Position numbers and translations under genes: made by a program. The notes under the pieces were generated by a model. The model was not told the DNA's origin, did no database searches, and saw nothing but the letters and a program-made list of their open reading frames with translations. DNA of 64,000 nt from Geothrix sp. SG200 (GTDB taxonomy: Bacteria > Acidobacteriota > Holophagae > Holophagales > Holophagaceae). Location of the stretch: the NCBI RefSeq assembly GCF_022808935.1, contig NZ_JAKZFR010000007.1, forward strand, positions 1-64,000, read 5' to 3'. This document shows positions 1 through 64,000 of this stretch, piece after piece. Positions within the stretch are counted from its first letter, which is position 1; each line of letters begins with the position of its first letter.

Positions 1-52
1 GCACGGCCGCCAGGGCGAGGGTGGCGAGCAGGGTGCGGAAGGGGTGTCGCAT
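1..52 (-). CDS. N-terminus of a secreted protein (partial)
   Basis: Only the first 17 codons are inside the window. They read MRHPFRTLLATLALAAV, a positively charged start followed by a hydrophobic core, as in a signal peptide. A GGAGG ribosome binding site lies five bases before the ATG, and a promoter-like pair lies further upstream at 90-117. The product cannot be identified from this fragment. Confidence 0.65.
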   Translation of the reverse strand, partial: MRHPFRTLLATLALAAV

Positions 53-89
53 GGAGCCTCCAGAGATTAGGTGTTTCACCATGCAATTC

Positions 90-117
90 AGTCTAGGCGC
101 TTCCAATGAAGTTGCAA
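90..117 (-). promoter_or_regulatory. Candidate sigma-70 promoter of the partial secreted-protein gene
   Basis: On the minus strand TTGCAA (112-117) and TAGACT (90-95) are separated by 16 bases. The start codon follows about 38 bases after the -10. The -10 resembles the TAGAAT/TAGACT hexamers seen before several other genes here. Confidence 0.45.
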
Positions 118-204
118 CACCTTTTTTTGAAAATCGCCGCCCCGACCCCTGAACGCCCCGTTTCGCGAGGGGCGATGCTGGGGAACCCAGCGTCTCCGCC
201 TGGG

Positions 205-1800
205 TCAGGTGGCCGCGTTCAGGTCCGCCAGATGGCGGCGGACGCCCGACGGATCGGGCTTCGGGCCAGTATTCATACCGGCATTCGCGCCGGGAGTGGC
301 TCCCGGCCGCTCTCCTCCGGTCCGGAAGAACCCGAGGGTGGCCTGGAGGTGCGCAGCCTGGGCAGACAGCTCCTCCGCCGTCGAGGCCATTTCCTCCGCG
401 GCTCCGGCATTCTCCTGGATCACGCGGCTGAGCTGCTGGATGGCCGAGTTGATCTGTCCCGCCCCCGTGGCCTGCTCCCGGGAGGCGGCGCTGATCTCCT
501 GGACCAGCTCGGCGGTTTTCCGGATGTCGGGCACCAGCTTCGCGAGCATCTTGCCCGCCCGCTCGGCCACGTCGACGCTGGCCGAAGACAGCTGGCTGAT
601 CTCGCCGGCCGCCACCTGGCTGCGCTCGGCCAGCTTGCGGACTTCGGAAGCCACGACCGCGAAGCCCTTCCCATGCTCGCCGGCCCGCGCCGCCTCGATG
701 GACGCATTGAGGGCGAGGAGGTTGGTCTGCCAGGCGATGTCGTCGATGATCTCGATCCGGGCGGCGATGTCCTTCATGGCCGCCATGGCCTCCGCCACCG
801 CGGCTCCGGTCTTCCCCGCGTCGCCGGCGGCCTGCATGGCCATCCGTTCCGTCTGGCTGGCGTTGTCCGCGTTCTGCCGAATGGTGGCGTTCATCTCCTC
901 GATGGAGGCGGCGGCCTCCTCGGCCGACGCCGCCTGCCGGGAGGTGCCGCTGGAGAGCTGCTCGGCGCCGATCGCGATCTGATGGCTGCCCCGGGCCACC
1001 TCGGCCGCGGCGCCCCGGATCTCCGTCACCACCTGGTTCATGCTCTCCATCATCTTCTTCATGGCGTAGAGCACCCAGCTGGCTTCGTCCCTCCCGGGCA
1101 CCTGGATCTTGACCGCTAGGTCGCCCTTGGCGAGCTGCTTGACTGCCTCCACGCTCAGGCGGAGCGGCTTGGCGACGCTGCGGGCGATCGCCAGGGTGAA
1201 CAGGATGAAGAGGAAGCCGGCGAGGCCCAGGCCGATGGCGAGGAGGCTCCGGGTCCTCGCCATGCTGGCGACTTCCGCGTCCTTCTTGGCGGTGAAGACC
1301 TTCTGCTGCTCTCCAATGAGCCTGATCAGGAGACCCTTGGCCTCGCGCCAGGCGGGCTTCTCCTTCTGCACCAGCAGCGCCGTGGCGGCATCCTGGTGCC
1401 CCAGGGAAGCCTGGCGCTGGACCTCGACCTGAAGGGCGTGGTCCTCGGCCCAGAGGGCGAGCAGGGTCGGCAGGCGTACCCGCATGCCTTCGGGGGCCAG
1501 GCGCTCCGCGTGGGCCAGGGCCTCGGCCGACTGCCGGTAGGCTTCTTCGAAATTCTGCCTGGCCTGGTCGTCGGCTGGATCGATCAGGAGATTCCGGGTG
1601 GCTTGGCCCATCTGCAGGCCTTCGGCCTGGGCCCGGTTGAGGTCCACGAGCAGCCGGAGGTCCCGATCGACCATCGCCGTGATCGAAGCCTCCATCTGGC
1701 GCCGCTGGACATGCGACAGCACCCCGATCGTGCCGAGGCTCAGGACGGTGAACCCGAGGAGCAGGTTCAGCTTCCATCTGATCGTCATGTTCTTGAACAC
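205..1800 (-). CDS. Methyl-accepting chemotaxis protein
   Basis: A membrane chemoreceptor of 531 residues that would signal to a CheA/CheW complex. There is a transmembrane segment near residues 7-26, a periplasmic four-helix-bundle-like region of about 150 residues, a second transmembrane segment near 185-204, a HAMP domain, and a cytoplasmic signalling domain. The conserved hairpin tip ([20 protein letters not shown]) lies near residues 350-370. No C-terminal pentapeptide tether is visible; the tail is Gly/Asn/Pro-rich. I chose the GTG at 1800 because GGAGG precedes it by eight bases; an ATG at 1788 is the alternative. No other chemotaxis gene is adjacent, and the ligand is unknown. Confidence 0.92.
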
Positions 1801-1858
1801 CAGGGGCCCCTCCGGGAAAGGTGACGTAACAATAAATGGCAATGCTCAATAAGTAACA

Positions 1859-1874
1859 AGCAATATGGGGGCCA
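1859..1874 (-). promoter_or_regulatory. Candidate sigma-54 (-24/-12) promoter upstream of the chemoreceptor
   Basis: The minus strand reads TGGCCCCCATATTGCT. GG and GC are ten bases apart, as in the RpoN consensus TGGCACG-N4-TTGCW, with the TGGC and TTGCT blocks intact. Transcription would begin about 50 bases before the GTG start. No enhancer-binding protein gene is nearby. Confidence 0.45.
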
Positions 1875-2038
1875 GCGACCTCGTCACGGCCCATTTCATG
1901 GACCGCATGCAGTTGACGCCTTAAATCGCCCAGAGGCAGAAACATCAGGTCGATCAAATCCTGTCCACCCGGTCAACGCCTGACCAGAAGGCCCCGAATC
2001 GGCTCACCCCCAGCCGCCACCGGGCCTACATTGGAGCC

Positions 2039-2881
2039 ATGGACCCGGGATCCCAGGCGCTCCGGCGCGCCCCCCTGCTCTCCGAGAGGCCCGCCGACGG
2101 GGTGCTGCTCCGGGCGGAATACTTCCAGGGCCAGATCGACTTCCGGGCTTTCTGCGCGACCTACCCCCACCACCGGGTGCTGTCCACCAACCCCCTGGTG
2201 CTGGAACCCGAGGCCGGAACCTGGGTGTACCTCGCCCGGTTCGGGGCGGCGGTGTTCTGGGGCGCCTCCCCCGAGGTCACGGCCTCGGTCCTCCAGGACC
2301 TGGCGCGCCTGCCGGGAACGGGCGCGCGGGCCGAGGCCGCCCGGGACGAGCTGCGGGTCCACCTCGGCGCCGAGGCGGACCGGGTGGGCTTCTCGGAGGT
2401 CTGGCTGCGGGAGCTCACCCTGGACAAGCTGAAGATCGTCTCGCTCGCCCTCGCCCAGAGCGTGGCCCTGGATGCGGTGGAGGCGGAGGTGAGCCAGGCC
2501 CTGGCCCGCTTCGGACCGGTGGTGACCGCCCTCCGCGAGGAGGGACGCCTGGTGCCCGGCCAGAAGGATCTGCTGCGCACCGTGGGCTTCGCCATGGCGG
2601 TGCGCGCGGCGGTGCTGGACACCCTCACCCTCTTCGACGACCCGCCGGAGACTTGGGAGAGCGAGGCGCTGGCCCACCTGGATGGGGCCCTCTTCGACCA
2701 GTTCGACCTGGAGGAGCGCCTGTCCGCCGTGAACCAGAAGGTGGCCTACCTCCAGGACGCCGGCGCCACGGTGCTGGACGTGCTGGCCCACCGCAAGGAC
2801 CAGCGGCTGGAGTGGATCATCATCGTGCTCATCCTGGTCGAGGTGGTCCTCTTCGTCTGGAAGGAGTTCCCCCTGAAGTGA
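2039..2881 (+). CDS. RMD1/YagE family protein (DUF155) with C-terminal membrane anchor
   Basis: A 280-residue protein with the DUF155/RMD1 pattern. The N-terminal half contains VYLARFGAAVFWG, the middle is helical and predicted cytoplasmic, and a single hydrophobic helix (IIIVLILVEVVLFVW) near 257-271 sits almost at the C-terminus, giving tail-anchored topology. Fungal and mitochondrial relatives (Rmd1, Rmd8, RMND1) are known, but the bacterial role is undefined. The gene stands alone, convergent with the DinB gene. The start ATG follows TTGGAGCC, a GGAG two bases away, which is close for a ribosome binding site. Confidence 0.8.
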   Translation: MDPGSQALRRAPLLSERPADGVLLRAEYFQGQIDFRAFCATYPHHRVLSTNPLVLEPEAGTWVYLARFGAAVFWGASPEVTASVLQDLARLPGTGARAEAARDELRVHLGAEADRVGFSEVWLRELTLDKLKIVSLALAQSVALDAVEAEVSQALARFGPVVTALREEGRLVPGQKDLLRTVGFAMAVRAAVLDTLTLFDDPPETWESEALAHLDGALFDQFDLEERLSAVNQKVAYLQDAGATVLDVLAHRKDQRLEWIIIVLILVEVVLFVWKEFPLK

Positions 2882-2891
2882 GCCGAAAAGG

Positions 2892-3413
2892 CTACACCTT
2901 CGGCGCCGCCATCCCGAACTGGGCCCAGCCCTCCTTCGTCGGCCCATAGATGCTGGGCACATGCAGGCCGGCCTGGCGCATGAGGACCGTCATCTGGCCC
3001 CGGTGGTGCGCCTGGTGGCTCACGAGCACGTAGAGCGCGAAGGCGCCCGTCCAGGTCTCGCCGTAGAGCGTGAAGTTCCGCCCCAGCTCCGTGTTGCTCC
3101 AGCTGCCCATGTGGTCCAGCAGGGAGTCGCTCACGACGCGGTAGGCGGCGACGATCTCGGCCATGGTGGGCGGCGGCGGCGTGGCGATGAAGCCGTCGGG
3201 GCCCAGCCCCACCGGGCCCTTCACCTTCAGGCCCAGGTTCTGGGGCAGCTCCAGGATGGTCTCCACCAGGTGCCAGGCCATGCGCCGCAAATCCCGGTGC
3301 TGCTCATCCACAGCCTGGTGGGCCGCGGCGTCCGGAATGGCCTCGAAGACGGCCAGGGTCTTCTCCGCCTCCTGCTGCCAGATGGTCTTGAAGTCCTCCA
3401 CGCGACGGAACAT
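2892..3413 (-). CDS. DinB family protein (putative metal-dependent thiol S-transferase fold)
   Basis: A 173-residue four-helix-bundle protein of the DinB/YfiT type. The expected metal-binding histidines are present in MAWHLVETILELP near the middle and in SHQAHHRGQM near residue 140. Members are often bacillithiol- or mycothiol-type S-transferases or uncharacterised metal-binding proteins, and the substrate cannot be told here. GGAGG sits five bases before the ATG at 3413, which decides the start over an upstream alternative. The carboxyltransferase gene ends 52 bases upstream on the same strand. Confidence 0.83.
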   Translation of the reverse strand: MFRRVEDFKTIWQQEAEKTLAVFEAIPDAAAHQAVDEQHRDLRRMAWHLVETILELPQNLGLKVKGPVGLGPDGFIATPPPPTMAEIVAAYRVVSDSLLDHMGSWSNTELGRNFTLYGETWTGAFALYVLVSHQAHHRGQMTVLMRQAGLHVPSIYGPTKEGWAQFGMAAPKV

Positions 3414-3465
3414 GCGGCCTCCGGAAAGATCCCCGGAAGCATAGCGCAAACCCGCGCGGAGGAGG

Positions 3466-4989
3466 TCAGACCGGCGTGACGCTCCTGCGCTTGGCGGGCC
3501 AGGACTCGCGTCGGCGGGCGCGGGCGAGGCGGGTGATGAGCTCGCGCCGGAGGTCGGCGGGATCCACGATGGCGTCCACGTGCAGGTCGGCGCCCAGCTT
3601 CTTCAGGTCGATGTCCTCGTTGTACTCGTCGCGGAGCTGCTGGACGTAGGCGGCCCGCTCTTCTTCGGGCTTCTCGGCGATCTTGTTGGCGAAGACGGCG
3701 TTCACCGCGGCTTCGGCGCCCATGACGGCGATGCTGGCTGTGGGCAGGGCCAGGGTGGCGTCGGGGTCGAAGCCCGGGCCGCTCATGGCGTAGAGGCCCG
3801 CGCCGTAAGCCTTGCGCACCACCACGCAGATGCGCGGCGTGCTGCAGGAGGCCATGGCACTGATCATCTTCGCGCCGTGGCGGATGATGCCCTGCTTCTC
3901 CACGGCGCTGCCGATCATGAAGCCCGGCACGTCGCTGAGAAACACCAGGGGGATGCCGAAGGCGTCGCAGAGCGTCATGAACCGGGTGGCCTTGTCAGCG
4001 CTGTCCACGAAGAGCACGCCGCCCTTCACGCGGGGCTGGTTGGCCAGGATGCCCACGGGCTTGCCCTCGAGGCGGGCGAGGCCCGTGATGATCTCGCCGG
4101 CATAGAGCTTCTTCACTTCCAGGAAGCTCCCCTCGTCCACCAGGCCCTCGATGAAATCCTTCATCTGGAAAGGGGAGTTGATGTCCTTGGGAACCAGTGC
4201 GCCCAAGGCTTTCGCTTTGGGCGATACCGCCTTCGGCGGAGCGGCGGGCAAGGCGTCTTCGCAGTGCCGGGGGAAGTAGGAGAGATACTGGCGGCAGAGG
4301 GCGATGGCCTCCTGCTCGGTCTTGCAGAGGAAGTCGCCGCAGCCGCTCACGGAGCAGTGCATGCGGGCGCCGCCCAGGTCCTCCAGGCTGATCTTCTCGC
4401 CGATGACCATCTCCGCCATGCGGGGCGAGCCCAGGTACATGCTGGCGTTGCCCTCCACCATCATCACCACGTCGCAGAAGGCGGGGATGTAGGCGCCGCC
4501 CGCGGCCGAGGGGCCGAAGAGCAGGCAGACCTGGGGCACCAGGCCCGAGAGCGCCACCTCCATGTGGAAGATGGTGCCGGCGTGCCGACGGCCGGGGAAC
4601 ATGTCGAGCTGGTCCGTGATGCGGGCCCCGGCGCTGTCCACCAGGTAGAGCATGGGGACCTTCATGCGCATCGCCACTTCCTGGATACGGATGATCTTCT
4701 CCACCGTCCGCGCGCCCCAGCTGCCGGCCTTGATGGTGCTGTCGTTGGCCATGAGCGCCACTGGGCGGCCATCCACCGTGGCCGTGCCCGTGATGACGCC
4801 ATCGGCGGGCAGGTCCTTGTGCAGCGCGTTGGCGAAGAGGCCGTCCTCGCTGAAGCTGCCCTCGTCCACCAGCAGGTGGATGCGCTCCCGGGCGAAGAGC
4901 TTGCCGGCCTCCGTGTTCTTCTCGTGGGCCTTGGCCGCGCCGCCTTTCTTGATGCGCTCAACTTCCGAATGGAACTGGTCCAGCTGCAT
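3466..4989 (-). CDS. Acyl-CoA carboxylase, biotin-dependent carboxyltransferase subunit
   Basis: A 507-residue crotonase-fold carboxyltransferase of the propionyl-/methylcrotonyl-CoA carboxylase beta class. It would transfer the carboxyl group from carboxybiotin to an acyl-CoA. Both halves show their oxyanion-hole glycines: GPSAAGGAYIPAFCD in the N-terminal domain, and KAYGAGLYAMSGPGFDPD with LPTASIAVMGAEAAVNAVF in the C-terminal domain. Length is normal for the family. GAGG precedes the ATG. The biotin carrier at 26008-26220 could be its partner, since none is adjacent. Acyl-CoA specificity (propionyl, methylcrotonyl or other) cannot be fixed from sequence alone. Confidence 0.9.
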   Translation of the reverse strand: MQLDQFHSEVERIKKGGAAKAHEKNTEAGKLFARERIHLLVDEGSFSEDGLFANALHKDLPADGVITGTATVDGRPVALMANDSTIKAGSWGARTVEKIIRIQEVAMRMKVPMLYLVDSAGARITDQLDMFPGRRHAGTIFHMEVALSGLVPQVCLLFGPSAAGGAYIPAFCDVVMMVEGNASMYLGSPRMAEMVIGEKISLEDLGGARMHCSVSGCGDFLCKTEQEAIALCRQYLSYFPRHCEDALPAAPPKAVSPKAKALGALVPKDINSPFQMKDFIEGLVDEGSFLEVKKLYAGEIITGLARLEGKPVGILANQPRVKGGVLFVDSADKATRFMTLCDAFGIPLVFLSDVPGFMIGSAVEKQGIIRHGAKMISAMASCSTPRICVVVRKAYGAGLYAMSGPGFDPDATLALPTASIAVMGAEAAVNAVFANKIAEKPEEERAAYVQQLRDEYNEDIDLKKLGADLHVDAIVDPADLRRELITRLARARRRESWPAKRRSVTPV

Positions 4990-5044
4990 GGGTGCCTCGG
5001 GATGGATCCTTCAGCATAGCGGCCCGGCGTGCGATCCTGGAGGG

Positions 5045-6244
5045 ATGCAAGACGCAGACGGGTCGCGGCGGACCGGGTTCCTGACGGTGCCTTTTCTCGT
5101 CGTCTGCGTTTTTTATTTCCTGGTCTTCGCCGCGGGCTACCAGCTCTTCCCCGTGGTGCCCCTGCGGCTCCGGGAGTTCGGCGCCAGCCTGGCGGAGAGC
5201 GGGCGCTTCCAGACCGCCTTCATGCTGGGCTCGGGCTTCGGGGCGCTGGTTACGGGTCCCCTGGGCGACCGCCTGGGGCCACGCCGCGTGCTGCGGGTCG
5301 CCACATTGGCGGTGGTGGGGATCCTCCTCGTCTACGCCCTGCTGAGAGTCCGCTGGGTGTTCTACCTGCTGGCGCCCCTGCACGGCCTGCTCTGGTCGGC
5401 CCTGCGCACGGCCTCCGTGGCCAAGGTGGGCGGCATCCTGCCCCTGGCCCACCGGGCCCAGGGGCTCTCGATCTTCGGCCTGACGGGCCCCGGCGGCGTG
5501 GCCGTGGGCCCCCTGGTGGGGCTCTGGCTGATGCCCCACCTGGGCTTCTCATGGATGCTGGCCCTGCTGGCGGGCGTCTTCGTGGCGCTGCACCTGCTGA
5601 TCGGCTTCCTGCCCCGCGAGGAGCCCCGCGAGATCGAAGCCGCGAGCCTGTTCCAATGGCCGGACCGCAGTGTGTGGGGTGCGGTGGCCGTCATGGGCCT
5701 GGTGGGCCTCAGCTTCGGCCCCATGCCGCCCTACAGCGCCCAGGAGGCGAAGGCCCTGGGCCTGCCCTGGCCGTCCGCATTCCTGACCTGCTTCGCCCTG
5801 GGCATGATGGGCATGCGCGGCCTGCTCGCCCTCACCGGCATGGGCCGGCGGCCCGTGGCCCTGCTGCCGTGGATGGCCGCGCTCACCGCCCTGGGCTACG
5901 GGCTGCTGGCCTTCCTGCCGGGGGGCCTGGCCCGGCACCTGTCCTCGGGCCTCGTCTACGGCGCGGGCTACGGCATGGTGCACACGCTCATGCTCACCCA
6001 TGTCATGGAGACCACGCCGCCCCACCACCGGGGCGCGGCCACCGGCGCCTTCTTCTTCGCCTTCGACGCGGCCACCGCCATAGGGTCCCTGGGCCTGGGC
6101 TGGGTCATGCAGCACGCCAGCTTCCGCTGGGGCTGGGCCGTCGGGGCGGGCCTGATGACCCTGTGCGTTCCCGTGGCGCAGCGCGTGGTCCGCAGACCGG
6201 CCGTGACATCCGTGCCGGGGGCCTCTGTCATCGTAGAGGGATGA
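5045..6244 (+). CDS. MFS transporter (first of a tandem pair)
   Basis: A 399-residue integral membrane protein with about twelve hydrophobic segments. The MFS loop 2-3 signature appears as GPLGDRLGPRR near residues 70-80. It is clearly paralogous to the next gene: both share PLRLR-x2-GASLAESGRF near residue 40, the loop motif, and a VYGAGY/LYGAGY-xMVHTL stretch near residue 310. GGAGG lies only one base before the ATG, an unusually short spacing, and the same GAGGGATG arrangement precedes the paralogue. The gene is divergent from the carboxyltransferase. Substrate unknown. Confidence 0.88.
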   Translation: MQDADGSRRTGFLTVPFLVVCVFYFLVFAAGYQLFPVVPLRLREFGASLAESGRFQTAFMLGSGFGALVTGPLGDRLGPRRVLRVATLAVVGILLVYALLRVRWVFYLLAPLHGLLWSALRTASVAKVGGILPLAHRAQGLSIFGLTGPGGVAVGPLVGLWLMPHLGFSWMLALLAGVFVALHLLIGFLPREEPREIEAASLFQWPDRSVWGAVAVMGLVGLSFGPMPPYSAQEAKALGLPWPSAFLTCFALGMMGMRGLLALTGMGRRPVALLPWMAALTALGYGLLAFLPGGLARHLSSGLVYGAGYGMVHTLMLTHVMETTPPHHRGAATGAFFFAFDAATAIGSLGLGWVMQHASFRWGWAVGAGLMTLCVPVAQRVVRRPAVTSVPGASVIVEG

Positions 6245-7401
6245 CGGATCTTTCGAGCCCGCGGCCGCGCCTGATGACGCGGCAGTTTGCCCTCGTCTGG
6301 GCCATCACGTTCGTGACCTTCTTCGCGGCCTTCCAGCTCTTCCCCACAGTGCCGCTGCGACTGCGCGCCCTGGGGGCCAGTCTGGCGGAAAGCGGCCGGT
6401 TCATGAGCCTCTTCACCGCCGGCAGCGCCCTGGGCGCGCTCTTCACGGGCCCGCTGGGCGACCGCGTGGGACACCGCCGCCTGGTGGTCACTTCCGCCTC
6501 GCTCTATGCGCTCTTCCTGGGCGCCTACGCAATGATGCCGGTGCGCTGGGGTTTCTACGCCCTCGCCTTCCCGCACGGCATCGTCTGGTCCGGCCTGCTG
6601 ACGGCCACCATGGCTTCCCTCTCCCATGTGTTGCCGGAAGATCGCCGCGCCGATGGCCTCAGCCTCTATGGCCTGGCCAGCCCCGGGGGCGTCATCGTGG
6701 GCCCGCTGCTGGGCCTGTGGATCCACCAGCATTGGGGGTTCGCCCCCATCGGGTGGTACCTGGCCGCCCTGTTCCTGGCCCTCGCCGGCCTGGGCACCAC
6801 CCTGCCCAAGGACCAGCCCCACGGCCGGGCCGAGGGTTTCCAGCGGCCGGACGCGTCGGCCCTGGGCCCCAGCCTCGTGCTCTTCTGCGTGGCCCTGGGC
6901 TACGGGGCGCTGGGGAGCTACACGGCCCAGGAGGCCCTGGCCCTCGGCATGCCCCTGCCCTCCGCCTTCCTCTCCTGCATGGCCCTGGGCATGGTGCTGA
7001 TGCGCATCGCCATGCTGCGGACGGGCTTCGGCAGGCGCCCCATCCGCCTGCTCCCGGCCATGCTGGTGGGCGCCCTGGCGGGCATGATCCTGCTGGCCGC
7101 CCTGCCCGGAGCCCTGGCCCGCCATGTGACTTCCGCCGTGCTCTACGGGGCCGGCTACAGCATGGTCCACACCCTGCTCAACGCGAAGCTCCTGGAGACG
7201 GCCGACCCCAAGCGCCGGGGCGCGGCCTTCGGGGCCCTCCTCTTCGCCTTCGACTCGGGCATCGGCCTCGGCAGCTTCGGCCTGGGCTGGATCATCGGCC
7301 ACCAGGGCTACCGCATGGGCTGGGCCCTGGGTGCGGCGGCCATCCTGGCCTCTCTGCCCGTGGCCCTCCGGCTCAGCCGGCCTGCGACCGTCTGCCCCTG
7401 A
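6241..7401 (+). CDS. MFS transporter (second of a tandem pair)
   Basis: A 386-residue twelve-segment MFS protein with loop 2-3 motif GPLGDRVGHRR. Its start overlaps the stop of the first transporter in ATGA (6241-6244), so the two are probably translationally coupled. Similarity along the whole length points to gene duplication. Because both copies keep the full transport core, they may act separately or as a heterodimer; the sequence does not decide. A hairpin at 7405-7437 follows the stop. Confidence 0.88.
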   Translation: MTDLSSPRPRLMTRQFALVWAITFVTFFAAFQLFPTVPLRLRALGASLAESGRFMSLFTAGSALGALFTGPLGDRVGHRRLVVTSASLYALFLGAYAMMPVRWGFYALAFPHGIVWSGLLTATMASLSHVLPEDRRADGLSLYGLASPGGVIVGPLLGLWIHQHWGFAPIGWYLAALFLALAGLGTTLPKDQPHGRAEGFQRPDASALGPSLVLFCVALGYGALGSYTAQEALALGMPLPSAFLSCMALGMVLMRIAMLRTGFGRRPIRLLPAMLVGALAGMILLAALPGALARHVTSAVLYGAGYSMVHTLLNAKLLETADPKRRGAAFGALLFAFDSGIGLGSFGLGWIIGHQGYRMGWALGAAAILASLPVALRLSRPATVCP

Positions 7402-7404
7402 CCC

Positions 7405-7437
7405 CTGGATCTTGGCCTCTGGAAGAGCCAAGTCCAG
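7405..7437 (+). terminator. Hairpin after the MFS pair
   Basis: CTGGATCTTGGC pairs with GCCAAGTCCAG (11 pairs with one bulged T) around a ten-base loop, four bases after the stop codon. There is no T-tract, so intrinsic termination is uncertain. Confidence 0.4.
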
Positions 7438-7445
7438 GCCCCGGC

Positions 7446-7488
7446 TTGACGTCATTTTAATTTGAGTGCAAACTATTTGAATGCAAAT
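7446..7488 (+). promoter_or_regulatory. Tandem palindromic operator overlapping the marR start codon
   Basis: Two copies of ATTTG-N4-CAAA lie 15 bases apart: ATTTGAGTGCAAAC (7460-7473) and ATTTGAATGCAAAT (7475-7488). The second is a perfect 5-bp inverted repeat with a four-base centre and contains the ATG at 7481. TTGACG at 7446-7451 could be the -35. MarR-type dimers typically bind palindromes of this size, so autoregulation of this cluster is likely. Confidence 0.55.
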
Positions 7489-7972
7489 TAATAACTCTGA
7501 GACTCAGGAAAAACACCTCCACGCCGAGGAGGTCATGCAAAGCCTGAGGCGCATCGTCAAGGCGCTGCACGACTACTCGATGCGGGTGGAGAAGCAATGC
7601 GGGCTCACCGGTCCCCAGCTCTGGGCCCTCTGGGAGTTGAACCGGGCCGGCACGCTCTCGCTGAAGGCCCTCTCGAAACAGATGCACCTCGAACCCAGCA
7701 CGGTCACGGGTGTGGTGGAGCGCCTCCACAAGCGGGGCCTGCTCACGCGGGAGCCCGACCCCGCCGACCGCCGCCGGGTGATGCTCTCCCTCACGGCGGA
7801 AGGGTCCCAGCTCCTCAAGGGCGCGCCGCATCCGGCCCAGGGGCAGCTCCTCTACGCCCTCCACGGCATGGACCTCGACTCCGTGGCGAGCCTCAACCAG
7901 TCCCTGAAGCGGCTCGCCTCGGACATGGAGGTGGATGCGACCGACGCCCGGTTCTTCTTTGCGGAGGGCTAG
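7481..7972 (+). CDS. MarR family transcriptional regulator
   Basis: A 163-residue winged-helix regulator. The helix-turn-helix and wing fall near residues 55-110 (LSLKALSKQMHLEPSTVTGV, then DPADRRRVMLSLTAEG with the family's D-x-RDRR-like wing). It leads a same-strand cluster for compatible-solute synthesis and mechanosensitive channels and overlaps its own putative operator. No ribosome binding site precedes the ATG at 7481, so the message may be leaderless; an internal ATG at 7535 has GAGGAGG only two bases away. The effector is unknown, but osmotic or ionic control is suggested by context. Confidence 0.88.
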   Translation: MQINNSETQEKHLHAEEVMQSLRRIVKALHDYSMRVEKQCGLTGPQLWALWELNRAGTLSLKALSKQMHLEPSTVTGVVERLHKRGLLTREPDPADRRRVMLSLTAEGSQLLKGAPHPAQGQLLYALHGMDLDSVASLNQSLKRLASDMEVDATDARFFFAEG

Positions 7973-7973
7973 G

Positions 7974-8744
7974 ATGGCGGTCTTCCATCTCGCGACCGAC
8001 CTGGATGGCACTTGGCTGCCGGACCCCGGCCAAGTTCCCGACCTCCGACGGCTGGAGGCGACCCTGCTCGCGCAACCCGGGGCGGTGCTCACCTTCGCCA
8101 CGGGCCGAACCTTCCTGTCCGCGCTCGAAGCCATCGAGCGGTGGGGCCTCCTGCCCCCGCAGCACCTGATTTCCGATGTGGGGACGGCCCTCTTCCACCG
8201 CAGGCCCGATGGCTCCTGGGAGGAGGACCGCGCCTGGGCCGACCGCGTGGCCGGACACTGGGACGCTGGCGCGGCGCAGCGCCTCCTCGAGGCCGGCCTG
8301 CCCGACGGCCTCCAGGTCCAGCCGGGCCTGGCCCCCATCCGCAGGCTCGGGCTTCAGCGGGCCGCAGGCGCGGACATGGCGGAGGCTGGGCGGAAGCTCC
8401 ACCTGGCCTGCGAAGCTCACGGGCTGAAGGCTGACATTCTGCCGTCCCACGATCTCTACTTCGACGTCCTCCCGCCAGGCGTCCACAAGGGCGCGGCGCT
8501 CGCGTTCCTCCAGCAGACCCAGGATCTCCCGCGGCCCGTGGTGGGCTGCGGAGACTCCGCCAACGACCTGGGCCTGTTCGAATTCGCGGACCACCCCGTT
8601 CTCATGCCGACCGGGCTCGATGACCGGGAAGCGCCTCCCGCCCTGATCCGCCGGGCCCGCAGGGCCTCCTTCCCCGGCCCCCGGGGGATCCATGAGGCCC
8701 TCGCCGCCTTCGGCCTGCTTGATGAGGAGGAACATGACCATTGA
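7974..8744 (+). CDS. HAD-IIB sugar-phosphate phosphatase (sucrose-/glucosylglycerol-phosphatase type)
   Basis: A 256-residue HAD phosphatase of subfamily IIB. Motif I is DLDGT near residues 9-13, motif II the Thr of FATGRT, motif III the Lys of GVHKGAAL, and motif IV GDSANDLGLF. It starts one base after the marR stop with GGAGG six bases upstream, and ends 11 bases inside the next gene, a GT20 synthase. Phosphatase then synthase is the domain order of fused glucosylglycerol-phosphate phosphatase/synthase proteins in some gammaproteobacteria. The likely role is to dephosphorylate the product of the next enzyme. Confidence 0.85.
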   Translation: MAVFHLATDLDGTWLPDPGQVPDLRRLEATLLAQPGAVLTFATGRTFLSALEAIERWGLLPPQHLISDVGTALFHRRPDGSWEEDRAWADRVAGHWDAGAAQRLLEAGLPDGLQVQPGLAPIRRLGLQRAAGADMAEAGRKLHLACEAHGLKADILPSHDLYFDVLPPGVHKGAALAFLQQTQDLPRPVVGCGDSANDLGLFEFADHPVLMPTGLDDREAPPALIRRARRASFPGPRGIHEALAAFGLLDEEEHDH

Positions 8745-10197
8745 CCTGATCGCATCCGAACGGGAACCCTCCCAGCTCATCGTGGCCTCGCATCGGGGAC
8801 CCTTCGCCCAACAGCCCGAGGGCGGGTGGCGCCGCAGGGTGAACGGCGTGTTCGGCGCGATGGAGCCGGTCATGCGCGCCACCGGAGGAACCTGGGTCTG
8901 CTGGGGCCTGCGGGAAGAGGGTGAGGTCATGCCGGAGCGGCACCGGACCGTGCTCATCGAGGAGGAGGAGCGGTTCCGGATCCACGAGGTGCTCCTGACG
9001 GGCGAGGAGGCCAAGGAGTTCTACGAGGGATTCACCACGGAATCCCTCTGGCCGATCCTCTTCTGCTTCCCCAGCAGGCTCCAGTTCACACCGGGACTCT
9101 GGGACACCTACCGGATGGTGAACGAGCGCTTCGCCCATGCCATCGCCCGCCTTGCGGCCCCCCGGGCCACCGTCTGGGTGCAGGACTTCCACCTGATGCT
9201 CCTTCCCGGGCTCCTGCGCAAGCTCCGGCCGGACCTCAAGCTGGGGTTCTTCCTCCACACGGCCTTTCCTCCCCCGGATGTGTTCGGCATCCTGCCCTGG
9301 CGGGAGGAGCTGCTCGACGGGGTGCTGGGATGCGACCTCGTCGGGTTCCACATTCCGCTCTACGCCACGAATTTCGCCCGGAGCTGCGGCCGGTTCCTGG
9401 GCGCCAAGCCCCACTGGCGGAGGAGCAACCTGGAAAGCCACGCCCTCGCCCCCACCCTGGTCTGTGATTCGCTGATGCACGGCGGACGCGCGGTGAAGCT
9501 CCTCTCCCTGGGCATCGGCGCCGCGAGGGAGGACCTGGAGCGCCTCGTCGACTCTCCCGAGGCCAAGGCCTACGCCTCCGACCTGAGGTCCCAGATGGCG
9601 GTGGATCATCTGCTCCTCTCGGCGGAACGCCTGGACTATGTGAAAGGCCCCGTCGAGCGCGTCAAGGCCATGGAGGCCCTCTTTGACCGGCATCCGGAAT
9701 GGATCGGCCGGGTGACGCTCCTCCAGATCGCCGTCCCGAGCCGGGAGGGGGTGCCGGAGTTCGAGCGGCTCCGCGATCAGACCCACCAGGCCGTCGGGGA
9801 GGTGAACAGCCGCCTCGGCACGCCCACCTGGCTCCCCATCATCAATCTCGGCAGGACGCTGCCCCTCAAGGAGCTGGTGGGTCTCTACCTGGCCGCGGAC
9901 GTCTGCCTCGTGACGCCCCTGCGCGACGGCATGAACCTCGTCGCCAAGGAATACGCCCTCTGCCGCGAGGACGGCGCGGTGGTCCTCTCGGAATTCGCCG
10001 GCGCCGCCTTCGACCTCCCGGGCGCGGTGCTCGTCAATCCCTTCTCCCCCGAGCATGTGGCCGAGGGCATCCACACCGCGCTCACGCTGCCCGCCAGTGA
10101 GCGGAAGAAGCGGTTCCGGGCCATGCGCCGCGTCAGCCGGAACCGGGATCTCGGCTGGTGGCGGAAGGCATTCACGAAGGAACTGGAGGAGGCCTAG
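8734..10197 (+). CDS. Glycosyltransferase family 20: glucosylglycerol-phosphate or trehalose-6-phosphate synthase
   Basis: A 487-residue GT-B enzyme of the GT20 family. Hallmarks are the DFHLMLLP segment near 150, the RLDYVKG nucleotide-sugar motif near 300 and [14 protein letters not shown] near 395. Near the N-terminus it has SHRGPF and VNGVFG where trehalose-phosphate synthases usually have SNR and GG; cyanobacterial glucosylglycerol-phosphate synthase has a similar HR and NG pairing. I therefore favour glucosylglycerol phosphate but cannot exclude trehalose-6-phosphate. GAGGAGG precedes the ATG and the start overlaps the phosphatase gene. The product should be a compatible solute. Confidence 0.85.
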
Positions 10198-10225
10198 CCT
10201 CCGCCCGGACCGGTTCGGAGTCGGC

Positions 10226-10648
10226 ATGCATGTGAAAAAGGCGCTGGAGGAGTTCGAGGGCTTCGCGCTGCGTGGGAACGTCCTGGATTTCGTCATGGCC
10301 GTGGTCATCGGGGGCGCCATCGGACGGATCATCACCGCCTGCGTCGATGGCCTGGTGATGCCCACCTTCGCATTCTGGTTGAGAGAAACCCAGTGGGAGA
10401 AATGGACCTACTGGCAATGGCGGATCGGCCCGGTGATCTCGGCGATCTTGGACTTCCTGGCCAAGGTCGGAGTGATGTATCTGCTTCTGATCAAGGGGCT
10501 TGGAAGCCTGCGAAGGGGGGCCGAGACCGGGGGTTCGGGGGTGGGATCCAGGGTCTGCTCCTTCTGCAGGGAGCCCATCCACCCCGAGGCCACCCGCTGC
10601 CGGTGGTGCGGGAGCAGCCTGCCGGCCCCCCTGGTTCCCGGGAAGTAG
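10226..10648 (+). CDS. mscL: Large-conductance mechanosensitive channel MscL with C-terminal zinc ribbon
   Basis: A 140-residue protein. Residues 10-47 match the MscL N-terminal amphipathic helix and pore helix (FALRGNVLDF, then VIGGAIGRII), and a second membrane helix spans about 70-92. In place of the usual short charged cytoplasmic helix, residues 109-129 hold two CxxC pairs (Cys111/114 and Cys125/128) in a rubredoxin-like zinc-ribbon pattern. The gene follows the GT20 gene by 28 bases with GGAG five bases before the ATG. The channel would release solutes on hypo-osmotic shock; the ribbon's role is unknown. Confidence 0.88.
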   Translation: MHVKKALEEFEGFALRGNVLDFVMAVVIGGAIGRIITACVDGLVMPTFAFWLRETQWEKWTYWQWRIGPVISAILDFLAKVGVMYLLLIKGLGSLRRGAETGGSGVGSRVCSFCREPIHPEATRCRWCGSSLPAPLVPGK

Positions 10649-10701
10649 CCCGCCCGGCCGATGGAGGTACCATCGAGGCACCTGCCCCACGGGAGTCCGC
10701 C

Positions 10702-12330
10702 ATGACACCATGCAGGACCCTAGTCCGGACCGCGACCTTCCTCCTTCTCGGCGTCCTGCTCCCGCTTCAGGCGGTCGCCCCGACGCCCCAGGGCTTCCCT
10801 GTGAGCCACCATGGCGTGGAATTGTTCCGGATCTCCACGGGCCTCGGCGCCTTCTCCGCCGAAGAGCGTGCGAAGGCGCTCGAAGGGAGGCTCGCGGAAC
10901 TGGACAGGAACCCTTTCGCCCCCCTCCCGCCCCTGCGGGTGATCCAGGAGGGGCCTGATGCCCAGGTCACCGCAGGAGACGTGATCCTGTTCACCGTGAC
11001 GGAGGCCGATGCAGCCGCGGCGGGCACCGAAAAGTCGGCCCTTGCGGAGCAGCGCCGGGCCGCCGTGGAGCAGGTCCTCGTCCAGTTCCGGCCCGCCAAC
11101 CGCCTGAAGCGCCTGGCCGCCGGCGCCGCCCTGGCGCTCCTGGCCAGCCTGGCGGCCTGGGTCCTCTACCGGCTGATCCGGCGCCTGATGGGGGCCCTCA
11201 GGATCAGGCTTGAGCCTCGCGCCCTGGCCATGGCCGCCCAACTGAGATTCCAGGACCTGGAGCTGATCCCGAAGGACCGGGCCCGCCAGCTCCTGAACCT
11301 CCTCGGAGGGGGCCTGCAGATCCTGGTGCTCCTCGTCGTGGGCTACGCCTACCTGAGTGTGCTGTTCGGGATGTTTCCCTGGACCCGCGGGCTGACCTGG
11401 CGGTTGTTCCATGCCGTCCTGCAGCCTCTGAGCGTGGCAGGGCGCGCCATCCTGGACTACCTTCCGAACCTGTTCTACCTGGCCATCATCTTCCTGGGAA
11501 CCCGGTACGCGCTCCGGTTCCTCCGCCTGATCTTCGAAGCCATCCAGGACCATCGCCTGAAGTTCGCCAGCTTCCACCCGGACTGGGCCGACCCCACCCA
11601 CAAGCTGGCCAAACTCGTGACTCTGGCCATCGCCCTCGTGCTGGCCTTCCCCTACCTTCCCGGTTCGGGGTCCGAGGCCTTCAAGGGCGTCAGCCTCTTC
11701 CTCGGCGTCATCGTCAGCTTCGGTTCCTCGGGCGCCATGGGGAATGTCATCGCAGGCGTCCTGCTCACCTACATGCGCCCCTTCCGGATCGGGGACCGCG
11801 TGCAGATCGGCGACGCGACCGGCGACGTGATCGAACGTTCGGCCCTGGCCACGCGGCTCCGCACGATCAAGAACGTGGAGATCAGCATCCCCAATGCCAC
11901 CATCCTCGCAAGCCAGGTGCACAACTACTCCGCCAGCGCCGGGGAGGGCGGCCTCATCCTCCACAGCACAGTCACCATCGGGTACGACGTGCCCTGGCGA
12001 ACGGTGCATGGCCTGCTGTTGGATGCGGCCGTCGCCACAGAGGGCCTCCTGGAGGTCCCCGCGCCGTTCGTCCTCCAGACCAGCCTCGACGATTTCTACG
12101 TGTCGTACCAGATCAACGCCTACACCCTGGAACCCAGGCGCATGGCCGACCTCCAATCGAGCCTTCACCAGCACATCCAGGAAGCCTTCAACCGGGCCGG
12201 GGTGGAGATCATGAGCCCCCACTACCGCGCCCTGAGGGACGGGAACACCGCCACGGTCCCCGAGTCCCATCGCCCTCCGGATTACCGGGCTCCCGCCTTC
12301 CGGGTGGACCTGGAGCGGGAGGACACCTAG
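10702..12330 (+). CDS. MscS-family mechanosensitive ion channel
   Basis: A 542-residue protein: a signal-peptide-like N-terminus, a periplasmic region to about residue 130, several membrane helices, and an MscS core. The pore helix is Gly/Ala/Ser-rich (VIVSFGSSGAMGNVIAGVLL near 340-360), followed by the beta-domain motif RPFRIGDRVQIGDATGDV and IPNATILASQVHNYS. It is longer than E. coli MscS (286 residues) and resembles the larger YbdG/YnaI-like class. It lies 53 bases after mscL on the same strand, the last gene of the osmotic cluster. The periplasmic region could sense turgor or ligands; this is inference. Confidence 0.88.
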   Translation: MTPCRTLVRTATFLLLGVLLPLQAVAPTPQGFPVSHHGVELFRISTGLGAFSAEERAKALEGRLAELDRNPFAPLPPLRVIQEGPDAQVTAGDVILFTVTEADAAAAGTEKSALAEQRRAAVEQVLVQFRPANRLKRLAAGAALALLASLAAWVLYRLIRRLMGALRIRLEPRALAMAAQLRFQDLELIPKDRARQLLNLLGGGLQILVLLVVGYAYLSVLFGMFPWTRGLTWRLFHAVLQPLSVAGRAILDYLPNLFYLAIIFLGTRYALRFLRLIFEAIQDHRLKFASFHPDWADPTHKLAKLVTLAIALVLAFPYLPGSGSEAFKGVSLFLGVIVSFGSSGAMGNVIAGVLLTYMRPFRIGDRVQIGDATGDVIERSALATRLRTIKNVEISIPNATILASQVHNYSASAGEGGLILHSTVTIGYDVPWRTVHGLLLDAAVATEGLLEVPAPFVLQTSLDDFYVSYQINAYTLEPRRMADLQSSLHQHIQEAFNRAGVEIMSPHYRALRDGNTATVPESHRPPDYRAPAFRVDLEREDT

Positions 12331-12384
12331 AGGGCCCGGGGAGGAAATCCCTCCCGCGCAACCGGCCTGTCGGATGGGTGAACG

Positions 12385-13152
12385 TCAGCTCCGGCGGTGC
12401 AGCTTGTAGGCGCTGGCCTGATCGACGCACTTCACGAGGATCTCGTCGATGTTCACGTGGTCCGGGAGCATGAGGCACCAGCGCACGCACTCGGCCACAT
12501 CAAAGGCACTGAGGGGCTTCACACCCTGGTAGACCGCGGCGGCCTTGGCGCCGTCCTTGAGCCGGACGTTGGAGAACTCGGTCTCGGCCATGCCGGGGTC
12601 CACGGAGGTCACGCGGATCTGCTCGCCGTTCAGCTCCAGGCGCAGGCTGTGGGCCATGGCCTTCACGCCGAACTTGGAGGCGCAGTAGACGCTGCCGCCC
12701 TCGTAGGGCTGATGGCCCGCCGTGGACCCGATGAAAAAGACGTGGCCCCAGCCGGCCTTGCGCAGGTGCGGCAGGCCCGCACGGACGGTCTTCACCACGC
12801 CTTCGACGTTGGTGCGCATCATGGCTTCCAGGTCCTCGTCCGGCGTTTCCCACATCTTGTAGGTGCCGCTGGCCAGGCCCGCGTTGGCGATGAGGACGTG
12901 GAGGCCCCCCAGCTCGGCGGCGGCCTCCGCCACGAACGTATCCACGCTGGCGGTGTGGCGTGTGTCCACGGCCCCGGCAAAGACCTTCACGCCATGGGCC
13001 TTCTGGAGCTCGTCGGCCAGGGCCTGCACGCGCTCCACCCGGCGGGCGCCCAGGGCCAGGTGGCACCCCTGCGAGGCCAGCAGCCGCGCCATGGCTTCGC
13101 CGAAGCCGCTGGACGCGCCGGTGATGAGGACGATGGGGTGCTCAGGGCGCAT
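12385..13152 (-). CDS. SDR family NADP-dependent oxidoreductase (YdfG-like)
   Basis: A 255-residue classical short-chain dehydrogenase. The cofactor motif TGASSGFG is at 11-18, with an arginine pair (ARRVER) after strand beta-2 favouring NADP. NAG lies near residue 90, and the catalytic Ser and Tyr-x3-Lys in GSTAG and SVYCASK near 140-160. Overall pattern resembles the YdfG 3-hydroxy-acid/serine dehydrogenase group, but substrate is not fixed by sequence. It lies 17 bases after the aminotransferase stop on the same strand, so the two are likely co-transcribed and may act on amino-acid-derived substrates. Confidence 0.87.
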   Translation of the reverse strand: MRPEHPIVLITGASSGFGEAMARLLASQGCHLALGARRVERVQALADELQKAHGVKVFAGAVDTRHTASVDTFVAEAAAELGGLHVLIANAGLASGTYKMWETPDEDLEAMMRTNVEGVVKTVRAGLPHLRKAGWGHVFFIGSTAGHQPYEGGSVYCASKFGVKAMAHSLRLELNGEQIRVTSVDPGMAETEFSNVRLKDGAKAAAVYQGVKPLSAFDVAECVRWCLMLPDHVNIDEILVKCVDQASAYKLHRRS

Positions 13153-13169
13153 GGCGTCTCCTGTGGGAT

Positions 13170-14525
13170 TCAGCGGTAGTTCCGGTGGAATTCGCCCAGG
13201 GCTTCGACGACCTTCTGGAGCTTGTCCGTGGGCGGCAGGATGGTGGTGCGGAAGTGGGCCGTGCTATCGGCCTGGCCGAAGCCGGAGCCGGGCACCACGC
13301 AGATCCCCGTCTGCTCGAGCAGCGCCATGGCGTAGTCGAAGTCCGTGCGGCCGGGCGGCAGCGTGATGCTGGGGAAGGCGTACATGGCACCCGCGATCAC
13401 GTTGCAGGCGATGCCCTCGATGCGGTTCAGGCCCTCGGCCAGCAGGATGGCCCGCTGCTTCAGCGCGCCGAGGATGGCGGCCTTCTCCTCGGCGTACCGG
13501 GCGTACGAGGGCATGCCCGGCTTCGGAGGACGCACCATCGCGCAGGTGGCTGCCTGGCCCGCCAAGTTGGCGCAGAGGCTCACGCTCTGGAGCTTGAGGA
13601 TCTGGGCGGCCACGTCCTCGGGCACGTTCCGGTACTCGAAGTAGCCGCCGCGCACGCCGCACTCGCCCAGGAAGCCTTTGGAGCAGGAGTGGAAGCTGAA
13701 GAGGGAGACCTCCTTCGCCTCCATCTGGTGGAGCACCTTGGCGAAGGACACGAACTCGTCGCCCGGCAGGTAGATGTTCTCCTGGTAGACCTCGTCGGCC
13801 AGGATCGAGAGTCCGTGATCCCTCGCGAACCCGATGACCATCTCGATGTTGGCCTCGTCCAGCACCGCGCCCGTGGGATTGCCCGGGTTGATGACGCAGA
13901 TGGCCTTCACGTGGGTGCCTTCGGCCTTCGCCTGGGCCAGGGAGGCCTCCAGCATGGCGCGGCTCAGCTTCCACCCGTTGGCCTCGTCCAGGTAGTAGGG
14001 CACCATGCGCCCCTCGTACAGCGTGATGGTGGCCGAGTACAAAGGGTACTGAGGGATGGGGATCATGATGCCGTCCTGGGGGCCGGCGATGAGCAGGCGC
14101 AGGATGGTCTGCACGCCCTTGCTGGCGCCGTCCGTCAGGAAGATGGCGTCGGGATCCACCCGCATGTGGTCGCGCTCCAGGATGAATTCGGCCACCGCCT
14201 CGCGGATGAACCGCACGCCGCGGCTCTCGCTGTAGGCGCCGAGGCCGTGCTTCGTCCCGGCGAGGATGGCCTTGGCGGTCTCGATCACATCGGGCGGGAA
14301 GATTCCGGGGGCCAGGTCCATCAGCGCCGGATATTCGCAGAGGGCTAGGATCTGGCGGTTCCAGGTGAGCGCCTTCTGGCCCAGGGACTGGGGGTTCCCG
14401 ATGTTGCAGTAGATGATCTCGCGGCCCTGCTTCTCCAGTTCCGCGGCCCGGGCCACGATGGGGCCCCGCACGGCGTATTCGGTCTCGAGGACGGCCTTGC
14501 CGAGGTCGGTCAGATGAATGGTCAT
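13170..14525 (-). CDS. Alanine-type aminotransferase (class I/II, eukaryotic-like)
   Basis: A 451-residue fold-type I PLP enzyme. NPGNPTGAVL near 213, ADEVYQENIY near 240 and the PLP lysine segment SFHSCSKGFLGECGVRGGY near 280 match the alanine aminotransferase subgroup best known from plants and animals, rather than AlaA/AspC. Length fits that group. It would interconvert alanine and pyruvate with glutamate/2-oxoglutarate. GGAG lies five bases before the ATG at 14525; a GTG two codons upstream is less likely. It is divergent from the acyl-CoA dehydrogenase and upstream of the SDR. Confidence 0.85.
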   Translation of the reverse strand: MTIHLTDLGKAVLETEYAVRGPIVARAAELEKQGREIIYCNIGNPQSLGQKALTWNRQILALCEYPALMDLAPGIFPPDVIETAKAILAGTKHGLGAYSESRGVRFIREAVAEFILERDHMRVDPDAIFLTDGASKGVQTILRLLIAGPQDGIMIPIPQYPLYSATITLYEGRMVPYYLDEANGWKLSRAMLEASLAQAKAEGTHVKAICVINPGNPTGAVLDEANIEMVIGFARDHGLSILADEVYQENIYLPGDEFVSFAKVLHQMEAKEVSLFSFHSCSKGFLGECGVRGGYFEYRNVPEDVAAQILKLQSVSLCANLAGQAATCAMVRPPKPGMPSYARYAEEKAAILGALKQRAILLAEGLNRIEGIACNVIAGAMYAFPSITLPPGRTDFDYAMALLEQTGICVVPGSGFGQADSTAHFRTTILPPTDKLQKVVEALGEFHRNYR

Positions 14526-14687
14526 GGGCACTCCAACCCTTGAGTTTAACCCGGGGCCGCACTGTGACCGCCGTCATCCTACTCCGCGACAGGGCCTCCG
14601 GCCTTGGGCGGCGCGGGGTGGGCCGCTAGACTGGACCCTCCGGACCCATCCGCACGCCATTCCACCTCCCTATCTGAAGAGGCATCC

Positions 14688-15833
14688 ATGCTCGGTTTCT
14701 CGCTCACCCCCGAACAGCTGGCCGAAAAAGAACGGGCCCATACCTTCGCCGAGAAGATCATGCGCCCCGTGGCCCGCAAGTACGACGAAACCGGCGAGTG
14801 GGCCGTGGACGTCTACAAGGCCGCCTTCGACTACGGCTACCTTCAGGCCCTGGTGCCCGAGGACTGCGGCGGCCCCGGCGCTTCCCAGATGGATGAGGCC
14901 ATCGTCTGCGAAGAGCTGTCCTGGGGCTGCGGCGGCCTCTACACCTCCATCATGGCCAACGGCCTGGCCATGACGCCCCTCCTCATCGCGGCGAGCCCCG
15001 AGCAGAAGAAGAAGTGGCTGGGCATGATCGCCGAGGAGCCCAAGTTCGCGGCCTTCTCCCTCTCCGAGCCCAACGCTGGCTCCGACGCTGGCGGCATGAG
15101 CTGCCGCGCCGAGAAGAAGGGCGACAAGTACATCATCAACGGCACCAAATGCTACTGCACCAACGGCGGCTACGCCGACTGGTACGCGCTCTTCTGCAGC
15201 ACCGACCCCAGCAAGGGCGCCCGCGGCACCAGCTGCATCGTCGTGCCCCGCGATACGCCGGGCCTGGTGGTGGGCAAGGCCCTGGACAAGATGGGTCAGC
15301 GCGCCAGCAACCAGGTGGAGCTCTACTTCAACGACGCCGAGGTGCCCGCCGAGAACCTCCTCGGCAAGGAGGGCATGGGCTTCGTCATCGCCATGAAGAC
15401 CCTGGACCAGACCCGCGCCGCCGTCGCCGCCGGGGGCGTGGGCGTGGCCCGCGCCGCCTACGAGATCGCCCTGCAGTACGCGAAGACCCGCATCCAGTTC
15501 GGCCAGCCCATCTTCGCCAACCAGGCCATCAGCTTCATGCTGGCGGACATGGCCAAGAAGATCGAGGCCGCTCGCCTGCTCACCTGGCAGGCCGCCTGGA
15601 TGACCGACAACGGCATCAAGAACTCCAAGCAGAGCGCCATCGCCAAGACCTTCGCCACGGACACCGCCATGGAAGTCACCACCGACGCCGTGCAGATCCT
15701 CGGCGGCAACGGCTACAGCCGCGACTACCTGGTCGAGAAGTGCATGCGCGACGCCAAGCTGCTCCAGATCTATGAAGGGACGAACCAGATCCAGCGGCTG
15801 GTCATCGCCAAGGAGATCCAGCAGGGCAATTAG
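14688..15833 (+). CDS. Acyl-CoA dehydrogenase
   Basis: A 381-residue FAD-dependent dehydrogenase of normal length. Conserved blocks are FSLSEPNAGSDAGG (FAD/substrate) near 125, the EIALQYAKTRIQFGQPI helix near 250 and ILGGNGYSRDY followed by IYEGTNQIQRL. The Glu of YEGTN near residue 365 is the position of the catalytic base in short- and medium-chain enzymes. It would transfer electrons from acyl-CoA to an electron-transfer flavoprotein, but no etf genes are here. The gene is monocistronic, and an imperfect copy of its last 16 codons lies 75 bases downstream. Confidence 0.92.
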   Translation: MLGFSLTPEQLAEKERAHTFAEKIMRPVARKYDETGEWAVDVYKAAFDYGYLQALVPEDCGGPGASQMDEAIVCEELSWGCGGLYTSIMANGLAMTPLLIAASPEQKKKWLGMIAEEPKFAAFSLSEPNAGSDAGGMSCRAEKKGDKYIINGTKCYCTNGGYADWYALFCSTDPSKGARGTSCIVVPRDTPGLVVGKALDKMGQRASNQVELYFNDAEVPAENLLGKEGMGFVIAMKTLDQTRAAVAAGGVGVARAAYEIALQYAKTRIQFGQPIFANQAISFMLADMAKKIEAARLLTWQAAWMTDNGIKNSKQSAIAKTFATDTAMEVTTDAVQILGGNGYSRDYLVEKCMRDAKLLQIYEGTNQIQRLVIAKEIQQGN

Positions 15834-15859
15834 GCCGCTGGATCGTCCGGGTCGCGAGC

Positions 15860-15881
15860 GGACAGCGCACCGGCGCTGTCC
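15860..15881. repeat. Inverted repeat between the acyl-CoA dehydrogenase gene and its tail copy
   Basis: GGACAGCGC and GCGCTGTCC form a perfect 9-bp stem around ACCG. The flanks (GGGTC at about 15849 and GACCC at about 15890) can extend it with mismatches. It sits exactly in the spacer between the gene and the duplicated 3' fragment. Confidence 0.6.
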
Positions 15882-15907
15882 CGAGCGGGGACCCGGCGTT
15901 CGTCCAT

Positions 15908-15955
15908 AACCAGATCCAGCGCCTGGTGATCGCGAAAGAGATCCAGCAGGGCAAC
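15908..15955 (+). pseudogene. Orphan 3' fragment of an acyl-CoA dehydrogenase gene
   Basis: These 48 bases encode NQIQRLVIAKEIQQGN, identical to the last 16 residues of the preceding enzyme, but with no stop after them. Against the true gene end (15783-15830) there are five base differences, all synonymous. That pattern fits the remnant of a diverged paralogue rather than a fresh slip duplication. The frame runs on into the terminator hairpin. Confidence 0.75.
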
Positions 15956-15976
15956 AAAAGGGGCGAAGCCCCCATG

Positions 15977-16011
15977 CGCAGAAGGCGGCCCGTGGCCGCC
16001 TTCTGCGTTTT
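15977..16011 (+). terminator. Rho-independent terminator
   Basis: CGCAGAAGGCGGCC and GGCCGCCTTCTGCG form a perfect 14-bp stem with a CGT loop, followed by TTTT. It follows the acyl-CoA dehydrogenase fragment and precedes the cold-shock promoter. Confidence 0.8.
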
Positions 16012-16016
16012 GGGTC

Positions 16017-16045
16017 TTGAAGACCGCAACCCCCGACCCTAGAAT
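16017..16045 (+). promoter_or_regulatory. Promoter of the cold-shock gene
   Basis: TTGAAG (16017-16022) and TAGAAT (16040-16045) are separated by 17 bases. Transcription from about 16052 would give a leader of roughly 164 bases before the ATG at 16216, a length typical of cold-regulated csp messages. The leader holds short GC-rich inverted repeats, for example GGGG/CCCC arms near 16188-16203. Confidence 0.6.
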
Positions 16046-16215
16046 CCCTGTCAACCATCCATCTTTACCAGCTCAACAGCCGTGAAAAGTGGGGGAGGGA
16101 CTCCCGCCGGGGATCCCGGTTTCACTTGGGCGCAAGCCCCCGCGATCCGCATGCCTGGTGCGTATCGCGCGACCAACCTCCAGGCTTATGGGGCTTCGTC
16201 CCCGGGAAGAAAGTC

Positions 16216-16419
16216 ATGTCCGAAGGTACCGTCAAGTGGTTCAACGCCGAGAAGGGGTTCGGGTTCATCACCCCCGATGAGGGTGGGGCCGACATCTTCG
16301 TTCACTACTCAGCCGTCCAGGCCAAGGGGTTCCGCACCCTCGAGGAGAAGCAGCGGGTCAGCTTCGATGTGGTGCAGGGCCCCAAGGGACCCCAGGCTGC
16401 GAACGTCAACAAGATCTGA
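16216..16419 (+). CDS. Cold-shock domain protein (CspA family)
   Basis: A 67-residue single OB-fold protein. Both RNA-binding motifs are intact: RNP-1 KGFGFIT near residues 13-19 and RNP-2 IFVHYSA near 28-34. It would bind single-stranded RNA or DNA and melt structure in mRNA. Length is normal for the family. GGGAAGAAA precedes the ATG. The long leader suggests temperature-responsive control. It is followed 58 bases later by an unrelated TPR gene on the same strand. Confidence 0.93.
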
Positions 16420-16477
16420 TCCCCGTTTTTCCCCCGGGCCCCGGTTCCGGCCGGGGCTCGTCGCGTACCCTGGAGCC

Positions 16478-18157
16478 ATGAAGAAGGTCTCCCTCCGCCC
16501 GGTCCTGGGCATCCTGCTGATTGCCGTGGTGGTCTTCCTGTCGCTGGAGGGATTCCGCCGCGACCCCCGGTTCGGGTGGATCCTCCCGCTCACGGTCCTG
16601 GCCGGGGCCTGGCTGGGCTGGGCGATCCGGCAGGCCTGGCTGTACCCGTCGCGGCTGACCCGCGCCGAGGCCATGTGGGCCGCCGGCGAACCCGCCTCGA
16701 CCGTGGCGGAGTGCCTCTCCCGGGCGCCCCTGGCCACCGGCGAGCTGGGCTATCGGATCCGCCTCCTGCAGAGCGCGGCGCACCAGTCCCTCGGCTACCG
16801 GGACCGGGCCTGGCTGGACGCCCTGGATGCCCAGCTCGCCCGCCTTCCCCTATGGAAGCGCCTGGTGGTGTCCCAGGCCTTCCGGCGGGTTCCCGACGCG
16901 CCTTCGTTCCGCCGCATCGCCTGGGGAGACCGGTTCATCCGGCTGGCTCCACGGATGGCCCGGCTGCGCCACCTGCAGGGCATCCTCCTCCTGCGCTCCG
17001 GCCGAGAGGATGCGCTGCATCAGGCCTGGACGCGGTTCGAGGACGCCCTCCCCCTGGCCTGGGATGATCCGCTGGTGCTCGAGGACCTGATGCTGGCCGG
17101 GTTCCAGCATGGACGGGAGGACGTGGCTGAGCGCGCCCTGGCGACGCTGATCTCCCGCCATGGCGACCCTCGGCTCCCCTGGGACCGGGGGGCGGCGGGC
17201 ATGTACCTGCTGCGGAACGGCCGGCCCGCCGAGGCCCTGGGCCTGGTCGGGGGCCTCCCCCGGGACCGCCGGAACCAGCCCCTGCCCTGGCTCGTGGAGT
17301 GCCTCTCCCGGCGGCGCATGGGGGACATCGGCGGAGCCTGGCGGACGGTGGAGGATGCCGTCGGACAATTGCCGGACGCCTTCCGCCTATGGATGGAGCG
17401 GTACCAGATCGCACTCGACCTGGAGCGCGATGCAGAGGCGCTCGGGAGCCTGGCGCGGGCCTGGCGGACCCTCCCGGAGGGGACGGAGGGGGATCTCCTC
17501 CGCGAAGAGTGGCAGCTCCGCCGGGCGGAGTTCGCCTTCTGGTGGGAGGGCGATCCGGCCTTCGCGAAGCAACTCCTCGAGAAGATCCCGCCGGATCGCC
17601 GGGGCGACCATCGTCCGCCGCTTCTCCTGCAGGTCCGGGTGGCCCTGGGGGAATACGAAGCCGCCTATGGAGAAGTCGCGACCCTGCTCCAGCAGGCCCC
17701 CGACGACACGGACCTCCTGCTTCTCCAGGCCGACTGCCTCGCCGGCCTGGAAGCCTGGGAGGCCCTGCTGCCCTATCTGAATGGCCTGGGGGAGTCCTGC
17801 CGGGAGCGTGCAGAGTTCTGGCACCTGCGGGGGCTCGCCCGGGCCAACCTGGCCGATCACGTCCCCGCCCGCCTGGACTTGGAACATGCGGTGCGGATGG
17901 ACCCCCGGAACCTGGGGTTCCTCATGGACGCGGGGCATGCCTGCGCGGAACTGGGCGATTGGGACCGGGCGGAAAGCCACTGGCGGCAGGCCCTCCAGGT
18001 GGACAGCCAGTCCGAGGAGGCCCTGATCCAGCTGGCGGAGGCGAGGCGTGAACTGGAAGACCTCGACGGAGCGCGCCGCTACCTGCGCGAATGCCTGCTC
18101 CACCACCCCGACAGCACCGATGCCCAGGCCCGCCTGGCGGAGCTGGAAGCGAACTGA
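16478..18157 (+). CDS. Membrane-anchored tetratricopeptide-repeat protein
   Basis: A 559-residue protein. Two hydrophobic helices occupy about residues 7-24 and 32-52, followed by a long soluble region of degenerate TPR-like helices. Clear TPR units lie near the C-terminus (ARLDLEHAVRMDPRN, then DRAESHWRQALQVDSQSEEA and GARRYLRECLLHHPDSTDAQ, about 450-555). It probably scaffolds protein contacts at the inner membrane. TGGAG precedes the ATG by only two bases. It is convergent with the next gene, which also carries TPRs, but they show no obvious relation. The specific role is unknown. Confidence 0.8.
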   Translation: MKKVSLRPVLGILLIAVVVFLSLEGFRRDPRFGWILPLTVLAGAWLGWAIRQAWLYPSRLTRAEAMWAAGEPASTVAECLSRAPLATGELGYRIRLLQSAAHQSLGYRDRAWLDALDAQLARLPLWKRLVVSQAFRRVPDAPSFRRIAWGDRFIRLAPRMARLRHLQGILLLRSGREDALHQAWTRFEDALPLAWDDPLVLEDLMLAGFQHGREDVAERALATLISRHGDPRLPWDRGAAGMYLLRNGRPAEALGLVGGLPRDRRNQPLPWLVECLSRRRMGDIGGAWRTVEDAVGQLPDAFRLWMERYQIALDLERDAEALGSLARAWRTLPEGTEGDLLREEWQLRRAEFAFWWEGDPAFAKQLLEKIPPDRRGDHRPPLLLQVRVALGEYEAAYGEVATLLQQAPDDTDLLLLQADCLAGLEAWEALLPYLNGLGESCRERAEFWHLRGLARANLADHVPARLDLEHAVRMDPRNLGFLMDAGHACAELGDWDRAESHWRQALQVDSQSEEALIQLAEARRELEDLDGARRYLRECLLHHPDSTDAQARLAELEAN

Positions 18158-18167
18158 CCTCCCGGGA

Positions 18168-19226
18168 TCACTCGGGTTTGATGTTCCGGAGCAGCGAGAG
18201 CTTGCTGTCGTAGCGGGCCTGCGCCTCGGGCTGAGCCCACTTGCGGGCCTTCTCCAGCGACTTGATGGCGTCCTTCGTCCGGCCCTGGGCCAGGGCCACC
18301 CGGGCCTGGATCCAGTAGAACTCCGGTTCATAGGGAAGCAGCCGGATGGCCTGCTTGATGCGCCGCCCCGCCTCGTCCCACTGCTGCTCCCCGAGGGCCT
18401 CTTCGGCCAGGAAGGCGTTGAAGAAGGGGTCCCGCTTCCGGATCTCCAGACCACGCTCGCGGTAGGCGATCGCTTCCTCCGTGCGGCCCTGGGCCCGGAG
18501 GAGGTTCTCCAGGTTCCCGCAGGGGGCGCCGTCCTTGGGATCTTCCGAGAGGGCCTTCCGGAACGAGGCCTCGGCGTCGGCGTCGTGCCCCTGGGCCCGC
18601 TGGACCACCCCCAGGATGTTCCAGCCCACGCCCAGGGCCGGATCCACCTCGATGGAATGGCGGGCGGCGTGGAGGGCTTCCTCCTGCTTCTCCTCCGCCA
18701 GCAGCTCCACCGCCCGGTTGCTGAAGTAGAGGGCCTTCACCCGCTTCGGCTCGAGCGGGGCGATCAGCAGGCTGTCCCGGCGAACTTCGGGCAGGAAGTC
18801 GGCCACCAGCTCCTGCCCCAGCGTCCCCGACTGCACCACGGCCACCACGTGCCGCTCGAACCGCACCGTCGTGCCCACCCGGCGCCAGCGGCTGATCCGC
18901 AGGGGCTCGCCGTACCGCACCTCGAGGCCGATCGACTTGCAGGCGCCCACGAAAAGCGCAGTCAAGCCCAGGCAGTTGGCTTTGCGATCCCGCCAGACCT
19001 CCTTGGGCGTCCGGGTGTAGGCATTGTCATAGACGATCCCCAGCCCGCCCTCCTCAGCCGGAGAGAAAAAGGCTCGGAGCAGGGTGGAGACCTTGGAGGA
19101 GATGCTCGGCCGGCCATTGGTCTGCTGGCGCGCAAAGGCCTGGACCTCCGGAGGCGGCTCGAAGGGATCCTCGCTAGCCGCCAGCAGCACGGCGCCGAAC
19201 AGCAAGGGCAGGACACGCAGGCGCAT
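18168..19226 (-). CDS. Secreted transglutaminase-like protein with TPR repeats
   Basis: A 352-residue protein with a signal peptide in the first 20 residues. A transglutaminase-like region near 70-145 contains the candidate nucleophile in KANCLGLTALFVGACKSIGL, followed by a downstream His (FERHVVAVV). TPR units cover about 160-330, including ALHAARHSIEVDPALGVGWN. This combination occurs in uncharacterised periplasmic proteins and may bind or trim protein substrates, though enzymatic activity is not shown. GGGAG lies six bases before the ATG at 19226. The gene is divergent from the formyltransferase. Confidence 0.77.
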   Translation of the reverse strand: MRLRVLPLLFGAVLLAASEDPFEPPPEVQAFARQQTNGRPSISSKVSTLLRAFFSPAEEGGLGIVYDNAYTRTPKEVWRDRKANCLGLTALFVGACKSIGLEVRYGEPLRISRWRRVGTTVRFERHVVAVVQSGTLGQELVADFLPEVRRDSLLIAPLEPKRVKALYFSNRAVELLAEEKQEEALHAARHSIEVDPALGVGWNILGVVQRAQGHDADAEASFRKALSEDPKDGAPCGNLENLLRAQGRTEEAIAYRERGLEIRKRDPFFNAFLAEEALGEQQWDEAGRRIKQAIRLLPYEPEFYWIQARVALAQGRTKDAIKSLEKARKWAQPEAQARYDSKLSLLRNIKPE

Positions 19227-19300
19227 GGAAGCTCCCGGCACAACATAGGGCTACGGACAGGAAGGTCAACGGGTTATGAGATGCTGGACGTGGAGGGATT

Positions 19301-20221
19301 ATGCCGCGCCCGACTGCTGTTGTGTGTGCCTATTCCAGCGTGGGGACCTCGGCCCTGCAGGGGCTGCTGGAGGCCGGGGTGGAGGTGAAGGCCCTGTACA
19401 CCTACGCCCAGGGGGCCGATGAGCAGTGGTTCACGCCGCCGGCGGTCGTGGCCGGGGCCCACGGGATCCCGGTCCACATGGCCCCCGCCTTCAACGCCGA
19501 CGAGGTGTTCGAGGCCATCCATGCGCACCGGCCCGACTTCCTCTTCAGCTTCTACTTCCGGGAGATGATCCAGGCGCGTTTCCTGGAGATTCCGAGGCTG
19601 GGGGCCTACAACCTGCACGGCAGCCTGCTGCCGATGTACCGGGGCCGGGCGCCCATCAACTGGGTGCTGGTGAAGGGCGAGAGCGAAACCGGCATCACCC
19701 TGCACGCCATGACGCCCAAGCCCGACGACGGCCACATCCTGGCCCAGGCCCGCCTCCCCATCGACTGGGACGAGACCGCCCTCAGCCTCACGCAGAAGGC
19801 CGCGGACGCCGGTCGGGGTCTCGTGCGCGAGACCATCCCGGGCCTGGTGGATGGGAGCCTCCCCCGCATCGACCAGAAGACCCTGGGACCCTCCACCTAC
19901 TTCGGAGGGCGGAAGCCCGCCGACTCCCGGCTCGATTTCGCCATGACGGCCCAGGAGGCCTTCAACCAGATCCGGGCCGTGGCCGACCCCTGGCCCAACG
20001 CCTTCCTTGAGACCGCCGAGGGCTCTGCCAAGGTGGCCTGGGCGCTGCCCACGGACCTGCCCTGCCCCCAGGGACGCTTCCTCGCCCTGAGGGATGGCGT
20101 GCTGCTCGGCTTCGCGGACGGGGCCCTGCGTCTCCACACACTCAAGGTGGAGGGAGCCCGGCTGGAGCGCCCCAGTGAGCAGGCCAACGCCCTCCGGGTG
20201 CTCGGGATCAGCGAAGGCTGA
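19301..20221 (+). CDS. Formyltransferase, ArnA/methionyl-tRNA formyltransferase family
   Basis: A 306-residue protein with an N-terminal formyltransferase domain and a C-terminal OB-like domain. NLHGSLLPMYRGRAPINWVL near residues 103-122 carries the Asn and His of the active site, and the Asp lies in PKPDDGHIL near 140. The motif is closer to the formyltransferase half of ArnA (UDP-4-amino-arabinose) than to Fmt, but the decarboxylase half of ArnA is missing and no arn genes are adjacent. A 10-formyl-THF-dependent amino-sugar formyltransferase is likely. GGAGGG precedes the ATG. Confidence 0.8.
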   Translation: MPRPTAVVCAYSSVGTSALQGLLEAGVEVKALYTYAQGADEQWFTPPAVVAGAHGIPVHMAPAFNADEVFEAIHAHRPDFLFSFYFREMIQARFLEIPRLGAYNLHGSLLPMYRGRAPINWVLVKGESETGITLHAMTPKPDDGHILAQARLPIDWDETALSLTQKAADAGRGLVRETIPGLVDGSLPRIDQKTLGPSTYFGGRKPADSRLDFAMTAQEAFNQIRAVADPWPNAFLETAEGSAKVAWALPTDLPCPQGRFLALRDGVLLGFADGALRLHTLKVEGARLERPSEQANALRVLGISEG

Positions 20222-20307
20222 GCCGGCCTTCCGGGCCTCCCGGCCGGATCTGGCTCCGCCCTGGAATCCGGGGTATGCTGTCGCGCCCTCACGAGAAAAG
20301 GAAATCC

Positions 20308-21366
20308 ATGCGAAGCGTGATCACTGGAACCGGCATCGGCCTGCCTCCGCACGTTGTCACGAACGCGGCCCTGGCGGGGATCATGGACACCTCGGATGAG
20401 TGGATCCGGACCCGCAGCGGTATCCAGGAGCGGCGCTTCGCGGAGCCCGGCCAGGGCTCCACCGACCTGGGCGTGCTGGCCTCCCGGGCCGCCCTGGCCG
20501 ATGCCGGGCTGGCGCCCGGAGACCTCGACGCGGTGGTGTTCGCCACCATGACGCCCGACCACGTCCTCCCCGGCGATGGCCCCCTGCTGCAGGCGGCGCT
20601 GGGCCTCCGTACGGACCTCCCCACCTTCGACATCCGGCAGCAGTGCAGCGGCTTCCTCTACGGGCTGGAACTGGCGGACCTGCTCATCCAGAGCGGCCGG
20701 TACCGCAAGGTCCTGCTGGTGGGGGCCGAGGTGCATACGGGCTTCATGCCCTGGCACCTGGGCTGGGACACAGTGATCGGCCGTTCGACACGCGAGGTCA
20801 CCGACGCGGAAAAGGCCGAGAACACCGCCAGCCGGGATCGCACCGTCCTGTTCGGCGACGGGGCCGGCGCCGTGGTGATCGAGGCGCGGGACGAGGACCG
20901 CGGCCTCCTGAAGACGAAGCTCTTCACCGATGGCACCGGGGCGGGCGTGTTGACCATGCCGGGCGCCAGCTTCAAGCGCCGGCCCTTCGTGGACCAGGCG
21001 CAGATCGAAGCCGGCGAGACCCTTCCGGTGATGTCCGGCAAGGAGGTCTTCCGGTCCGCGGTGACCCTCATGCCGCAGGCGGTTCGGGACGTCTGCGACG
21101 AGGGGGGCGTCACGGTGGCGGATCTGGACCTGGTGCTGGTCCACCAGGCGAACCTTCGCATCATCGAGGGCGTCCAGAAAGCGCTCGGCCTGCCGCCGGA
21201 GAAGGTGCCCCACAACATCGAGCGCTACGGCAACACCACCGCGGCCACCCTGCCCATTCTCTTCCACGAGTGCCGCCAGCAGGGCCTGGTGCGCCCCGGC
21301 GGCCTGGTAGCCTTCACCGCCCTGGGCTCCGGCCTGCACTGGGGCGCCGCCCTGTACCGGGCCTGA
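20308..21366 (+). CDS. fabH: 3-oxoacyl-ACP synthase III (FabH)
   Basis: A 352-residue thiolase-fold ketosynthase. The triad is complete: Cys in QQCSGF near 113, His in LVHQANLRI near 281 and Asn in RYGNTTAAT near 311. It would condense acetyl-CoA or another acyl-CoA starter with malonyl-ACP to begin fatty-acid synthesis. It is somewhat longer than E. coli FabH (317) owing to an insertion around residues 160-185. AGGA precedes the ATG at 20308. No other fab gene is adjacent, so it may be an extra copy for a special starter or a FabH-like enzyme. Confidence 0.87.
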   Translation: MRSVITGTGIGLPPHVVTNAALAGIMDTSDEWIRTRSGIQERRFAEPGQGSTDLGVLASRAALADAGLAPGDLDAVVFATMTPDHVLPGDGPLLQAALGLRTDLPTFDIRQQCSGFLYGLELADLLIQSGRYRKVLLVGAEVHTGFMPWHLGWDTVIGRSTREVTDAEKAENTASRDRTVLFGDGAGAVVIEARDEDRGLLKTKLFTDGTGAGVLTMPGASFKRRPFVDQAQIEAGETLPVMSGKEVFRSAVTLMPQAVRDVCDEGGVTVADLDLVLVHQANLRIIEGVQKALGLPPEKVPHNIERYGNTTAATLPILFHECRQQGLVRPGGLVAFTALGSGLHWGAALYRA

Positions 21367-21415
21367 GAACGCCTGACGAGACCCCCCTGGATACGGATCG
21401 GGCCAAGGAGGAGCG

Positions 21416-22615
21416 ATGACGCTCATCAAACCGGACGACACCTGGGCCCTCTGGGCCTTCCTCTTCGCCTGGGCCGCGGTCAGCATCCACCTCGAGCAGC
21501 GCTACCGCTGGGCCTCCGCCGTCTCCGGCTGCATCCTGGCCCTGGGCGGGGGACTGCTGTTCGCCAACCTGGGCGTGGTCCCCATTGCGAGCCCGGTCTA
21601 CGACAGTGTCTGGACCTACGTGGTGCCCATGGCCGTGCCTCTCCTGCTCTTCACGGCGGACCTGCGGAAGATCTGGCGGGAGAGCGGGCGAGTCTTCGGG
21701 GCCTTCCACATTTCCACCCTCGGCACGGTCCTGGGCACCATCCTCGCCACGGCCCTGCTGGGGCGGAGGATCCCCGAGATCGGCGGCATCTCGGCCATGT
21801 TCTCCGGCAGCTACATCGGCGGGAGCGTGAACTACGTGGCCATGTCCGAAGCCTTCCGCGTCTCGCCGGGCCTCATCAACGCGGGGCTGGTGGCGGATAA
21901 CCTGCTGATGGCTGTCTTCTTCGGACTGCTCACCGCCCTGCCCAGCGTGGTCTTCATCCGGCGGAAGTACCCCACCCCCCTCCTGGACCAGCTCGAGGCC
22001 GCACAGGGGTCTGGAACCGACAACCCCGCCTCCAGCTACTGGGGCCGCAACGAGATCTCCCTCAAAGACCTGTCCGCCGCCCTGGCCTGCGCCCTGCTCA
22101 TCGTCACGGTCTCCGTCAAGCTCGCGGCCGCCGTCGGGGCCAGCGGCCTCCCGCCGCTGCTGAAGGGGCTCATCGGGCAGAAATACCTCCTGATCACGGC
22201 CCTGACCGCCGGCCTTGCCACGGCCTTCCCCCGGTTCCTGTCCGGCATCCGGGGGGCCCGGGAACTGGGCACCCTCCTCATCTACCTCTTCTTCGTGGTC
22301 ATCGGGGTGCCGGCCTCCATCTCAAACGTCCTCCGGGAGAGCCCCATCCTCCTGGCGTACGCGGCCATCATCCTGGCGGTGAACCTCCTCGTCACGCTCC
22401 TTCTGGGAAAGTGGACGCGCCAGGATCTGGAGGTGCTGCTCGTGGCCTCCAACGCCACCATCGGCGGCCCCACCACCGCCGCGGCCATGGCCATCGGCAA
22501 GGGCTGGAACAGCCTTGTCCTTCCAGCGCTCCTCACGGGAGTCTGGGGCTACGTCATCGCCAGCTACCTCGGCTACTACATCGGCACCTACGTCGGCGCC
22601 GTCTTCGGCCGCTGA
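21416..22615 (+). CDS. DUF819 family integral membrane protein
   Basis: A 399-residue protein with ten or more hydrophobic helices and the two Gly-rich blocks typical of DUF819 (YjcL-like): MFSGSYIGGSVNYVAMSEAF near 125 and SNATIGGPTTAAAMAIGKGW near 345. These are internal-repeat re-entrant-like elements, suggesting a transporter, but no substrate is established for the family. AAGGAGGAG lies four bases before the ATG. It follows fabH by 49 bases and may share its transcript. Confidence 0.85.
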   Translation: MTLIKPDDTWALWAFLFAWAAVSIHLEQRYRWASAVSGCILALGGGLLFANLGVVPIASPVYDSVWTYVVPMAVPLLLFTADLRKIWRESGRVFGAFHISTLGTVLGTILATALLGRRIPEIGGISAMFSGSYIGGSVNYVAMSEAFRVSPGLINAGLVADNLLMAVFFGLLTALPSVVFIRRKYPTPLLDQLEAAQGSGTDNPASSYWGRNEISLKDLSAALACALLIVTVSVKLAAAVGASGLPPLLKGLIGQKYLLITALTAGLATAFPRFLSGIRGARELGTLLIYLFFVVIGVPASISNVLRESPILLAYAAIILAVNLLVTLLLGKWTRQDLEVLLVASNATIGGPTTAAAMAIGKGWNSLVLPALLTGVWGYVIASYLGYYIGTYVGAVFGR

Positions 22616-22622
22616 AGGTCGG

Positions 22623-22652
22623 TTGCCTCGGCCGCCCCGGACCGCCTAGAAT
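22623..22652 (+). promoter_or_regulatory. Candidate promoter of the PepSY-like gene
   Basis: TTGCCT (22623-22628) and TAGAAT (22647-22652) are separated by 18 bases, 24 bases before the start codon. Confidence 0.4.
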
Positions 22653-22675
22653 CCTGGCAAACCCCGGAGTCCCAT

Positions 22676-23026
22676 ATGCGTGCCCTTGCCTTCGGCGCCG
22701 CCCTGGCGCTGGTTCCCGCCCTCATCCTGTCCGCAGGCACCCCCAGATCCCGCAAGCACTCGGGCGGGCCGGTGAAGACCGCTGGCGAGGCCAAATCCAT
22801 CGCCGAGCGGGAGACCGGCGGCCGAGCCATCAGCGCCCGGCGCATCCCGCTGAATGGCGCTTCCGGAGGCTGGGAGGTGGACCTCCGCATGCCCGGCGAG
22901 GAGCGGGGCTGGCGCTGCATCATCGACAGCGACACCCACATGGTCCACAGCAAGGCCCGCATCGACCAGCCGGGCGCCAAGGGCAAGGCCGACGGCACCG
23001 TCCGCATGGTCAAGGGAAGCCGCTGA
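22676..23026 (+). CDS. Small secreted PepSY-like protein
   Basis: A 116-residue protein with a signal peptide (about residues 1-20). The remaining region has the PepSY arrangement of a helix followed by a sheet: AKSIAERETGGRAISARRI, then GGWEVDLRMPGEERGWRCII and a terminal HSKARI strand. PepSY domains occur in protease inhibitors and redox or metal proteins; nothing narrows this one. CCGGAG precedes the ATG, and a TAGAAT -10 lies upstream, so it is probably its own transcription unit. Confidence 0.65.
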   Translation: MRALAFGAALALVPALILSAGTPRSRKHSGGPVKTAGEAKSIAERETGGRAISARRIPLNGASGGWEVDLRMPGEERGWRCIIDSDTHMVHSKARIDQPGAKGKADGTVRMVKGSR

Positions 23027-23143
23027 CGGAGGCTCCCCGATCTGCGGCGACCGTTCACCGGTTTTTCCCACCGCACGGCCTGTCCGGCTTGACAGCCCGG
23101 CCTAGAATCGTACGTGCGGCCGATGCCGCAAGGAGAACGACAC

Positions 23144-24190
23144 ATGGGTCTGATGGACTGGGGCAAAGCCCAATTCCTCGACATCCTCGAATGGCTGGAT
23201 GATTCCAACGACACGCTGGCCTGGCGCTTCCCCATGCGGGGGCAGGAGATCCAGAACGGCGGCAAGCTGGTGGTGCGCGAAAGCCAGGAGGCCGTCTTCG
23301 TCAACGAGGGCCAGCTGGCGGACGTGTTCAAGCCCGGCACGCACAACCTCACCACCCAGAACCTGCCCATCCTCGCCACGCTGAAGGGCTGGAAGTACGG
23401 CTTCGAGAGCCCCTTCAAGAGCGACGTCTACTTCATCTCCACCAAGCTCTACAACGACCTGAAGTGGGGCACCTCGAACCCCATCATGATGCGCGACGCC
23501 GACTTCGGCATGCTGCGCATCCGGGCCTTCGGGATCTACTCCATCAAGGTGGTGGACAGCGGCACCTTCCTCAAGCAGCTGGTTGGCACCAACGGCGTCT
23601 ACACCGTCCCCGACATCTCCGAGCAGCTCCGCAAGACCATCATGAGCCGCTTCACGGACACCCTCGGTGAGGCCAAGATCCCCGCCCTCGACCTGGCCGC
23701 CAAATACGACGAGATCTCGGACCTGGTGAAGCAGAAGCTCCAGGACGAGTTCAAGACCATGGGCCTGGAGCTCTCCAAGTTCTTCGTGGAGAACATCAGC
23801 CTCCCCGAGGAAGTGGAAGCCATGATGGACAAGCGCACCGGCGTGGGCATGATGGCCCCCGTCATGGGCGCCTACACGCAGATGCAGGTGGCCGACAGCA
23901 TCCCGCTCGCCGCCCAGAACCCCGGCGGCGTCGCCGGCATGGGCATGGGCGTGGGCCTGGGCTTCGGCATGGGCAACATGATGGGCCAGCAGATGACAGG
24001 CGCCGCTCAGCAGATGGGCCAGCAGGGCTTCCCTGCCGGCAGCGCCCCTGCCGCGCCCGCGGCTCCCGCGAAGTCGCTCAAGGACGAGCTGACCGAGCTC
24101 AAGGAGCTCTTCGACGGCCAGCTCATCACCCAGGCCGAGTACGACACCCAGCGCGCGGCCATCATGAAGAAGCACGGGATGGGAAGCTGA
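23144..24190 (+). CDS. SPFH-domain protein with C-terminal SHOCT (YdjI-like)
   Basis: A 348-residue protein. Residues about 25-235 form a prohibitin/SPFH-like domain with a long helix (DEISDLVKQKLQDEFKTMGL). A Gly/Met/Gln-rich linker near 255-305 follows, then a SHOCT motif at the end (ELTELKELFDGQLITQAEYDTQRAAIM). This matches the virion-core-protein-like YdjI group, thought to form oligomers at membranes or in stress responses. AGGAG lies nine bases before the ATG. TTGACA and TAGAAT lie upstream but only eight bases apart, so the promoter is unclear. A strong terminator follows. Confidence 0.82.
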   Translation: MGLMDWGKAQFLDILEWLDDSNDTLAWRFPMRGQEIQNGGKLVVRESQEAVFVNEGQLADVFKPGTHNLTTQNLPILATLKGWKYGFESPFKSDVYFISTKLYNDLKWGTSNPIMMRDADFGMLRIRAFGIYSIKVVDSGTFLKQLVGTNGVYTVPDISEQLRKTIMSRFTDTLGEAKIPALDLAAKYDEISDLVKQKLQDEFKTMGLELSKFFVENISLPEEVEAMMDKRTGVGMMAPVMGAYTQMQVADSIPLAAQNPGGVAGMGMGVGLGFGMGNMMGQQMTGAAQQMGQQGFPAGSAPAAPAAPAKSLKDELTELKELFDGQLITQAEYDTQRAAIMKKHGMGS

Positions 24191-24220
24191 GTCCTCAGGC
24201 CTCGGTCCTCAGTCTTCAGG

Positions 24221-24246
24221 AAAGGGCGGCCTGGGCCGCCCTTTTT
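24221..24246. terminator. Bidirectional terminator between the SPFH and CDF genes
   Basis: AAAGGGCGGC and GCCGCCCTTT form a perfect 10-bp stem around CTGG. On the plus strand five Ts end the second arm. On the minus strand the arm ends in TTT, so it can serve both convergent genes. Confidence 0.85.
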
Positions 24247-24284
24247 GCAGTTACCGAGGACTGAATACTGGGGACTGACCACTC

Positions 24285-25226
24285 CTAGTGGTGATGATCC
24301 GCCTCCACCTCGTGCCGGTGGATGAACCGGTGGTGGTGGTGGTCCGCCATCTCTCGGGTTTCGAAGTGGACTGTCAGGTGGCGGACGCCGTGGCGATCCC
24401 ACAGCAGGCGTTCGATGCGCTCGAGGTGGGCCTCGGTGTCTCCCAGCCGATCCGCCTCCACGATGATGTGGGCGGTGGCGATGGTGAGGTGGCTGCACAT
24501 CTTCCAGCTGCGGAAATCCTCCACGCCGAGGATGCCCGGCAGCGCCATCAGCTCCGCCTTCACGGACTCGTGCTCGAAGGCGGCGCGATGCATGAGGATC
24601 CCCACGGCGTCCCGCAGCAGCAGCACGGCGCCCCGCAGGATGACCGCCAGGATCACCAGGGCGATGGCCGGATCCACCCAGCGCCAGCCCGTGAGGCGGA
24701 TGAGGATCATGCTCCCCACGAGGGACACGCTGGTGAGGCTGTCGGCGAAGGCGTGTAGATAGGCGGCGCGGAGGTTGGCGTCCCGCTCCAGCAGGCTGCG
24801 GTCCCGGGGCACCAGCACCACCGTGGCGGCGATGTTCAGCAGGAGGCCGATGCCCGAGAACACCAGCACCCAGCCGGTCTGGATGGGCACCGGGTGGCGG
24901 AAGCGGGCCAGGGCCTCCCAGCCCACGGCCCCGGCGAGAAACAGGAGGAATCCCACGCCCACGAGGCTGTTGAACACTTCCAGGCGGTGCCAGCCGAAGG
25001 TCCAGCGGTCGTCGGGGTCCCGCCGGTTGGCCAGCCAGAGGCTGAGGATGCCCAGGCTGTTCACCAGCACATCGTTCAGGTTCTCCAGGCTGTCGCTCAC
25101 CAGGCCGATGGAGCCGGTCCACCACCCGCCGAGGCCCTGGAGGACGAAGCTGGCGAAGAAGATGCCGGCGCTCCAGGCCAGGCGCCCGGTGGTGCTGGGC
25201 CCGTGATGGTGGTGGTCCGACATCAT
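24285..25226 (-). CDS. Cation diffusion facilitator (zinc/cobalt/iron efflux)
   Basis: A 313-residue CDF transporter with six membrane helices. His clusters flank the core: SDHHHHGPS at the N-terminus and ADHHHHRFIHRHEVEADHHH at the C-terminus. Helix II has SDSLENLNDV, where HxxxD is more usual, and helix V has HAFADSLTSV, matching the metal-site pattern. The C-terminal cytoplasmic domain contains the expected beta-alpha fold. It should export divalent metal in exchange for protons. The start overlaps the enoyl-CoA hydratase stop (ATGA at 25226-25223), which suggests coupling despite the unrelated function. Confidence 0.88.
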   Translation of the reverse strand: MMSDHHHHGPSTTGRLAWSAGIFFASFVLQGLGGWWTGSIGLVSDSLENLNDVLVNSLGILSLWLANRRDPDDRWTFGWHRLEVFNSLVGVGFLLFLAGAVGWEALARFRHPVPIQTGWVLVFSGIGLLLNIAATVVLVPRDRSLLERDANLRAAYLHAFADSLTSVSLVGSMILIRLTGWRWVDPAIALVILAVILRGAVLLLRDAVGILMHRAAFEHESVKAELMALPGILGVEDFRSWKMCSHLTIATAHIIVEADRLGDTEAHLERIERLLWDRHGVRHLTVHFETREMADHHHHRFIHRHEVEADHHH

Positions 25227-26008
25227 TCGCCCCGGTACTGGGGTTTCCGCTTCTCCCGGAAGGCGGCCAGCCCCTCGAGCCGATCCTTGGTGGGGATCAC
25301 CTGGGCGTAGCAGGCCTGCTCGAAAGCGAGGCCCGAGTCCCGGTCCAGCTCGAGACCCCGGTTCACCGCCAGCTTGGCCATGCGCAGCGCCACGGGCCCA
25401 TTGGGGAGGATCTCCCGCGCCAAGGCCAGGGCCGCGTCCAGGGCGCCGCCCGCGGGAACCACCCGGTCCACGATCCCCAGGCGCCCGGCCTCCTCCGCTC
25501 CGATGCGGCGGGCCGTGAAGATCAGCTCCTTGGCGCGGGAGGCGCCGATGAGCCTCGGCAGCCGCTGGGTGCCTCCGGCGCCCGGGATGATCGCCAGGGC
25601 CGTCTCCACCAGGCCCAGTTTCGCCTCGGCACCCGCCACGCGGAGGTCCGCCGCCAGGGCCAGCTCCAGCCCGCCGCCGAAGGCCGCCCCTTCCAGGGCC
25701 GCGATGACGGGCACCGGCAGGTCCTCCAGCTCCGTGAAGGCGCTCCGCAGGCCGTGGACAAAGGCGGCGGTCTCGACTGGGGACATGCCCGCTCGCTCCT
25801 TCAGGTCCGCCCCCGCGCAGAAGACGCCGGGCACCAGGCTGTGCACCACCACCACCCGGACCTCCGGGTCGAAGCACAGGTCCGCGAGGGCCTGGCGGAA
25901 CTCCGCCATGAGCTGCCGGCCCAGCGCGTTCTTGGCGGCAGGCCGATCGAGGCCCAGCAGGACTAGACCCGCATCGGCCCCCCCCAGGCGTTCGACGCGG
26001 ATCTCCAT
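25223..26008 (-). CDS. Enoyl-CoA hydratase/isomerase family protein
   Basis: A 261-residue crotonase-fold enzyme. The oxyanion-hole regions are CAGADLKERAG near 65 and AAFGGGLELALAADLRVA near 105. Glutamates at GGGLE and LVETALAIIPGAGGTQRL near 125-145 fit the catalytic pair of enoyl-CoA hydratases (or methylglutaconyl-CoA hydratase-like members). Its ATG overlaps the biotin-carrier stop by one base, linking it to acyl-CoA carboxylation. Together with a methylcrotonyl-type carboxylase it could belong to leucine or branched-acyl catabolism, an inference from context. Confidence 0.88.
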   Translation of the reverse strand: MEIRVERLGGADAGLVLLGLDRPAAKNALGRQLMAEFRQALADLCFDPEVRVVVVHSLVPGVFCAGADLKERAGMSPVETAAFVHGLRSAFTELEDLPVPVIAALEGAAFGGGLELALAADLRVAGAEAKLGLVETALAIIPGAGGTQRLPRLIGASRAKELIFTARRIGAEEAGRLGIVDRVVPAGGALDAALALAREILPNGPVALRMAKLAVNRGLELDRDSGLAFEQACYAQVIPTKDRLEGLAAFREKRKPQYRGE

Positions 26009-26220
26009 CAGCCCAGCTCGACGATGGAATCCCCCTCGTTCAGGAACTGGTCCGGGGTCACGAAGACCTTCTTGACCGTCCCCTCCTCGGGGCTCCCCAC
26101 GGGAATCTGCATCTTCATCGACTCGATGATCACCAGATCCTGGTCCTCGCCCACGGAATCCCCTTCCGCCACGCAGACTTCCAGGACCTTCCCAGCCATC
26201 TCGGCCCGCACCAGCGCCAT
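26008..26220 (-). CDS. Biotin carboxyl carrier domain protein
   Basis: A 70-residue stand-alone biotinyl domain. The biotin-accepting lysine lies in ESMKM near residues 34-38, with the flanking Gly and Pro turns typical of the hammerhead fold. It would carry CO2 between a biotin carboxylase and a carboxyltransferase, possibly the one at 3466-4989. It sits between the degenerate biotinyl protein upstream and the enoyl-CoA hydratase downstream, all on one strand. Length is close to the minimum for a functional domain. Confidence 0.88.
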   Translation of the reverse strand: MALVRAEMAGKVLEVCVAEGDSVGEDQDLVIIESMKMQIPVGSPEEGTVKKVFVTPDQFLNEGDSIVELG

Positions 26221-26269
26221 CCAACACCTCTCGAAAAGGACGATGGCCCCAGTGTAGCGGTCTGCCGCG

Positions 26270-26506
26270 TCATTCGTCCTTGTCGGAGTCGCCGATCACC
26301 ACCAGGTCGTCGTCCTCGTAGGCGAAATCGCCTTCCTCCATGAGGACCTCGCGGACCTTCCCGCACTCCGGGGCGTTGATGTAGAAGGCGGTGCGGGAGG
26401 CGTCCGTGCCCTCGAGGATCATCAGGGGCTCGTCCTCCTCCACCTCCTGGCCGGGGCGGACAAGGACGTCCACCACATAGCCCGGCCATTCCGCCCGCAC
26501 GATCAT
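26270..26506 (-). CDS. Biotinyl/lipoyl-type domain lacking the acceptor lysine
   Basis: A 78-residue protein whose fold-defining residues parallel the neighbour: AEWPGYVVDVLVRPGQEVEE, then LMILEG, then GKVREVLMEEGDFAYEDDDLVVIG. At the hairpin where the neighbour has ESMKM it has EGTDASRTAF, two residues longer and without lysine, so it should not be biotinylated or lipoylated. GGGAGG lies four bases before the ATG. The acidic tail DSDKDE is unusual. It may be a structural or regulatory partner of the carboxylase, or be decaying. Confidence 0.75.
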   Translation of the reverse strand: MIVRAEWPGYVVDVLVRPGQEVEEDEPLMILEGTDASRTAFYINAPECGKVREVLMEEGDFAYEDDDLVVIGDSDKDE

Positions 26507-26636
26507 GCTGCCTCCCTTTCGCCCATCCGCGACCTTGGCGGGGAGGTTATGGCGGACGGGCTTCCCGCGCAAGGGCCAGAAGCCGTTCTTTTCGTCACAT
26601 CTCCGGTAGGCGATACTGGAGGGCTTGGAGGATGGA

Positions 26637-27737
26637 ATGGCTGTCGCCTGTGGCATCGTGGGTCTCCCCAATGTGGGAAAGTCCACCCTTTTCAACGCCC
26701 TCACCCGTGCGGGCGCGGCTTCGGCCAACTACCCCTTCTGCACCATCGAGCCCAACACGGGCGTGGTGGATGTGCCGGACCCGCGGCTGGCGGCCCTGGC
26801 GGAGATCGTGAAGCCCCAGCGCATCCTCCCCGCGGCCCAGGAGTTCGTGGACATCGCGGGCTTGGTGCGCGGCGCCAGCAAGGGCGAGGGCCTGGGCAAC
26901 GCCTTCCTGGGCCACATCCGGGAGACGGACGCCATCGTGCAGGTGGTCCGCTGCTTCGAGGACGGCAACGTCACCCACGTGGAGGGCGGCGTGAACCCCG
27001 AGCGGGACCTGGGCATCATCGAGACCGAGCTGGTCATCAAGGACCTGGACGCGGTGGAGAAAGGCCTGGAGCGCCACCGGAAGATCGCCAAGACCGGCAA
27101 CAAGGAATCCCAGGCCCTGGTCGCCGTGCTGGAGCGGGTCTTCGCCGCCCTGGACGGGGGCAAGTGGGCCCGGACGGCCGGCCTGTCCCCGGAGGACAAG
27201 GCCCTGATCAAGTCCTACGGCCTGCTCACCCTCAAGCCCACGCTCTTCGTGGGCAACATCGGGGAGGAGGACATCCGGAACCCCGAGGGCAACGCCCACT
27301 ACCGGAAGCTGCAGGAGCTGGCCGCCGAGCGCCAGGCTCCCTGCATCCCCATCTGCTCCAAGCTCGAGGCCGAGATCCAGGACCTGCCGGAGGAGGACCG
27401 CCCCCTCTTCCTGGAAGAGGCCGGCCTCTCCGAGCCCGGCCTGAACGTGCTCATCCACGCCAGCTATGACCTGCTGGGCCTCCAGACCTACTTCACCGCC
27501 GGGGTGAAGGAGGTGCGGGCCTGGACCATCCACAAGGGCGACACGGCCCCCCAGGCCGCCGGCGTCATCCACACGGACTTCGAGAAGGGCTTCATCCGCG
27601 CCCAGGTCATCGCCTACGAGGACTTCATCCAGTACAAGGGCGAGCAGGGCGCCAAGGACGCCGGCAAGATGCGCACGGAGGGCAAGGACTACATCGTCAA
27701 GGATGGCGACCTGATGAACTTCCTGTTCAACGTCTAG
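26637..27737 (+). CDS. ychF: Redox-regulated ATPase YchF (Obg-like)
   Basis: A 366-residue P-loop protein. The Walker [10 protein letters not shown] lies near residues 9-17, [17 protein letters not shown] is the switch II region, and the final 85 residues are the TGS-like domain ([19 protein letters not shown]). Length is that of YchF/OLA1, which bind the ribosome and hydrolyse ATP. GGAGG lies five bases before the ATG at 26637, which rules out a TTG four codons upstream. It is convergent with htpX, with only three bases between stop codons. Confidence 0.95.
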
Positions 27738-27740
27738 GGC

Positions 27741-28580
27741 CTACCGGGCCTCGATCGGCATGCGCCGCAGCCGCTCCACCCGCACCTCCATGGGGGGATG
27801 GGTGGAGAAGAGGCTCATGAGGCCGCCCCCGCTCAGGGGGTTCACGATCATCATGTGGGCCGTGGCGGGCTCGGCGGACGCCATGGGCAGCTGCTGGTTG
27901 TAGGCCTGCAGGCGCTCCAGGGCCGAGGCCAGCATGTCCGGCCGGCCCGTGAGGTGGGCGCTGTAGTCGTCCGCCAGGTACTCCCGCGACCGGCTCACCG
28001 CCATCTGGAGCAGGATGGCCGCCAGGGGGCCCAGGATCATGATGGCGATGCCCGCCAGGGGGTTGGAGCGGCCCTCTTCGTCGCGGGGCGAGATCCAGAA
28101 GGCCATGCGGGAGAGGAACATGATGGCCTGGGCCAGCACGGCCGCCAGGCTGCCGATGAGGATGTCCCGGTGCTTCACGTGGCCCAGCTCGTGGCCGAGG
28201 ACGGCCTCCAGCTCGGGTCGGCTGAGGATGCGCATGATGCCCTCGGTCACGGCCACCACGGCATGCTCGGGGTTCCGGCCCGTGGCGAAGGCGTTGGGGG
28301 TGTCCTCGGGGATGATGGCGATGCGGGGCGTGGGCAGGCCGGCACGCTGGGCCAGGTTGGCCACGATGGCGTAGAGCTCGGGAGCGTCGGTCTGGTCCAC
28401 CACCTTGGCGCCGTAGCTGGCCAGCACGATCTTGTCGGAGAAGAAATAGCTGATCCCGTTCATCACGAGACCGATGGCCAGCGCCAGCACCATGCCGGAC
28501 TGCCCGCCGAAGTAGCCGCCGATCCACACCAGCAGGCCGGTCATGGCCACGATGATGAGAAGGGTTTTCGCCTGGTTCAT
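27741..28580 (-). CDS. htpX: Membrane zinc metalloprotease HtpX
   Basis: A 279-residue M48 peptidase. The metal motif HELGH lies near residue 131 in AVLGHELGHVKHRD, with the third ligand Glu in REYLADDYSA near 205. Hydrophobic helices lie at about 7-50 and 145-200. It would degrade misfolded membrane proteins in the inner membrane. GGAGG lies seven bases before the ATG. Length is normal. It is convergent with ychF and upstream of nothing obvious, so it is probably a single-gene unit. Confidence 0.94.
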   Translation of the reverse strand: MNQAKTLLIIVAMTGLLVWIGGYFGGQSGMVLALAIGLVMNGISYFFSDKIVLASYGAKVVDQTDAPELYAIVANLAQRAGLPTPRIAIIPEDTPNAFATGRNPEHAVVAVTEGIMRILSRPELEAVLGHELGHVKHRDILIGSLAAVLAQAIMFLSRMAFWISPRDEEGRSNPLAGIAIMILGPLAAILLQMAVSRSREYLADDYSAHLTGRPDMLASALERLQAYNQQLPMASAEPATAHMMIVNPLSGGGLMSLFSTHPPMEVRVERLRRMPIEAR

Positions 28581-28631
28581 GAAGTTGCCTCCAGGTACCA
28601 GGATACGAAAGGAATCAAGCGCCCCAGTCCT

Positions 28632-30212
28632 TTAGGCGCCAGGTAGGCCCATGCGCTTGACGACCACCAGGGTCACGTCGTCCCGGAAACGGCCGTCCTC
28701 CAGGTGCTGGAAGGCCTCCACCAGCAGGGCCTCGAACAGCTCCTCCGCCCCCGCCTGCGGACGCCGCAGGACGACGTCGGCCAGGCGCCCGTCGCCCAGC
28801 TCCTCGCCGGCGGCGTTTTCTGCCTCCACCAGGCCGTCCGTGAAGATCACCAGCGCGTCGCCCGGCCCCATGGAGGCCCGGCCCTCGGCGAAGGCGGCCC
28901 CGGGGAGCAGGCCCACCATGGGGCCGGTGGGCGCCAGCCGGACGACTTCGCCGCTGGCCCGCACCACCAGGGGCGGGTTGTGTCCCCCATTCACGAACCG
29001 GAGGTCACCGGTCAGGGGATTGAGGCTCGCGGCGAACAGGGTGGTGTAGCGATTGCCGTCCCGCACGTCGTTCATGCGCCGGTTCAGGCGCTCCGCCAGC
29101 TTGCCCCAGTCCTGCACGCGCCGGCCGCCGAGGGCCCGGAGGAAGGCGGAGAGCTGGGTCATCATCAGGGAGGCGGGGAGGCCCTTGCCGGAGATGTCGC
29201 CCACGGCGATGTGGAGCCGCTCGCCCAGCTCCTCGTCGCGGGCCATCCACAGGTCGTAGAGGTCGCCGCCCACGGCCTGGTAGGGCAGGTTCGCGGCGGC
29301 GCACTGCCAACCGCTGGGCTCGGGAAGCGCCTTGGGGAGGAGGCGGCGCTGGATGTCCCGGGCCAGGTCCAGGTCCTTCTCCAGGCGCTCGGCCTGGCGG
29401 CGGGCCTCCCGGAACTCCAGGTTCGAGAGCTGGGAGGAGGTGAGGTTCAGCAGGGTGTGCAGGAAGACCTCATCGTCATCCGACAGTTTTCCCACCGCCG
29501 GGTCCGCCGCATAGGCGAAGCCGTGGCTGTGGTCCTGATCCTGCAACTCGACGGCGTGGACCAGCCCCTTCGCCTCCACCATCTCATGGAGGGAATCGCC
29601 TTCCAGCACCCCCGGAACCGTGCCGAGCCCCTTCGCGTGCAGCACGGTGCCCTGGGCATCCACCACCAGGAGGCGCATGATCCTGAATTCGCCCATGAGC
29701 GTATTGGCCATGAGCCGGACCAGGTCCTGCCGGGTCTCCACCTGGCCCAGGTTGCGGGTGAGTTCGAACACTGTGTTCAGGCGGGAAAGCTGCAGGGCCA
29801 GGGCCTGGTTCTGGGAGCTGCGCACAGCCTCGGCCCGGCGCCAGGCCAGCAGGGGGGCGCTGATGGACAGCAGCAGCGGCACGGCCCCTGGCGGCTCCTC
29901 GGCGCGCAGAACCAGGTGGCCGTAGATCTCCTCGCCGTAGGCCCAGGGCAGGACCTGCCAGCCCTCGCCCGGGTGGGTGGGGAAGGCTGGCGCACCCCCC
30001 CGCAGGAACAGCCACTTGCCGCCGTCCCACAGGCCACCCTGACCCGTCTTGGCGATGCCCATGGCGGTGATGCCCACCAGGTGGACGAGGTCCTCCTCTG
30101 TGCCCTGGTCCGGAAAGGTCTCCAGGAAGTCGATGAGCGGGAGCAGCTCCTGGGCCCCCTCCGGGATCTTCAACGCCAGCTGGCGGAGACGGTCGAAGGG
30201 GTTGGTCGGCAT
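28632..30212 (-). CDS. SpoIIE/RsbU-type PP2C serine phosphatase with sensor region
   Basis: A 526-residue protein. The N-terminal 270 residues contain a GAF-like sensory region (TRNLGQVETRQDLVRLMANTLMG), then a coiled-coil-like linker (REARRQAERLEKDLDLARDI), then a PP2C domain with the aspartates of GGDLYDLW, GDISGKGLPASL and IFTDGLVEA. It would dephosphorylate the STAS protein encoded two genes upstream, releasing it in a partner-switching circuit. Its start codon follows the anti-sigma ATPase stop by 17 bases. The ribosome binding site is weak. Confidence 0.87.
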   Translation of the reverse strand: MPTNPFDRLRQLALKIPEGAQELLPLIDFLETFPDQGTEEDLVHLVGITAMGIAKTGQGGLWDGGKWLFLRGGAPAFPTHPGEGWQVLPWAYGEEIYGHLVLRAEEPPGAVPLLLSISAPLLAWRRAEAVRSSQNQALALQLSRLNTVFELTRNLGQVETRQDLVRLMANTLMGEFRIMRLLVVDAQGTVLHAKGLGTVPGVLEGDSLHEMVEAKGLVHAVELQDQDHSHGFAYAADPAVGKLSDDDEVFLHTLLNLTSSQLSNLEFREARRQAERLEKDLDLARDIQRRLLPKALPEPSGWQCAAANLPYQAVGGDLYDLWMARDEELGERLHIAVGDISGKGLPASLMMTQLSAFLRALGGRRVQDWGKLAERLNRRMNDVRDGNRYTTLFAASLNPLTGDLRFVNGGHNPPLVVRASGEVVRLAPTGPMVGLLPGAAFAEGRASMGPGDALVIFTDGLVEAENAAGEELGDGRLADVVLRRPQAGAEELFEALLVEAFQHLEDGRFRDDVTLVVVKRMGLPGA

Positions 30213-30229
30213 GGGGGGCGGACCTGGCG

Positions 30230-30673
30230 TCAGTCCAGCTTCTTGATCAGACAGCACTCGTTCCGACCGGAGGCCTCATCCGCCTTGAACCGCACCTCGT
30301 CCATGAACCGGCTCATGAGCAGCAGGCCGAGGCCGCCCTTCCGGGGATGCTTGATGTATTCCTTGGGATCCGGCAGCACCACCTGGTCGCCGCGAAGGCC
30401 CTGGCCGGAGTGGAGGATGTGGATCTCGAGCGCCTCCTCCGTGAACCGCAGCTCCAGCTCGACGCTGTGCTCCCCCTCCCCGTGGTAGGCATGGAGGATC
30501 ACGTTGGTCACGGCCTCGTCCACGGCGATGCTCACCTTGGCGGAGGTGGCGTCGTCGAGGCCGGCCACCAGCGACGCCCGCTTGGCCAGACCCGTCACCA
30601 GGTTCAGGTAGCGGGTCTGACTCGGGATCACGAGTCGGAACTCGGCTGGCTCCATGCTGACCGCCACGCTCAC
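30230..30673 (-). CDS. RsbW-type anti-sigma factor / serine kinase (GHKL ATPase)
   Basis: A 147-residue GHKL ATPase. The N box is DEAVTNVILHAY near 56-67, and the later box is KGGLGLLLMSRF near 115-126. In the middle box, where the family has an aspartate (DxGxG), this protein reads HSGQG near 90. The start GTG overlaps the STAS stop codon in GTGA. It would phosphorylate the STAS protein and sequester a sigma factor or another partner; no sigma-factor gene lies next to it. Confidence 0.83.
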   Translation of the reverse strand: MSVAVSMEPAEFRLVIPSQTRYLNLVTGLAKRASLVAGLDDATSAKVSIAVDEAVTNVILHAYHGEGEHSVELELRFTEEALEIHILHSGQGLRGDQVVLPDPKEYIKHPRKGGLGLLLMSRFMDEVRFKADEASGRNECCLIKKLD

Positions 30674-31029
30674 CCCTTCCGCTCGGGCGCGACCGCGGCG
30701 AGCGCCTGGTCCTCATCGCCGAACACGCGGTAGAGCTGGGTGAAGCCGAGGGTGTCGAAGATGGTGAAGACGTTCGGCTGGAGATCGGACAGGAGGATGT
30801 CCCCCTTGTGGTCCCTGACCGTCTCGATGAGGCCCATGATGGCCCCGAGGCCGGCCGAGCTGATGTAATGGAGATCCCTGCAGTTGAGAAGGATGGTGTA
30901 CCGTCCGTCGCGGACCAGCCCCTCCAGGGCCTCCTCGAACTCGCGGACCGTGTGGGCGTTGATGAAGCCGGCCGGAAGCAGGATCGCCACATCACCGGCC
31001 TGTCTCATCGCAATGGAAAGATCCGCCAT
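30670..31029 (-). CDS. STAS-domain anti-anti-sigma factor
   Basis: A 119-residue single-domain STAS protein. The acceptor serine is in YISSAGLGAIMG near residues 57-68, the motif phosphorylated by RsbW-like kinases and dephosphorylated by RsbU-like phosphatases. It is first in a three-gene operon with both enzymes, in the order substrate, kinase, phosphatase. GGAG lies eight bases before the ATG. The target may be a sigma factor, a second-messenger enzyme or a motility component. Confidence 0.9.
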   Translation of the reverse strand: MADLSIAMRQAGDVAILLPAGFINAHTVREFEEALEGLVRDGRYTILLNCRDLHYISSAGLGAIMGLIETVRDHKGDILLSDLQPNVFTIFDTLGFTQLYRVFGDEDQALAAVAPERKG

Positions 31030-31146
31030 CCGCCATCTCCAAGGAACCTGGGCCATCCTATCGGTTCCCCAGGGCAAATACCAGCAAACGGGGTTCCCAC
31101 CCGAACTTGGGATACCCTGGATCCGAACCTTTCACCCGAGCCCCCC

Positions 31147-32289
31147 ATGAGCGCCGCCCGTCCTGAGGACCAGCCCATCCACGCCGCCCTCCGTGGCCTG
31201 GTGGAAAACTGGGTGAACCAGAAGAACCAGAGCCTGCTCGAGGAGGTCATCGCCACCTGGCAGCTGGCCATGGACCGGTTCCATCCCGACGACGCGCTGA
31301 TCGAGAAGCTCCGCCAGGCCATCCCGGCCCAGGCTTCGGCTGAAACAGATGGGGGCGGAACCATGGGATCCATGGCCGCCTTCTCCTCCGCCCTCGACCT
31401 GGTCGAAGGCGCTCCCTCCCAGAGCGACCTTCTGAAGCGCCTTCTGGACGGCCTGGACCCCCTCGTGGAGCGCAGCGCCCTCTTCATCGTCAAGCAGGGG
31501 CTGGCCTCCCTGTACGCCCACCGGGGCTTCGAGGCGGGCGCCCCCCTGAAGCCGGGAGCCGTGGTGCCCCCCCCGGACCTGGAGTCCGTCATCCAGGGCC
31601 TGGGGCGATCCCTGAGGAAGAAGGGCGCCGGCTATTCGGCCCTCGTCTCGGTGCTCAGTTCCTTCGAGGCCGCGGACCTGGTCGTCCTGCCCCTGCGCCA
31701 CAAGCGGAAGACCGTGGCCCTGCTGCTCGTGGACAGCGGCCTGCGCCAGAAGATCGACCACCCCGAGCTGGTCCGGGCCCTCGTGCTGGCGGCCTCGGCC
31801 GCCCTGGGAGGTCTGGCGGCAGGGAAGGATGAGGCCGCCCATGCCCTGCCTCCGCCCCCGCCAGCAGGCTTGCCGCCTTCAGCCCCGCCTCCCTCGGCTC
31901 CGCCGTCATCGGAGCTGCCGCCCGCCTCGCCCCAGCCGCTGCCACCCCTTCCCAGCAGCCACTCGAGCGCCCCCACGCAGATGGTGCCCGAGCCCATCGA
32001 AGCCCCCGCGGCCTTGGACCTGGACCCCAAGACCCGGGCCGCCGCCGAGCGGCTGGCGCGGGTCCTGGTGGGGGACGTGGAGCTCTATTTCCCGACCAAG
32101 GTCGCCCAGGCCCAGACCCACGGCAACCTGTATGGGCTGCTCCGGGAGGAACTCGAGCGGAGCCGTGCCACCTTCGTGGAGCGCTTCGGAGAAGACGTCG
32201 AGGCCCATCACCGGATTTTCACCAGCACAGTCGTGAACCAGTTGTGCGAAGGCGATGCCTCCAAGCTGGGACCGGCCCCCTGGGCCTGA
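31147..32289 (+). CDS. GAF-like protein with proline-rich linker (unknown function)
   Basis: A 380-residue protein. Residues 1-60 are helical and predicted soluble. A GAF-like domain fits about 80-225 (DLLKRLLDGLDPLVERSALFIV, ending in DLVVLPLRHKRKTVALLLVD). A Pro/Ser-rich linker covers about 238-285, and the C-terminal 90 residues are helical (AERLARVLVGDVELYFPTKV). It is divergent from the partner-switching operon, so it may feed it a signal. I do not recognise the C-terminal domain, and no ribosome binding site is strong. Confidence 0.6.
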   Translation: MSAARPEDQPIHAALRGLVENWVNQKNQSLLEEVIATWQLAMDRFHPDDALIEKLRQAIPAQASAETDGGGTMGSMAAFSSALDLVEGAPSQSDLLKRLLDGLDPLVERSALFIVKQGLASLYAHRGFEAGAPLKPGAVVPPPDLESVIQGLGRSLRKKGAGYSALVSVLSSFEAADLVVLPLRHKRKTVALLLVDSGLRQKIDHPELVRALVLAASAALGGLAAGKDEAAHALPPPPPAGLPPSAPPPSAPPSSELPPASPQPLPPLPSSHSSAPTQMVPEPIEAPAALDLDPKTRAAAERLARVLVGDVELYFPTKVAQAQTHGNLYGLLREELERSRATFVERFGEDVEAHHRIFTSTVVNQLCEGDASKLGPAPWA

Positions 32290-32307
32290 GATCTCCCACC
32301 ATAAGAA

Positions 32308-32336
32308 GTGACAACCGGATCAGAGTCTGGTAGAAC
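32308..32336 (+). promoter_or_regulatory. Promoter of the FYDLN-domain gene
   Basis: GTGACA (32308-32313) and TAGAAC (32331-32336) are separated by 17 bases. Transcription would begin near 32343, about 28 bases before the start codon. Confidence 0.55.
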
Positions 32337-32370
32337 CTTGTTCCTTTGGGCATGGGCGAGGAACAAGTCA

Positions 32371-32664
32371 ATGGCGGATCTCGGCAAGAAGTACACGTGT
32401 TTCCAGTGCGCGACGAAGTTCTACGACTTCGGCAAGCCGGAGGCGGTCTGTCCCAAGTGCGGCGCGAACCAGAAGGCCGCTCCGGCCAAGCCGCGTGCCG
32501 TGAAGAAGGAGAAGAGCGTCCACGTCATCGAGGACGACTTCGCGGCCGAGCCTGAGGCGGAGAACCTCGAGGAGACCTTCAACGAGAGCGGCGTGCCCCT
32601 CGAGCGGGGCCGCGGCGAGGGCTTCGATCCCGGCGACCTGCGCATGGACGACTACGACGAATAG
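32371..32664 (+). CDS. FYDLN acid domain protein (zinc-ribbon, acidic tail)
   Basis: A 97-residue protein of the FYDLN_acid family. The N-terminus has LGKKYTCFQCATKFYDFGKP and VCPKCG, giving two CxxC pairs that can hold zinc. The C-terminal half is strongly acidic (EDDFAAEPEAENLEE and MDDYDE). The family is found widely in alphaproteobacteria and others but has no assigned role; a nucleic-acid or RNA-polymerase contact is often guessed. It is preceded by its own promoter. The following deaminase gene begins 44 bases later. Confidence 0.85.
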   Translation: MADLGKKYTCFQCATKFYDFGKPEAVCPKCGANQKAAPAKPRAVKKEKSVHVIEDDFAAEPEAENLEETFNESGVPLERGRGEGFDPGDLRMDDYDE

Positions 32665-32708
32665 GCCCCTTCGCTGCGCTCATGGGTAGGGGAAGTGCTG
32701 GAGGGGGC

Positions 32709-33629
32709 GTGATTCACCCGCTCGTGGATCGGCATACGCATCTTGAAGGCGCCCTGGCCCCTGCCTGGGTCCGGAGCGAAGCGGAACGCCGCCGGCTGGC
32801 GCTGCCCGGACCGCTGGAAACCCTTTGGTCCGGTGGCTCCGTGCCGTTCGAAGGGTTCATCGAGGCCTTCCTCTTCGGCGCCGCGCTGCTGGACAGCCGG
32901 GAGGCCGTCCGAGAGGCGGTGCGGGCGGTGGTCCAACGGACGCATGCCTGCGGCGGGTCCGGCTTCGATCTCTGGGCTTCTCCGCATTTCCTCGTGGCGC
33001 ACCGTGGCCAGATCACCCTCGACGCCTTCTGGCGCGGGGTGGAGGAGGGCCTGGCCGAGGCCGCGGTCCAGGGCGTCCGGGGCTGCGTGGTGGTGGATGC
33101 CGTGAACCACTTCGGCCCCAAGCATGGCCACTCTGTCCTCGACCTGGTGCTGCCGGAGCTGCCGCCCTTCGTGAGGGGCTTCTCCACGGGCGGCCTGGAG
33201 GGCAGTCCCTTCCGGGACTGGGCCCCCGTCTTCGACCGAGCCCGGGACGCGGGCCTGCGCGTCGCCGCCCATGCGGGCGAGAACGGGCCGGGTTCGAATG
33301 TGCGCGAGGCCGTGCTGGAGGGGGGCGTGGCCCGCATCGTCCATGGCATCCGGGCCGACGACGCCACCCTGGACCTGCTGGCGGACCGGGGCGTCCCTGT
33401 CGACATCTGCCCCACCTCCAACCGGGCCCTGGCCGCCGACGTGGCGCCCCATCCCCTCCCCCGGATGCTGGCCGCCGGCGTACGCTGCGCCCTGGGCACG
33501 GACGACCCCGGTGTGGCCCCCTGCGACCTCCGCACTGAAGCTGCCGCAGCCCGATCCATGGGCCTGGATGCCACCGCCCTGGAGACCCTCCGCCGGAATG
33601 GCGCGGAGGACGCCTGGTGCCTGGCCTGA
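32709..33629 (+). CDS. Adenosine deaminase family protein
   Basis: A 306-residue TIM-barrel deaminase. The metal ligands are visible: HTH in VDRHTHLEGAL, His of AAHAGENG, and Asp of GTDDPGV. HG in IVHGIRAD and CPTSN are also conserved. It is a little shorter than typical adenosine deaminases and lacks part of the mid-barrel lid, so adenine or another aminopurine is possible. I chose the GTG at 32709 because GGAGG lies five bases before it; an upstream ATG at 32682 has no ribosome binding site. Confidence 0.8.
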   Translation: MIHPLVDRHTHLEGALAPAWVRSEAERRRLALPGPLETLWSGGSVPFEGFIEAFLFGAALLDSREAVREAVRAVVQRTHACGGSGFDLWASPHFLVAHRGQITLDAFWRGVEEGLAEAAVQGVRGCVVVDAVNHFGPKHGHSVLDLVLPELPPFVRGFSTGGLEGSPFRDWAPVFDRARDAGLRVAAHAGENGPGSNVREAVLEGGVARIVHGIRADDATLDLLADRGVPVDICPTSNRALAADVAPHPLPRMLAAGVRCALGTDDPGVAPCDLRTEAAAARSMGLDATALETLRRNGAEDAWCLA

Positions 33630-33719
33630 CACCCCGGCGGGTGGCATGGTTCCCTCGCCGGATCCTCGCTCCATGGCCTGCCCCGCAGGCCATTCTGCGG
33701 TCCGCCGGTCGACCAGGGC

Positions 33720-33768
33720 TCGAAGCGCCCAGAGCTTCCAGGTAGACTAGGAGATTCGGTGCGCGCCC
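33720..33768 (+). repeat. Upstream copy of the tRNA-Arg promoter and first tRNA bases
   Basis: These 49 bases match 33889-33937 at 47 positions. The copy contains TCGAAG and TAGACT 17 bases apart, the proposed -35 and -10, and ends with GCGCGCCC, including the first six bases of the tRNA. No tRNA follows it. Confidence 0.8.
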
Positions 33769-33801
33769 GGCTCCGGCCTCCGCGAGCGAGGCGAGCGGGA
33801 G

Positions 33802-33821
33802 GACGCGCCAGAAGGCGCGTC
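33802..33821 (+). repeat. Perfect hairpin after the upstream promoter copy
   Basis: GACGCGCC and GGCGCGTC pair over eight bases around AGAA, then TAAT follows. It could end a short RNA started at the duplicated promoter, but it has no T-tract. Confidence 0.45.
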
Positions 33822-33840
33822 TAATAGGCCACGGGCGAAG

Positions 33841-33876
33841 CTGGATAGAGCCTTCAGCATCCGGCGCTCTATCCAG
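33841..33876 (+). repeat. Inverted repeat resembling the tRNA D-arm
   Basis: CTGGATAGAGC and GCTCTATCCAG are exact inverted copies separated by 14 bases. CTGGATAGAGC also occurs in the D-arm of the tRNA-Arg just downstream, so this looks like a rearranged fragment of that gene. Confidence 0.55.
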
Positions 33877-33888
33877 CCAACCCGGGGG

Positions 33889-33917
33889 TCGAAGCGCCCG
33901 GAGCTTCCAGGTAGACT
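33889..33917 (+). promoter_or_regulatory. Promoter of tRNA-Arg
   Basis: TCGAAG (33889-33894) and TAGACT (33912-33917) are separated by 17 bases. The mature tRNA begins 15 bases after the -10. The spacing and hexamers match the upstream duplicate and resemble the cold-shock promoter. Confidence 0.5.
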
Positions 33918-33931
33918 AGGGGATTCGGTGC

Positions 33932-34008
33932 GCGCCCATAGCTCAGCTGGATAGAGCATCAGGCTTCGAACCTGAGGGTCGGGCGTTCGAGTCGCTCTGG
34001 GCGCACCA
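33932..34008 (+). tRNA. tRNA-Arg (anticodon TCG)
   Basis: A 77-base cloverleaf with CCA encoded. The acceptor stem is GCGCCCA/TGGGCGC, the D stem GCTC/GAGC, the anticodon loop CTTCGAA with TCG in positions 34-36, and the T loop TTCGAGT between GGGCG and CGCTC. It reads CGA and related codons. A second tRNA follows 25 bases later. Confidence 0.95.
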
Positions 34009-34033
34009 CCGGCAATGACAATTCGGCAACCCT

Positions 34034-34118
34034 GCGAGCGTGGCGGAACTGGTAGACGCACTGGATTTAGGTTCCAGCGGTTCACACCGTGTCGGTTCGA
34101 GTCCGACCGTTCGCACCA
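34034..34118 (+). tRNA. tRNA-Leu (anticodon TAG)
   Basis: An 85-base class II tRNA with CCA encoded. The acceptor stem is GCGAGCG/CGTTCGC with one G-T pair, the anticodon stem CTGGA/TCCAG carries loop TTTAGGT, giving TAG, a long variable arm follows, and the T loop is TTCGAGT. It reads CUA and related codons. Confidence 0.95.
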
Positions 34119-34151
34119 CATCGTATGACCCTCGCATCACACGGAGCATCC

Positions 34152-35816
34152 ATGTCCGCCACCCTGCATCACCAGTCCCCCACCCGCAAGGCCGTTGAAG
34201 TGACGGTGCCCGCCGCCGAGGTGAGCGCCACCTTCAACGAGGTGGTGGCCAAGATCGCGCCGAAGGTCCGCATCCCCGGCTTCCGCCCCGGCAAGGCCCC
34301 CCGGCCCGTCCTGATGCAGCGCTACGCCCGCGAGATCCAGTCCGACGTGGCCCAGCAGCTCGTGGAGAAGCACTTCTGGAAGGCCGCCCAGGAAGCCGGC
34401 GCCCTGCCCATCTCCCATCCCTCCCTGGAGAAGCTGGACCTGAAGGAGGGCGCCGACGCCGTCTTCCGCGCCCAGTTCGACGTGGCCCCCGAAGTGGCCC
34501 TGCCGGACTACAAGGCCATGGCCCTCACCAAGAAGAAGCGGGCCATCGACGAGTCCACCGTGGCCGAGCACCTGGAGGGGCTCCGCCAGCGGGCCACCAA
34601 GCTCCTGCCCGTGGAGGACGGCGCCGTGGCAGAGGGCCTGGTCGTCACGTGCGACATCCGCGTGAAGCCCCAGGGCCTCAAGGCCCAGACCTACCAGGAC
34701 CAGGTGCTGGAGATCGACGGCAAGCGCCCCTTCGACGCCCAGATCCTCGGCATGAAGGTCGACGAGAAGAAGGCCTTCAACCTCACCCACCCGGATGACG
34801 ACGCCAACAAGGTCCTCGCCGGCAAGTCCCTGGCCTACGAGGTGCAGGTCAAGGACATCCGCCGCAAGGACGTGCCCGTCCTGGGCGACGACTTCGCCAA
34901 GGACATGGGCGCCTTCGAGAACCTGGACGCCCTGAAGGCCGCCGTGAAGAAGGACCTGGAGGAGGCCGCCGAGCGTGACGCCGTGGCCCGCCTCCACGCC
35001 AACATGCTCGACACCCTGCTGGAGGCCGCGCCCTTCGAGGTGCCCCGCTCCATGGTGGCCCTGCAGCTCGATGATTACTGCCAGGAGTTCGCCCAGCACG
35101 TGGCCCGCCAGGGCATGGACCCCAAGAAGGTGAACTGGCAGGGCTACCGCCAGTACCGCCTCAACGACGCCGAGCGCGCCGTCCGCAGCGGCTACCTGCT
35201 CCAGGCCATCGGCAATGCCGAGAGCATCGAAGTGCCTGAGGCGGACATCGACACCGAGATTCGGAACTTCATGGCCGAGAACCAGGTGCAGCAGCCCTTC
35301 GAGGCCTTCAAGGCCGAGCTCGAGCGCCGCGGCAACACCACCGAGATCAAGGGCCGCCTCCGCACCGACCGCATCTTCACCCACCTGCTCGCCACCGCCA
35401 AAGTCACCGAGGAGCAGCTGGACAAGGCCGCCTTCGAGGCCCTGGTCGAGCTGGAGCGCAAGCGCGAGGCGGGCCTGCCCGTGAACCGCTTCGACGCCGG
35501 CGGCCTGGAGGGCGGCGACCTGGAGGGCCAGGAGGGTGGCGAGCCCGCCGCCGTGGCCCCCGCCGGCCACGTCCACGGCCCCGACTGTGACCACGACCAT
35601 GATCACGGTCACGAGCAGGGCCACGAGGAGGAGGCGGCTCCCGCCAAGAAGCCCGCGGCCAAGAAGGCCAAGGCCGAGCCTGAAGCCGAAGAGAAGCCCA
35701 AGAAGGCCGCCAAAAAGGACGAACCCGCCGCCGAGAAGCCCAAGAAGGCCGCCGCCAAGAAGGACGAGCCCGCCGAGGACAAGCCCAAGGCCAAGAAGCC
35801 CGCGGCCAAGAAGTAG
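34152..35816 (+). CDS. tig: Trigger factor with His-rich and Lys/Ala-rich tail
   Basis: A 554-residue trigger factor. The ribosome-docking loop is present as GFRPGKAPRPVL near residues 44-55, followed by the PPIase-like and arm domains. E. coli trigger factor has 432 residues, and the core here ends near 465. Beyond it, residues 473-494 are histidine-rich (HVHGPDCDHDHDHGHEQGH) and 495-554 are repeats of Lys, Ala, Glu and Pro (KKPAAKK-like), resembling histone H1 tails. GGAG precedes the ATG. Tig followed by clpP is the usual order, but clpX is not here. Confidence 0.93.
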   Translation: MSATLHHQSPTRKAVEVTVPAAEVSATFNEVVAKIAPKVRIPGFRPGKAPRPVLMQRYAREIQSDVAQQLVEKHFWKAAQEAGALPISHPSLEKLDLKEGADAVFRAQFDVAPEVALPDYKAMALTKKKRAIDESTVAEHLEGLRQRATKLLPVEDGAVAEGLVVTCDIRVKPQGLKAQTYQDQVLEIDGKRPFDAQILGMKVDEKKAFNLTHPDDDANKVLAGKSLAYEVQVKDIRRKDVPVLGDDFAKDMGAFENLDALKAAVKKDLEEAAERDAVARLHANMLDTLLEAAPFEVPRSMVALQLDDYCQEFAQHVARQGMDPKKVNWQGYRQYRLNDAERAVRSGYLLQAIGNAESIEVPEADIDTEIRNFMAENQVQQPFEAFKAELERRGNTTEIKGRLRTDRIFTHLLATAKVTEEQLDKAAFEALVELERKREAGLPVNRFDAGGLEGGDLEGQEGGEPAAVAPAGHVHGPDCDHDHDHGHEQGHEEEAAPAKKPAAKKAKAEPEAEEKPKKAAKKDEPAAEKPKKAAAKKDEPAEDKPKAKKPAAKK

Positions 35817-35838
35817 CGGTCTGCGCAGATCACCCAGA

Positions 35839-35864
35839 GAAGGCGCCTGCTGGCGCCTTCTTGC
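35839..35864 (+). terminator. Hairpin terminator between tig and clpP
   Basis: GAAGGCGCC and GGCGCCTTC form a perfect 9-bp stem around TGCT, then TTGCT. The short T-run makes it weak, so some readthrough into clpP is plausible. Confidence 0.6.
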
Positions 35865-35891
35865 TATCCTGATGAGCCAGCCGGAGGGCCC

Positions 35892-36488
35892 ATGCCCAGC
35901 AGCTACTATCCCCCCATCGTCATCGAGCAGACGCCGCGCGGCGAGCGCAGCTACGACATCTATTCGCGCCTGCTGAAGGACAACATCATCTTCCTGGGCA
36001 CGGCCATCGACGACAACGTGGCCAACGCCATCGTGGCCCAGATGCTCTTCCTCGAGAGCGAGGACCCGGACAAGGACATTCAGATCTACATCAACAGCCC
36101 CGGCGGGAGCGTCACCGCGGGCCTAGCCATCTACGACACCATGCAGTTCGTGAAGAACGACATCGTCACCTACTGCATCGGCCAGTGCGCGTCCATGGGC
36201 GCCCATCTCCTGGCCGCGGGCACCAAGGGCAAGCGCTTCGCCCTGCCCAACGCCCGCATCATGATCCACCAGCCCAGCGGCGGCGCCCAGGGCCAGGCCA
36301 CGGAGATCGAGATCACCTTCAAGGAGATCCAGCGCCTGAAGGAGAACCTGGCCGCCACCTTCGCCAAGCACACGAACCAGCCCCTGAAGAAGGTCATGAA
36401 GGACATGGACCGCGACTACTTCATGGGTGCCGAGGAGGCGCTGGAATACGGCATCGTCGACAAGGTCCTCTCCGAACGGCCCGCCTGA
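35892..36488 (+). CDS. clpP: ATP-dependent Clp protease proteolytic subunit
   Basis: A 198-residue serine protease subunit with a complete triad: Ser in GQCASMGA near residue 99, His in MIHQPSGG near 124 and Asp in MDRDYFM near 173. It forms the tetradecameric chamber and needs ClpX or ClpA ATPases encoded elsewhere. The N-terminus is standard. Its stop overlaps the hisC start in TGATG, so the two are coupled, an unusual neighbour since clpX normally follows. Confidence 0.96.
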
Positions 36489-37615
36489 TGAACACCAGTC
36501 TTTCCGCCCTTCCCGCCTTCGAACACCTGGCGCGGATCCCGCTCTACGTTCCCGGCAAGCCCATCCAGGAGGTCCAGCGCGAGCTGGGTCTCACCTCCAT
36601 CGTCAAGCTCGCCTCCAACGAGAATCCCTGGGGCCCCACCGATGCCGTGAAGGCCCGGGTGGCCGCGGTCATCTCCGGCTCCGAGTTCGAGGGCCTCGGC
36701 CTCTACCCCGTGAGCGACGGCTACTACCTCCGCCAGCGCATCGCCGAGCGCAAGGGCCTGGACCTGGACCGCGTGGTGCTGGGCAACGGCAGCAGCGAGA
36801 TCCTGGAGATGGTGGCCAAGGCCGCCTTCCTGGATGGCGGCAGCTCCGTCATCCCGAAGCACAGCTTCGCCATCTACGGCATCGCCACCCAGACGGCCGG
36901 CGGCCGCGTCATCGAATCCCGCGCCTCGGCCACGGAGCTCGACGCCGACGACATCCTGCGCTCCGTGGCGGCAGATACCCGCCTCGTCTACCTCGGCAAT
37001 CCCAACAACCCCACGGGCATCCGCTTGGAGAGGTCGGAGCTGGAACGCCTGGTGCGCGAGCTGCGGGAGGACATCGTCCTCGTGGTGGACCAGGCCTACG
37101 CCGAGTACGAGGATCCGGACACGTATCCGGATGCCGCGGCCTACCTGGACCAGCGCCCGAACCTGCTGGTCCTCCACACCTTCTCCAAGATCCACGCCCT
37201 GGCCGGGCTCCGCATCGGCTATGGGCTCGGGTCCAGGGAGATGATGGGTTTCCTGGAGCGGGTGCGCAGCCCCTTCAACACCAACCACCTGGCCCAGGCC
37301 GCCGCCGAAGTGGCCGTGCAGGACCTGGCCTTCGAAGCCTTCTCCCGCCAGAAGAACACCGAGGCCCGAGCGGCCTTCGTGGCGGAAGCCGCGAAGCACC
37401 GCTGCCAGACCTCGGGCACTTCGGGCAACTTCATCCTCGTGGAGACCGCCTTCCCCGCCGCCGACCTGTTCAAGGAGCTGCTCCAGCGCGGCGTGATCGT
37501 GCGGCCCATGCAGGGTTACGGCCTGCCCAACCACCTCCGCGTGACCTTCGGGAAGCCCGAGGAGATGGAGGCCTTCTGGAAGGCCGCGGGACCGCTGCTT
37601 GACGGCGGCTGCTGA
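36488..37615 (+). CDS. hisC: Histidinol-phosphate aminotransferase
   Basis: A 375-residue class I PLP enzyme. It has LASNENPWGP near 40, GNGSSEILEMVAKAAF near 95, GNPNNPTG near 170, DQAYAEYEDP near 199 and the PLP-lysine segment TFSKIHALAGLRIGYG near 226. These match HisC, which transaminates imidazole-acetol phosphate in histidine synthesis. Related enzymes also act on phenylalanine or tyrosine. No other his gene is adjacent. The ATG overlaps the clpP stop by one base, and the recQ start directly abuts its own stop. Confidence 0.9.
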   Translation: MNTSLSALPAFEHLARIPLYVPGKPIQEVQRELGLTSIVKLASNENPWGPTDAVKARVAAVISGSEFEGLGLYPVSDGYYLRQRIAERKGLDLDRVVLGNGSSEILEMVAKAAFLDGGSSVIPKHSFAIYGIATQTAGGRVIESRASATELDADDILRSVAADTRLVYLGNPNNPTGIRLERSELERLVRELREDIVLVVDQAYAEYEDPDTYPDAAAYLDQRPNLLVLHTFSKIHALAGLRIGYGLGSREMMGFLERVRSPFNTNHLAQAAAEVAVQDLAFEAFSRQKNTEARAAFVAEAAKHRCQTSGTSGNFILVETAFPAADLFKELLQRGVIVRPMQGYGLPNHLRVTFGKPEEMEAFWKAAGPLLDGGC

Positions 37616-39304
37616 GTGGCGCAGGTTCCAGACGAGATTGAGCGGCTGCGCGCCCTGCTCGCGCAGGGTGCGCATGGGGAATGCCGGGAAGGGCTGGCGC
37701 GGCTGCGGGCCCGCTACCGCACCGAGCCCGGAGCCTTTGATGCCGAGGCCATCGCAGCGCTGAAAGGCTTGGCGGCAGGACTGGAAGCCCCGCCGGATCT
37801 GGAGTCCGCCCTCAAGGCCACCTTCGGCTATGCCTCCTTCCGACCCGGGCAGCGGGCCATCATCGAGGCGGTGATGGCGGGTCGCGACGTGGTGGGCATC
37901 ATGCCCACGGGCGCCGGCAAGTCCCTCACCTTCCAGCTGCCCGCGCGGCTGCTGGGCGGGGTGACGCTGGTGGTGTCGCCCCTCATTGCCCTCATGAAGG
38001 ACCAGGTGGACGCGCTGACCGAGGCCGGACTCCGCGCCACCTTCCTCAACTCCAGCCTCGACGCGGAGGCGCGCCGCGAGCGCATCCGCGCCCTCAAGAA
38101 CGGCGAGCTGGAGCTGGTGTACGCGGCGCCCGAGGGCCTCGAGCTCTACCTCGCCGACCTGCTCCGCGAGGTGGATCTGCGCCTCATCGCCGTGGACGAG
38201 GCCCACTGCATCAGCCACTGGGGCCACGATTTCCGTCCCGCCTACCGCACCCTGGCCGGCCTCAAGCGGCGCTTCCCGGGCGTGCCCGTCCTGGCCCTCA
38301 CGGCCACGGCCACGCCCGAAGTGCGCCGCGACATCGCGGAGCAGCTGGAGATGCGGAAGCCCGTCGAAGTGCAAGGCTCCTTCTTCCGTCCCAACCTGCG
38401 CATCAGCGCCTACCGCAAGGGCGCCGAGGGACTGCCGCCCGTGCGCGAGGCTCTGCTGCGGCTCGTACTGGCGCGGCGCGGCGAGAGCGGCATCATCTAC
38501 TGCCTGTCGCGCAAGGCCGTGGAGGGCACGGCGGCCTTCCTGCGCGACGAGGGCGTCCTCGCCGCCGCCTACCACGCGGGCATGGACGCCGCGGCGCGCT
38601 CCGCGGCCCAGGAGGCCTTCCAGCGGGATGACGTGGATGTCATCGTCGCCACCGTCGCGTTCGGCATGGGCATCGACAAGAGCAACATCCGCTACGTCAT
38701 CCACCGCGACATGCCCAAGAGCGTGGAGGGCTGGTACCAGGAGATCGGCCGCGCGGGACGCGACGGCGCCGACGCCGATTGCGTCATGTTCTACGGCTGG
38801 GGCGATGTGCTGAGCTACGACCGGTTCACGGATGGCTTGGAGGCGAACCTGGCTCAGGCCCAGCAGCGCCAGACCCGGGATCTCTTCCGCCTGGCGGATG
38901 CCACGCGCTGCCGCCACCAGGCCCTGCTGGCCCATTTCGGGGAGCGCATGGAGCCCTGCGGGGCGTCCTGCGATGTCTGCTCCGGGGCGGATCCGCTGGA
39001 AGCCGCGCCGAAACCCGGCAAGGCCAAGCGCGGCTCGCCGCGCGGAACCCGCCCGGCCCTGCCCGAGGGACCGGTGGACGGCGAAGAGGCGCTCTACCGG
39101 GATCTGAAGGCCCTGCGGAAGCAGCTCGCCGATGCCCGGGGCGTGCCCGCCTACGTGATCTTCAGCGACGCCACACTCCAGCAGATGGCCCGCTTCCAGC
39201 CCGCCACCGAGGCGGAATTCCTGGCCCTGAGCGGCGTGGGGCCGAAGAAGCTCCAGCAGTACGGCGAGTCCTTCCTCCGCCTTCTGCGTGAAAAGACGAT
39301 CTAA
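37616..39304 (+). CDS. recQ: RecQ-family DNA helicase lacking the winged-helix domain
   Basis: A 562-residue superfamily 2 helicase. After an N-terminal extension of about 65 residues come motif I GAGKS near 99, [15 protein letters not shown] near 198, and motif [12 protein letters not shown] near 378. A zinc site uses Cys near 432, 444, 449 and 452. A basic, Pro-rich linker (about 455-487) leads straight into an HRDC domain; the winged helix found between them in E. coli RecQ is missing. It starts with GTG immediately after the hisC stop. Role: DNA repair and recombination. Confidence 0.92.
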
Positions 39305-39355
39305 TGGTAACCTTCCAGTAGCCTGGGCCTCTGTCACAACCTGGAACGGCCCCCG

Positions 39356-39365
39356 TTGATATCAA
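39356..39365 (+). promoter_or_regulatory. TTGATATCAA palindrome upstream of the NapC-type cytochrome
   Basis: A perfect 10-bp palindrome made of the two FNR half-sites without the usual four-base spacer, 125 bases before the cytochrome start. It is a candidate operator only, since a 10-bp palindrome can occur by chance. Confidence 0.25.
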
Positions 39366-39489
39366 AGGAGATAAGGCCTCCTTGACCCTGCCCTGTCTTG
39401 CGGCTGATCCCGGAGGAATTTAGGGTGGGATGAGGCATTGCCCACTCGGGTGTCATTTGTCTTTTCCCCCACGTCGCGGAGGTGGATCC

Positions 39490-40941
39490 ATGAGCTTGAA
39501 AGAACGCATCAGAGACCTCGCCAGGCTCTGCTTCCAGCTGGGGAACAACTGGATCACCCTGCTGGGCGTGGCCCTGACGACCAGCTCCGCCTTCACGCTC
39601 GTCTGGTTCTGGTTCATGGAGCTGACCAGCCCCCGGGCCGTCCACCCCTACGTCGGCATCCTGCTCTTCCTCGCCCTTCCCGCCATTTTCCTCGTGGGCC
39701 TGGTCCTCATCCCCGTGGGCATCCTCCGGGTGCGCCGCCAGCGCCGCCTGTCGGGCGAGGCCCCCACACCCCTCCAGAAGGTGGACTTCACCCAGCCTGG
39801 CATCCGCCGCCTGCTGCTGGTGGTGGGCGCCCTCACCTTCATCAACGTCGGCATCCTCGGCACCGCGGGCCTCAAGGGCGTGGAGTACATGGACTCCAAC
39901 CGCTTCTGCGGCCTCACCTGCCACACCGTGATGAGCCCCGAGTACACCGCCTTCCTGAATTCGCCCCACTCCCGCGTGGGCTGCGCCCAGTGCCACATCG
40001 GCCACGGCGCCCCCGCCCTGGTGCGGGCCAAGATCTCCGGCACCCGTCAGCTCTTCGCGGTGGCTTTCGGCACCTACTCCCGCCCCATCCCGAGCCCCGT
40101 CGAGCACCTGCGTCCTGCCCGCGAGACCTGCGAACAGTGCCACTGGCCCCAGAAGTTCACGGACGACAAGCTGCTCATCCGCACCAAGTTCGCCGATGAC
40201 GAGGCCAACACCCCCTCCACCAGCATCCTCCTGCTGAAGATCGGTGGGCACACCGCCAACGGCACCACGGGCATCCACGGCCGCCACCTCGACGCCATGG
40301 AGCGCATCAGCTACATCAGCACGGACCACCGCCGCCAGGAGATCCCCAAGGTCACCTACCGCGACGACAACGGCCAGCTCGTGGAGTACATCACCGACGA
40401 CTACAAGAAGCTCACGCCCGACCAGCTGGCCAAGGCCACTGAGCGCAAGATGGACTGCATCGACTGCCACAACCGGCCCACCCACACCTTCGAGCTGCCC
40501 GACCGCGCCGTGGACAAGTCCATGGCCAACGGCCTCATCAGCCCCGAGCTACCTTATATCAAGAAGAAGGCGGTGGAGCTGCTGAAGGTCGAGTACGCCA
40601 GTCAGCAGGAGGCGGGTTCGAAGATCGTGCTTGGCATCAACGAGTTCTACCGCACCACCTACCCCGACGTGTTCAAGCACAAGCGGGCCCAGGTGGACGC
40701 GGCCGCCGAGGCCGTGAAGGCGATCTACATGCGCAACGTGTTCCCCGAGATGAAGCTCACATGGGGCACGCACCCGAACAACATCGGGCACGAGGAATCC
40801 GTGGGCTGCTTCCGCTGCCACGACGGCAGCCACACCGCCGCCGATGGCCGCACCATCAAGGGCGACTGCGATACCTGCCACACGATCCTGGCCCAGGACG
40901 AGAAGGATCCCAAGGTCCTCAAGGATCTCGGCATGAAGTAA
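39490..40941 (+). CDS. NapC/NirT-type multiheme cytochrome c, inner-membrane quinol dehydrogenase
   Basis: A 483-residue protein with three N-terminal hydrophobic helices (about 21-42, 52-78 and 105-125). One Cx3CH motif (CGLTCH near 140) and five CxxCH motifs (near 165, 214, 323, 440 and 460) follow. The pattern resembles large NapC/NirT proteins such as Geobacter ImcH, which pass electrons from menaquinol to periplasmic or extracellular carriers. GGAGGTGG precedes the ATG at 39490. It could feed anaerobic respiration; the acceptor cannot be told from here. Confidence 0.85.
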   Translation: MSLKERIRDLARLCFQLGNNWITLLGVALTTSSAFTLVWFWFMELTSPRAVHPYVGILLFLALPAIFLVGLVLIPVGILRVRRQRRLSGEAPTPLQKVDFTQPGIRRLLLVVGALTFINVGILGTAGLKGVEYMDSNRFCGLTCHTVMSPEYTAFLNSPHSRVGCAQCHIGHGAPALVRAKISGTRQLFAVAFGTYSRPIPSPVEHLRPARETCEQCHWPQKFTDDKLLIRTKFADDEANTPSTSILLLKIGGHTANGTTGIHGRHLDAMERISYISTDHRRQEIPKVTYRDDNGQLVEYITDDYKKLTPDQLAKATERKMDCIDCHNRPTHTFELPDRAVDKSMANGLISPELPYIKKKAVELLKVEYASQQEAGSKIVLGINEFYRTTYPDVFKHKRAQVDAAAEAVKAIYMRNVFPEMKLTWGTHPNNIGHEESVGCFRCHDGSHTAADGRTIKGDCDTCHTILAQDEKDPKVLKDLGMK

Positions 40942-40976
40942 TGGCAAGGCCGGGAGCGGTCCCCCAGAATGAAGGC

Positions 40977-41642
40977 ATGACCGCTTCCGCCCTTCCCCTG
41001 ATTGCGATCGACGGCCCGTCCGGCGTGGGAAAGTCCACCACAGCCCGACGGGCCGCCGCGCGTCTGGGCTGGCAGTACCTCGACACCGGCGCCATGTACC
41101 GCGCCGCCACCCTGGCCCTCCAGCGCGCGGGCCTGTCCCTGGCGGACCGCCCCGCGCTGGAACGCCTCCTGGTGAGCCTGGACCTCGCCCAGGAAGGCAC
41201 GCGCATCTTCCTCTCCGGCGAGGATGTCAGCGAGGCCATCCGCAGCCAGGACGTCACGCGCGCGGTGACGCCCGTGAGCGCGGATGCCCGCGTGCGCGAA
41301 GTGCTGGTGGAGCAGCAGCGCCGCATCGGCGCCTCCGGTCGCTGGGTGGTGGACGGCCGCGACATCGGCACGGTGGTCTTTCCTGGCGCCTGCTGCAAGA
41401 TCTTCCTCACCGCCAGCCCCGAGGCCCGCGCCCGGCGCCGTTTCCTCGAGCTGGAAGCCAAGGGCCAGACCCCGGTGTTCGACGAGGTGCTCGCCGATCA
41501 GCGCCGACGCGACGAGGCCGACAGCACCCGCGCCGTGGCGCCCTTGCGCAGGGCCGCGGACGCCGTGGAGCTGGATTCCAGTGCCATGACCCTCGACCAG
41601 GTGGTGGACTGGATCGTGGCAAGGCACCTGGCGCATCCGTGA
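40977..41642 (+). CDS. cmk: Cytidylate kinase
   Basis: A 221-residue P-loop kinase. IDGPSGVGKSTTARR near 10-24, LDTGAMYRAATL near 38 and VVDGRDIGTVVFP near 120 match Cmk, which converts CMP/dCMP to the diphosphate. Length fits. An in-frame ATG at 40941, overlapping the cytochrome stop as TAATG, is an alternative start; neither ATG has a strong ribosome binding site. Its stop overlaps the next start in GTGA, so cmk and the membrane protein are coupled. Confidence 0.93.
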   Translation: MTASALPLIAIDGPSGVGKSTTARRAAARLGWQYLDTGAMYRAATLALQRAGLSLADRPALERLLVSLDLAQEGTRIFLSGEDVSEAIRSQDVTRAVTPVSADARVREVLVEQQRRIGASGRWVVDGRDIGTVVFPGACCKIFLTASPEARARRRFLELEAKGQTPVFDEVLADQRRRDEADSTRAVAPLRRAADAVELDSSAMTLDQVVDWIVARHLAHP

Positions 41643-42193
41643 CGCCCCTTCTGGAACCGCTGGCCGAAGCCTGGGAGGCCGAGTGGCAGCCCGTGGGAAC
41701 CGCCGCCGTGGCCGGCGTCTCCCTGGGTTTCCTCCTGCTCGCCGTTCTCGCGATCCGCGCCGACCAGGGCTGGATCCCGCTTCTGGACGGCGTGAATCTG
41801 GTGTTCCACGAAGCCGGCCATCCCATCTTCGGCCTCCTGGGCTGGGAGGTCCTGACCATCCTCGGCGGGACCTTCATGCAGCTCCTGGTGCCCCTGGTCG
41901 CGCTTGGGACCTTCTGGCTGCGCCGGGATGCGGTGGGCACCGCGGCCACGGGCATCTGGGCCTTCGAGAACCTCCTGAACATCGCGCGCTATGTGGCGGA
42001 CGCCCGCGCGCAGGTCCTCCCGCTGGTGGGTGGAGGCGAGCACGACTGGGCCACGCTGCTGGGGCGCTGGGGCCTGCTGACCCAGGACACGACGCTGGCC
42101 CGCGGGCTCCAGGGTCTCGGCTGGCTCGGCATGGTGGCCTGCTGGGCCTGGCTGGCCTGGCGGTGGCACCGGAGCCGCCCGGACCGCGCCTAG
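41639..42193 (+). CDS. Membrane protein with HEAGH motif (putative zinc protease-like)
   Basis: A 184-residue protein with about four hydrophobic segments. HEAGHPIFGLLGWE near residues 57-70 contains HExxH, the metal-binding pattern of M50-like membrane proteases, but a second motif with the third ligand is not obvious. A later acidic loop holds GEHDWATLLGR. I do not recognise a named family. It starts with GTG overlapping the cmk stop and ends before a very strong hairpin. Confidence 0.65.
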   Translation: MTPLLEPLAEAWEAEWQPVGTAAVAGVSLGFLLLAVLAIRADQGWIPLLDGVNLVFHEAGHPIFGLLGWEVLTILGGTFMQLLVPLVALGTFWLRRDAVGTAATGIWAFENLLNIARYVADARAQVLPLVGGGEHDWATLLGRWGLLTQDTTLARGLQGLGWLGMVACWAWLAWRWHRSRPDRA

Positions 42194-42218
42194 GGGCAGC
42201 CGCCATCACGCCTTTTCC

Positions 42219-42260
42219 GCTTCAGAAAACGGGCGCCTCCTGGCGCCCGTTTTCTGAAGC
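42219..42260. terminator. Strong bidirectional terminator
   Basis: GCTTCAGAAAACGGGCGCC and its exact complement form a 19-bp stem around TCCT. Runs of A and T lie inside the stem, so each strand ends the second arm with a short T-run. It separates the convergent HEAGH gene and cydB. Confidence 0.85.
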
Positions 42261-42272
42261 ATGAGGACAAGC

Positions 42273-43319
42273 TCAGTAGCCCTCGCCCTCCGCCGCCGCC
42301 TTCACCTTCCCCCGATGGAAGCGGAAAAGGAAGGTCAGGTAGGCGATGGCGATGGGGAAGCCGATGAGCCACCAGACCAGGCCCGCGCGAAGGCCGTGGG
42401 AGCCCACGCTGGCGTTGAGGGCCGTCAGGTCGAACCGGGGGTCGAGGGTGGATCTCAGCATCACCGGGTAGACGCAGGCCGCGCTGGCCGCGAGGAGGCC
42501 GAGGATGAAGGCCCCGGATCCCAGGAAGGCCATCAGGAACCGCTCCCGCTTGAGACCCACGAACACCAGGCCCAGGCCCGCAAGGAAGATGAGGGAGGCC
42601 ACCCAGCCCAGCGGGGCCTGCGGGAGGCGGTGGAAGATGCCGGGGTTCACGGCCGAGGTGGCGTAGCTGGCCACGATCCACAGGACCAGCACGGCGCCCC
42701 ACAGCTTCATGCCGAGCCCCTTGGCACGGTCGTGCACGGCGCCCTCCGTCTTCCAGGCCAGGAACAGGGCGCCATGGCCGGCCACGGTCACCAGGGCGAA
42801 CACCCCGATGAGGACGGTGTACCAGTCGAGGATGCCGGGCTGGGGGCCCTGGCGGAAGTTGGTCCAGAGCGCCATCTCGAAGTAGCCGCTCCCGTCCACG
42901 GGCACGCCCCGGAGGACATTGCCCAGGGCCGCGCCGAACAGGATGGGGAGCAGCACGCTGGAGAACGCGAAGGCCCCGTCCCAGAAGTGCCGCCAGAGTC
43001 CATCCTCCAGGTGGGACCGGAACTCGATGGAGATGCCGCGGGCCATCAGGCACCAGACCACCAGCCAGAGGGCGAGGTAGAAGCCCGAGAACCCCGAGGC
43101 CAGCACCTTGGGAAAGGCCAGGAACAGGGAGCCTCCGCCCGCCAGCAGCCAGACCTCGTTCCCATCCCACAGGGGGCCGATGGCGCCCAGCACCTCGCGG
43201 CGTTCCTCATTGGTCTTGGCCACCACCAGGTGCAGGATGCCGGCGCCGAAGTCGAAGCCGTCCATCACGACATAGATGGCCATCATCACGGAGACAAGCC
43301 AGAACCAGAGCATTTCCAT
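42273..43319 (-). CDS. cydB: Cytochrome bd oxidase subunit II
   Basis: A 348-residue membrane protein with eight or more helices. YVVMDGFDFGAGILH near 16-30, GPLWDGNEVWLLAGG near 48-62 and HFWDGAFAFSSVLLPILFGAALG near 110 are signature CydB motifs. It pairs with CydA to form the quinol oxidase that reduces oxygen at low concentration. It starts nine bases after the cydA stop. No CydX-like small subunit is obvious. Confidence 0.95.
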   Translation of the reverse strand: MEMLWFWLVSVMMAIYVVMDGFDFGAGILHLVVAKTNEERREVLGAIGPLWDGNEVWLLAGGGSLFLAFPKVLASGFSGFYLALWLVVWCLMARGISIEFRSHLEDGLWRHFWDGAFAFSSVLLPILFGAALGNVLRGVPVDGSGYFEMALWTNFRQGPQPGILDWYTVLIGVFALVTVAGHGALFLAWKTEGAVHDRAKGLGMKLWGAVLVLWIVASYATSAVNPGIFHRLPQAPLGWVASLIFLAGLGLVFVGLKRERFLMAFLGSGAFILGLLAASAACVYPVMLRSTLDPRFDLTALNASVGSHGLRAGLVWWLIGFPIAIAYLTFLFRFHRGKVKAAAEGEGY

Positions 43320-43328
43320 GGCAGCCTC

Positions 43329-44663
43329 CTAGGCCTTCTGGGAGTGGGAGACGGGGCCGTGGGCGATCTCCCGGCCGATGAGGAAGAGCCACAGGACGCT
43401 CAGCACCACGAAGATGCCGGCGAATCCGAGCGTCGTGAACGCGGTGTGGCCTGCGTTCACCGTGGGGGAGCCGCCCTGGATGGTGCGCAGCAGGCCGTAG
43501 ATGAGCCAGGGCTGGCGGCCGAACTCGGCCACCGCCCAGCCAGCGGCCGTGGCGATGTACGGGAAGGGGAAGGCCAGCATCAGTACCCAGAGCATGGGTC
43601 GCGCGGTATCGAGGCGGTTCTTCCAGAGCAGCAAGGCGGCCAGGCCCGTGATCGCGATCATGATCGTGCCCAGGCCCGCCATGATGTGGAAGCTGTAGTA
43701 GAGCAGCTCGATGTTCTGTGGCCACTGGTCCTCGGGGAACTCGAGCAGGCCCTTCACGTTGCTGGAGAAGCTGCCGTAGGCGATGAAGCTCAGCACGGCG
43801 GGCAGCTGGATGGGATTCTCGATCCGCCGCTGGGCCACGTTGGGCTGGCCCACCAGGGTGAGGTTGGCGCGGGGCCCGCTCTCGAAGCGGCCTTCCATGG
43901 CCGCCAGCGTGATGGGCTGGTACTTCGCCACGAGCTTGCCGGAGATGTCTCCCGTGGGGAAGGCCACGAGCACGCTGAAGATCAGGCCCAGGATCGTGCC
44001 CGCCCGCAGGTTTAGCCGGGCCTGCTCCAGGTGGATGCCCTTGAGGGTCCAGTAGGCGCCGATGGCCGCCACCACGAAGGAGGCCGTCACCACGGAGGCG
44101 ATCATGTTGTGGGCGTACTGGCCCAGCGCCCAGGGGTTGAGCACGAAGGCCCAGAAGCTGGCGAGCTGGAGGCTGCCGTCGGCGGCATGGGTGTAGCCCA
44201 CGGGATGCTGCATGAACGCGTTGGTGGCGATGATGAAGTAGCCCGAGAGCCAGCTTCCGATCCACAGCGCCAGGGCGGCCCCGAAGTGGCCCTTCGGCGA
44301 GAGCTTCTTCTCGCCCCAGATCAGCATCCCCAGGAAGCTGCTCTCCAGGAAGAAGGCGAACATGCCCTCCATGCCCAGGGTCTGGCCGATGATGCCGCCG
44401 GAGAATCGCGAGAAGGCGGCCCAGTTCGTGCCGAACTGGAACTCCAGCGGAATGCCCGTCACCACGCCCACGGCGAAGTTGATGCCGAAGATCTTGATCC
44501 AGAAGCGAGCCGCGTCGTTGTAGCGCGCCTCGCCCGTGCGGAGGCCCATGGCCTTCAGCACGACGATCACCAGGGCGAGCCCCATCGTCAGCTGCGGAAA
44601 CAGGTAGTGGTAGGTCGCCGTGAAGCCGAACTGAAGCCTGTGCCAGAAAAGCGGATCACCCAT
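43329..44663 (-). CDS. cydA: Cytochrome bd oxidase subunit I
   Basis: A 444-residue subunit. It has the N-terminal heme-ligand region FGFTATYHYLFPQLTMG (His near 19), QYAHNM near 185 and GWAVAEFGRQPW near 383, with the quinol-binding loop between them short. Length and loop place it in the short-Q-loop (CIO-like) group. It accepts electrons from quinol and passes them to oxygen. GGGAG lies six bases before the ATG. A promoter and palindromic operator lie about 120-165 bases upstream. Confidence 0.95.
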   Translation of the reverse strand: MGDPLFWHRLQFGFTATYHYLFPQLTMGLALVIVVLKAMGLRTGEARYNDAARFWIKIFGINFAVGVVTGIPLEFQFGTNWAAFSRFSGGIIGQTLGMEGMFAFFLESSFLGMLIWGEKKLSPKGHFGAALALWIGSWLSGYFIIATNAFMQHPVGYTHAADGSLQLASFWAFVLNPWALGQYAHNMIASVVTASFVVAAIGAYWTLKGIHLEQARLNLRAGTILGLIFSVLVAFPTGDISGKLVAKYQPITLAAMEGRFESGPRANLTLVGQPNVAQRRIENPIQLPAVLSFIAYGSFSSNVKGLLEFPEDQWPQNIELLYYSFHIMAGLGTIMIAITGLAALLLWKNRLDTARPMLWVLMLAFPFPYIATAAGWAVAEFGRQPWLIYGLLRTIQGGSPTVNAGHTAFTTLGFAGIFVVLSVLWLFLIGREIAHGPVSHSQKA

Positions 44664-44780
44664 GGTTTCTCCCGGAATGAATGGCCTGCGACGCCTCTGG
44701 ATCCATGATGCGCGGCCAGTATCCCATGCCGGCCTGGATGGGGCCCACCCAAAGACTTGAAACCAAACGGGAAACCGTCG

Positions 44781-44794
44781 GTGATGGAAATCAC
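44781..44794 (-). promoter_or_regulatory. CRP/FNR-type palindrome at the cydAB start site
   Basis: GTGATTTCCATCAC on the minus strand is a perfect 5-bp inverted repeat, equally read as GTGA-N6-TCAC. It lies just downstream of the proposed -10, near +1 to +14, where a bound regulator would block transcription. Confidence 0.55.
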
Positions 44795-44801
44795 TTTGTT
44801 T

Positions 44802-44830
44802 TTAATAGTCTTAAATCGTTATTTAGTCAT
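44802..44830 (-). promoter_or_regulatory. cydAB promoter
   Basis: On the minus strand ATGACT (44825-44830) and TATTAA (44802-44807) are 17 bases apart in an AT-rich stretch that is unusual in this window. The leader to the cydA ATG would be about 130 bases. Confidence 0.5.
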
Positions 44831-44920
44831 ATCCTATTTTCATCCCAGCGCTGGACCGCTCGCGGTTCCGGAAAGCTCAGGGGTAGGGGAGGCGGGCCCG
44901 GGGTGGGCCCGCCGTTTTAT
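44831..44920 (+). ncRNA. Candidate small RNA ending in a rho-independent terminator
   Basis: A stretch without a gene on either strand contains in order the palindrome CCAGCGCTGG (44845-44854), the hairpin ACCGC-TC-GCGGT (44855-44866), and a terminator at 44891-44920: GGCGGGCCC and GGGCCCGCC around GGGGT, then GTTTTATT. The T-run is on the plus strand, yet no plus-strand gene precedes it for 2.6 kb. A weak promoter (TTGTTT at 44796, TATTTA at 44820) could drive it. Transcription is unproven. Confidence 0.4.
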
Positions 44921-44953
44921 TGGTCCAGCCTCCGCGCCGGGGTTGACCGCCGG

Positions 44954-45364
44954 TCAGCCCTCGACCACGATCTCCGAGGTGATGGGCACGGCCGGCCGCA
45001 GCATGGCGGACACCCCGCAGTAGGTCTCCTCGGACAGCTTCACGGCACGCTCCAGCTTGTCCATGGGCAGGTCCCTGCCCCGGAACACATAGCGGACATG
45101 GATGCCGGTGAAGATCCGGGGATGCTCCTCCCGGGCCTCGGCGCTCACCTGCACCTCGAGGCCGTCCAGCTTCACGCGCATCTTCTCGAGGATGCTCACC
45201 ACGTCGATGGCGGTGCATCCGCCGAGCCCGGCCAGGACGAGCCCCTTGGGCCGGGGCCCCTTGGTGGGCGCCCCGTCGCCGGCCGGCACGTCGATGTGGT
45301 ACTGGTGGCCTTCCTGGTCCACCCGGAACGTCAGGCCGGATTCCCAGCGGACCTTGGCTTCCAT
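44954..45364 (-). CDS. OsmC/Ohr family protein
   Basis: A 136-residue protein of the OsmC fold. The two conserved cysteines lie in GLGGCTAIDVVSIL near 49 and EETYCGVSAML near 115, the pair that reduces organic hydroperoxides or reactive sulfur species. Length and motif agree with the OsmC/YhfA branch. It is last in the long ArsR-to-OsmC gene run, starting ten bases after the carboxymuconolactone-decarboxylase-like gene. A thiol-based detoxification role fits its neighbours. Confidence 0.88.
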   Translation of the reverse strand: MEAKVRWESGLTFRVDQEGHQYHIDVPAGDGAPTKGPRPKGLVLAGLGGCTAIDVVSILEKMRVKLDGLEVQVSAEAREEHPRIFTGIHVRYVFRGRDLPMDKLERAVKLSEETYCGVSAMLRPAVPITSEIVVEG

Positions 45365-45374
45365 GCGCGCCTCC

Positions 45375-45749
45375 CTACTCCGCCAGATCCTCCAGGATCG
45401 GGGCGGCCGCGTCCAGGATACCGGCGGCGATCAGATGCCGGGCGATGCGGACGGCGTCCAGGACCTCCTCCCGGGTGGCGCCCTCCTGCATCGCCATGCG
45501 CGCCTGCGACCGGGCGCAGCTCGCCTGGCGGCGGCCCAGCGCCGCGGCCACGGCCATGAGGTGCCGGTACTTCAGGGGGATCGTGCTCTCCGGCCGCTGC
45601 ACACTGCCGTGGGAGAGCTGCGCCGTGGACATCAGCAGGTCTGGAGCCAGCTCCTTCAGCTGCCCCGGCCACTTCGGAAGGGTGTCTCCCATCTTCCCCT
45701 GCATCATCTGCAGGATCTGGTCGGGGGTGGGCGGGGTCTGGACGCTCAT
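45375..45749 (-). CDS. Carboxymuconolactone decarboxylase/AhpD-like protein with altered active site
   Basis: A 124-residue all-helical protein resembling AhpD-like CMD proteins (LKYRHLMAVAAALGRRQASC, then GATREEVLDAVRIARHLIAAG). The active family has ExxCxxCxxxH; here the segment reads QASCARSQARM, so the second Cys is Ser and the Glu and His are absent. It may bind rather than react, or use a single cysteine. GGAG precedes the ATG. It is flanked by rhodanese and OsmC genes in the same run. Confidence 0.78.
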   Translation of the reverse strand: MSVQTPPTPDQILQMMQGKMGDTLPKWPGQLKELAPDLLMSTAQLSHGSVQRPESTIPLKYRHLMAVAAALGRRQASCARSQARMAMQEGATREEVLDAVRIARHLIAAGILDAAAPILEDLAE

Positions 45750-45766
45750 GGCAGGTCTCCGGGGGG

Positions 45767-46117
45767 TCAGGACAGCAAGGTGGCGATGCGGCGCCAGGAG
45801 CCGAGGTTGTGCACTTCCTTGAAGCCCTTGCGCTTGAGGATGGCGACCGCGAACCCGCTACGGCTGCCGCTGTCGCAGCAGAGGAGCACGGGGCGCTCGG
45901 GGTCGAGTTCCTTGGACCGCTGGTCCAGCTGGTCGGCGGGGATGTTGACGGCCTTGGGGTGCGAGGCGGTGCGGTACTCACCCGCGGTGCGGACATCCAC
46001 GATCTGCGCCCCCCGCGCCAGCAGGGCCTTCACGTCCGCCGCCGAGGCGGAGCGGCGGCTCCACAGCAGGTAGCCGATGGCGGCCACCGGGATGAGGTAG
46101 ATCCAGTATTCGGCCAT
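45767..46117 (-). CDS. Membrane-anchored rhodanese-domain protein
   Basis: A 116-residue protein with one N-terminal membrane helix (IYLIPVAAIGYLLW) and a rhodanese domain. The active loop is LLCCDSGSRSG near 79-88, giving the sulfane-carrying cysteine within CDSGSRS, plus an adjacent second Cys. It would transfer sulfane sulfur between thiols at the inner membrane. Its ATG overlaps the thioredoxin stop by one base. The adjacent DUF2892 genes are typical partners of rhodanese domains, as in E. coli YgaP, which fuses both. Confidence 0.87.
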   Translation of the reverse strand: MAEYWIYLIPVAAIGYLLWSRRSASAADVKALLARGAQIVDVRTAGEYRTASHPKAVNIPADQLDQRSKELDPERPVLLCCDSGSRSGFAVAILKRKGFKEVHNLGSWRRIATLLS

Positions 46118-46440
46118 CAGGCGCCCGCCTGCTGGAGGGCCGCCAGGAGCGTGTGCGCAGGCTGGACGCCCACCATGCGGCTCAGGATGCGGCCATCCTT
46201 GAGCACCACGAGCGTGGGAATGCTCTGGACGCCGAACTGGCCGGCCAGCAGCGGCTCCTCATCCACGTTGACCTTCGCCACGATGGCCTTCGCGCCCGCG
46301 GTCTTGGCGACTTCGTCAAGGATGGGCCCCTGCATGCGGCAGGGGCCGCACCAGGGGGCCCAGAAATCGATGAGCACGGGGTTCCCGTGAGAAGAGACCT
46401 TGTGGAAGGCCTCGGTGGTGAGGTGGATGACTTCAGACAT
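46117..46440 (-). CDS. Thioredoxin
   Basis: A 107-residue thioredoxin with the active site WCGPC near residues 30-34 in FWAPWCGPCR and the cis-proline motif SIPTLVVL near 74. It has no signal peptide, so it acts in the cytoplasm. GGAG lies six bases before the ATG at 46440. It is coupled to the rhodanese gene by a one-base overlap and could recycle persulfide or disulfide on it. It is probably not the housekeeping thioredoxin, given its place in this run. Confidence 0.92.
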   Translation of the reverse strand: MSEVIHLTTEAFHKVSSHGNPVLIDFWAPWCGPCRMQGPILDEVAKTAGAKAIVAKVNVDEEPLLAGQFGVQSIPTLVVLKDGRILSRMVGVQPAHTLLAALQQAGA

Positions 46441-46496
46441 GGCGACTCCAGAATCAGGGGGAAGAAGAGTTGTGGACACAGCAGTCCGCGCGGGTC

Positions 46497-46679
46497 CTAC
46501 TTCGCCGCAGCCCAGAGCAGGCCCATCACGGCGCCATAGGTGATGGCGCGCAGCGGTGTGGCCGTGAGCGGGCAGGTGCCCGTGCTGCAGCCCACCAGCC
46601 GCTGGTAGGCGTAGCCCAGGACTCCGCCGACTGCGAGGCCCAGGAGGATGCGGAGGGCCATGGGCTTCACCGCGAGCAT
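46497..46679 (-). CDS. DUF6132-like small membrane protein
   Basis: A 60-residue protein with two hydrophobic helices around VGCSTGTCPLTATP, a loop with two cysteines that is typical of the DUF6132/YtxH-like group found beside rhodanese and thioredoxin genes. The ATG at 46679 lies inside the end of the DUF2892 gene; an ATG at 46661 is the alternative. Function unknown, but the conserved Cys pair could exchange thiols or metal. Confidence 0.72.
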   Translation of the reverse strand: MLAVKPMALRILLGLAVGGVLGYAYQRLVGCSTGTCPLTATPLRAITYGAVMGLLWAAAK

Positions 46680-46879
46680 CCCACGCCCTGACCTTCAGGC
46701 ACGCCGAGCTTGCGCAGGATGGTGGACATGAGGCACCAGTTGGTGAGGCCGCTCTGGAGCAGGTTCGCGCCCACGAACACGGTGAACCAGATCCAGTTCG
46801 GGTTGTGGAACTTCGCCAGGGCGAGGCTCAGCAGGATGAAGGTGCCGGCAACGGTGTGGACGATGCGATCGACGTTCAT
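46667..46879 (-). CDS. DUF2892 (YgaP-type membrane domain) protein
   Basis: A 70-residue protein with NVDRIVHTVAGTFILLSLAL and NWIWFTVFVGANLLQSGLTNWCLMSTILRKLG, the DUF2892 pattern seen as the membrane half of YgaP-like rhodaneses. It forms two membrane helices with a conserved Cys in NWCLM. It starts nine bases after the RND permease stop, in the same run, and ends overlapping the next start. Confidence 0.87.
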   Translation of the reverse strand: MNVDRIVHTVAGTFILLSLALAKFHNPNWIWFTVFVGANLLQSGLTNWCLMSTILRKLGVPEGQGVGCSR

Positions 46880-46888
46880 GAGTGGCTC

Positions 46889-49800
46889 CTATTCGCTGAC
46901 GGGGGTGGAGGCCTCGCGCTGGAGGTCCGCGGCGCGGCCCCGGCGGGCCACGAGGTAGTAGAGGACGGGGATGGACGGCACAGACAGCAGGGTGGCCGCC
47001 ACCGAGCCCGCCATGAGGCTGATGGCCAGTCCCTGGAAGATGGGATCCGCCAGCATCACCAGTGAGCCCACAATCACGGCCGCGGCAGTGAGGAGGATGG
47101 GACGGAAGCGCACCACGCCGGCTTCCTCCACCGCCAGCGCCAGCGGCATCCCCTCGCGCAGCTTCAGCTCGATGAAGTCCACGAGGATGATGCTGTTGCG
47201 GACGATGATGCCGGCGCCGGCGATGAAGCCGATCATGCTGGTGGCCGTGAAGAAGGCGCCGAAGAGGCCGTGGGCGGGAATGATGCCGATGAGGGAGAGC
47301 GGGATCGGCACCAGGATCACCCAGGGAATCTCGAAGCTCTCGAACCAGCCGACAACCAGCACGAAGATCAGCACCAGCACGGCGGCGAAGGCCATGCCGA
47401 GGTCCCGGAAGACTTCGAGGGTGATGTGCCACTCGCCGTCCCACTTCATGATCAGGTTCTCGGTGTTCTCGGGATGGGCGAGGCCCAGGCGGACCACCTC
47501 TGCGCCGCCGGTGCCCTTCATGGCGTCGATCTTCTTGTTGAGCGCCGCCAGGGCGTAGACGGGGCTTTCGATGGCGCCCGCCAGATCGGAGAACACATAG
47601 GTGACGGGCATCAGGTTCTTGTGATGGATGACCGGCTCCTCGGCGCCATCCTTCACCGTCACCAGTTCGCGGATGGGCACCATGCCCCGGGCCCCGGGAA
47701 CGTAGAGCTGGAGGATCTGGTCGAGCCGCTGGCGCTTCTCGGCCGGGAGCTGAACCACCACCGGCACCTGGCTGGAGCCGCGCAGCACATGGAAGGTGCC
47801 GGCAGTGTGGCCGTAGCCGGCCATGTAGAGCGTCTGGACCACATGGGCGGGGGCGACGCCGTGGAGGGCGGCCTTTTCCCGGTCGAGCACCAGGCTGATC
47901 TTGGGCGAAGTCTCGTTCAGCGTCGAGTCGACATCCACGATGCCGTCCACGCTCTTGAACGCCCCCAGGACATCGCCGGCCAGCCGTGCGCGCTCGGCAT
48001 CGGAAGGCCCGTAGACCTCCGCCACGATGGTGTCCATGACCGGCGGCCCGGGCGGGATCTCCACGAGCTTCATGCGGGCCCCGGCGGGCTTGGAGATCTT
48101 CTCAAGCTCGGGACGCAGGCGCACGACGATGTCGTGGCTCTGCTCCTTCCGGTCGCCCTTGGGCACCAGGTTCACCTGGATGTCCACCATCTCCGCCGCC
48201 TGGCGGAGGAAGCTGTGCCGGACCATGCCCACGAAGGTGAAGGGCGCGGCCTCTCCGGCGTACACCTGGACGTTGCGGACGGTGGGCTCCTTGAGCAGCC
48301 GGCGGGCGATGTCCTGGCCGGCGGCAAGGGCGTCCTCCCTCGGTGTCCCGGCGGGCAGGTCGAGCTGGACCATGAACTCCGACTTGTTGTCGAAGGGCAG
48401 CATCTTCACCTTCACCACGCCGAAGCCCACCAGGGACATGGCCGCCAGGAGCAGCACCACCACGCCGCCGAAGAAGGTCCAGCGGACCTTGGGCTCGTTG
48501 ATCAGGGCCCGGATGGCCTTGCGGTAGAGCGCGGAGAACTTCGTGTCCGGCGCCACTTCGGGGTTCTTGTCCTGCCAGTCGTGCTCCGGCTCGGGGGCAG
48601 CGGTTTCCGGGGTCGCGGGATGAAGTCCGGACTCGTCCGTATCCGGCAGGTGCGCCTCCTTCTTGAACACGTTCAGGCTGGCCCAGGGGCTGATGACGAA
48701 CGCGATGAGCAGGCTGAAGATCATGGCCACGCTGGCGCCGATGGGGATCGGGCGCATGTAGGGGCCCATGAGCCCTCGCACGAAGGCCATGGGGAGGATG
48801 GCGGCGATGACCGCGAAGGTGGCCAGGATCGTGGGATTGCCCACCTCGTCCACCGCCTCCACCACCACCGTGGCGAAGCTCTTGCGGAGGCCCGGAAGGT
48901 GCATGTGCCGGTGGATGTTCTCCACCACCACGATGGCGTCGTCCACCAGGATGCCGATCGAGAAGATCAGGGCGAACAGGGTGACCCGGTTCAGCGTGTA
49001 GCCGAACAGGTAGGTGATGAGCAGGGTGAGGGCCAGCGTGACGGGCACGGCCACGCCCACCACCACGGCGCTGCGCCAGCCCATGGTGAGCAGGATCAGC
49101 GCGATGACGCTCAGGGTGGCGATGAGCAGATGCTCGATGAGCTCGTTGGACTTGTCGCCGGCCGTCTCGCCGTAGTTCCGGGTGACGGTCACCTTGACGT
49201 CGTGGGGGATGAGGTTGCCGCGGAGGACCTCCACCTTGGCCAGGACCTGCTCGGCCAGGGCGGTGGCGTTGGTGCCCGCCCGCTTGGACAGGGCGATGCT
49301 CACGGCGGGCTCGAAGCCGGGCCGGGCAGCGTCCGCGTAGAGAACCATGGGCGGCTCGGGCTCGGGGGCGTCCACCACCTTGGCGACATCCGCGAGGTAG
49401 ACGGGCTTCATGTTCCGCACGCCCACCACGAGGCGGCGCAGCTCGGAGGCCTGAAGCACGAAGCCGGTGGCCTCGAGCTCCGTGCGCTTGCCGTGGTCGA
49501 CGAGCGCGCCCGCGGGCAGCTGGGCCTCGGCGGCCTGCAGGGCCGGCTGGAGCTCTCCGATGGACATGTTGATGGAGCGCAGGCGATCAGGGTCCGGCTC
49601 GATGCGGACCATGCGGCGGGCGCCGCCGATGACCTTCACCTGGGCTGTGCTTGGAACGTCGGACAGCTCCCGCGCCAGGACGTCGCCCAGCTTGCGCAGC
49701 TGGCCGGGGGTCTGGGCCGAGCCCTCGCTTCCATGGAGCGTGAGCACCAGGAAGGGCACGTCGTCGATGGTCTGGAGCTTGATGATGGGCTTCATGGCCC

Positions 49801-50191
49801 CGGGCGGCAGGATCTGGGGGTTGGCCGCCAGCTCCTGGTAGATCTTCACCAGGCTGGGCTCCTGGGGCTCGTTCACCTTGAAGCGCACGGTGATGAGCGC
49901 CATGCCCGGCGTGCTCATGCTGTAGAGATACTCGACGCCGGGGATGCCCCAGAGCCGACGCTCCAGGGGCGTGGTGACCTGGCTCTCGATTTCCTTGGGG
50001 CTCGCCCCGGGATAGGGCACGTACAGATCGACCATCGGCACGATGATCTGGGGTTCCTCCTCCCGCGGCGTGAGCACCACGGCGAGGATGCCCAGCAGCA
50101 GCGACGCCAGGACGATGAGGGGGGTCAGCTTGCTGCGGAGGAAGCCCTTCGCCAGCCGGCCGGCCAGACCCAGCTTGGGTTCACTTGCCAT
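46889..50191 (-). CDS. RND efflux permease (HAE1-like)
   Basis: A 1100-residue inner-membrane RND pump with twelve helices and two large periplasmic loops. The proton-relay pair lies in GILVDDAIVVVENI in helix 4, the HAE1/AcrB form rather than the metal-exporting CzcA form (typically DGAVV). It would drive export through the periplasmic adaptor and TolC-like protein encoded just upstream. It overlaps the adaptor gene by 11 bases. Substrates are likely organic or amphipathic compounds. Confidence 0.92.
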   Translation of the reverse strand: MASEPKLGLAGRLAKGFLRSKLTPLIVLASLLLGILAVVLTPREEEPQIIVPMVDLYVPYPGASPKEIESQVTTPLERRLWGIPGVEYLYSMSTPGMALITVRFKVNEPQEPSLVKIYQELAANPQILPPGAMKPIIKLQTIDDVPFLVLTLHGSEGSAQTPGQLRKLGDVLARELSDVPSTAQVKVIGGARRMVRIEPDPDRLRSINMSIGELQPALQAAEAQLPAGALVDHGKRTELEATGFVLQASELRRLVVGVRNMKPVYLADVAKVVDAPEPEPPMVLYADAARPGFEPAVSIALSKRAGTNATALAEQVLAKVEVLRGNLIPHDVKVTVTRNYGETAGDKSNELIEHLLIATLSVIALILLTMGWRSAVVVGVAVPVTLALTLLITYLFGYTLNRVTLFALIFSIGILVDDAIVVVENIHRHMHLPGLRKSFATVVVEAVDEVGNPTILATFAVIAAILPMAFVRGLMGPYMRPIPIGASVAMIFSLLIAFVISPWASLNVFKKEAHLPDTDESGLHPATPETAAPEPEHDWQDKNPEVAPDTKFSALYRKAIRALINEPKVRWTFFGGVVVLLLAAMSLVGFGVVKVKMLPFDNKSEFMVQLDLPAGTPREDALAAGQDIARRLLKEPTVRNVQVYAGEAAPFTFVGMVRHSFLRQAAEMVDIQVNLVPKGDRKEQSHDIVVRLRPELEKISKPAGARMKLVEIPPGPPVMDTIVAEVYGPSDAERARLAGDVLGAFKSVDGIVDVDSTLNETSPKISLVLDREKAALHGVAPAHVVQTLYMAGYGHTAGTFHVLRGSSQVPVVVQLPAEKRQRLDQILQLYVPGARGMVPIRELVTVKDGAEEPVIHHKNLMPVTYVFSDLAGAIESPVYALAALNKKIDAMKGTGGAEVVRLGLAHPENTENLIMKWDGEWHITLEVFRDLGMAFAAVLVLIFVLVVGWFESFEIPWVILVPIPLSLIGIIPAHGLFGAFFTATSMIGFIAGAGIIVRNSIILVDFIELKLREGMPLALAVEEAGVVRFRPILLTAAAVIVGSLVMLADPIFQGLAISLMAGSVAATLLSVPSIPVLYYLVARRGRAADLQREASTPVSE

Positions 50192-51311
50192 GGCTCACCC
50201 CGCCTTTGGTACGGTCCGAGGGGGACCGCCTGCTCGCTTCGCTCGCGAAGTCCCCCCCGGAACCCCCCACCTGCTGCTTCGGCGAAGCCGCAGCAGCAAG
50301 TCTGATCTCAACGGGCTGGCCGTCCTGGAGCGCGCCGGGATGGTCGATGAGCTTCTCGCCCTCCTTCAGGCCCGAGCGCACGGGCAGGTAGGCGCCTTCG
50401 GCCTCGCCCAGGGAGAGCCAGCGCAGCTCGGCATGCCCGTCCTTGGCGACGAAGACGCCCGTGAGTTCGCCCCGGTGCACGAGGGCGCTGCGGGGCACGG
50501 AGAACCCCTGGGAATCGGCCTTCAGGCCGGGCACCAGGATGCGGGCGAAGGAGCCCTGGCGCAGGCCCTTGGGCCTGAGCACCTTGGCGCGCAGGGTGCC
50601 CTTGTGGCTGTAGGGATCCCCGCCGGGCGCCAGGCCCGTGATCTGGGCCTCGCCTTCGGCGCCCTCCGATTCGAACTTCACCTTCGACCCGGCCTTGAGG
50701 CCCCTGGCCTCATCCTCGGACACGGTGGCGACCAGCTCCTGCTCGCCGTCGCCCACCAGCTCCAGCAGGGGCATGCCGGGCCCGACGAAATCGCCTTCGC
50801 TGACCTTCCGGGACTGCACCACGCCGGAGAAGGGGGCGCGGATCTGCGTATAGGCGATGTTGGCCTTCAGCGAAGAGACGCCAGCCTGGGCCTGGGCCAC
50901 CTGGGCCTCCACCTGCTCCAGCTCGACGGCCGTGCTGGCCTTCTGGGCCTGGAGGGCCTGGATGCGGCGGTGGTAGGCCTCCACGGTCGCAAGTCCGGTC
51001 TGGGCCGCCTTGAGCTGGCCCTGGAGATCCTCATCGCCCAGGGCGATGAGCAGGGTGCCGGCAGACACGCGCTGCCCCTCCTGGACGAGGACGCGCTTGA
51101 CCTGGGCGGCCATGCGGGTGGACATCGTGGCCGTGCGTGCGGACTGGAGGGTGGCGGCCACCCAGGCCCCGCCCTCGGGACCGCCATCAGCCACCAGGGA
51201 GACGGCCACCTTGGGCAGCTCCTTCGCCTCGGGCCGGGCCTCCTTGTGGCCGCAGGCCAGTGTCCCCAAGAGCGCGCCCGACAGGGCCAGGGCGGAAAGG
51301 GCGGTCTTCAT
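50181..51311 (-). CDS. RND periplasmic adaptor lipoprotein
   Basis: A 376-residue membrane fusion protein. A lipobox (LGTLACG) puts the anchoring Cys near residue 20. A biotinyl/lipoyl-like half (VLVQEGQRVSAGTLLIAL, then IRAPFSGVVQSRKVSEGDFV), a coiled-coil hairpin of Ala/Gln-rich helices, and a beta-barrel domain follow. The last 28 residues (VGGSGGDFASEASRRS onward) are atypical and coincide with a palindromic DNA element. It links the pump to TolC. Its start overlaps the TolC-gene stop in ATGA. Confidence 0.88.
   Translation of the reverse strand: MKTALSALALSGALLGTLACGHKEARPEAKELPKVAVSLVADGGPEGGAWVAATLQSARTATMSTRMAAQVKRVLVQEGQRVSAGTLLIALGDEDLQGQLKAAQTGLATVEAYHRRIQALQAQKASTAVELEQVEAQVAQAQAGVSSLKANIAYTQIRAPFSGVVQSRKVSEGDFVGPGMPLLELVGDGEQELVATVSEDEARGLKAGSKVKFESEGAEGEAQITGLAPGGDPYSHKGTLRAKVLRPKGLRQGSFARILVPGLKADSQGFSVPRSALVHRGELTGVFVAKDGHAELRWLSLGEAEGAYLPVRSGLKEGEKLIDHPGALQDGQPVEIRLAAAASPKQQVGGSGGDFASEASRRSPSDRTKGGVSHGK
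50220..50256. repeat. REP-like palindrome inside the adaptor gene's 3' end
   Basis: GGGGGAC and GTCCCCC enclose CTTCGC-TC-GCGAAG, itself a perfect 6-bp inverted repeat. A related GCGAGCGAGGCGAGC core occurs at 33783-33797. It forms the codons of the unusual C-terminal tail. Confidence 0.5.
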
Positions 51312-52657
51312 GGCTTCACTCCTTCGATGGGGGTTCCGGTCGCAAGATCAAGGCTGGCGCGGCTCACGCGAAGATCGAACAGGCTCTGGAGAATGAGGGT
51401 GTGGGCGCCCTGGACGGCGGCCTCTGCATCGAGCACCTCGATGAGCGGCGCGAGACCCTCCTTGTGCCGGGCCTCCCGCAGCCGCTTGGACTCCTCGGCG
51501 GCGGCCAGGGACTCCTTCGCGGCGGCGTAGCGGGCCTGGGCAGCCATCACGCCTTCCCTCGCCACACGGATCTCATGCTCGGCCTGCTGCTGCTTGAAGT
51601 CGCGCATCTCGCGCGCAGCGCGCTCCTGGGCGCGGGCGGCCCGGGCCTTGGCCTGATCGGGCGCGGAGAACACCTTCCACTTCACGCCCACGCCGGCCCA
51701 TGTCCAGTTCCCCTTCTCGGACCAGGAATGGTGGAGGGTGCCCGCCCCCAGCTCCAGCCCCACCTCGGGAAGCAGGCTGCCCTTGGCGGCCTTGGCGCCT
51801 TCGGTCGCGGCTCTGGCCTGGAGGTCGGCGGCGAGCAGATCGCCCCGCTGGCCGGAAGGGAGGCCCGCGGCGGGTTTCGCGGGCTCCTTCGAGGGGCGCA
51901 TGCCCCCCTCGAAATCTGGGGTCAGTGGTGTCGCCAGGGGGCCCTCCACGGGACCGGTGCCTGTGAGCAGGCCCAGGCCCGAGCGGGCCGAATGCACCTG
52001 CTTGACCACCTCGGCCTTCTGCGCGTCGATCTGGGCGTGGAAGGCTTTCAGCCGCTGGAGCTCCGACTCCAGCATCAGGCCCTGCCTGACGCGGGCCCCG
52101 ACGAAGTCTTCCATGCCCTGGATCCAGGTCCGGGAGTCCTCCACCCACTTGAGGGCCTGCTCTGCCACCTGCGTGCCGAAGTAGGCCTCCACCACGGCCT
52201 GGGCTGTCTCCTGCTTCCGCCGTTCCTGGCTGGCGGCCTCGGCCTGTGCCATGAAGTCACCGGCACGCCGGGCCGCGGTGATCCGCCCGCCGGTGTAGAG
52301 GGGCTGCTGGAGCACGGCCGAACCGCCGTAGGCGCCAATGGCATCCGGATGGTTCAGGCTGTCGGGATTGAAGTCCGCCATGGTGATCCGCGCCTGGTTC
52401 AGCTTGATGCCGAAGGCCATCATGGGCTCGTTGGTGCGGACCCCCTGGGCCTGGAGCGTCAGGCTCGGCAACCGGAGGTCGCGGTAGCCTTCGGCTTCCG
52501 CCTGGCGGGATTCCACCATGGCCTGACCCGCACGAAGGCCGCCTTGGTCCCGCCAAGCCTTCCGGATGCTGTCGGCCACGGTCAAGCCCTCCTGCCCCAG
52601 GAGGCTTCCTCCCGACAACAGCGCCAAGCTCAATCCCGTGATGGCTTTAATGTTCAT
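51308..52657 (-). CDS. TolC-family outer-membrane efflux protein
   Basis: A 449-residue protein with a signal peptide (about 1-21) and the two TolC repeats. Long amphipathic, Ala/Gln-rich helices (QERRKQETAQAVVEAYFGTQ; AHEIRVAREGVMAAQARYAA-like) alternate with beta-rich segments. It would form the outer-membrane channel for the RND pump. GGAG precedes the ATG by nine bases in an AT-rich spacer. It starts 50 bases after the ArsR stop and its own stop overlaps the adaptor start, completing the tripartite order channel, adaptor, pump. Confidence 0.9.
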   Translation of the reverse strand: MNIKAITGLSLALLSGGSLLGQEGLTVADSIRKAWRDQGGLRAGQAMVESRQAEAEGYRDLRLPSLTLQAQGVRTNEPMMAFGIKLNQARITMADFNPDSLNHPDAIGAYGGSAVLQQPLYTGGRITAARRAGDFMAQAEAASQERRKQETAQAVVEAYFGTQVAEQALKWVEDSRTWIQGMEDFVGARVRQGLMLESELQRLKAFHAQIDAQKAEVVKQVHSARSGLGLLTGTGPVEGPLATPLTPDFEGGMRPSKEPAKPAAGLPSGQRGDLLAADLQARAATEGAKAAKGSLLPEVGLELGAGTLHHSWSEKGNWTWAGVGVKWKVFSAPDQAKARAARAQERAAREMRDFKQQQAEHEIRVAREGVMAAQARYAAAKESLAAAEESKRLREARHKEGLAPLIEVLDAEAAVQGAHTLILQSLFDLRVSRASLDLATGTPIEGVKP

Positions 52658-52707
52658 AAAGGAATACTCCTAAACAAAAAAAAGCAACTGCATATAAAAG
52701 CATTCGT

Positions 52708-53037
52708 TCATTTAAGAGCCTTGTAGGTCATCTTTGCGCGGTCGGTCACATGACCGCACACCAGATCGCAGAGCTCACCCACCAGCGGCATCACGGGGGT
52801 GAAGTACACGGCATTGCCCTCGGGTTCGCGGGTCACGAGGCCCACACGCACCAGGCAGGCCAGGTGCTTCGACGCGTTGGCCTGGGACAGGCCCGAGGCC
52901 TCGGCCACGGCCCCCTGGCTGAGGGGGCCCTTGTTGTCGAGGAGCGAGCGCAGGATCTTCAGGCGGGAGGCATCCCCCAGGGCGCTGAACAGGCCGCTCA
53001 CTTCTTCGATCATGGGATTGCTGAGCTGGTGGTTCAC
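52708..53037 (-). CDS. ArsR-family repressor
   Basis: A 109-residue winged-helix regulator. LFSALGDASRLKILRSLL opens the family domain, and the recognition helix is in LSQANASKHLACLVRVGLV near 49-67. The classical metal box ELCVCD is absent; instead Cys sit in LACL near 60 and GELCDLVCGH near 90-94, which could sense metals, oxidants or reactive sulfur. It heads the ten-gene run. The start is GTG with GGAG eight bases upstream. Confidence 0.88.
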   Translation of the reverse strand: MNHQLSNPMIEEVSGLFSALGDASRLKILRSLLDNKGPLSQGAVAEASGLSQANASKHLACLVRVGLVTREPEGNAVYFTPVMPLVGELCDLVCGHVTDRAKMTYKALK

Positions 53038-53054
53038 GACTTCAACTCCATGCG

Positions 53055-53085
53055 ACTATATTCATCCAGTTTTCGGTCGTGTCAA
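53055..53085 (-). promoter_or_regulatory. Promoter of the ArsR-headed run
   Basis: TTGACA (53080-53085, minus strand) is followed by GAATAT with 16 bases between or TATAGT with 19 bases between. Either -10 gives a very short leader to the GTG at 53037. An ArsR operator is expected here, but I could not define a clear dyad. Confidence 0.45.
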
Positions 53086-53272
53086 CCCAAAAATCTCCGC
53101 CCCACTGAAAAACTGTATATCCATCGGAGCATCCGGCAACCGACATTCCAGCCTTCTGCAGGGGTTTGCGGGGATTTCGTGATGGACATCATCCCTTTAC
53201 CGGGAATATCCACCCGAAGCTCCGGGGGATGCCCTCCCGACCGCCAATGCTAGGCTGAGGAAGGAGGCCCCC

Positions 53273-53791
53273 GTGGAGGACCTGGACGCCCGCGCAGCAA
53301 AGATCCGCCTGCTCTGCACCGACATCGACGGGGTCCTCACCGACGGGGCCCTTCACTATGGCCCGGAACCGGGCCATACCAAGGCTTTCCACGTGCGGGA
53401 CGGGGCCGCCATCAAGCATCTCCAGCAGGCGGGCATCCGCGTGGCGTTCATCTCGGGCCTGGACGCCGGGGCGACCGTGAACCGGGCCCGGGATCTCGGG
53501 GTGGAGGACTGCTTCGCGGGGCACTTGGAGAAGCTGCCCATCCTGGACCAGCTCTGCGCCAAGTACGGCCTGGCCTACGATCAGGTCGGTCACCTGGGGG
53601 ACGACCTGCCGGACCTGCCCCTGCTCCGCCGGGTGGGCCTGGCCTGCTGCCCTTCGGATGCGGCGGACGAGGTGAAGGCAGTCTGCCACTGGACGGTGCC
53701 CGTCCCCGGCGGCCGGGGCGTGCTGCGCCAGGCGGCCGAGCGGATCCTGAAGGCCCAGGGGCGGTGGGACGAGATCGTGGGACGGTACTAG
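53273..53791 (+). CDS. kdsC: 3-deoxy-manno-octulosonate-8-phosphate phosphatase
   Basis: A 172-residue HAD phosphatase of the C0 type without a large cap. DIDGVLTDGAL near residues 17-27, the Ser of AFISGLDAGAT near 58, Lys in GHLEKLPIL near 88 and GDDLPDLPLL near 109 match KdsC. It frees KDO for lipopolysaccharide, supporting an outer membrane. It starts with GTG preceded by AGGAGG. Other kds genes are not adjacent. Confidence 0.9.
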   Translation: MEDLDARAAKIRLLCTDIDGVLTDGALHYGPEPGHTKAFHVRDGAAIKHLQQAGIRVAFISGLDAGATVNRARDLGVEDCFAGHLEKLPILDQLCAKYGLAYDQVGHLGDDLPDLPLLRRVGLACCPSDAADEVKAVCHWTVPVPGGRGVLRQAAERILKAQGRWDEIVGRY

Positions 53792-54040
53792 CCCTTCGGC
53801 CCAAGGGCCTTCAGGATCTCCACGAAGGGCACGAAGCAAAGCTGAACGCGAAAATCACGAATACGCCCTTCGGGCGTGCGAAGGGTGCGAAGAGGAGCCG
53901 ACTCACCGCGGACGTCCCTCGCGGGCGGGGGCCCGGATGTCCTTGCCAAGGCACTGGGGAGAATGCCTTCGTGGCCTGCATTGGGCCCGGCGGGCCTATT
54001 TGTGTCCATCGTGGAGTTCGGTAGAAGCTCGAGTGGGCCG
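53792..54040. other. Intergenic stretch with short cytosine/thymine-rich repeats
   Basis: No gene is supported. Near 53825-53895 the sequence repeats forms of CTTCG-x-G-CCCTTCG (plus its complement), which resembles dispersed REP-like sequence. It lies between convergent kdsC and the M3 peptidase gene. No clear terminator was found. Confidence 0.4.
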
Positions 54041-56134
54041 CTACTTCAGCCCGCGCTTCTCTAGCAGGGGCCCCACCTTGGGATCGCGGCCGCGGAAGTT
54101 GCGATAGAGCTGGGCGGGGTCGATCATGCCGCCCTTGGACAGCACCTCGGCGCGGAACCTGGCGGCGGTGGCGGGGTCGAAGAGGTTGCCTTTCTCCTTG
54201 AAGGCCTGGAAGGCGTCGCTGTCGAGCACGGCGCTCCAGATGTAGCTGTAGTAGCCCGCCGCGTAGCCGCCCATGATGTGGTTGAAGTAGGGGCTGCGGT
54301 AGCGGGGCGGGATCTCGGCGAGGAGGCCCCACTTGGCCAGGGAGGCCTTCTCGAAGGCCGCCGTGTCCTGCGGCTTGGCGGTGGTCAGCGTGTGCCAGTC
54401 CATGTCCAGCAGCGAAGCCGCCATGTACTCGGTGGTGGCGAAGCCCTGGCCGAAGGTGGCGGCCTTCTTCATCTTGGCCACCAGGGCATCGGGGATCACC
54501 TCGCCGGTCTTGTAGTGCCTTGCGTAGAGCTTCAGCATTTCCGGCTCCATGGACCAGTTCTCCATGACCTGGCTGGGCAGCTCCACGAAGTCGCGGGGCG
54601 TGCCGGCGGTGCCGCGGTAGCGGCCCTTGTAGAAGAGGCCGTGCAAGCCGTGGCCGAACTCGTGGAAGAGCGTGCGCACCTCGTCGGAGGTCAGCAGCGC
54701 CGGCCGGTCGCCGGCCGGGGCCGTGAAGTTGCAGACATTCACCACCACGGGATCCACCTGCTTTCCGTCCTTCACCCAGGCGGAGCGGTAGCTGCTCATC
54801 CAGGCGCCGCCGCGCTTGCCGGGCCTGGGGTGGTAGTCCACGTAGATCAGGCCCAGATGACGCCCGTCCTTCTCCTTCACCTCGAAGCAGCGCACATCCT
54901 TCTGGTAGACGGGCAGGTCCTTCACCTCCGTGAAGGTGATGCCGTAGAGCCGGCCCGCCAGGGTGAAGGCACCCTGCCGCACGGCATCGAGGGCGAAGTA
55001 CGGCTTCACCGATTCCTCGTCGAAGTCGTACTTGGCCTGCTTCACCTTCTCCGCGTAGTAGCGCCAGTCCCAGGCTTCCAGCTTCTGGCCCGGCAGGTCC
55101 TTGGCCATCATGGCCTGCAGCTCGGCGCGCTCCTGCTTGGCGACCTCCAGCGCGGGCTTCCAGATCTGGTCCAGCAGGCCGTAGACGCCCTTGGGATCCT
55201 TGGCCATGTTCTCTTCGAGGACGAAGTCCGCCCAGGTGCGGTAGCCCAGCAGCTGGGCCTTCTCGACGCGCAGGGCGGCCACCTGGGCCACGATGGCATT
55301 GGTGTCCGTGTCGCCGCCCTGGTTGCAACGCTCCAGGTAGCCCGTGAGGATCCGCTTCCGCAGCTCGCGGTTCTGGGCGTACTCCAGGAAGGGCCAGATG
55401 CTGGGGCCATCCAAGGTGAACAGCCACTTCCCGTCCTGCCCCGCCTTCTTCGCCGCGGCCGCCGCGGCCAGGCGCGTGCCCTCGGGCAGGCCCGCCAGGT
55501 CGGCCGGGTCCGTCACCACCATCTGGAAGGCCTTGGTGGCCTTGAGGAGGCGGTCGCCGAAGTCGACGCCAAGCTTGGACAGCTCGGCATTGATGGCCCG
55601 CATGCGGGTCTGCTGGGCGGGCGTGAGCGCGGCGCCGGCCCGGACGAAGCCCTTGTAGGTGCGCTCCAGGAGGCGGGCCTGGTCGGGCTCCAGCTTCAGC
55701 GCGGCCCGGCCGTCCCACACGGCCTTCACGCGACCGAAGAGCTTCGCATCCAGGTTGATGTCGTCGCGGTGGGCGGCGAGGAGGGGCATCACCTCGCGGT
55801 TCACAGCCTGGAGCTTCGGGTTCGTCTCGGCACCCGTGAGGTTGAAGAAGACCGACCCGATGCGGTCCATGAACTGGCCGGACAGGTCCAGGGCCACGAT
55901 GGTGTTGGCGAAGGTGGGAGCCTCCTTGGCCTCCGCGATGCTGGCCACTTCGGCCTTCTGGCGGGCCATGCCCTCCCTGAAGGCCGGAAGGAAATGCGCC
56001 TCCTTGATTTCCGCGAAGGGCGGCACGCCGAAGGGCGTCTTCCACTCCGAGAAGAAGGGATTGGCGGCGACAGACGGATCGGCGGCGAGGGCGGGCAGGG
56101 TCATGAGGGCGGCCAAGGCGGAAGCGGGACGCAT
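54041..56134 (-). CDS. M3-family oligopeptidase (Dcp-like)
   Basis: A 697-residue peptidase with a signal peptide in the first 20 residues. The metal motif HEFGH lies in LFHEFGHGLHGLFY near 495, with the third ligand Glu in ELPSQVMENW near 525. It is the size of peptidyl-dipeptidase Dcp and would cleave short peptides in the periplasm. AGGAG precedes the ATG at 56134 by seven bases. It is divergent from the patatin lipoprotein gene. Confidence 0.92.
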   Translation of the reverse strand: MRPASALAALMTLPALAADPSVAANPFFSEWKTPFGVPPFAEIKEAHFLPAFREGMARQKAEVASIAEAKEAPTFANTIVALDLSGQFMDRIGSVFFNLTGAETNPKLQAVNREVMPLLAAHRDDINLDAKLFGRVKAVWDGRAALKLEPDQARLLERTYKGFVRAGAALTPAQQTRMRAINAELSKLGVDFGDRLLKATKAFQMVVTDPADLAGLPEGTRLAAAAAAKKAGQDGKWLFTLDGPSIWPFLEYAQNRELRKRILTGYLERCNQGGDTDTNAIVAQVAALRVEKAQLLGYRTWADFVLEENMAKDPKGVYGLLDQIWKPALEVAKQERAELQAMMAKDLPGQKLEAWDWRYYAEKVKQAKYDFDEESVKPYFALDAVRQGAFTLAGRLYGITFTEVKDLPVYQKDVRCFEVKEKDGRHLGLIYVDYHPRPGKRGGAWMSSYRSAWVKDGKQVDPVVVNVCNFTAPAGDRPALLTSDEVRTLFHEFGHGLHGLFYKGRYRGTAGTPRDFVELPSQVMENWSMEPEMLKLYARHYKTGEVIPDALVAKMKKAATFGQGFATTEYMAASLLDMDWHTLTTAKPQDTAAFEKASLAKWGLLAEIPPRYRSPYFNHIMGGYAAGYYSYIWSAVLDSDAFQAFKEKGNLFDPATAARFRAEVLSKGGMIDPAQLYRNFRGRDPKVGPLLEKRGLK

Positions 56135-56229
56135 GGAAGGCTCCTGGGGGGTCATACCCCACTCTAGCATCATCTTACGAGGGGTCGCCTCCCGGATGAG
56201 CCCCGGGAAGGGTCGGGTATTCTCGAAGG

Positions 56230-57204
56230 ATGATCAGCCACATCTCCTCGCGCATCTCCCGGGCCGGGGCCCTGCTGGGTCTCGCCCTGCTCCTGGCCTG
56301 CCAGCCCCAGGCCCCCGTGGTGGTGCCTCAGGTGCCGCCACCCCAGGCCCAGCCCCCGGCTCCGCCCAAGCCGCAGGGTCCTCCGCCCAAACCGAAGATC
56401 GCCCTGGTGCTGGGCGGCGGTGCCGCGCGCGGGTTCGCGCACATCGGTGTCATCCGCACGCTCGAACAGGAGAAGATCCCGGTGGACCTGGTGGTGGGCA
56501 CCAGCGTGGGCAGCCTGATCGGCGCCATCTACGCCGCGGACCGCAACAGCTTCGAGCTGGAGTGGACCGCCTTCCAGCTCCAGAAGGAGGACCTCTTCGA
56601 CTTCGGCGTCCTCTCCACGGTGGCGGGCATGGGCTTCGCCAAGGGCGACAAGCTCGAGACCTGGGTCAAGGGCCACATCAAGCCGGCCAACATCGAGCAG
56701 CTGAAGATTCCCTTCGCCGCCGTGGCCACGGACCTCAACTGGGGCCAGAAGGTGGTGCTGGACCGCGGCTCCGTGGCCCGTGCCGTGCGAGCCAGCTCGG
56801 CGATTCCCGGCGTGTTCCAGCCCGTGCAGCACATGGGCAAGATCCTGGTGGACGGCGGCGTGGTGGACAACATCCCTATCTCCGTGGCCCGCGCCAAGGG
56901 AGCCGACCTGGTCATCGCCGTCGACATCAGCGCCAACGTGGGGAACACGGACATCACCAACCTGCTGGGCGTGAGCCTCCAGGCCGCCAACATCATGTTC
57001 GCCCTCAACGTGGAGCACTCGAAGAAGGACGCGGACGTGCTGATCTCACCGGCCATCGGCGACGTGGGCACCCTGGACTTCACCCAGAAGAAGCGTTGCA
57101 TGGAGGCGGGCATCGTGGCCGCCCAACAGGCCATGCCTGCCGTTCGCCAGGCCATCGACAAGTGGGTGGCCGCCCGGATGGCCGCCCAGTCCACCGGCCA
57201 GTGA
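56230..57204 (+). CDS. Patatin-like phospholipase lipoprotein
   Basis: A 324-residue protein. A lipobox (LLLACQ) near residue 25 and a Pro-rich linker precede a patatin domain: GGGAARGFAHIGVI near 62-75 (oxyanion hole), the serine in GTSVGSLIGA near 92, and the Asp in DGGVVDNIP near 220. It resembles RssA/NTE-type acyl hydrolases and would act on lipids at the membrane. The domain ends near 300. It is followed by the remnant on the opposite strand. Confidence 0.9.
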   Translation: MISHISSRISRAGALLGLALLLACQPQAPVVVPQVPPPQAQPPAPPKPQGPPPKPKIALVLGGGAARGFAHIGVIRTLEQEKIPVDLVVGTSVGSLIGAIYAADRNSFELEWTAFQLQKEDLFDFGVLSTVAGMGFAKGDKLETWVKGHIKPANIEQLKIPFAAVATDLNWGQKVVLDRGSVARAVRASSAIPGVFQPVQHMGKILVDGGVVDNIPISVARAKGADLVIAVDISANVGNTDITNLLGVSLQAANIMFALNVEHSKKDADVLISPAIGDVGTLDFTQKKRCMEAGIVAAQQAMPAVRQAIDKWVAARMAAQSTGQ

Positions 57205-57210
57205 AGCGCT

Positions 57211-57438
57211 TCACGTTACGAAGATCATGTCCCCCATGGGGGTAAGGTCGAAGCGCTCGATCTTGAAGGCGTCGAACGAGCTGCAGCCGGCACGGGCCGG
57301 CGCCGCCAGCAGCTCGGCCCTGGCCACACGCCGTCCGGCCTATTCTAGGACCCGCTTCCCTCTCGGGATCGGGAGCTTGGCGAAGACCCCGGTGCCGTGG
57401 ATGGTCGAGACCTGGACCCGGGTGAAGTCCCTGTCCAT
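57211..57438 (-). pseudogene. SET-domain gene remnant with an in-frame amber codon
   Basis: From the ATG at 57438 the frame reads a 32-residue stretch containing STIHGTGVFAKLPIPRGKRV, the N-terminal SET motif (IHGxGVFA, then Gly, then EY-G). An amber TAG (57342-57340) stands where the conserved Tyr of EY-G is expected; the frame then continues AGRRVARAELLAAPARAG for 42 more codons to a stop. The core NHS and C-terminal Tyr of SET are absent. It is probably a decayed and truncated gene, though a sequencing error at the amber cannot be excluded. Confidence 0.7.
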
Positions 57439-57465
57439 TCCTTGGCCTTTGGAACCCGGCAGGCC

Positions 57466-57701
57466 ACCTCCTGGAGCGGCGGGGCAGAGGGGATGGAAGC
57501 GGCCCTCAGAACGGCGTGAGGGCTGATCGGCCGGAGGAGGTCCCCACCACGATCGCCCCCTGTCTGTGTAAACAGGAAATTCGGGCGGTTCCGGTCGCTC
57601 TCTCGGGACTGGCCCAGCGGTAATCCACGGACGTAGAATCCGGTCATCCGCAGAACGAAAGAAGCCCCCTTCTCATCCGAGCATTCCACGCCGAGGATGC
57701 C
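57466..57701. other. Gene-free leader of the DUF900 gene
   Basis: Nothing coding is supported here. TAGAAT at 57634-57639 could be the -10 of the following gene, but no good -35 lies 16-18 bases before it. Confidence 0.4.
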
Positions 57702-59066
57702 ATGCCCGCGCCCCAGCCCCGACTGACGCCTTCACGGATCCTGTGGCCCGCCGCGCTCGCGGGGCTCCTGGCGGCCTGCGCCACCCGCCCGCCGATGGTC
57801 CGGCCGACCCCGGCACCAGCCCCCTCGCCCGCTCCGGCGCCCGCTCCCTCCCCTGCCCCCTTGCCCACTCCGGCGCCCCCGCCGCCGCCTCCGCCCGCGC
57901 CTTCCGCCCGCCCCCCCAGGCCCGAACCCCTGGCGGAAGCCGAAGCATCCCGGCCGCCCGAGGACCACCGCATGGCGGAAAGGGCCGAGATGCCCCGGCG
58001 AGCGGCTTCCTCCCGCCCGTCCCTGCCCCCTCCACGCCCCACCCCCGTGGGGGCCAACCCCAACGTGGACCAGACCCAGGCCTATGCCCGCGTATCCGTG
58101 ATGTTCGGCACGGACCGCAAGCTCGATTCCCGCGCGGGGACCTTCGGCGGCGGGCGCGGCGAGCGGATCTCCTACGGCGAAATCACCGTCAGCATCCCCC
58201 ACGGCCACAGGACCGGTGAGTTAGAGGCGCCGTCCCTCTGGAAGCTGGAGCTCAGCGAGGATCCCCGCAAGCACGTGGCCGTCCTTGACTGGTCGCCCCT
58301 CACGCGGCTCGGGTTCCTGAACCGTGTGAGGGCCCGGGTTCAGGCGCAGGGCGCTTCCGGATCCAGCTTCGTGTTCGTCCACGGCTACAACGTGGCCTTC
58401 GCGGACGCGGCCCGCCGGACCGCCCAGATCACCTACGACCTGGACTACCGGGGCGTGCCCGTGTTCTACAGCTGGCCCTCCCAGGGCACCCTCCAGGGCT
58501 ACACCACGGACGAGAACAACGCCCAGTGGAGCGAGGCGAACCTGAAGCGGTTCCTCGTGGACTTCGCCCAGAAGAGCGGCGCGGCGGACATCTACCTCAT
58601 CGCCCACTCCATGGGCAACCGCGTCCTCACGGGCGCCCTGCGGCAGGCCTTCGCGGAACAGCCGAAGCTCAAGGGCCGCTTCAAGGAGATCATCCTCACG
58701 GCCCCCGACATCGACGCCGAGATCTTCAAGCGCGACATCGCCCCCGCCCTGGTGGCGGGCTGCGACCGCATCACCCTCTATGCCTCCAATGGCGACAACG
58801 CCCTGCTGGCCTCCAAGAAGGTCCACGGCTACCCGCGGGCGGGCGACACCGCCGAGGGCATCGTCGTGGTGCCGGGCATCGAGACCATCGACGCCTCGGG
58901 CCTGGACACCAGCCTCCTGGAGCACTCCTACTTCGCCACCGCCCCGCCGGTGATCAGCGACATCCGCCGGGTGCTGCTGGACGGCCTCCGCGCCGCCCGC
59001 CGCGGCCTGGAGCCGCGCACGGCGGGCGGGGGGAACTACTGGAAGCTGAAGGCCGCGAAACCCTGA
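57702..59066 (+). CDS. DUF900-type alpha/beta hydrolase lipoprotein
   Basis: A 454-residue protein. A lipobox (LLAACATRP) near residue 25 is followed by a Pro/Ala-rich linker to about 125. The hydrolase core has VFVHGYNVAF near 224 and the nucleophile in IAHSMGNRV near 301, matching DUF900. A His near the end (LEHSYFA) could complete the triad. Substrate unknown. It is convergent with the cytochrome lipoprotein gene, whose stop lies two bases away. Confidence 0.82.
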   Translation: MPAPQPRLTPSRILWPAALAGLLAACATRPPMVRPTPAPAPSPAPAPAPSPAPLPTPAPPPPPPPAPSARPPRPEPLAEAEASRPPEDHRMAERAEMPRRAASSRPSLPPPRPTPVGANPNVDQTQAYARVSVMFGTDRKLDSRAGTFGGGRGERISYGEITVSIPHGHRTGELEAPSLWKLELSEDPRKHVAVLDWSPLTRLGFLNRVRARVQAQGASGSSFVFVHGYNVAFADAARRTAQITYDLDYRGVPVFYSWPSQGTLQGYTTDENNAQWSEANLKRFLVDFAQKSGAADIYLIAHSMGNRVLTGALRQAFAEQPKLKGRFKEIILTAPDIDAEIFKRDIAPALVAGCDRITLYASNGDNALLASKKVHGYPRAGDTAEGIVVVPGIETIDASGLDTSLLEHSYFATAPPVISDIRRVLLDGLRAARRGLEPRTAGGGNYWKLKAAKP

Positions 59067-59067
59067 G

Positions 59068-59754
59068 CTACTTGGCCTTGTGGGCGTGGACCCGCGCGAA
59101 GAGCGCCGCATCGGCCTTCGCGCCATGGCACTTCCGGCAGAAGTCGAGGGTGGGCAGGACCAGGCCCGCGGCCTTCGCTGCCGCCGGGTTCTTCATCACA
59201 GACATGGCCTTGTAGTCGCCACCATTGCCGTGGCACGCCTCGCAGTCGAGCCCCTTCTTCGCGTGGGCCGAAGCGGACCAGGAGTCGTGCTGGACGCGAT
59301 GGCACATCCTGCAGGCACTGGCCCCGACGGCCGAGTGGCCGTTGCTGGCCATGGAGGGCATGGGCCCGGCGGCGGACGCGGGCGCTGGCTTGGGGGCTGG
59401 CGCCGGGGCCGCGGCGGGAGCGGGTGCGGGGGTTGGCGCAGCGGCCACGGGCGCAGGAGCAGGCGTGGTCGCGGGCGTGGTGGCGGGCGCGGGCGCGGCG
59501 GCGGGAGTCGGCGCTGGAGCCGACGGGGCCGCGGCGGGTTTCGGAGCCATCTCGGCGGCCTTGGGAGCCGGAGACGCTGGCTCTGCCTTCGCCCCGGCGG
59601 GGGCCGGCTGGGAGGAGGGCTGTGACGACGGTTGAGCCGCGGGCGTGCCAGCCGCCGGGGCCGTCCCCGGGGTCGCTGCCGGAGCCGGCGCCTCCTTCTC
59701 GGCGCAGGCCAGCAGGCAGGCGAGCATCAGGGCAGGCAGGACCGTTCGACGCAT
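59068..59754 (-). CDS. Triheme cytochrome c lipoprotein with Ala/Pro linker
   Basis: A 228-residue protein. The lipobox is LACLLACAEK near residue 12-20. About 110 residues of Ala, Pro and Ser form a flexible linker, then three heme motifs follow: CRMCH near 148, CEACH near 170 and CRKCH near 208. It resembles a periplasmic electron shuttle tethered to a membrane, possibly linked to the NapC-type cytochrome. The length of the low-complexity linker is unusual. Confidence 0.83.
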   Translation of the reverse strand: MRRTVLPALMLACLLACAEKEAPAPAATPGTAPAAGTPAAQPSSQPSSQPAPAGAKAEPASPAPKAAEMAPKPAAAPSAPAPTPAAAPAPATTPATTPAPAPVAAAPTPAPAPAAAPAPAPKPAPASAAGPMPSMASNGHSAVGASACRMCHRVQHDSWSASAHAKKGLDCEACHGNGGDYKAMSVMKNPAAAKAAGLVLPTLDFCRKCHGAKADAALFARVHAHKAK

Positions 59755-59779
59755 GGTTTCTCCGGGGACTGACCCGATG

Positions 59780-61858
59780 CTACTTCCCGGTGTTCCCGAA
59801 TGCCAGGTTCCGCACCAGGTCTTCGGTCTTCCAGGGGGCGGCGCCGCCGCCCAGGTACTTCTGGAACCACTCGAGGTGGGCGTTGTAGTAGACGGGCATG
59901 GACTTCAGGTTGTCCGGCCAGTGGCCGTCGTTCTTGAAGACGATGAGGCGGCTGGGCACACCCATCTCCTGCAGGTCCGTGAAGAACTGAAGGCTCTGCG
60001 TGTAGGGCACGCGGTAGTCCCGCTCGCCGGTGATGACGAGGCAGGGCGTCCTGAAGGCCTTCACGTGGCTGCTGGGGTTCATGCGCTCGTAGGCGGCGGC
60101 CTGGTCCCAGGGCGTGCCGGTGAGGTCGTGCTCGGGGAACCACAGCTCCTCGGTGGCGCCGTGCATGGATCGCAGGTCGTAGACGCCCATCATGGCGGCG
60201 AGGGCCTTGAAGCGCGTGGTGTGGCCCTCCAGCCACATCATGGCGTAGCCACCCCAGCTCCAGCCCATGGCGCCCATGCGGTCCTTGTCCACGTAGGGCA
60301 GCGCCGCGAGGTGGTCGGCCACCTTCGCGATGTCCGTCTGCACCTTGCCGTCCCAGTCGCCGCTGATGGCGTCCGTGAAGGCCTGGCCGTAGCCCGTGGA
60401 GCCGTGGGGGTTCGGGAAGGCAACGATGTAGCCCGCGCCGGGATACACCTGCCAGTCGCCGCGCAGGGTGTCGGACCACATCATCTGCGGCCCGCCGTGG
60501 ACGTTGAGGATCAGCGGGTACTTCTTGGCGGGGTCGAAGCCGTGGGGCTTCACCAGGAACACCTGGATGTCCTTCCCGTCGGCACCCTTCACCCACTGCT
60601 CCTCCGCGGGCCGGATGTCCACCTCCTCGGCCACGGCCTGGTTGAAGGCCGTGAGGCGCTTCAGCTCCTTGCTGCCGAAGGCGTAGCGCCAGACCTCCAC
60701 GGGCTCGCCCACGCGGGTCTTGCTGAGGTAGACCGCCTTCTCGTCGGGGCTCACCTGGAACTCGCGGATGCTCTGGCCCTCCAGCATGCGGGCGGTCTTC
60801 CCCGTGGCCACCTCCACGCGGAACAGCGGCCAGCGGCCCTTCTCCTGCACGGTGAACCAGAGCGCCTTGCCGTCGGCGGACCACTGGAAGGTGTCCACCC
60901 AGTTGTCGATGGCTTCCGTCAGCACTTTGCGCGTCTTGGTCTGCCGGTCGTAGACCGCCAGGCGGAAGCGGTCGGACTCGTGGCCGGGCCGGGTCTGGAA
61001 GCGGTAGGCGATGAAGCGGCCGTCCGGCGAGTACTTGGGATCCTGGTCGGCCGCCGGATTGTCGCCGGTGATGCGCTTCGGCGTCCGGTCGCCCTCCAGG
61101 GGGATCAGGAACAGGTCCTGGTTCGTGCTGCGGGCCGGCACGGGATCGGTGTTGGTGGTGACGCAGACCTCCTTGCCGTCGGGGCTCAGGTCCCAGGTCT
61201 GCCAGAAGGCGGGGAAGTCCTGGGCGCCACCGGTGAGGGCCTCGACCTTGCCCTCGAAGGTGGCCTTGAAGAGGTGGCTCACCTGGAAGTCCCGCCACTC
61301 GGTCCAGTGGCGGTAGAGCAGCGAGTCCGCCAGGTGGGCCTGCACGGGCCCTTTCTCCAGCTTATCCGCCAGCTCCTTCTGCTTGGCGCCGTCCGCCATG
61401 GCCTCGGGGAAGACGGAGGCCTCGAACACCACCTGGTTCCCGCCGGGCATCAGCCTGGGCGCGCTCACGCCGGCCTCGAAGCTGGTCACCTTGCGCGCCT
61501 CGCCGCCGGCGAGGTCCAGGGCCCAGAGCTGGCTTCCGCCGGCGCGGCTGGAGAGGAAGTAGAGGGTCTTCCCGTCCTTCGACCACTGGGGCGCCGTGTC
61601 GGACTTGCCCGAAAAAGTGAGCTGGCGCGAGGCGCCCGTGGCCGTGTCGAGCACCCATACCTGCGTGTTCCGCGTGGAAGCCTTCAGGTCCTGCGTGGAC
61701 ACTTCGAAAGCGAGTCTCGATCCGTCCGGGCTCAGGGCCAAATGCTGCACGCCCTTGAGGCGGTAGAGGTCCTCGATGGTGAAGGCGCGCTTCTCCGCCG
61801 CGGACGCGGGAAGGGACAGGATCAGGGAGGCGATGGGGACGAGGCAGAACCGGCGCAT
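59780..61858 (-). CDS. S9-family prolyl oligopeptidase-like peptidase
   Basis: A 692-residue secreted peptidase with a signal peptide. A WD40/beta-propeller-like N-terminal region (repeated SPDG and WSPDGK-type motifs: ALSPDGSRLAF, WSKDGKTLYF) covers about 40-400. The C-terminal hydrolase has the nucleophile in GWSWGGYAMMW near 535, Asp in ITGERDYRVP near 625 and His in NDGHWP near 658. It would act on peptides in the periplasm. It shares a CRP-like site with the divergent PDZ-type gene. Confidence 0.92.
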   Translation of the reverse strand: MRRFCLVPIASLILSLPASAAEKRAFTIEDLYRLKGVQHLALSPDGSRLAFEVSTQDLKASTRNTQVWVLDTATGASRQLTFSGKSDTAPQWSKDGKTLYFLSSRAGGSQLWALDLAGGEARKVTSFEAGVSAPRLMPGGNQVVFEASVFPEAMADGAKQKELADKLEKGPVQAHLADSLLYRHWTEWRDFQVSHLFKATFEGKVEALTGGAQDFPAFWQTWDLSPDGKEVCVTTNTDPVPARSTNQDLFLIPLEGDRTPKRITGDNPAADQDPKYSPDGRFIAYRFQTRPGHESDRFRLAVYDRQTKTRKVLTEAIDNWVDTFQWSADGKALWFTVQEKGRWPLFRVEVATGKTARMLEGQSIREFQVSPDEKAVYLSKTRVGEPVEVWRYAFGSKELKRLTAFNQAVAEEVDIRPAEEQWVKGADGKDIQVFLVKPHGFDPAKKYPLILNVHGGPQMMWSDTLRGDWQVYPGAGYIVAFPNPHGSTGYGQAFTDAISGDWDGKVQTDIAKVADHLAALPYVDKDRMGAMGWSWGGYAMMWLEGHTTRFKALAAMMGVYDLRSMHGATEELWFPEHDLTGTPWDQAAAYERMNPSSHVKAFRTPCLVITGERDYRVPYTQSLQFFTDLQEMGVPSRLIVFKNDGHWPDNLKSMPVYYNAHLEWFQKYLGGGAAPWKTEDLVRNLAFGNTGK

Positions 61859-61904
61859 GGACCCTCCATGGAACCCCCCAGCATCGCATGAGTGGGTGAG
61901 GGCC

Positions 61905-61922
61905 TTGTGATCATGTTCACAA
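61905..61922. promoter_or_regulatory. CRP-type operator between S9 peptidase and PDZ-type genes
   Basis: TTGTGA-TCATGT-TCACAA is a perfect 6-bp inverted repeat containing the TGTGA-N6-TCACA core of CRP sites. It lies 46 bases upstream of the peptidase start and 67 bases upstream of the divergent gene's start. Confidence 0.6.
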
Positions 61923-61988
61923 CGCCTGGGATGGAACCTGAGTCATCTCTCCAGCCCGCCGATCTGTTCCATATCCAGCGGAGGCTCC

Positions 61989-63461
61989 ATGCTGATCGCC
62001 GCCCTCGTCGCCTGTCTCGCCCAGGCGCCCGCGCCCCCGGCGGCTCCCGACGGGACTTCCCTGCGGCCCGCCCTGGCCACCCTGGCCGCCAAGGCACCCG
62101 GTCAGCCTGGATACGGGCTCCACATCACCACGGCCGAAGGCGCGTTCATCGCCACCAATCTCAGGTATGACGCCGAGAAACCGGACGGCGCCGCCAGCTT
62201 GTACCGTATTGCAGGCCCCGCGGGGATGGGCCCGTACCGCCTGGGCGCGGAGCTGGCATTCCGGTCCCAGGGCCGGGCCCAGCTTCCCAATGGAACGCTC
62301 GTCTGGGTCAACCCGCGGTTCCGGGTCATGAAGGTGGTTCCAGGCGGTGCCGCGGAGCGGGCGGGCCTGGACGACGACTGGGAGATCATGAAGGTAGACG
62401 GGCGGGTTTTCGACGGAAGCCTGGAGGCCCTGGTCTCGTACCTGACCAACCGGCCATTGGTGGATGTGCAGGCCTACAAGCACAAGGGATGGGGCTCGAA
62501 GAAGGAGAAGCACTTCGAGATCCACCTCGTGAAGGAGGAGAAGGCCGCCGACCCCGCGGACGGGAGACTGGTCGAGGAGCCCGTCGAGCGAGTCCCGGCC
62601 CTCGCCTCCCTCTTCGGGGCCCAGACCACCTGGTCGGAACTCATCCGTCTGCGTTCGCAGCACCCCCGGTTCCGCGCGGTCCAGGTGGAGGGCGCGGGGG
62701 AGACCCTCTGGGCCGTCCAGGGCGTCCCCAAGCCAGTCTCCGTGGTCCCGGCGGGAAGAAGCCGGGGCCGGGCGTTCGACGAGTTCTTCAAGACGGGAGG
62801 CTCCGGCGGAAGCGGGGCTGGTCCCACTTTCCTCGAGTTCTGGAGCGAGGATCCTGCCGCCGGGCCCCGGCAGACAAAGCCCGTGGCCTTGTGGGCCGAG
62901 CCCGCGGACGGGCTTCGGCCGAACCGGCTCCTGCGCCTGCGCACCCGCTGGTTCCGCATCCAGGAGGTGGCCCTGGAACCGCCGGATGGCGGTCTGGCCA
63001 GGCTCCGGCTCCAGCCCTGGACGCCGGACATTCCGAGTCTGATCGCCGGCGCGACCCTGGCCCAGGACCTCGGGCCCAGACCGGATCCCGCCCTCCGCGA
63101 GGCCCTGGAGCAACTCGCCAATGAGGACCTTGTGGCGTGGAAGACCCGCACCCTTCCGGGTGTGCTGGCCAGCCAGTCCCTCGCCTCGGCAGAAGAGCTG
63201 GTGGTGAGCCTCGAGAAGGGCCTGCTCACCCTGGACCTCGACGTGAAGGGCATCCGGACCCGCCTGGACGCCGCGGCCCGGGCCGAGGCCGAGCGCAAGG
63301 CGCAGGCGGAGCTGACGGGCAGGCAGGGGCGCCCGGCGCCTGCCGCCCTGCCCCCATCCGCCGAGAGCGAGCGCCTCGCCGACCTTCTCGACCAGCGCAA
63401 GGCCATCCTCATGGCCATCCTCGGCAACGCCAAGCAGTCCCTCGCCAGCCTCCGGAGATGA
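61989..63461 (+). CDS. Secreted protein with PDZ-like region, first of two paralogues
   Basis: A 490-residue protein with a signal peptide (LIAALVACLAQA). Residues 35-95 carry KAPGQPGYGLHITTAEG, then LYRIAGPAGMGPYRLGAELA, which the next gene repeats. A PDZ-like segment follows (KVVPGGAAERAGLDDDWEIMKVDGR near 115-140). The C-terminal third is helical. I do not know the family. GGAGG precedes the ATG. Its neighbour and the CRP-type site suggest secreted-peptide or cell-envelope work, but that is a guess. Confidence 0.65.
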   Translation: MLIAALVACLAQAPAPPAAPDGTSLRPALATLAAKAPGQPGYGLHITTAEGAFIATNLRYDAEKPDGAASLYRIAGPAGMGPYRLGAELAFRSQGRAQLPNGTLVWVNPRFRVMKVVPGGAAERAGLDDDWEIMKVDGRVFDGSLEALVSYLTNRPLVDVQAYKHKGWGSKKEKHFEIHLVKEEKAADPADGRLVEEPVERVPALASLFGAQTTWSELIRLRSQHPRFRAVQVEGAGETLWAVQGVPKPVSVVPAGRSRGRAFDEFFKTGGSGGSGAGPTFLEFWSEDPAAGPRQTKPVALWAEPADGLRPNRLLRLRTRWFRIQEVALEPPDGGLARLRLQPWTPDIPSLIAGATLAQDLGPRPDPALREALEQLANEDLVAWKTRTLPGVLASQSLASAEELVVSLEKGLLTLDLDVKGIRTRLDAAARAEAERKAQAELTGRQGRPAPAALPPSAESERLADLLDQRKAILMAILGNAKQSLASLRR

Positions 63462-63462
63462 C

Positions 63463-64000
63463 ATGAGCCCGGTCCGCACCTCCTTCGCATGCGCGGCCCT
63501 GGCCTCCCTGCTGAGCGCACAAACCGCGCCTTCGCCCGCCGCCATCTGGGAACCCGCCTCGCCCGTCCTCGCCAAGAAGGCGCCCGGCAGCCCCGCCTAC
63601 GGTCTGGTCCTGACCACCTCCCTGGGGAAGCTGCTGGCGACCTCCCTGGCCTTCGACCCCGGGACCCACAAGCCCCAGGCGCGGGTCTACCGCATCGACG
63701 GCCCCGCCGGATGGGGGCCCTACCGCTCCGGCCTGGAGCGGAGCCTCATGTTCAGCCCGGCCATGAAACGGCCGGCGGACAACAACGCCCTCCACTGGAG
63801 TTGGTACCGGGACTACTTCTCGTTCACGCCCGCCGAGAAGGGATCGGCCGCGGATGAGGCCGGCCTGGACCAGTCCAAGTACGCCCTGACCCGCATCAAG
63901 CACGTGGATCAATCAACCTTCCAGTGGGACGTGGCGGCCCTCGTCTACCACATCACCCAGAGTCCGGCGATCGTGGTGCAGACCATCAAGCTTCCGCTGC
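63463..64000 (+). CDS. Second paralogue of the secreted PDZ-like family (partial)
   Basis: The frame is open to the window end (179 codons). After a short signal-like N-terminus it reads KKAPGSPAYGLVLTTSLGKL and VYRIDGPAGWGPYRSGLE, the same pair of motifs as the previous protein. GGAG lies five bases before the ATG, one base after the previous stop. The PDZ-like part with DEAGLDQSKYALTRIKHVD appears at 130-150. A tandem duplication is likely. Confidence 0.65.
   Translation, partial: MSPVRTSFACAALASLLSAQTAPSPAAIWEPASPVLAKKAPGSPAYGLVLTTSLGKLLATSLAFDPGTHKPQARVYRIDGPAGWGPYRSGLERSLMFSPAMKRPADNNALHWSWYRDYFSFTPAEKGSAADEAGLDQSKYALTRIKHVDQSTFQWDVAALVYHITQSPAIVVQTIKLPL

Follow-up and report, generated by a model that had tools for sequence, protein, structure and literature searches.

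A candidate metal-binding tag under purifying selection in the disordered tail of the Geothrix trigger factor

The trigger factor of Geothrix sp. SG200 ends in a disordered tail that carries the eleven-residue stretch HVHGPDCDHDH, which is under strong purifying selection and recurs on further trigger factors as well as on proteins unrelated to them. We hypothesize, with a probability of roughly 0.58, that the protein is an ordinary trigger factor whose tail bears a short linear metal site, and that it would thereby act as a cytosolic metal buffer or donor. The gene lies in the window, that is, the whole 64,000-nucleotide stretch of DNA analysed, and is organized as follows.

34152..35816, plus strand: tig, single-copy gene for trigger factor, 554 aa (TIGR00115; Trigger_N and Trigger_C)
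34152..34502, plus strand: N-terminal ribosome-binding domain, residues 1-117 (Trigger_N; trigger factor N-domains matched in the PDB)
34278-34301, plus strand: signature GFRPGKAP, inside the N-terminal ribosome-binding domain
34503..34901, plus strand: middle FKBP-like domain, residues ~118-250, diverged in sequence (FKBP folds among the Foldseek matches of the model)
34902..35480, plus strand: C-terminal chaperone domain, residues ~251-443 (Trigger_C; pLDDT ~90 to near residue 443)
35481..35567, plus strand: acidic/Gly linker, residues 444-472 (...RFDAGGLEGGDLEGQEGGEP...), conserved, pLDDT <50
35568..35600, plus strand: candidate metal-binding tag HVHGPDCDHDH, residues 473-483, nine invariant positions in the Geothrix alignment
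35601..35624, plus strand: additional His residues, 484-491, variable in number and mostly gaps in the Geothrix alignment
35625..35813, plus strand: K/A/P/E stretch, residues 492-554, with KKxAxKK units and tandem repeats (by composition)

The core of the protein is that of a trigger factor. The match to the whole-protein equivalog model TIGR00115 scores 310.5 bits (cut-off 180.2), a Pfam scan places Trigger_N (PF05697) at residues 1-143 and Trigger_C (PF05698) at residues 258-413, and the core is 98% identical to those of the nearest named relatives, G. paludis and G. terrae. Within GFRPGKAP, a GFRxGK-type motif that we take to be the ribosome-binding signature, residues G43, F44, R45, G47, K48 and P50 are invariant in 35 aligned rows. 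The top Foldseek matches of the predicted model are the trigger factors of E. coli and Thermotoga (the latter presumably being the source of entry 3gty), and the middle domain matches FKBP folds at E-values from about 4e-4. PF00254 does not match the middle domain in this or any other trigger factor of the family, and the prolyl isomerase of this domain, as modelled, may be inactive. One trigger factor copy is found across the entire 3.36 Mb genome. Most Geothrix genomes in the profile search, this one included, also show a second PF05698 match without a second Trigger_N, which is perhaps a SurA-type protein. Genes for tRNA-Arg and tRNA-Leu lie close upstream of tig and a ClpP-like gene, named by eye, lies downstream; between tig and the latter, a GC-rich inverted repeat and, behind it, a short stretch rich in T (35840-35865, by eye) look like a terminator. 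No metal-related gene was seen adjoining tig.

The tail begins where the predicted fold ends. AlphaFold2 gives a confident core up to residue 443 and predicts residues 444-554 to be disordered (pLDDT about 30), while the alignment with the E. coli trigger factor stops at residue 422, so that the extension beyond the core amounts to about 111-122 residues. The sequence-only reading had described a His-rich segment and a Lys/Ala tail at 35568-35816, adding some 80 residues to the normal end. Both features are indeed there and in frame: HVHGPDCDHDHDHGH begins exactly at 35568 and the stop codon at 35814-35816 ends the same frame as the trigger factor. The length holds for the named segment, residues 473-554, and falls short of the whole extension. 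Seven His and one Cys lie within residues 473-491, which thus form a His/Cys-rich region, and the K/A/P/E stretch that follows contains three KKxAxKK units and has a net charge of +7, with 14 acidic residues. A PDB search with the tag region returned no match even at an E-value of 10. An assembly fusion or a frameshift into a neighbouring gene, which had been offered as a trivial explanation, is ruled out, since none of the 43 Geothrix trigger factors whose C-terminus is complete lacks the tag.

Selection separates the tag from what follows it. In 41 aligned Geothrix sequences, with all sequence pairs pooled and shared ancestry ignored, pN/pS is 0.19 for the N-domain, 0.33 for the middle domain, 0.24 for the C-domain and 0.145 for the linker (taken as residues 433-472), compared with 0.019 for HVHGPDCDHDH, 0.37 for the distal His residues and 0.48 for the K/A/P/E stretch, the weakest constraint in the protein. 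H473, V474, H475, G476, P477, C479, D480, H481 and H483 are identical in 41 of 41 sequences while their codons vary. With 0.60 synonymous differences in the tag, the constraint acts on the protein and not on the DNA, and a requirement at the DNA or RNA level is ruled out. Among 544 eleven-codon sliding windows the tag ranks eighth by pN/pS; it is more tightly constrained than the GFRPGKAP window (0.045) and about as strictly kept as the best parts of the core. Neutral low-complexity drift at a dispensable C-terminus, as might be suspected from the way in which His- and Lys-rich tails come and go among families, is therefore very improbable for the tag, whose pN/pS of 0.019 over 41 sequences stands against near-free synonymous change; the K/A part alone could be near-neutral. 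The possibility had also been raised that the tail occurs in all close relatives and has no function. It does occur in all of them, but selection this strong argues that the tag is not without function.

The tag and the K/A stretch thus differ in kind, the one being strictly and the other loosely constrained. After the tag, the 41 Geothrix sequences vary between 20 and 86 residues in length and between +2 and +8 in net charge, which stays this low because Glu is interleaved among the Lys and Ala residues, and the final ten residues keep a net charge of +3 to +6 in every one of them. What is conserved is therefore composition and a basic end, not sequence. This part may be likened to the basic DNA-binding tails of histone H1-like or HupB-type proteins, and it might be argued that it is the working part of the tail, adding affinity for rRNA (or DNA), and that the His tag is secondary. 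The retention of the basic end throughout Geothrix fits this proposal, as do the recurrence of K/A tails on trigger factors of other lineages (families f22 and part of f3, and g7, g8 and g11 within the family) and the scarcity of KKxAxKK, which outside the three units in the tail occurs in only two other places in the genome. One of these is a very long KKAAPKK repeat run at G000:C4:110732-111133 (L288) that holds 23 of the 27 KKxAxKK sites of the genome and shares an open frame with sequence resembling indole-glycerol-phosphate synthase; it is possibly a separate histone-like gene. We nevertheless consider a primary role of the basic part unlikely, given that it is the least constrained region of the protein, is variable in length and low in net charge, and is missing in g9, where the tag is kept. 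The contact with rRNA or DNA proposed in the sequence-only reading may still hold, and in our preferred reading, a tail built around a metal site, the variable K/A/P/E stretch would most likely serve as a solubilising spacer that is weakly attracted to rRNA.

Among 66 complete trigger factors of the family, from which two copies cut by a contig end (L081 and L086) were excluded, the pattern H.HGP.C.H is found in 54, another His-rich end in three (all g2) and neither in nine. The tag is missing from the examined trigger factors of g3, g7, g8 and g11, and the existence of untagged copies within the family indicates that it is not required for trigger factor function as such. The two parts of the tail also occur separately: g9 has the tag without the K/A part, in g7, g8 and g11 the tail is basic but untagged, and g3 has neither. 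Trigger factors with both features, of which no common example had been known to the sequence-only reading, are found in Geothrix, g4, g5 and g6 and, separately, in the family f18. Outside the family, tagged trigger factors are present in three other Acidobacteriota families, namely f3 (L184, L185, in which the tag is doubled, and L190), f18 (three genomes, where a basic end is present as well) and f47 (one genome), while in f22 many trigger factors carry just a basic tail, and the remaining trigger factors sampled mostly have a tail that is short or absent. A quickly built tree of 115 trigger factors, computed with the mixture model off and with long branches joined, requires seven changes of the tag (one of the changes being the contig-cut row L081) and nine of the basic tail. 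The tagged trigger factors of f3, f18 and f47 occupy separate places on this tree, and the seven changes suggest either several origins or very frequent loss; since rows L169-171 and L173 were included on account of their tag, the proportion of tagged rows is not a frequency.

The tag is not confined to trigger factors. A search of the Geothrix genome with the relaxed pattern H.HG..C.H hit twice, once in the tail of trigger factor and once at the N-terminal end of a DUF1292 protein (PF06949), and the reversed-pattern control hit nowhere, which indicates that the occurrence of the pattern is not due to chance. The DUF1292 protein (G000:C3:495173-495466; L253, L266) carries the N-terminal sequence HEHGPDCNHDHD, with the form HxHGPDCxHDHD, and its N-terminus reads MAHEGHEHGPDCNHDHDD... 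with the same tag. A DUF1292 match was found in 70 genomes of the family, and 42 of the 50 N-termini read carry the tag. Of the eight that do not, those in g9 (four) and g11 (two) have a Cys/His-rich stretch instead and those in g2 (two) do not; judging from the residues exchanged, such a replacement would be the ligand swap expected of a metal site. The DUF1292 gene is flanked by a cold-shock protein gene and an aconitase-like gene, both named by eye, and nothing metal-related was noticed among these neighbours. Since the relaxed pattern is confined to these two proteins and lies at or near a free end in both, their tags might share a metal ion, so that zinc would bridge the two proteins or dimerise trigger factor, making a metal-switched regulator of the ribosome-bound pool. 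Matched presence of the two tags was not found in the family, however: of the two proteins, just DUF1292 is tagged in g3, g7 and g8 and just trigger factor in g9, where DUF1292 has the different Cys/His stretch. As the DUF1292 tag is retained where trigger factor lacks one, the two are not obligate partners, and we regard a zinc bridge as quite unlikely.

A wider scan covered 396 Acidobacteriota genomes and, beyond the phylum, viral contigs. HVHGP.C.H occurs in 47 of the 396 genomes and its reversed control in none; outside the family its hosts are trigger factors (four genomes) and a small His-rich protein (five; L136-138, L172 and L176), while L174 and L175, which are frames without a visible gene, were not counted as hosts. 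The small His-rich protein (also L267 and L270) has two tag-like sites and HVDYLHDGHLHH repeats, and the two copies scanned against Pfam and NCBIfam gave no family above cut-off. In the viral contigs, 23 HVHGP.C.H stretches were found, compared with five and nine for two rearranged controls, whose frames look gene-less by eye. Hosts among them are a small SEC-C protein (L338 4868-5077, and L355), which has two tags ahead of the SEC-C motif, a thioredoxin (L341, L345 and L346), and a phage protein of the family phrog_8954, which bears the tag at its C-terminus (L348 was scanned; four others look alike). At least six of the 23 stretches (L344, L354, L356, L350, L351 and L357) look like gene-less frames and were not used as hosts, nor were the uncertain L343 and L358. 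It is tempting to speculate that H-x-H-G-P-x-C-x-H is a transplantable metal-binding tag with which bacteria and phages have equipped unrelated proteins at their free ends, DUF1292 among them and several with a part in the synthesis, folding or export of proteins (trigger factor, SEC-C, thioredoxin). In Geothrix, the tag would then link the ribosome-bound chaperone to metal status, trigger factor serving at the tunnel exit as a sensor or donor of metal. We put the odds of this broader proposal clearly below even.

How might the tag bind metal? Its eleven residues include four His and one Cys, enough for a four-ligand site. In the proposed mechanism, two ligand arms, H473-x-H475 and C479-x-H481-x-H483, would be joined by a G-P-D turn, and each tag would accommodate a single divalent ion, with Zn(II) the most likely and Ni(II), Co(II) or Cu possible alternatives; the same residues would also be compatible with redox or Cu(I) roles. 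We infer, from the abundance of trigger factor and its place at the exit of the ribosome, that the tag most likely turns it into a buffer or donor of metal where new metalloproteins emerge, the tagged protein either buffering metal or passing it to nascent chains. The C-terminal DLHDHDH of PacL1 binds Zn with a KD of about 3-9 uM (PMC9374683), and by analogy a tag with an extra HxH and a Cys could bind more tightly than the PacL1 motif.

The sequence-only reading had pointed to nickel or zinc binding as in SlyD. While the anatomy of the tail and the selection on it lend good support to a putative metal site, the case for nickel is weakened. A SlyD-like nickel metallochaperone, in which trigger factor replaces an absent SlyD in delivering nickel to hydrogenase maturation, is suggested by the combination of an FKBP domain with a His/Cys-rich tail in SlyD, by the fact that the sole weak match of the SlyD model on trigger factor (11 bits) is the tag (residues 471-489), and by the lack of matches to that model in all 77 family genomes, the E. 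coli control being positive, although this absence rests on the E. coli model, which diverged SlyD-type FKBPs could escape. However, hypB is above cut-off in 32 of the 77 genomes and not in this one, leaving the link to hydrogenase unsupported here, whereas the tag is kept in every complete Geothrix copy. As the tag does not follow hypB, nickel delivery to hydrogenase maturation appears improbable, and a buffer or donor of divalent metal, most likely zinc, would remain the preferred reading.

No published description of such a trigger factor tail or of the motif itself was found in the literature searched, whose reach left most subscription journals outside. HVHGP was met a single time, as part of an unrelated peptide from cassava. 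Of HGPDC and three variants, HGPHC alone was present, in papers whose titles point to unrelated subjects. The findings suggest a linear motif that family models have missed, as it is short and located in disordered ends. A selected metal tag on the ribosome-exit chaperone would bear on the question of where new proteins acquire their metal ions, by allowing metal loading during translation to be tested directly; the shared tag is also a first handle on DUF1292.

Compared with known systems, the Geothrix protein shares its three-domain core and ribosome-binding signature with the trigger factor family (TIGR00115), has its best structural matches in E. coli and Thermotoga, and differs from the family by the 111-residue disordered tail with tag and K/A stretch and by a middle domain that PF00254 misses. 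SlyD is likewise an FKBP-type chaperone with a C-terminal His/Cys-rich tail, and ttSlyD is among the Foldseek matches. However, the protein is not a SlyD orthologue, as NF008008 scores 11 bits against a cut-off of 174 and the N- and C-domains of trigger factor are retained. Metal-binding His-rich tails are already known on the core chaperones GroEL1, HspA and SlyD, with metal binding reported for the His-rich C-terminal tails of actinobacterial GroEL1 and of HspA/GroES of Helicobacter pylori (PMC9374683, PMC7840056). GroEL1 and HspA are unrelated to trigger factor and are likened to it by description, since they too are core chaperones whose C-terminal tail is rich in His and specific to a lineage. 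PacL1, a DUF1490 protein, has a disordered C-terminus ending in an HDHDH motif that has been shown to bind zinc (PMC9374683), but it is an actinobacterial membrane protein whose motif lacks H-x-H-G-P and the Cys, and despite the similar HDHDH run the Pfam scan of the trigger factor gave no DUF1490 match. The DUF1292 protein (PF06949), in turn, belongs to an unrelated family and carries the same tag at its N-terminus.
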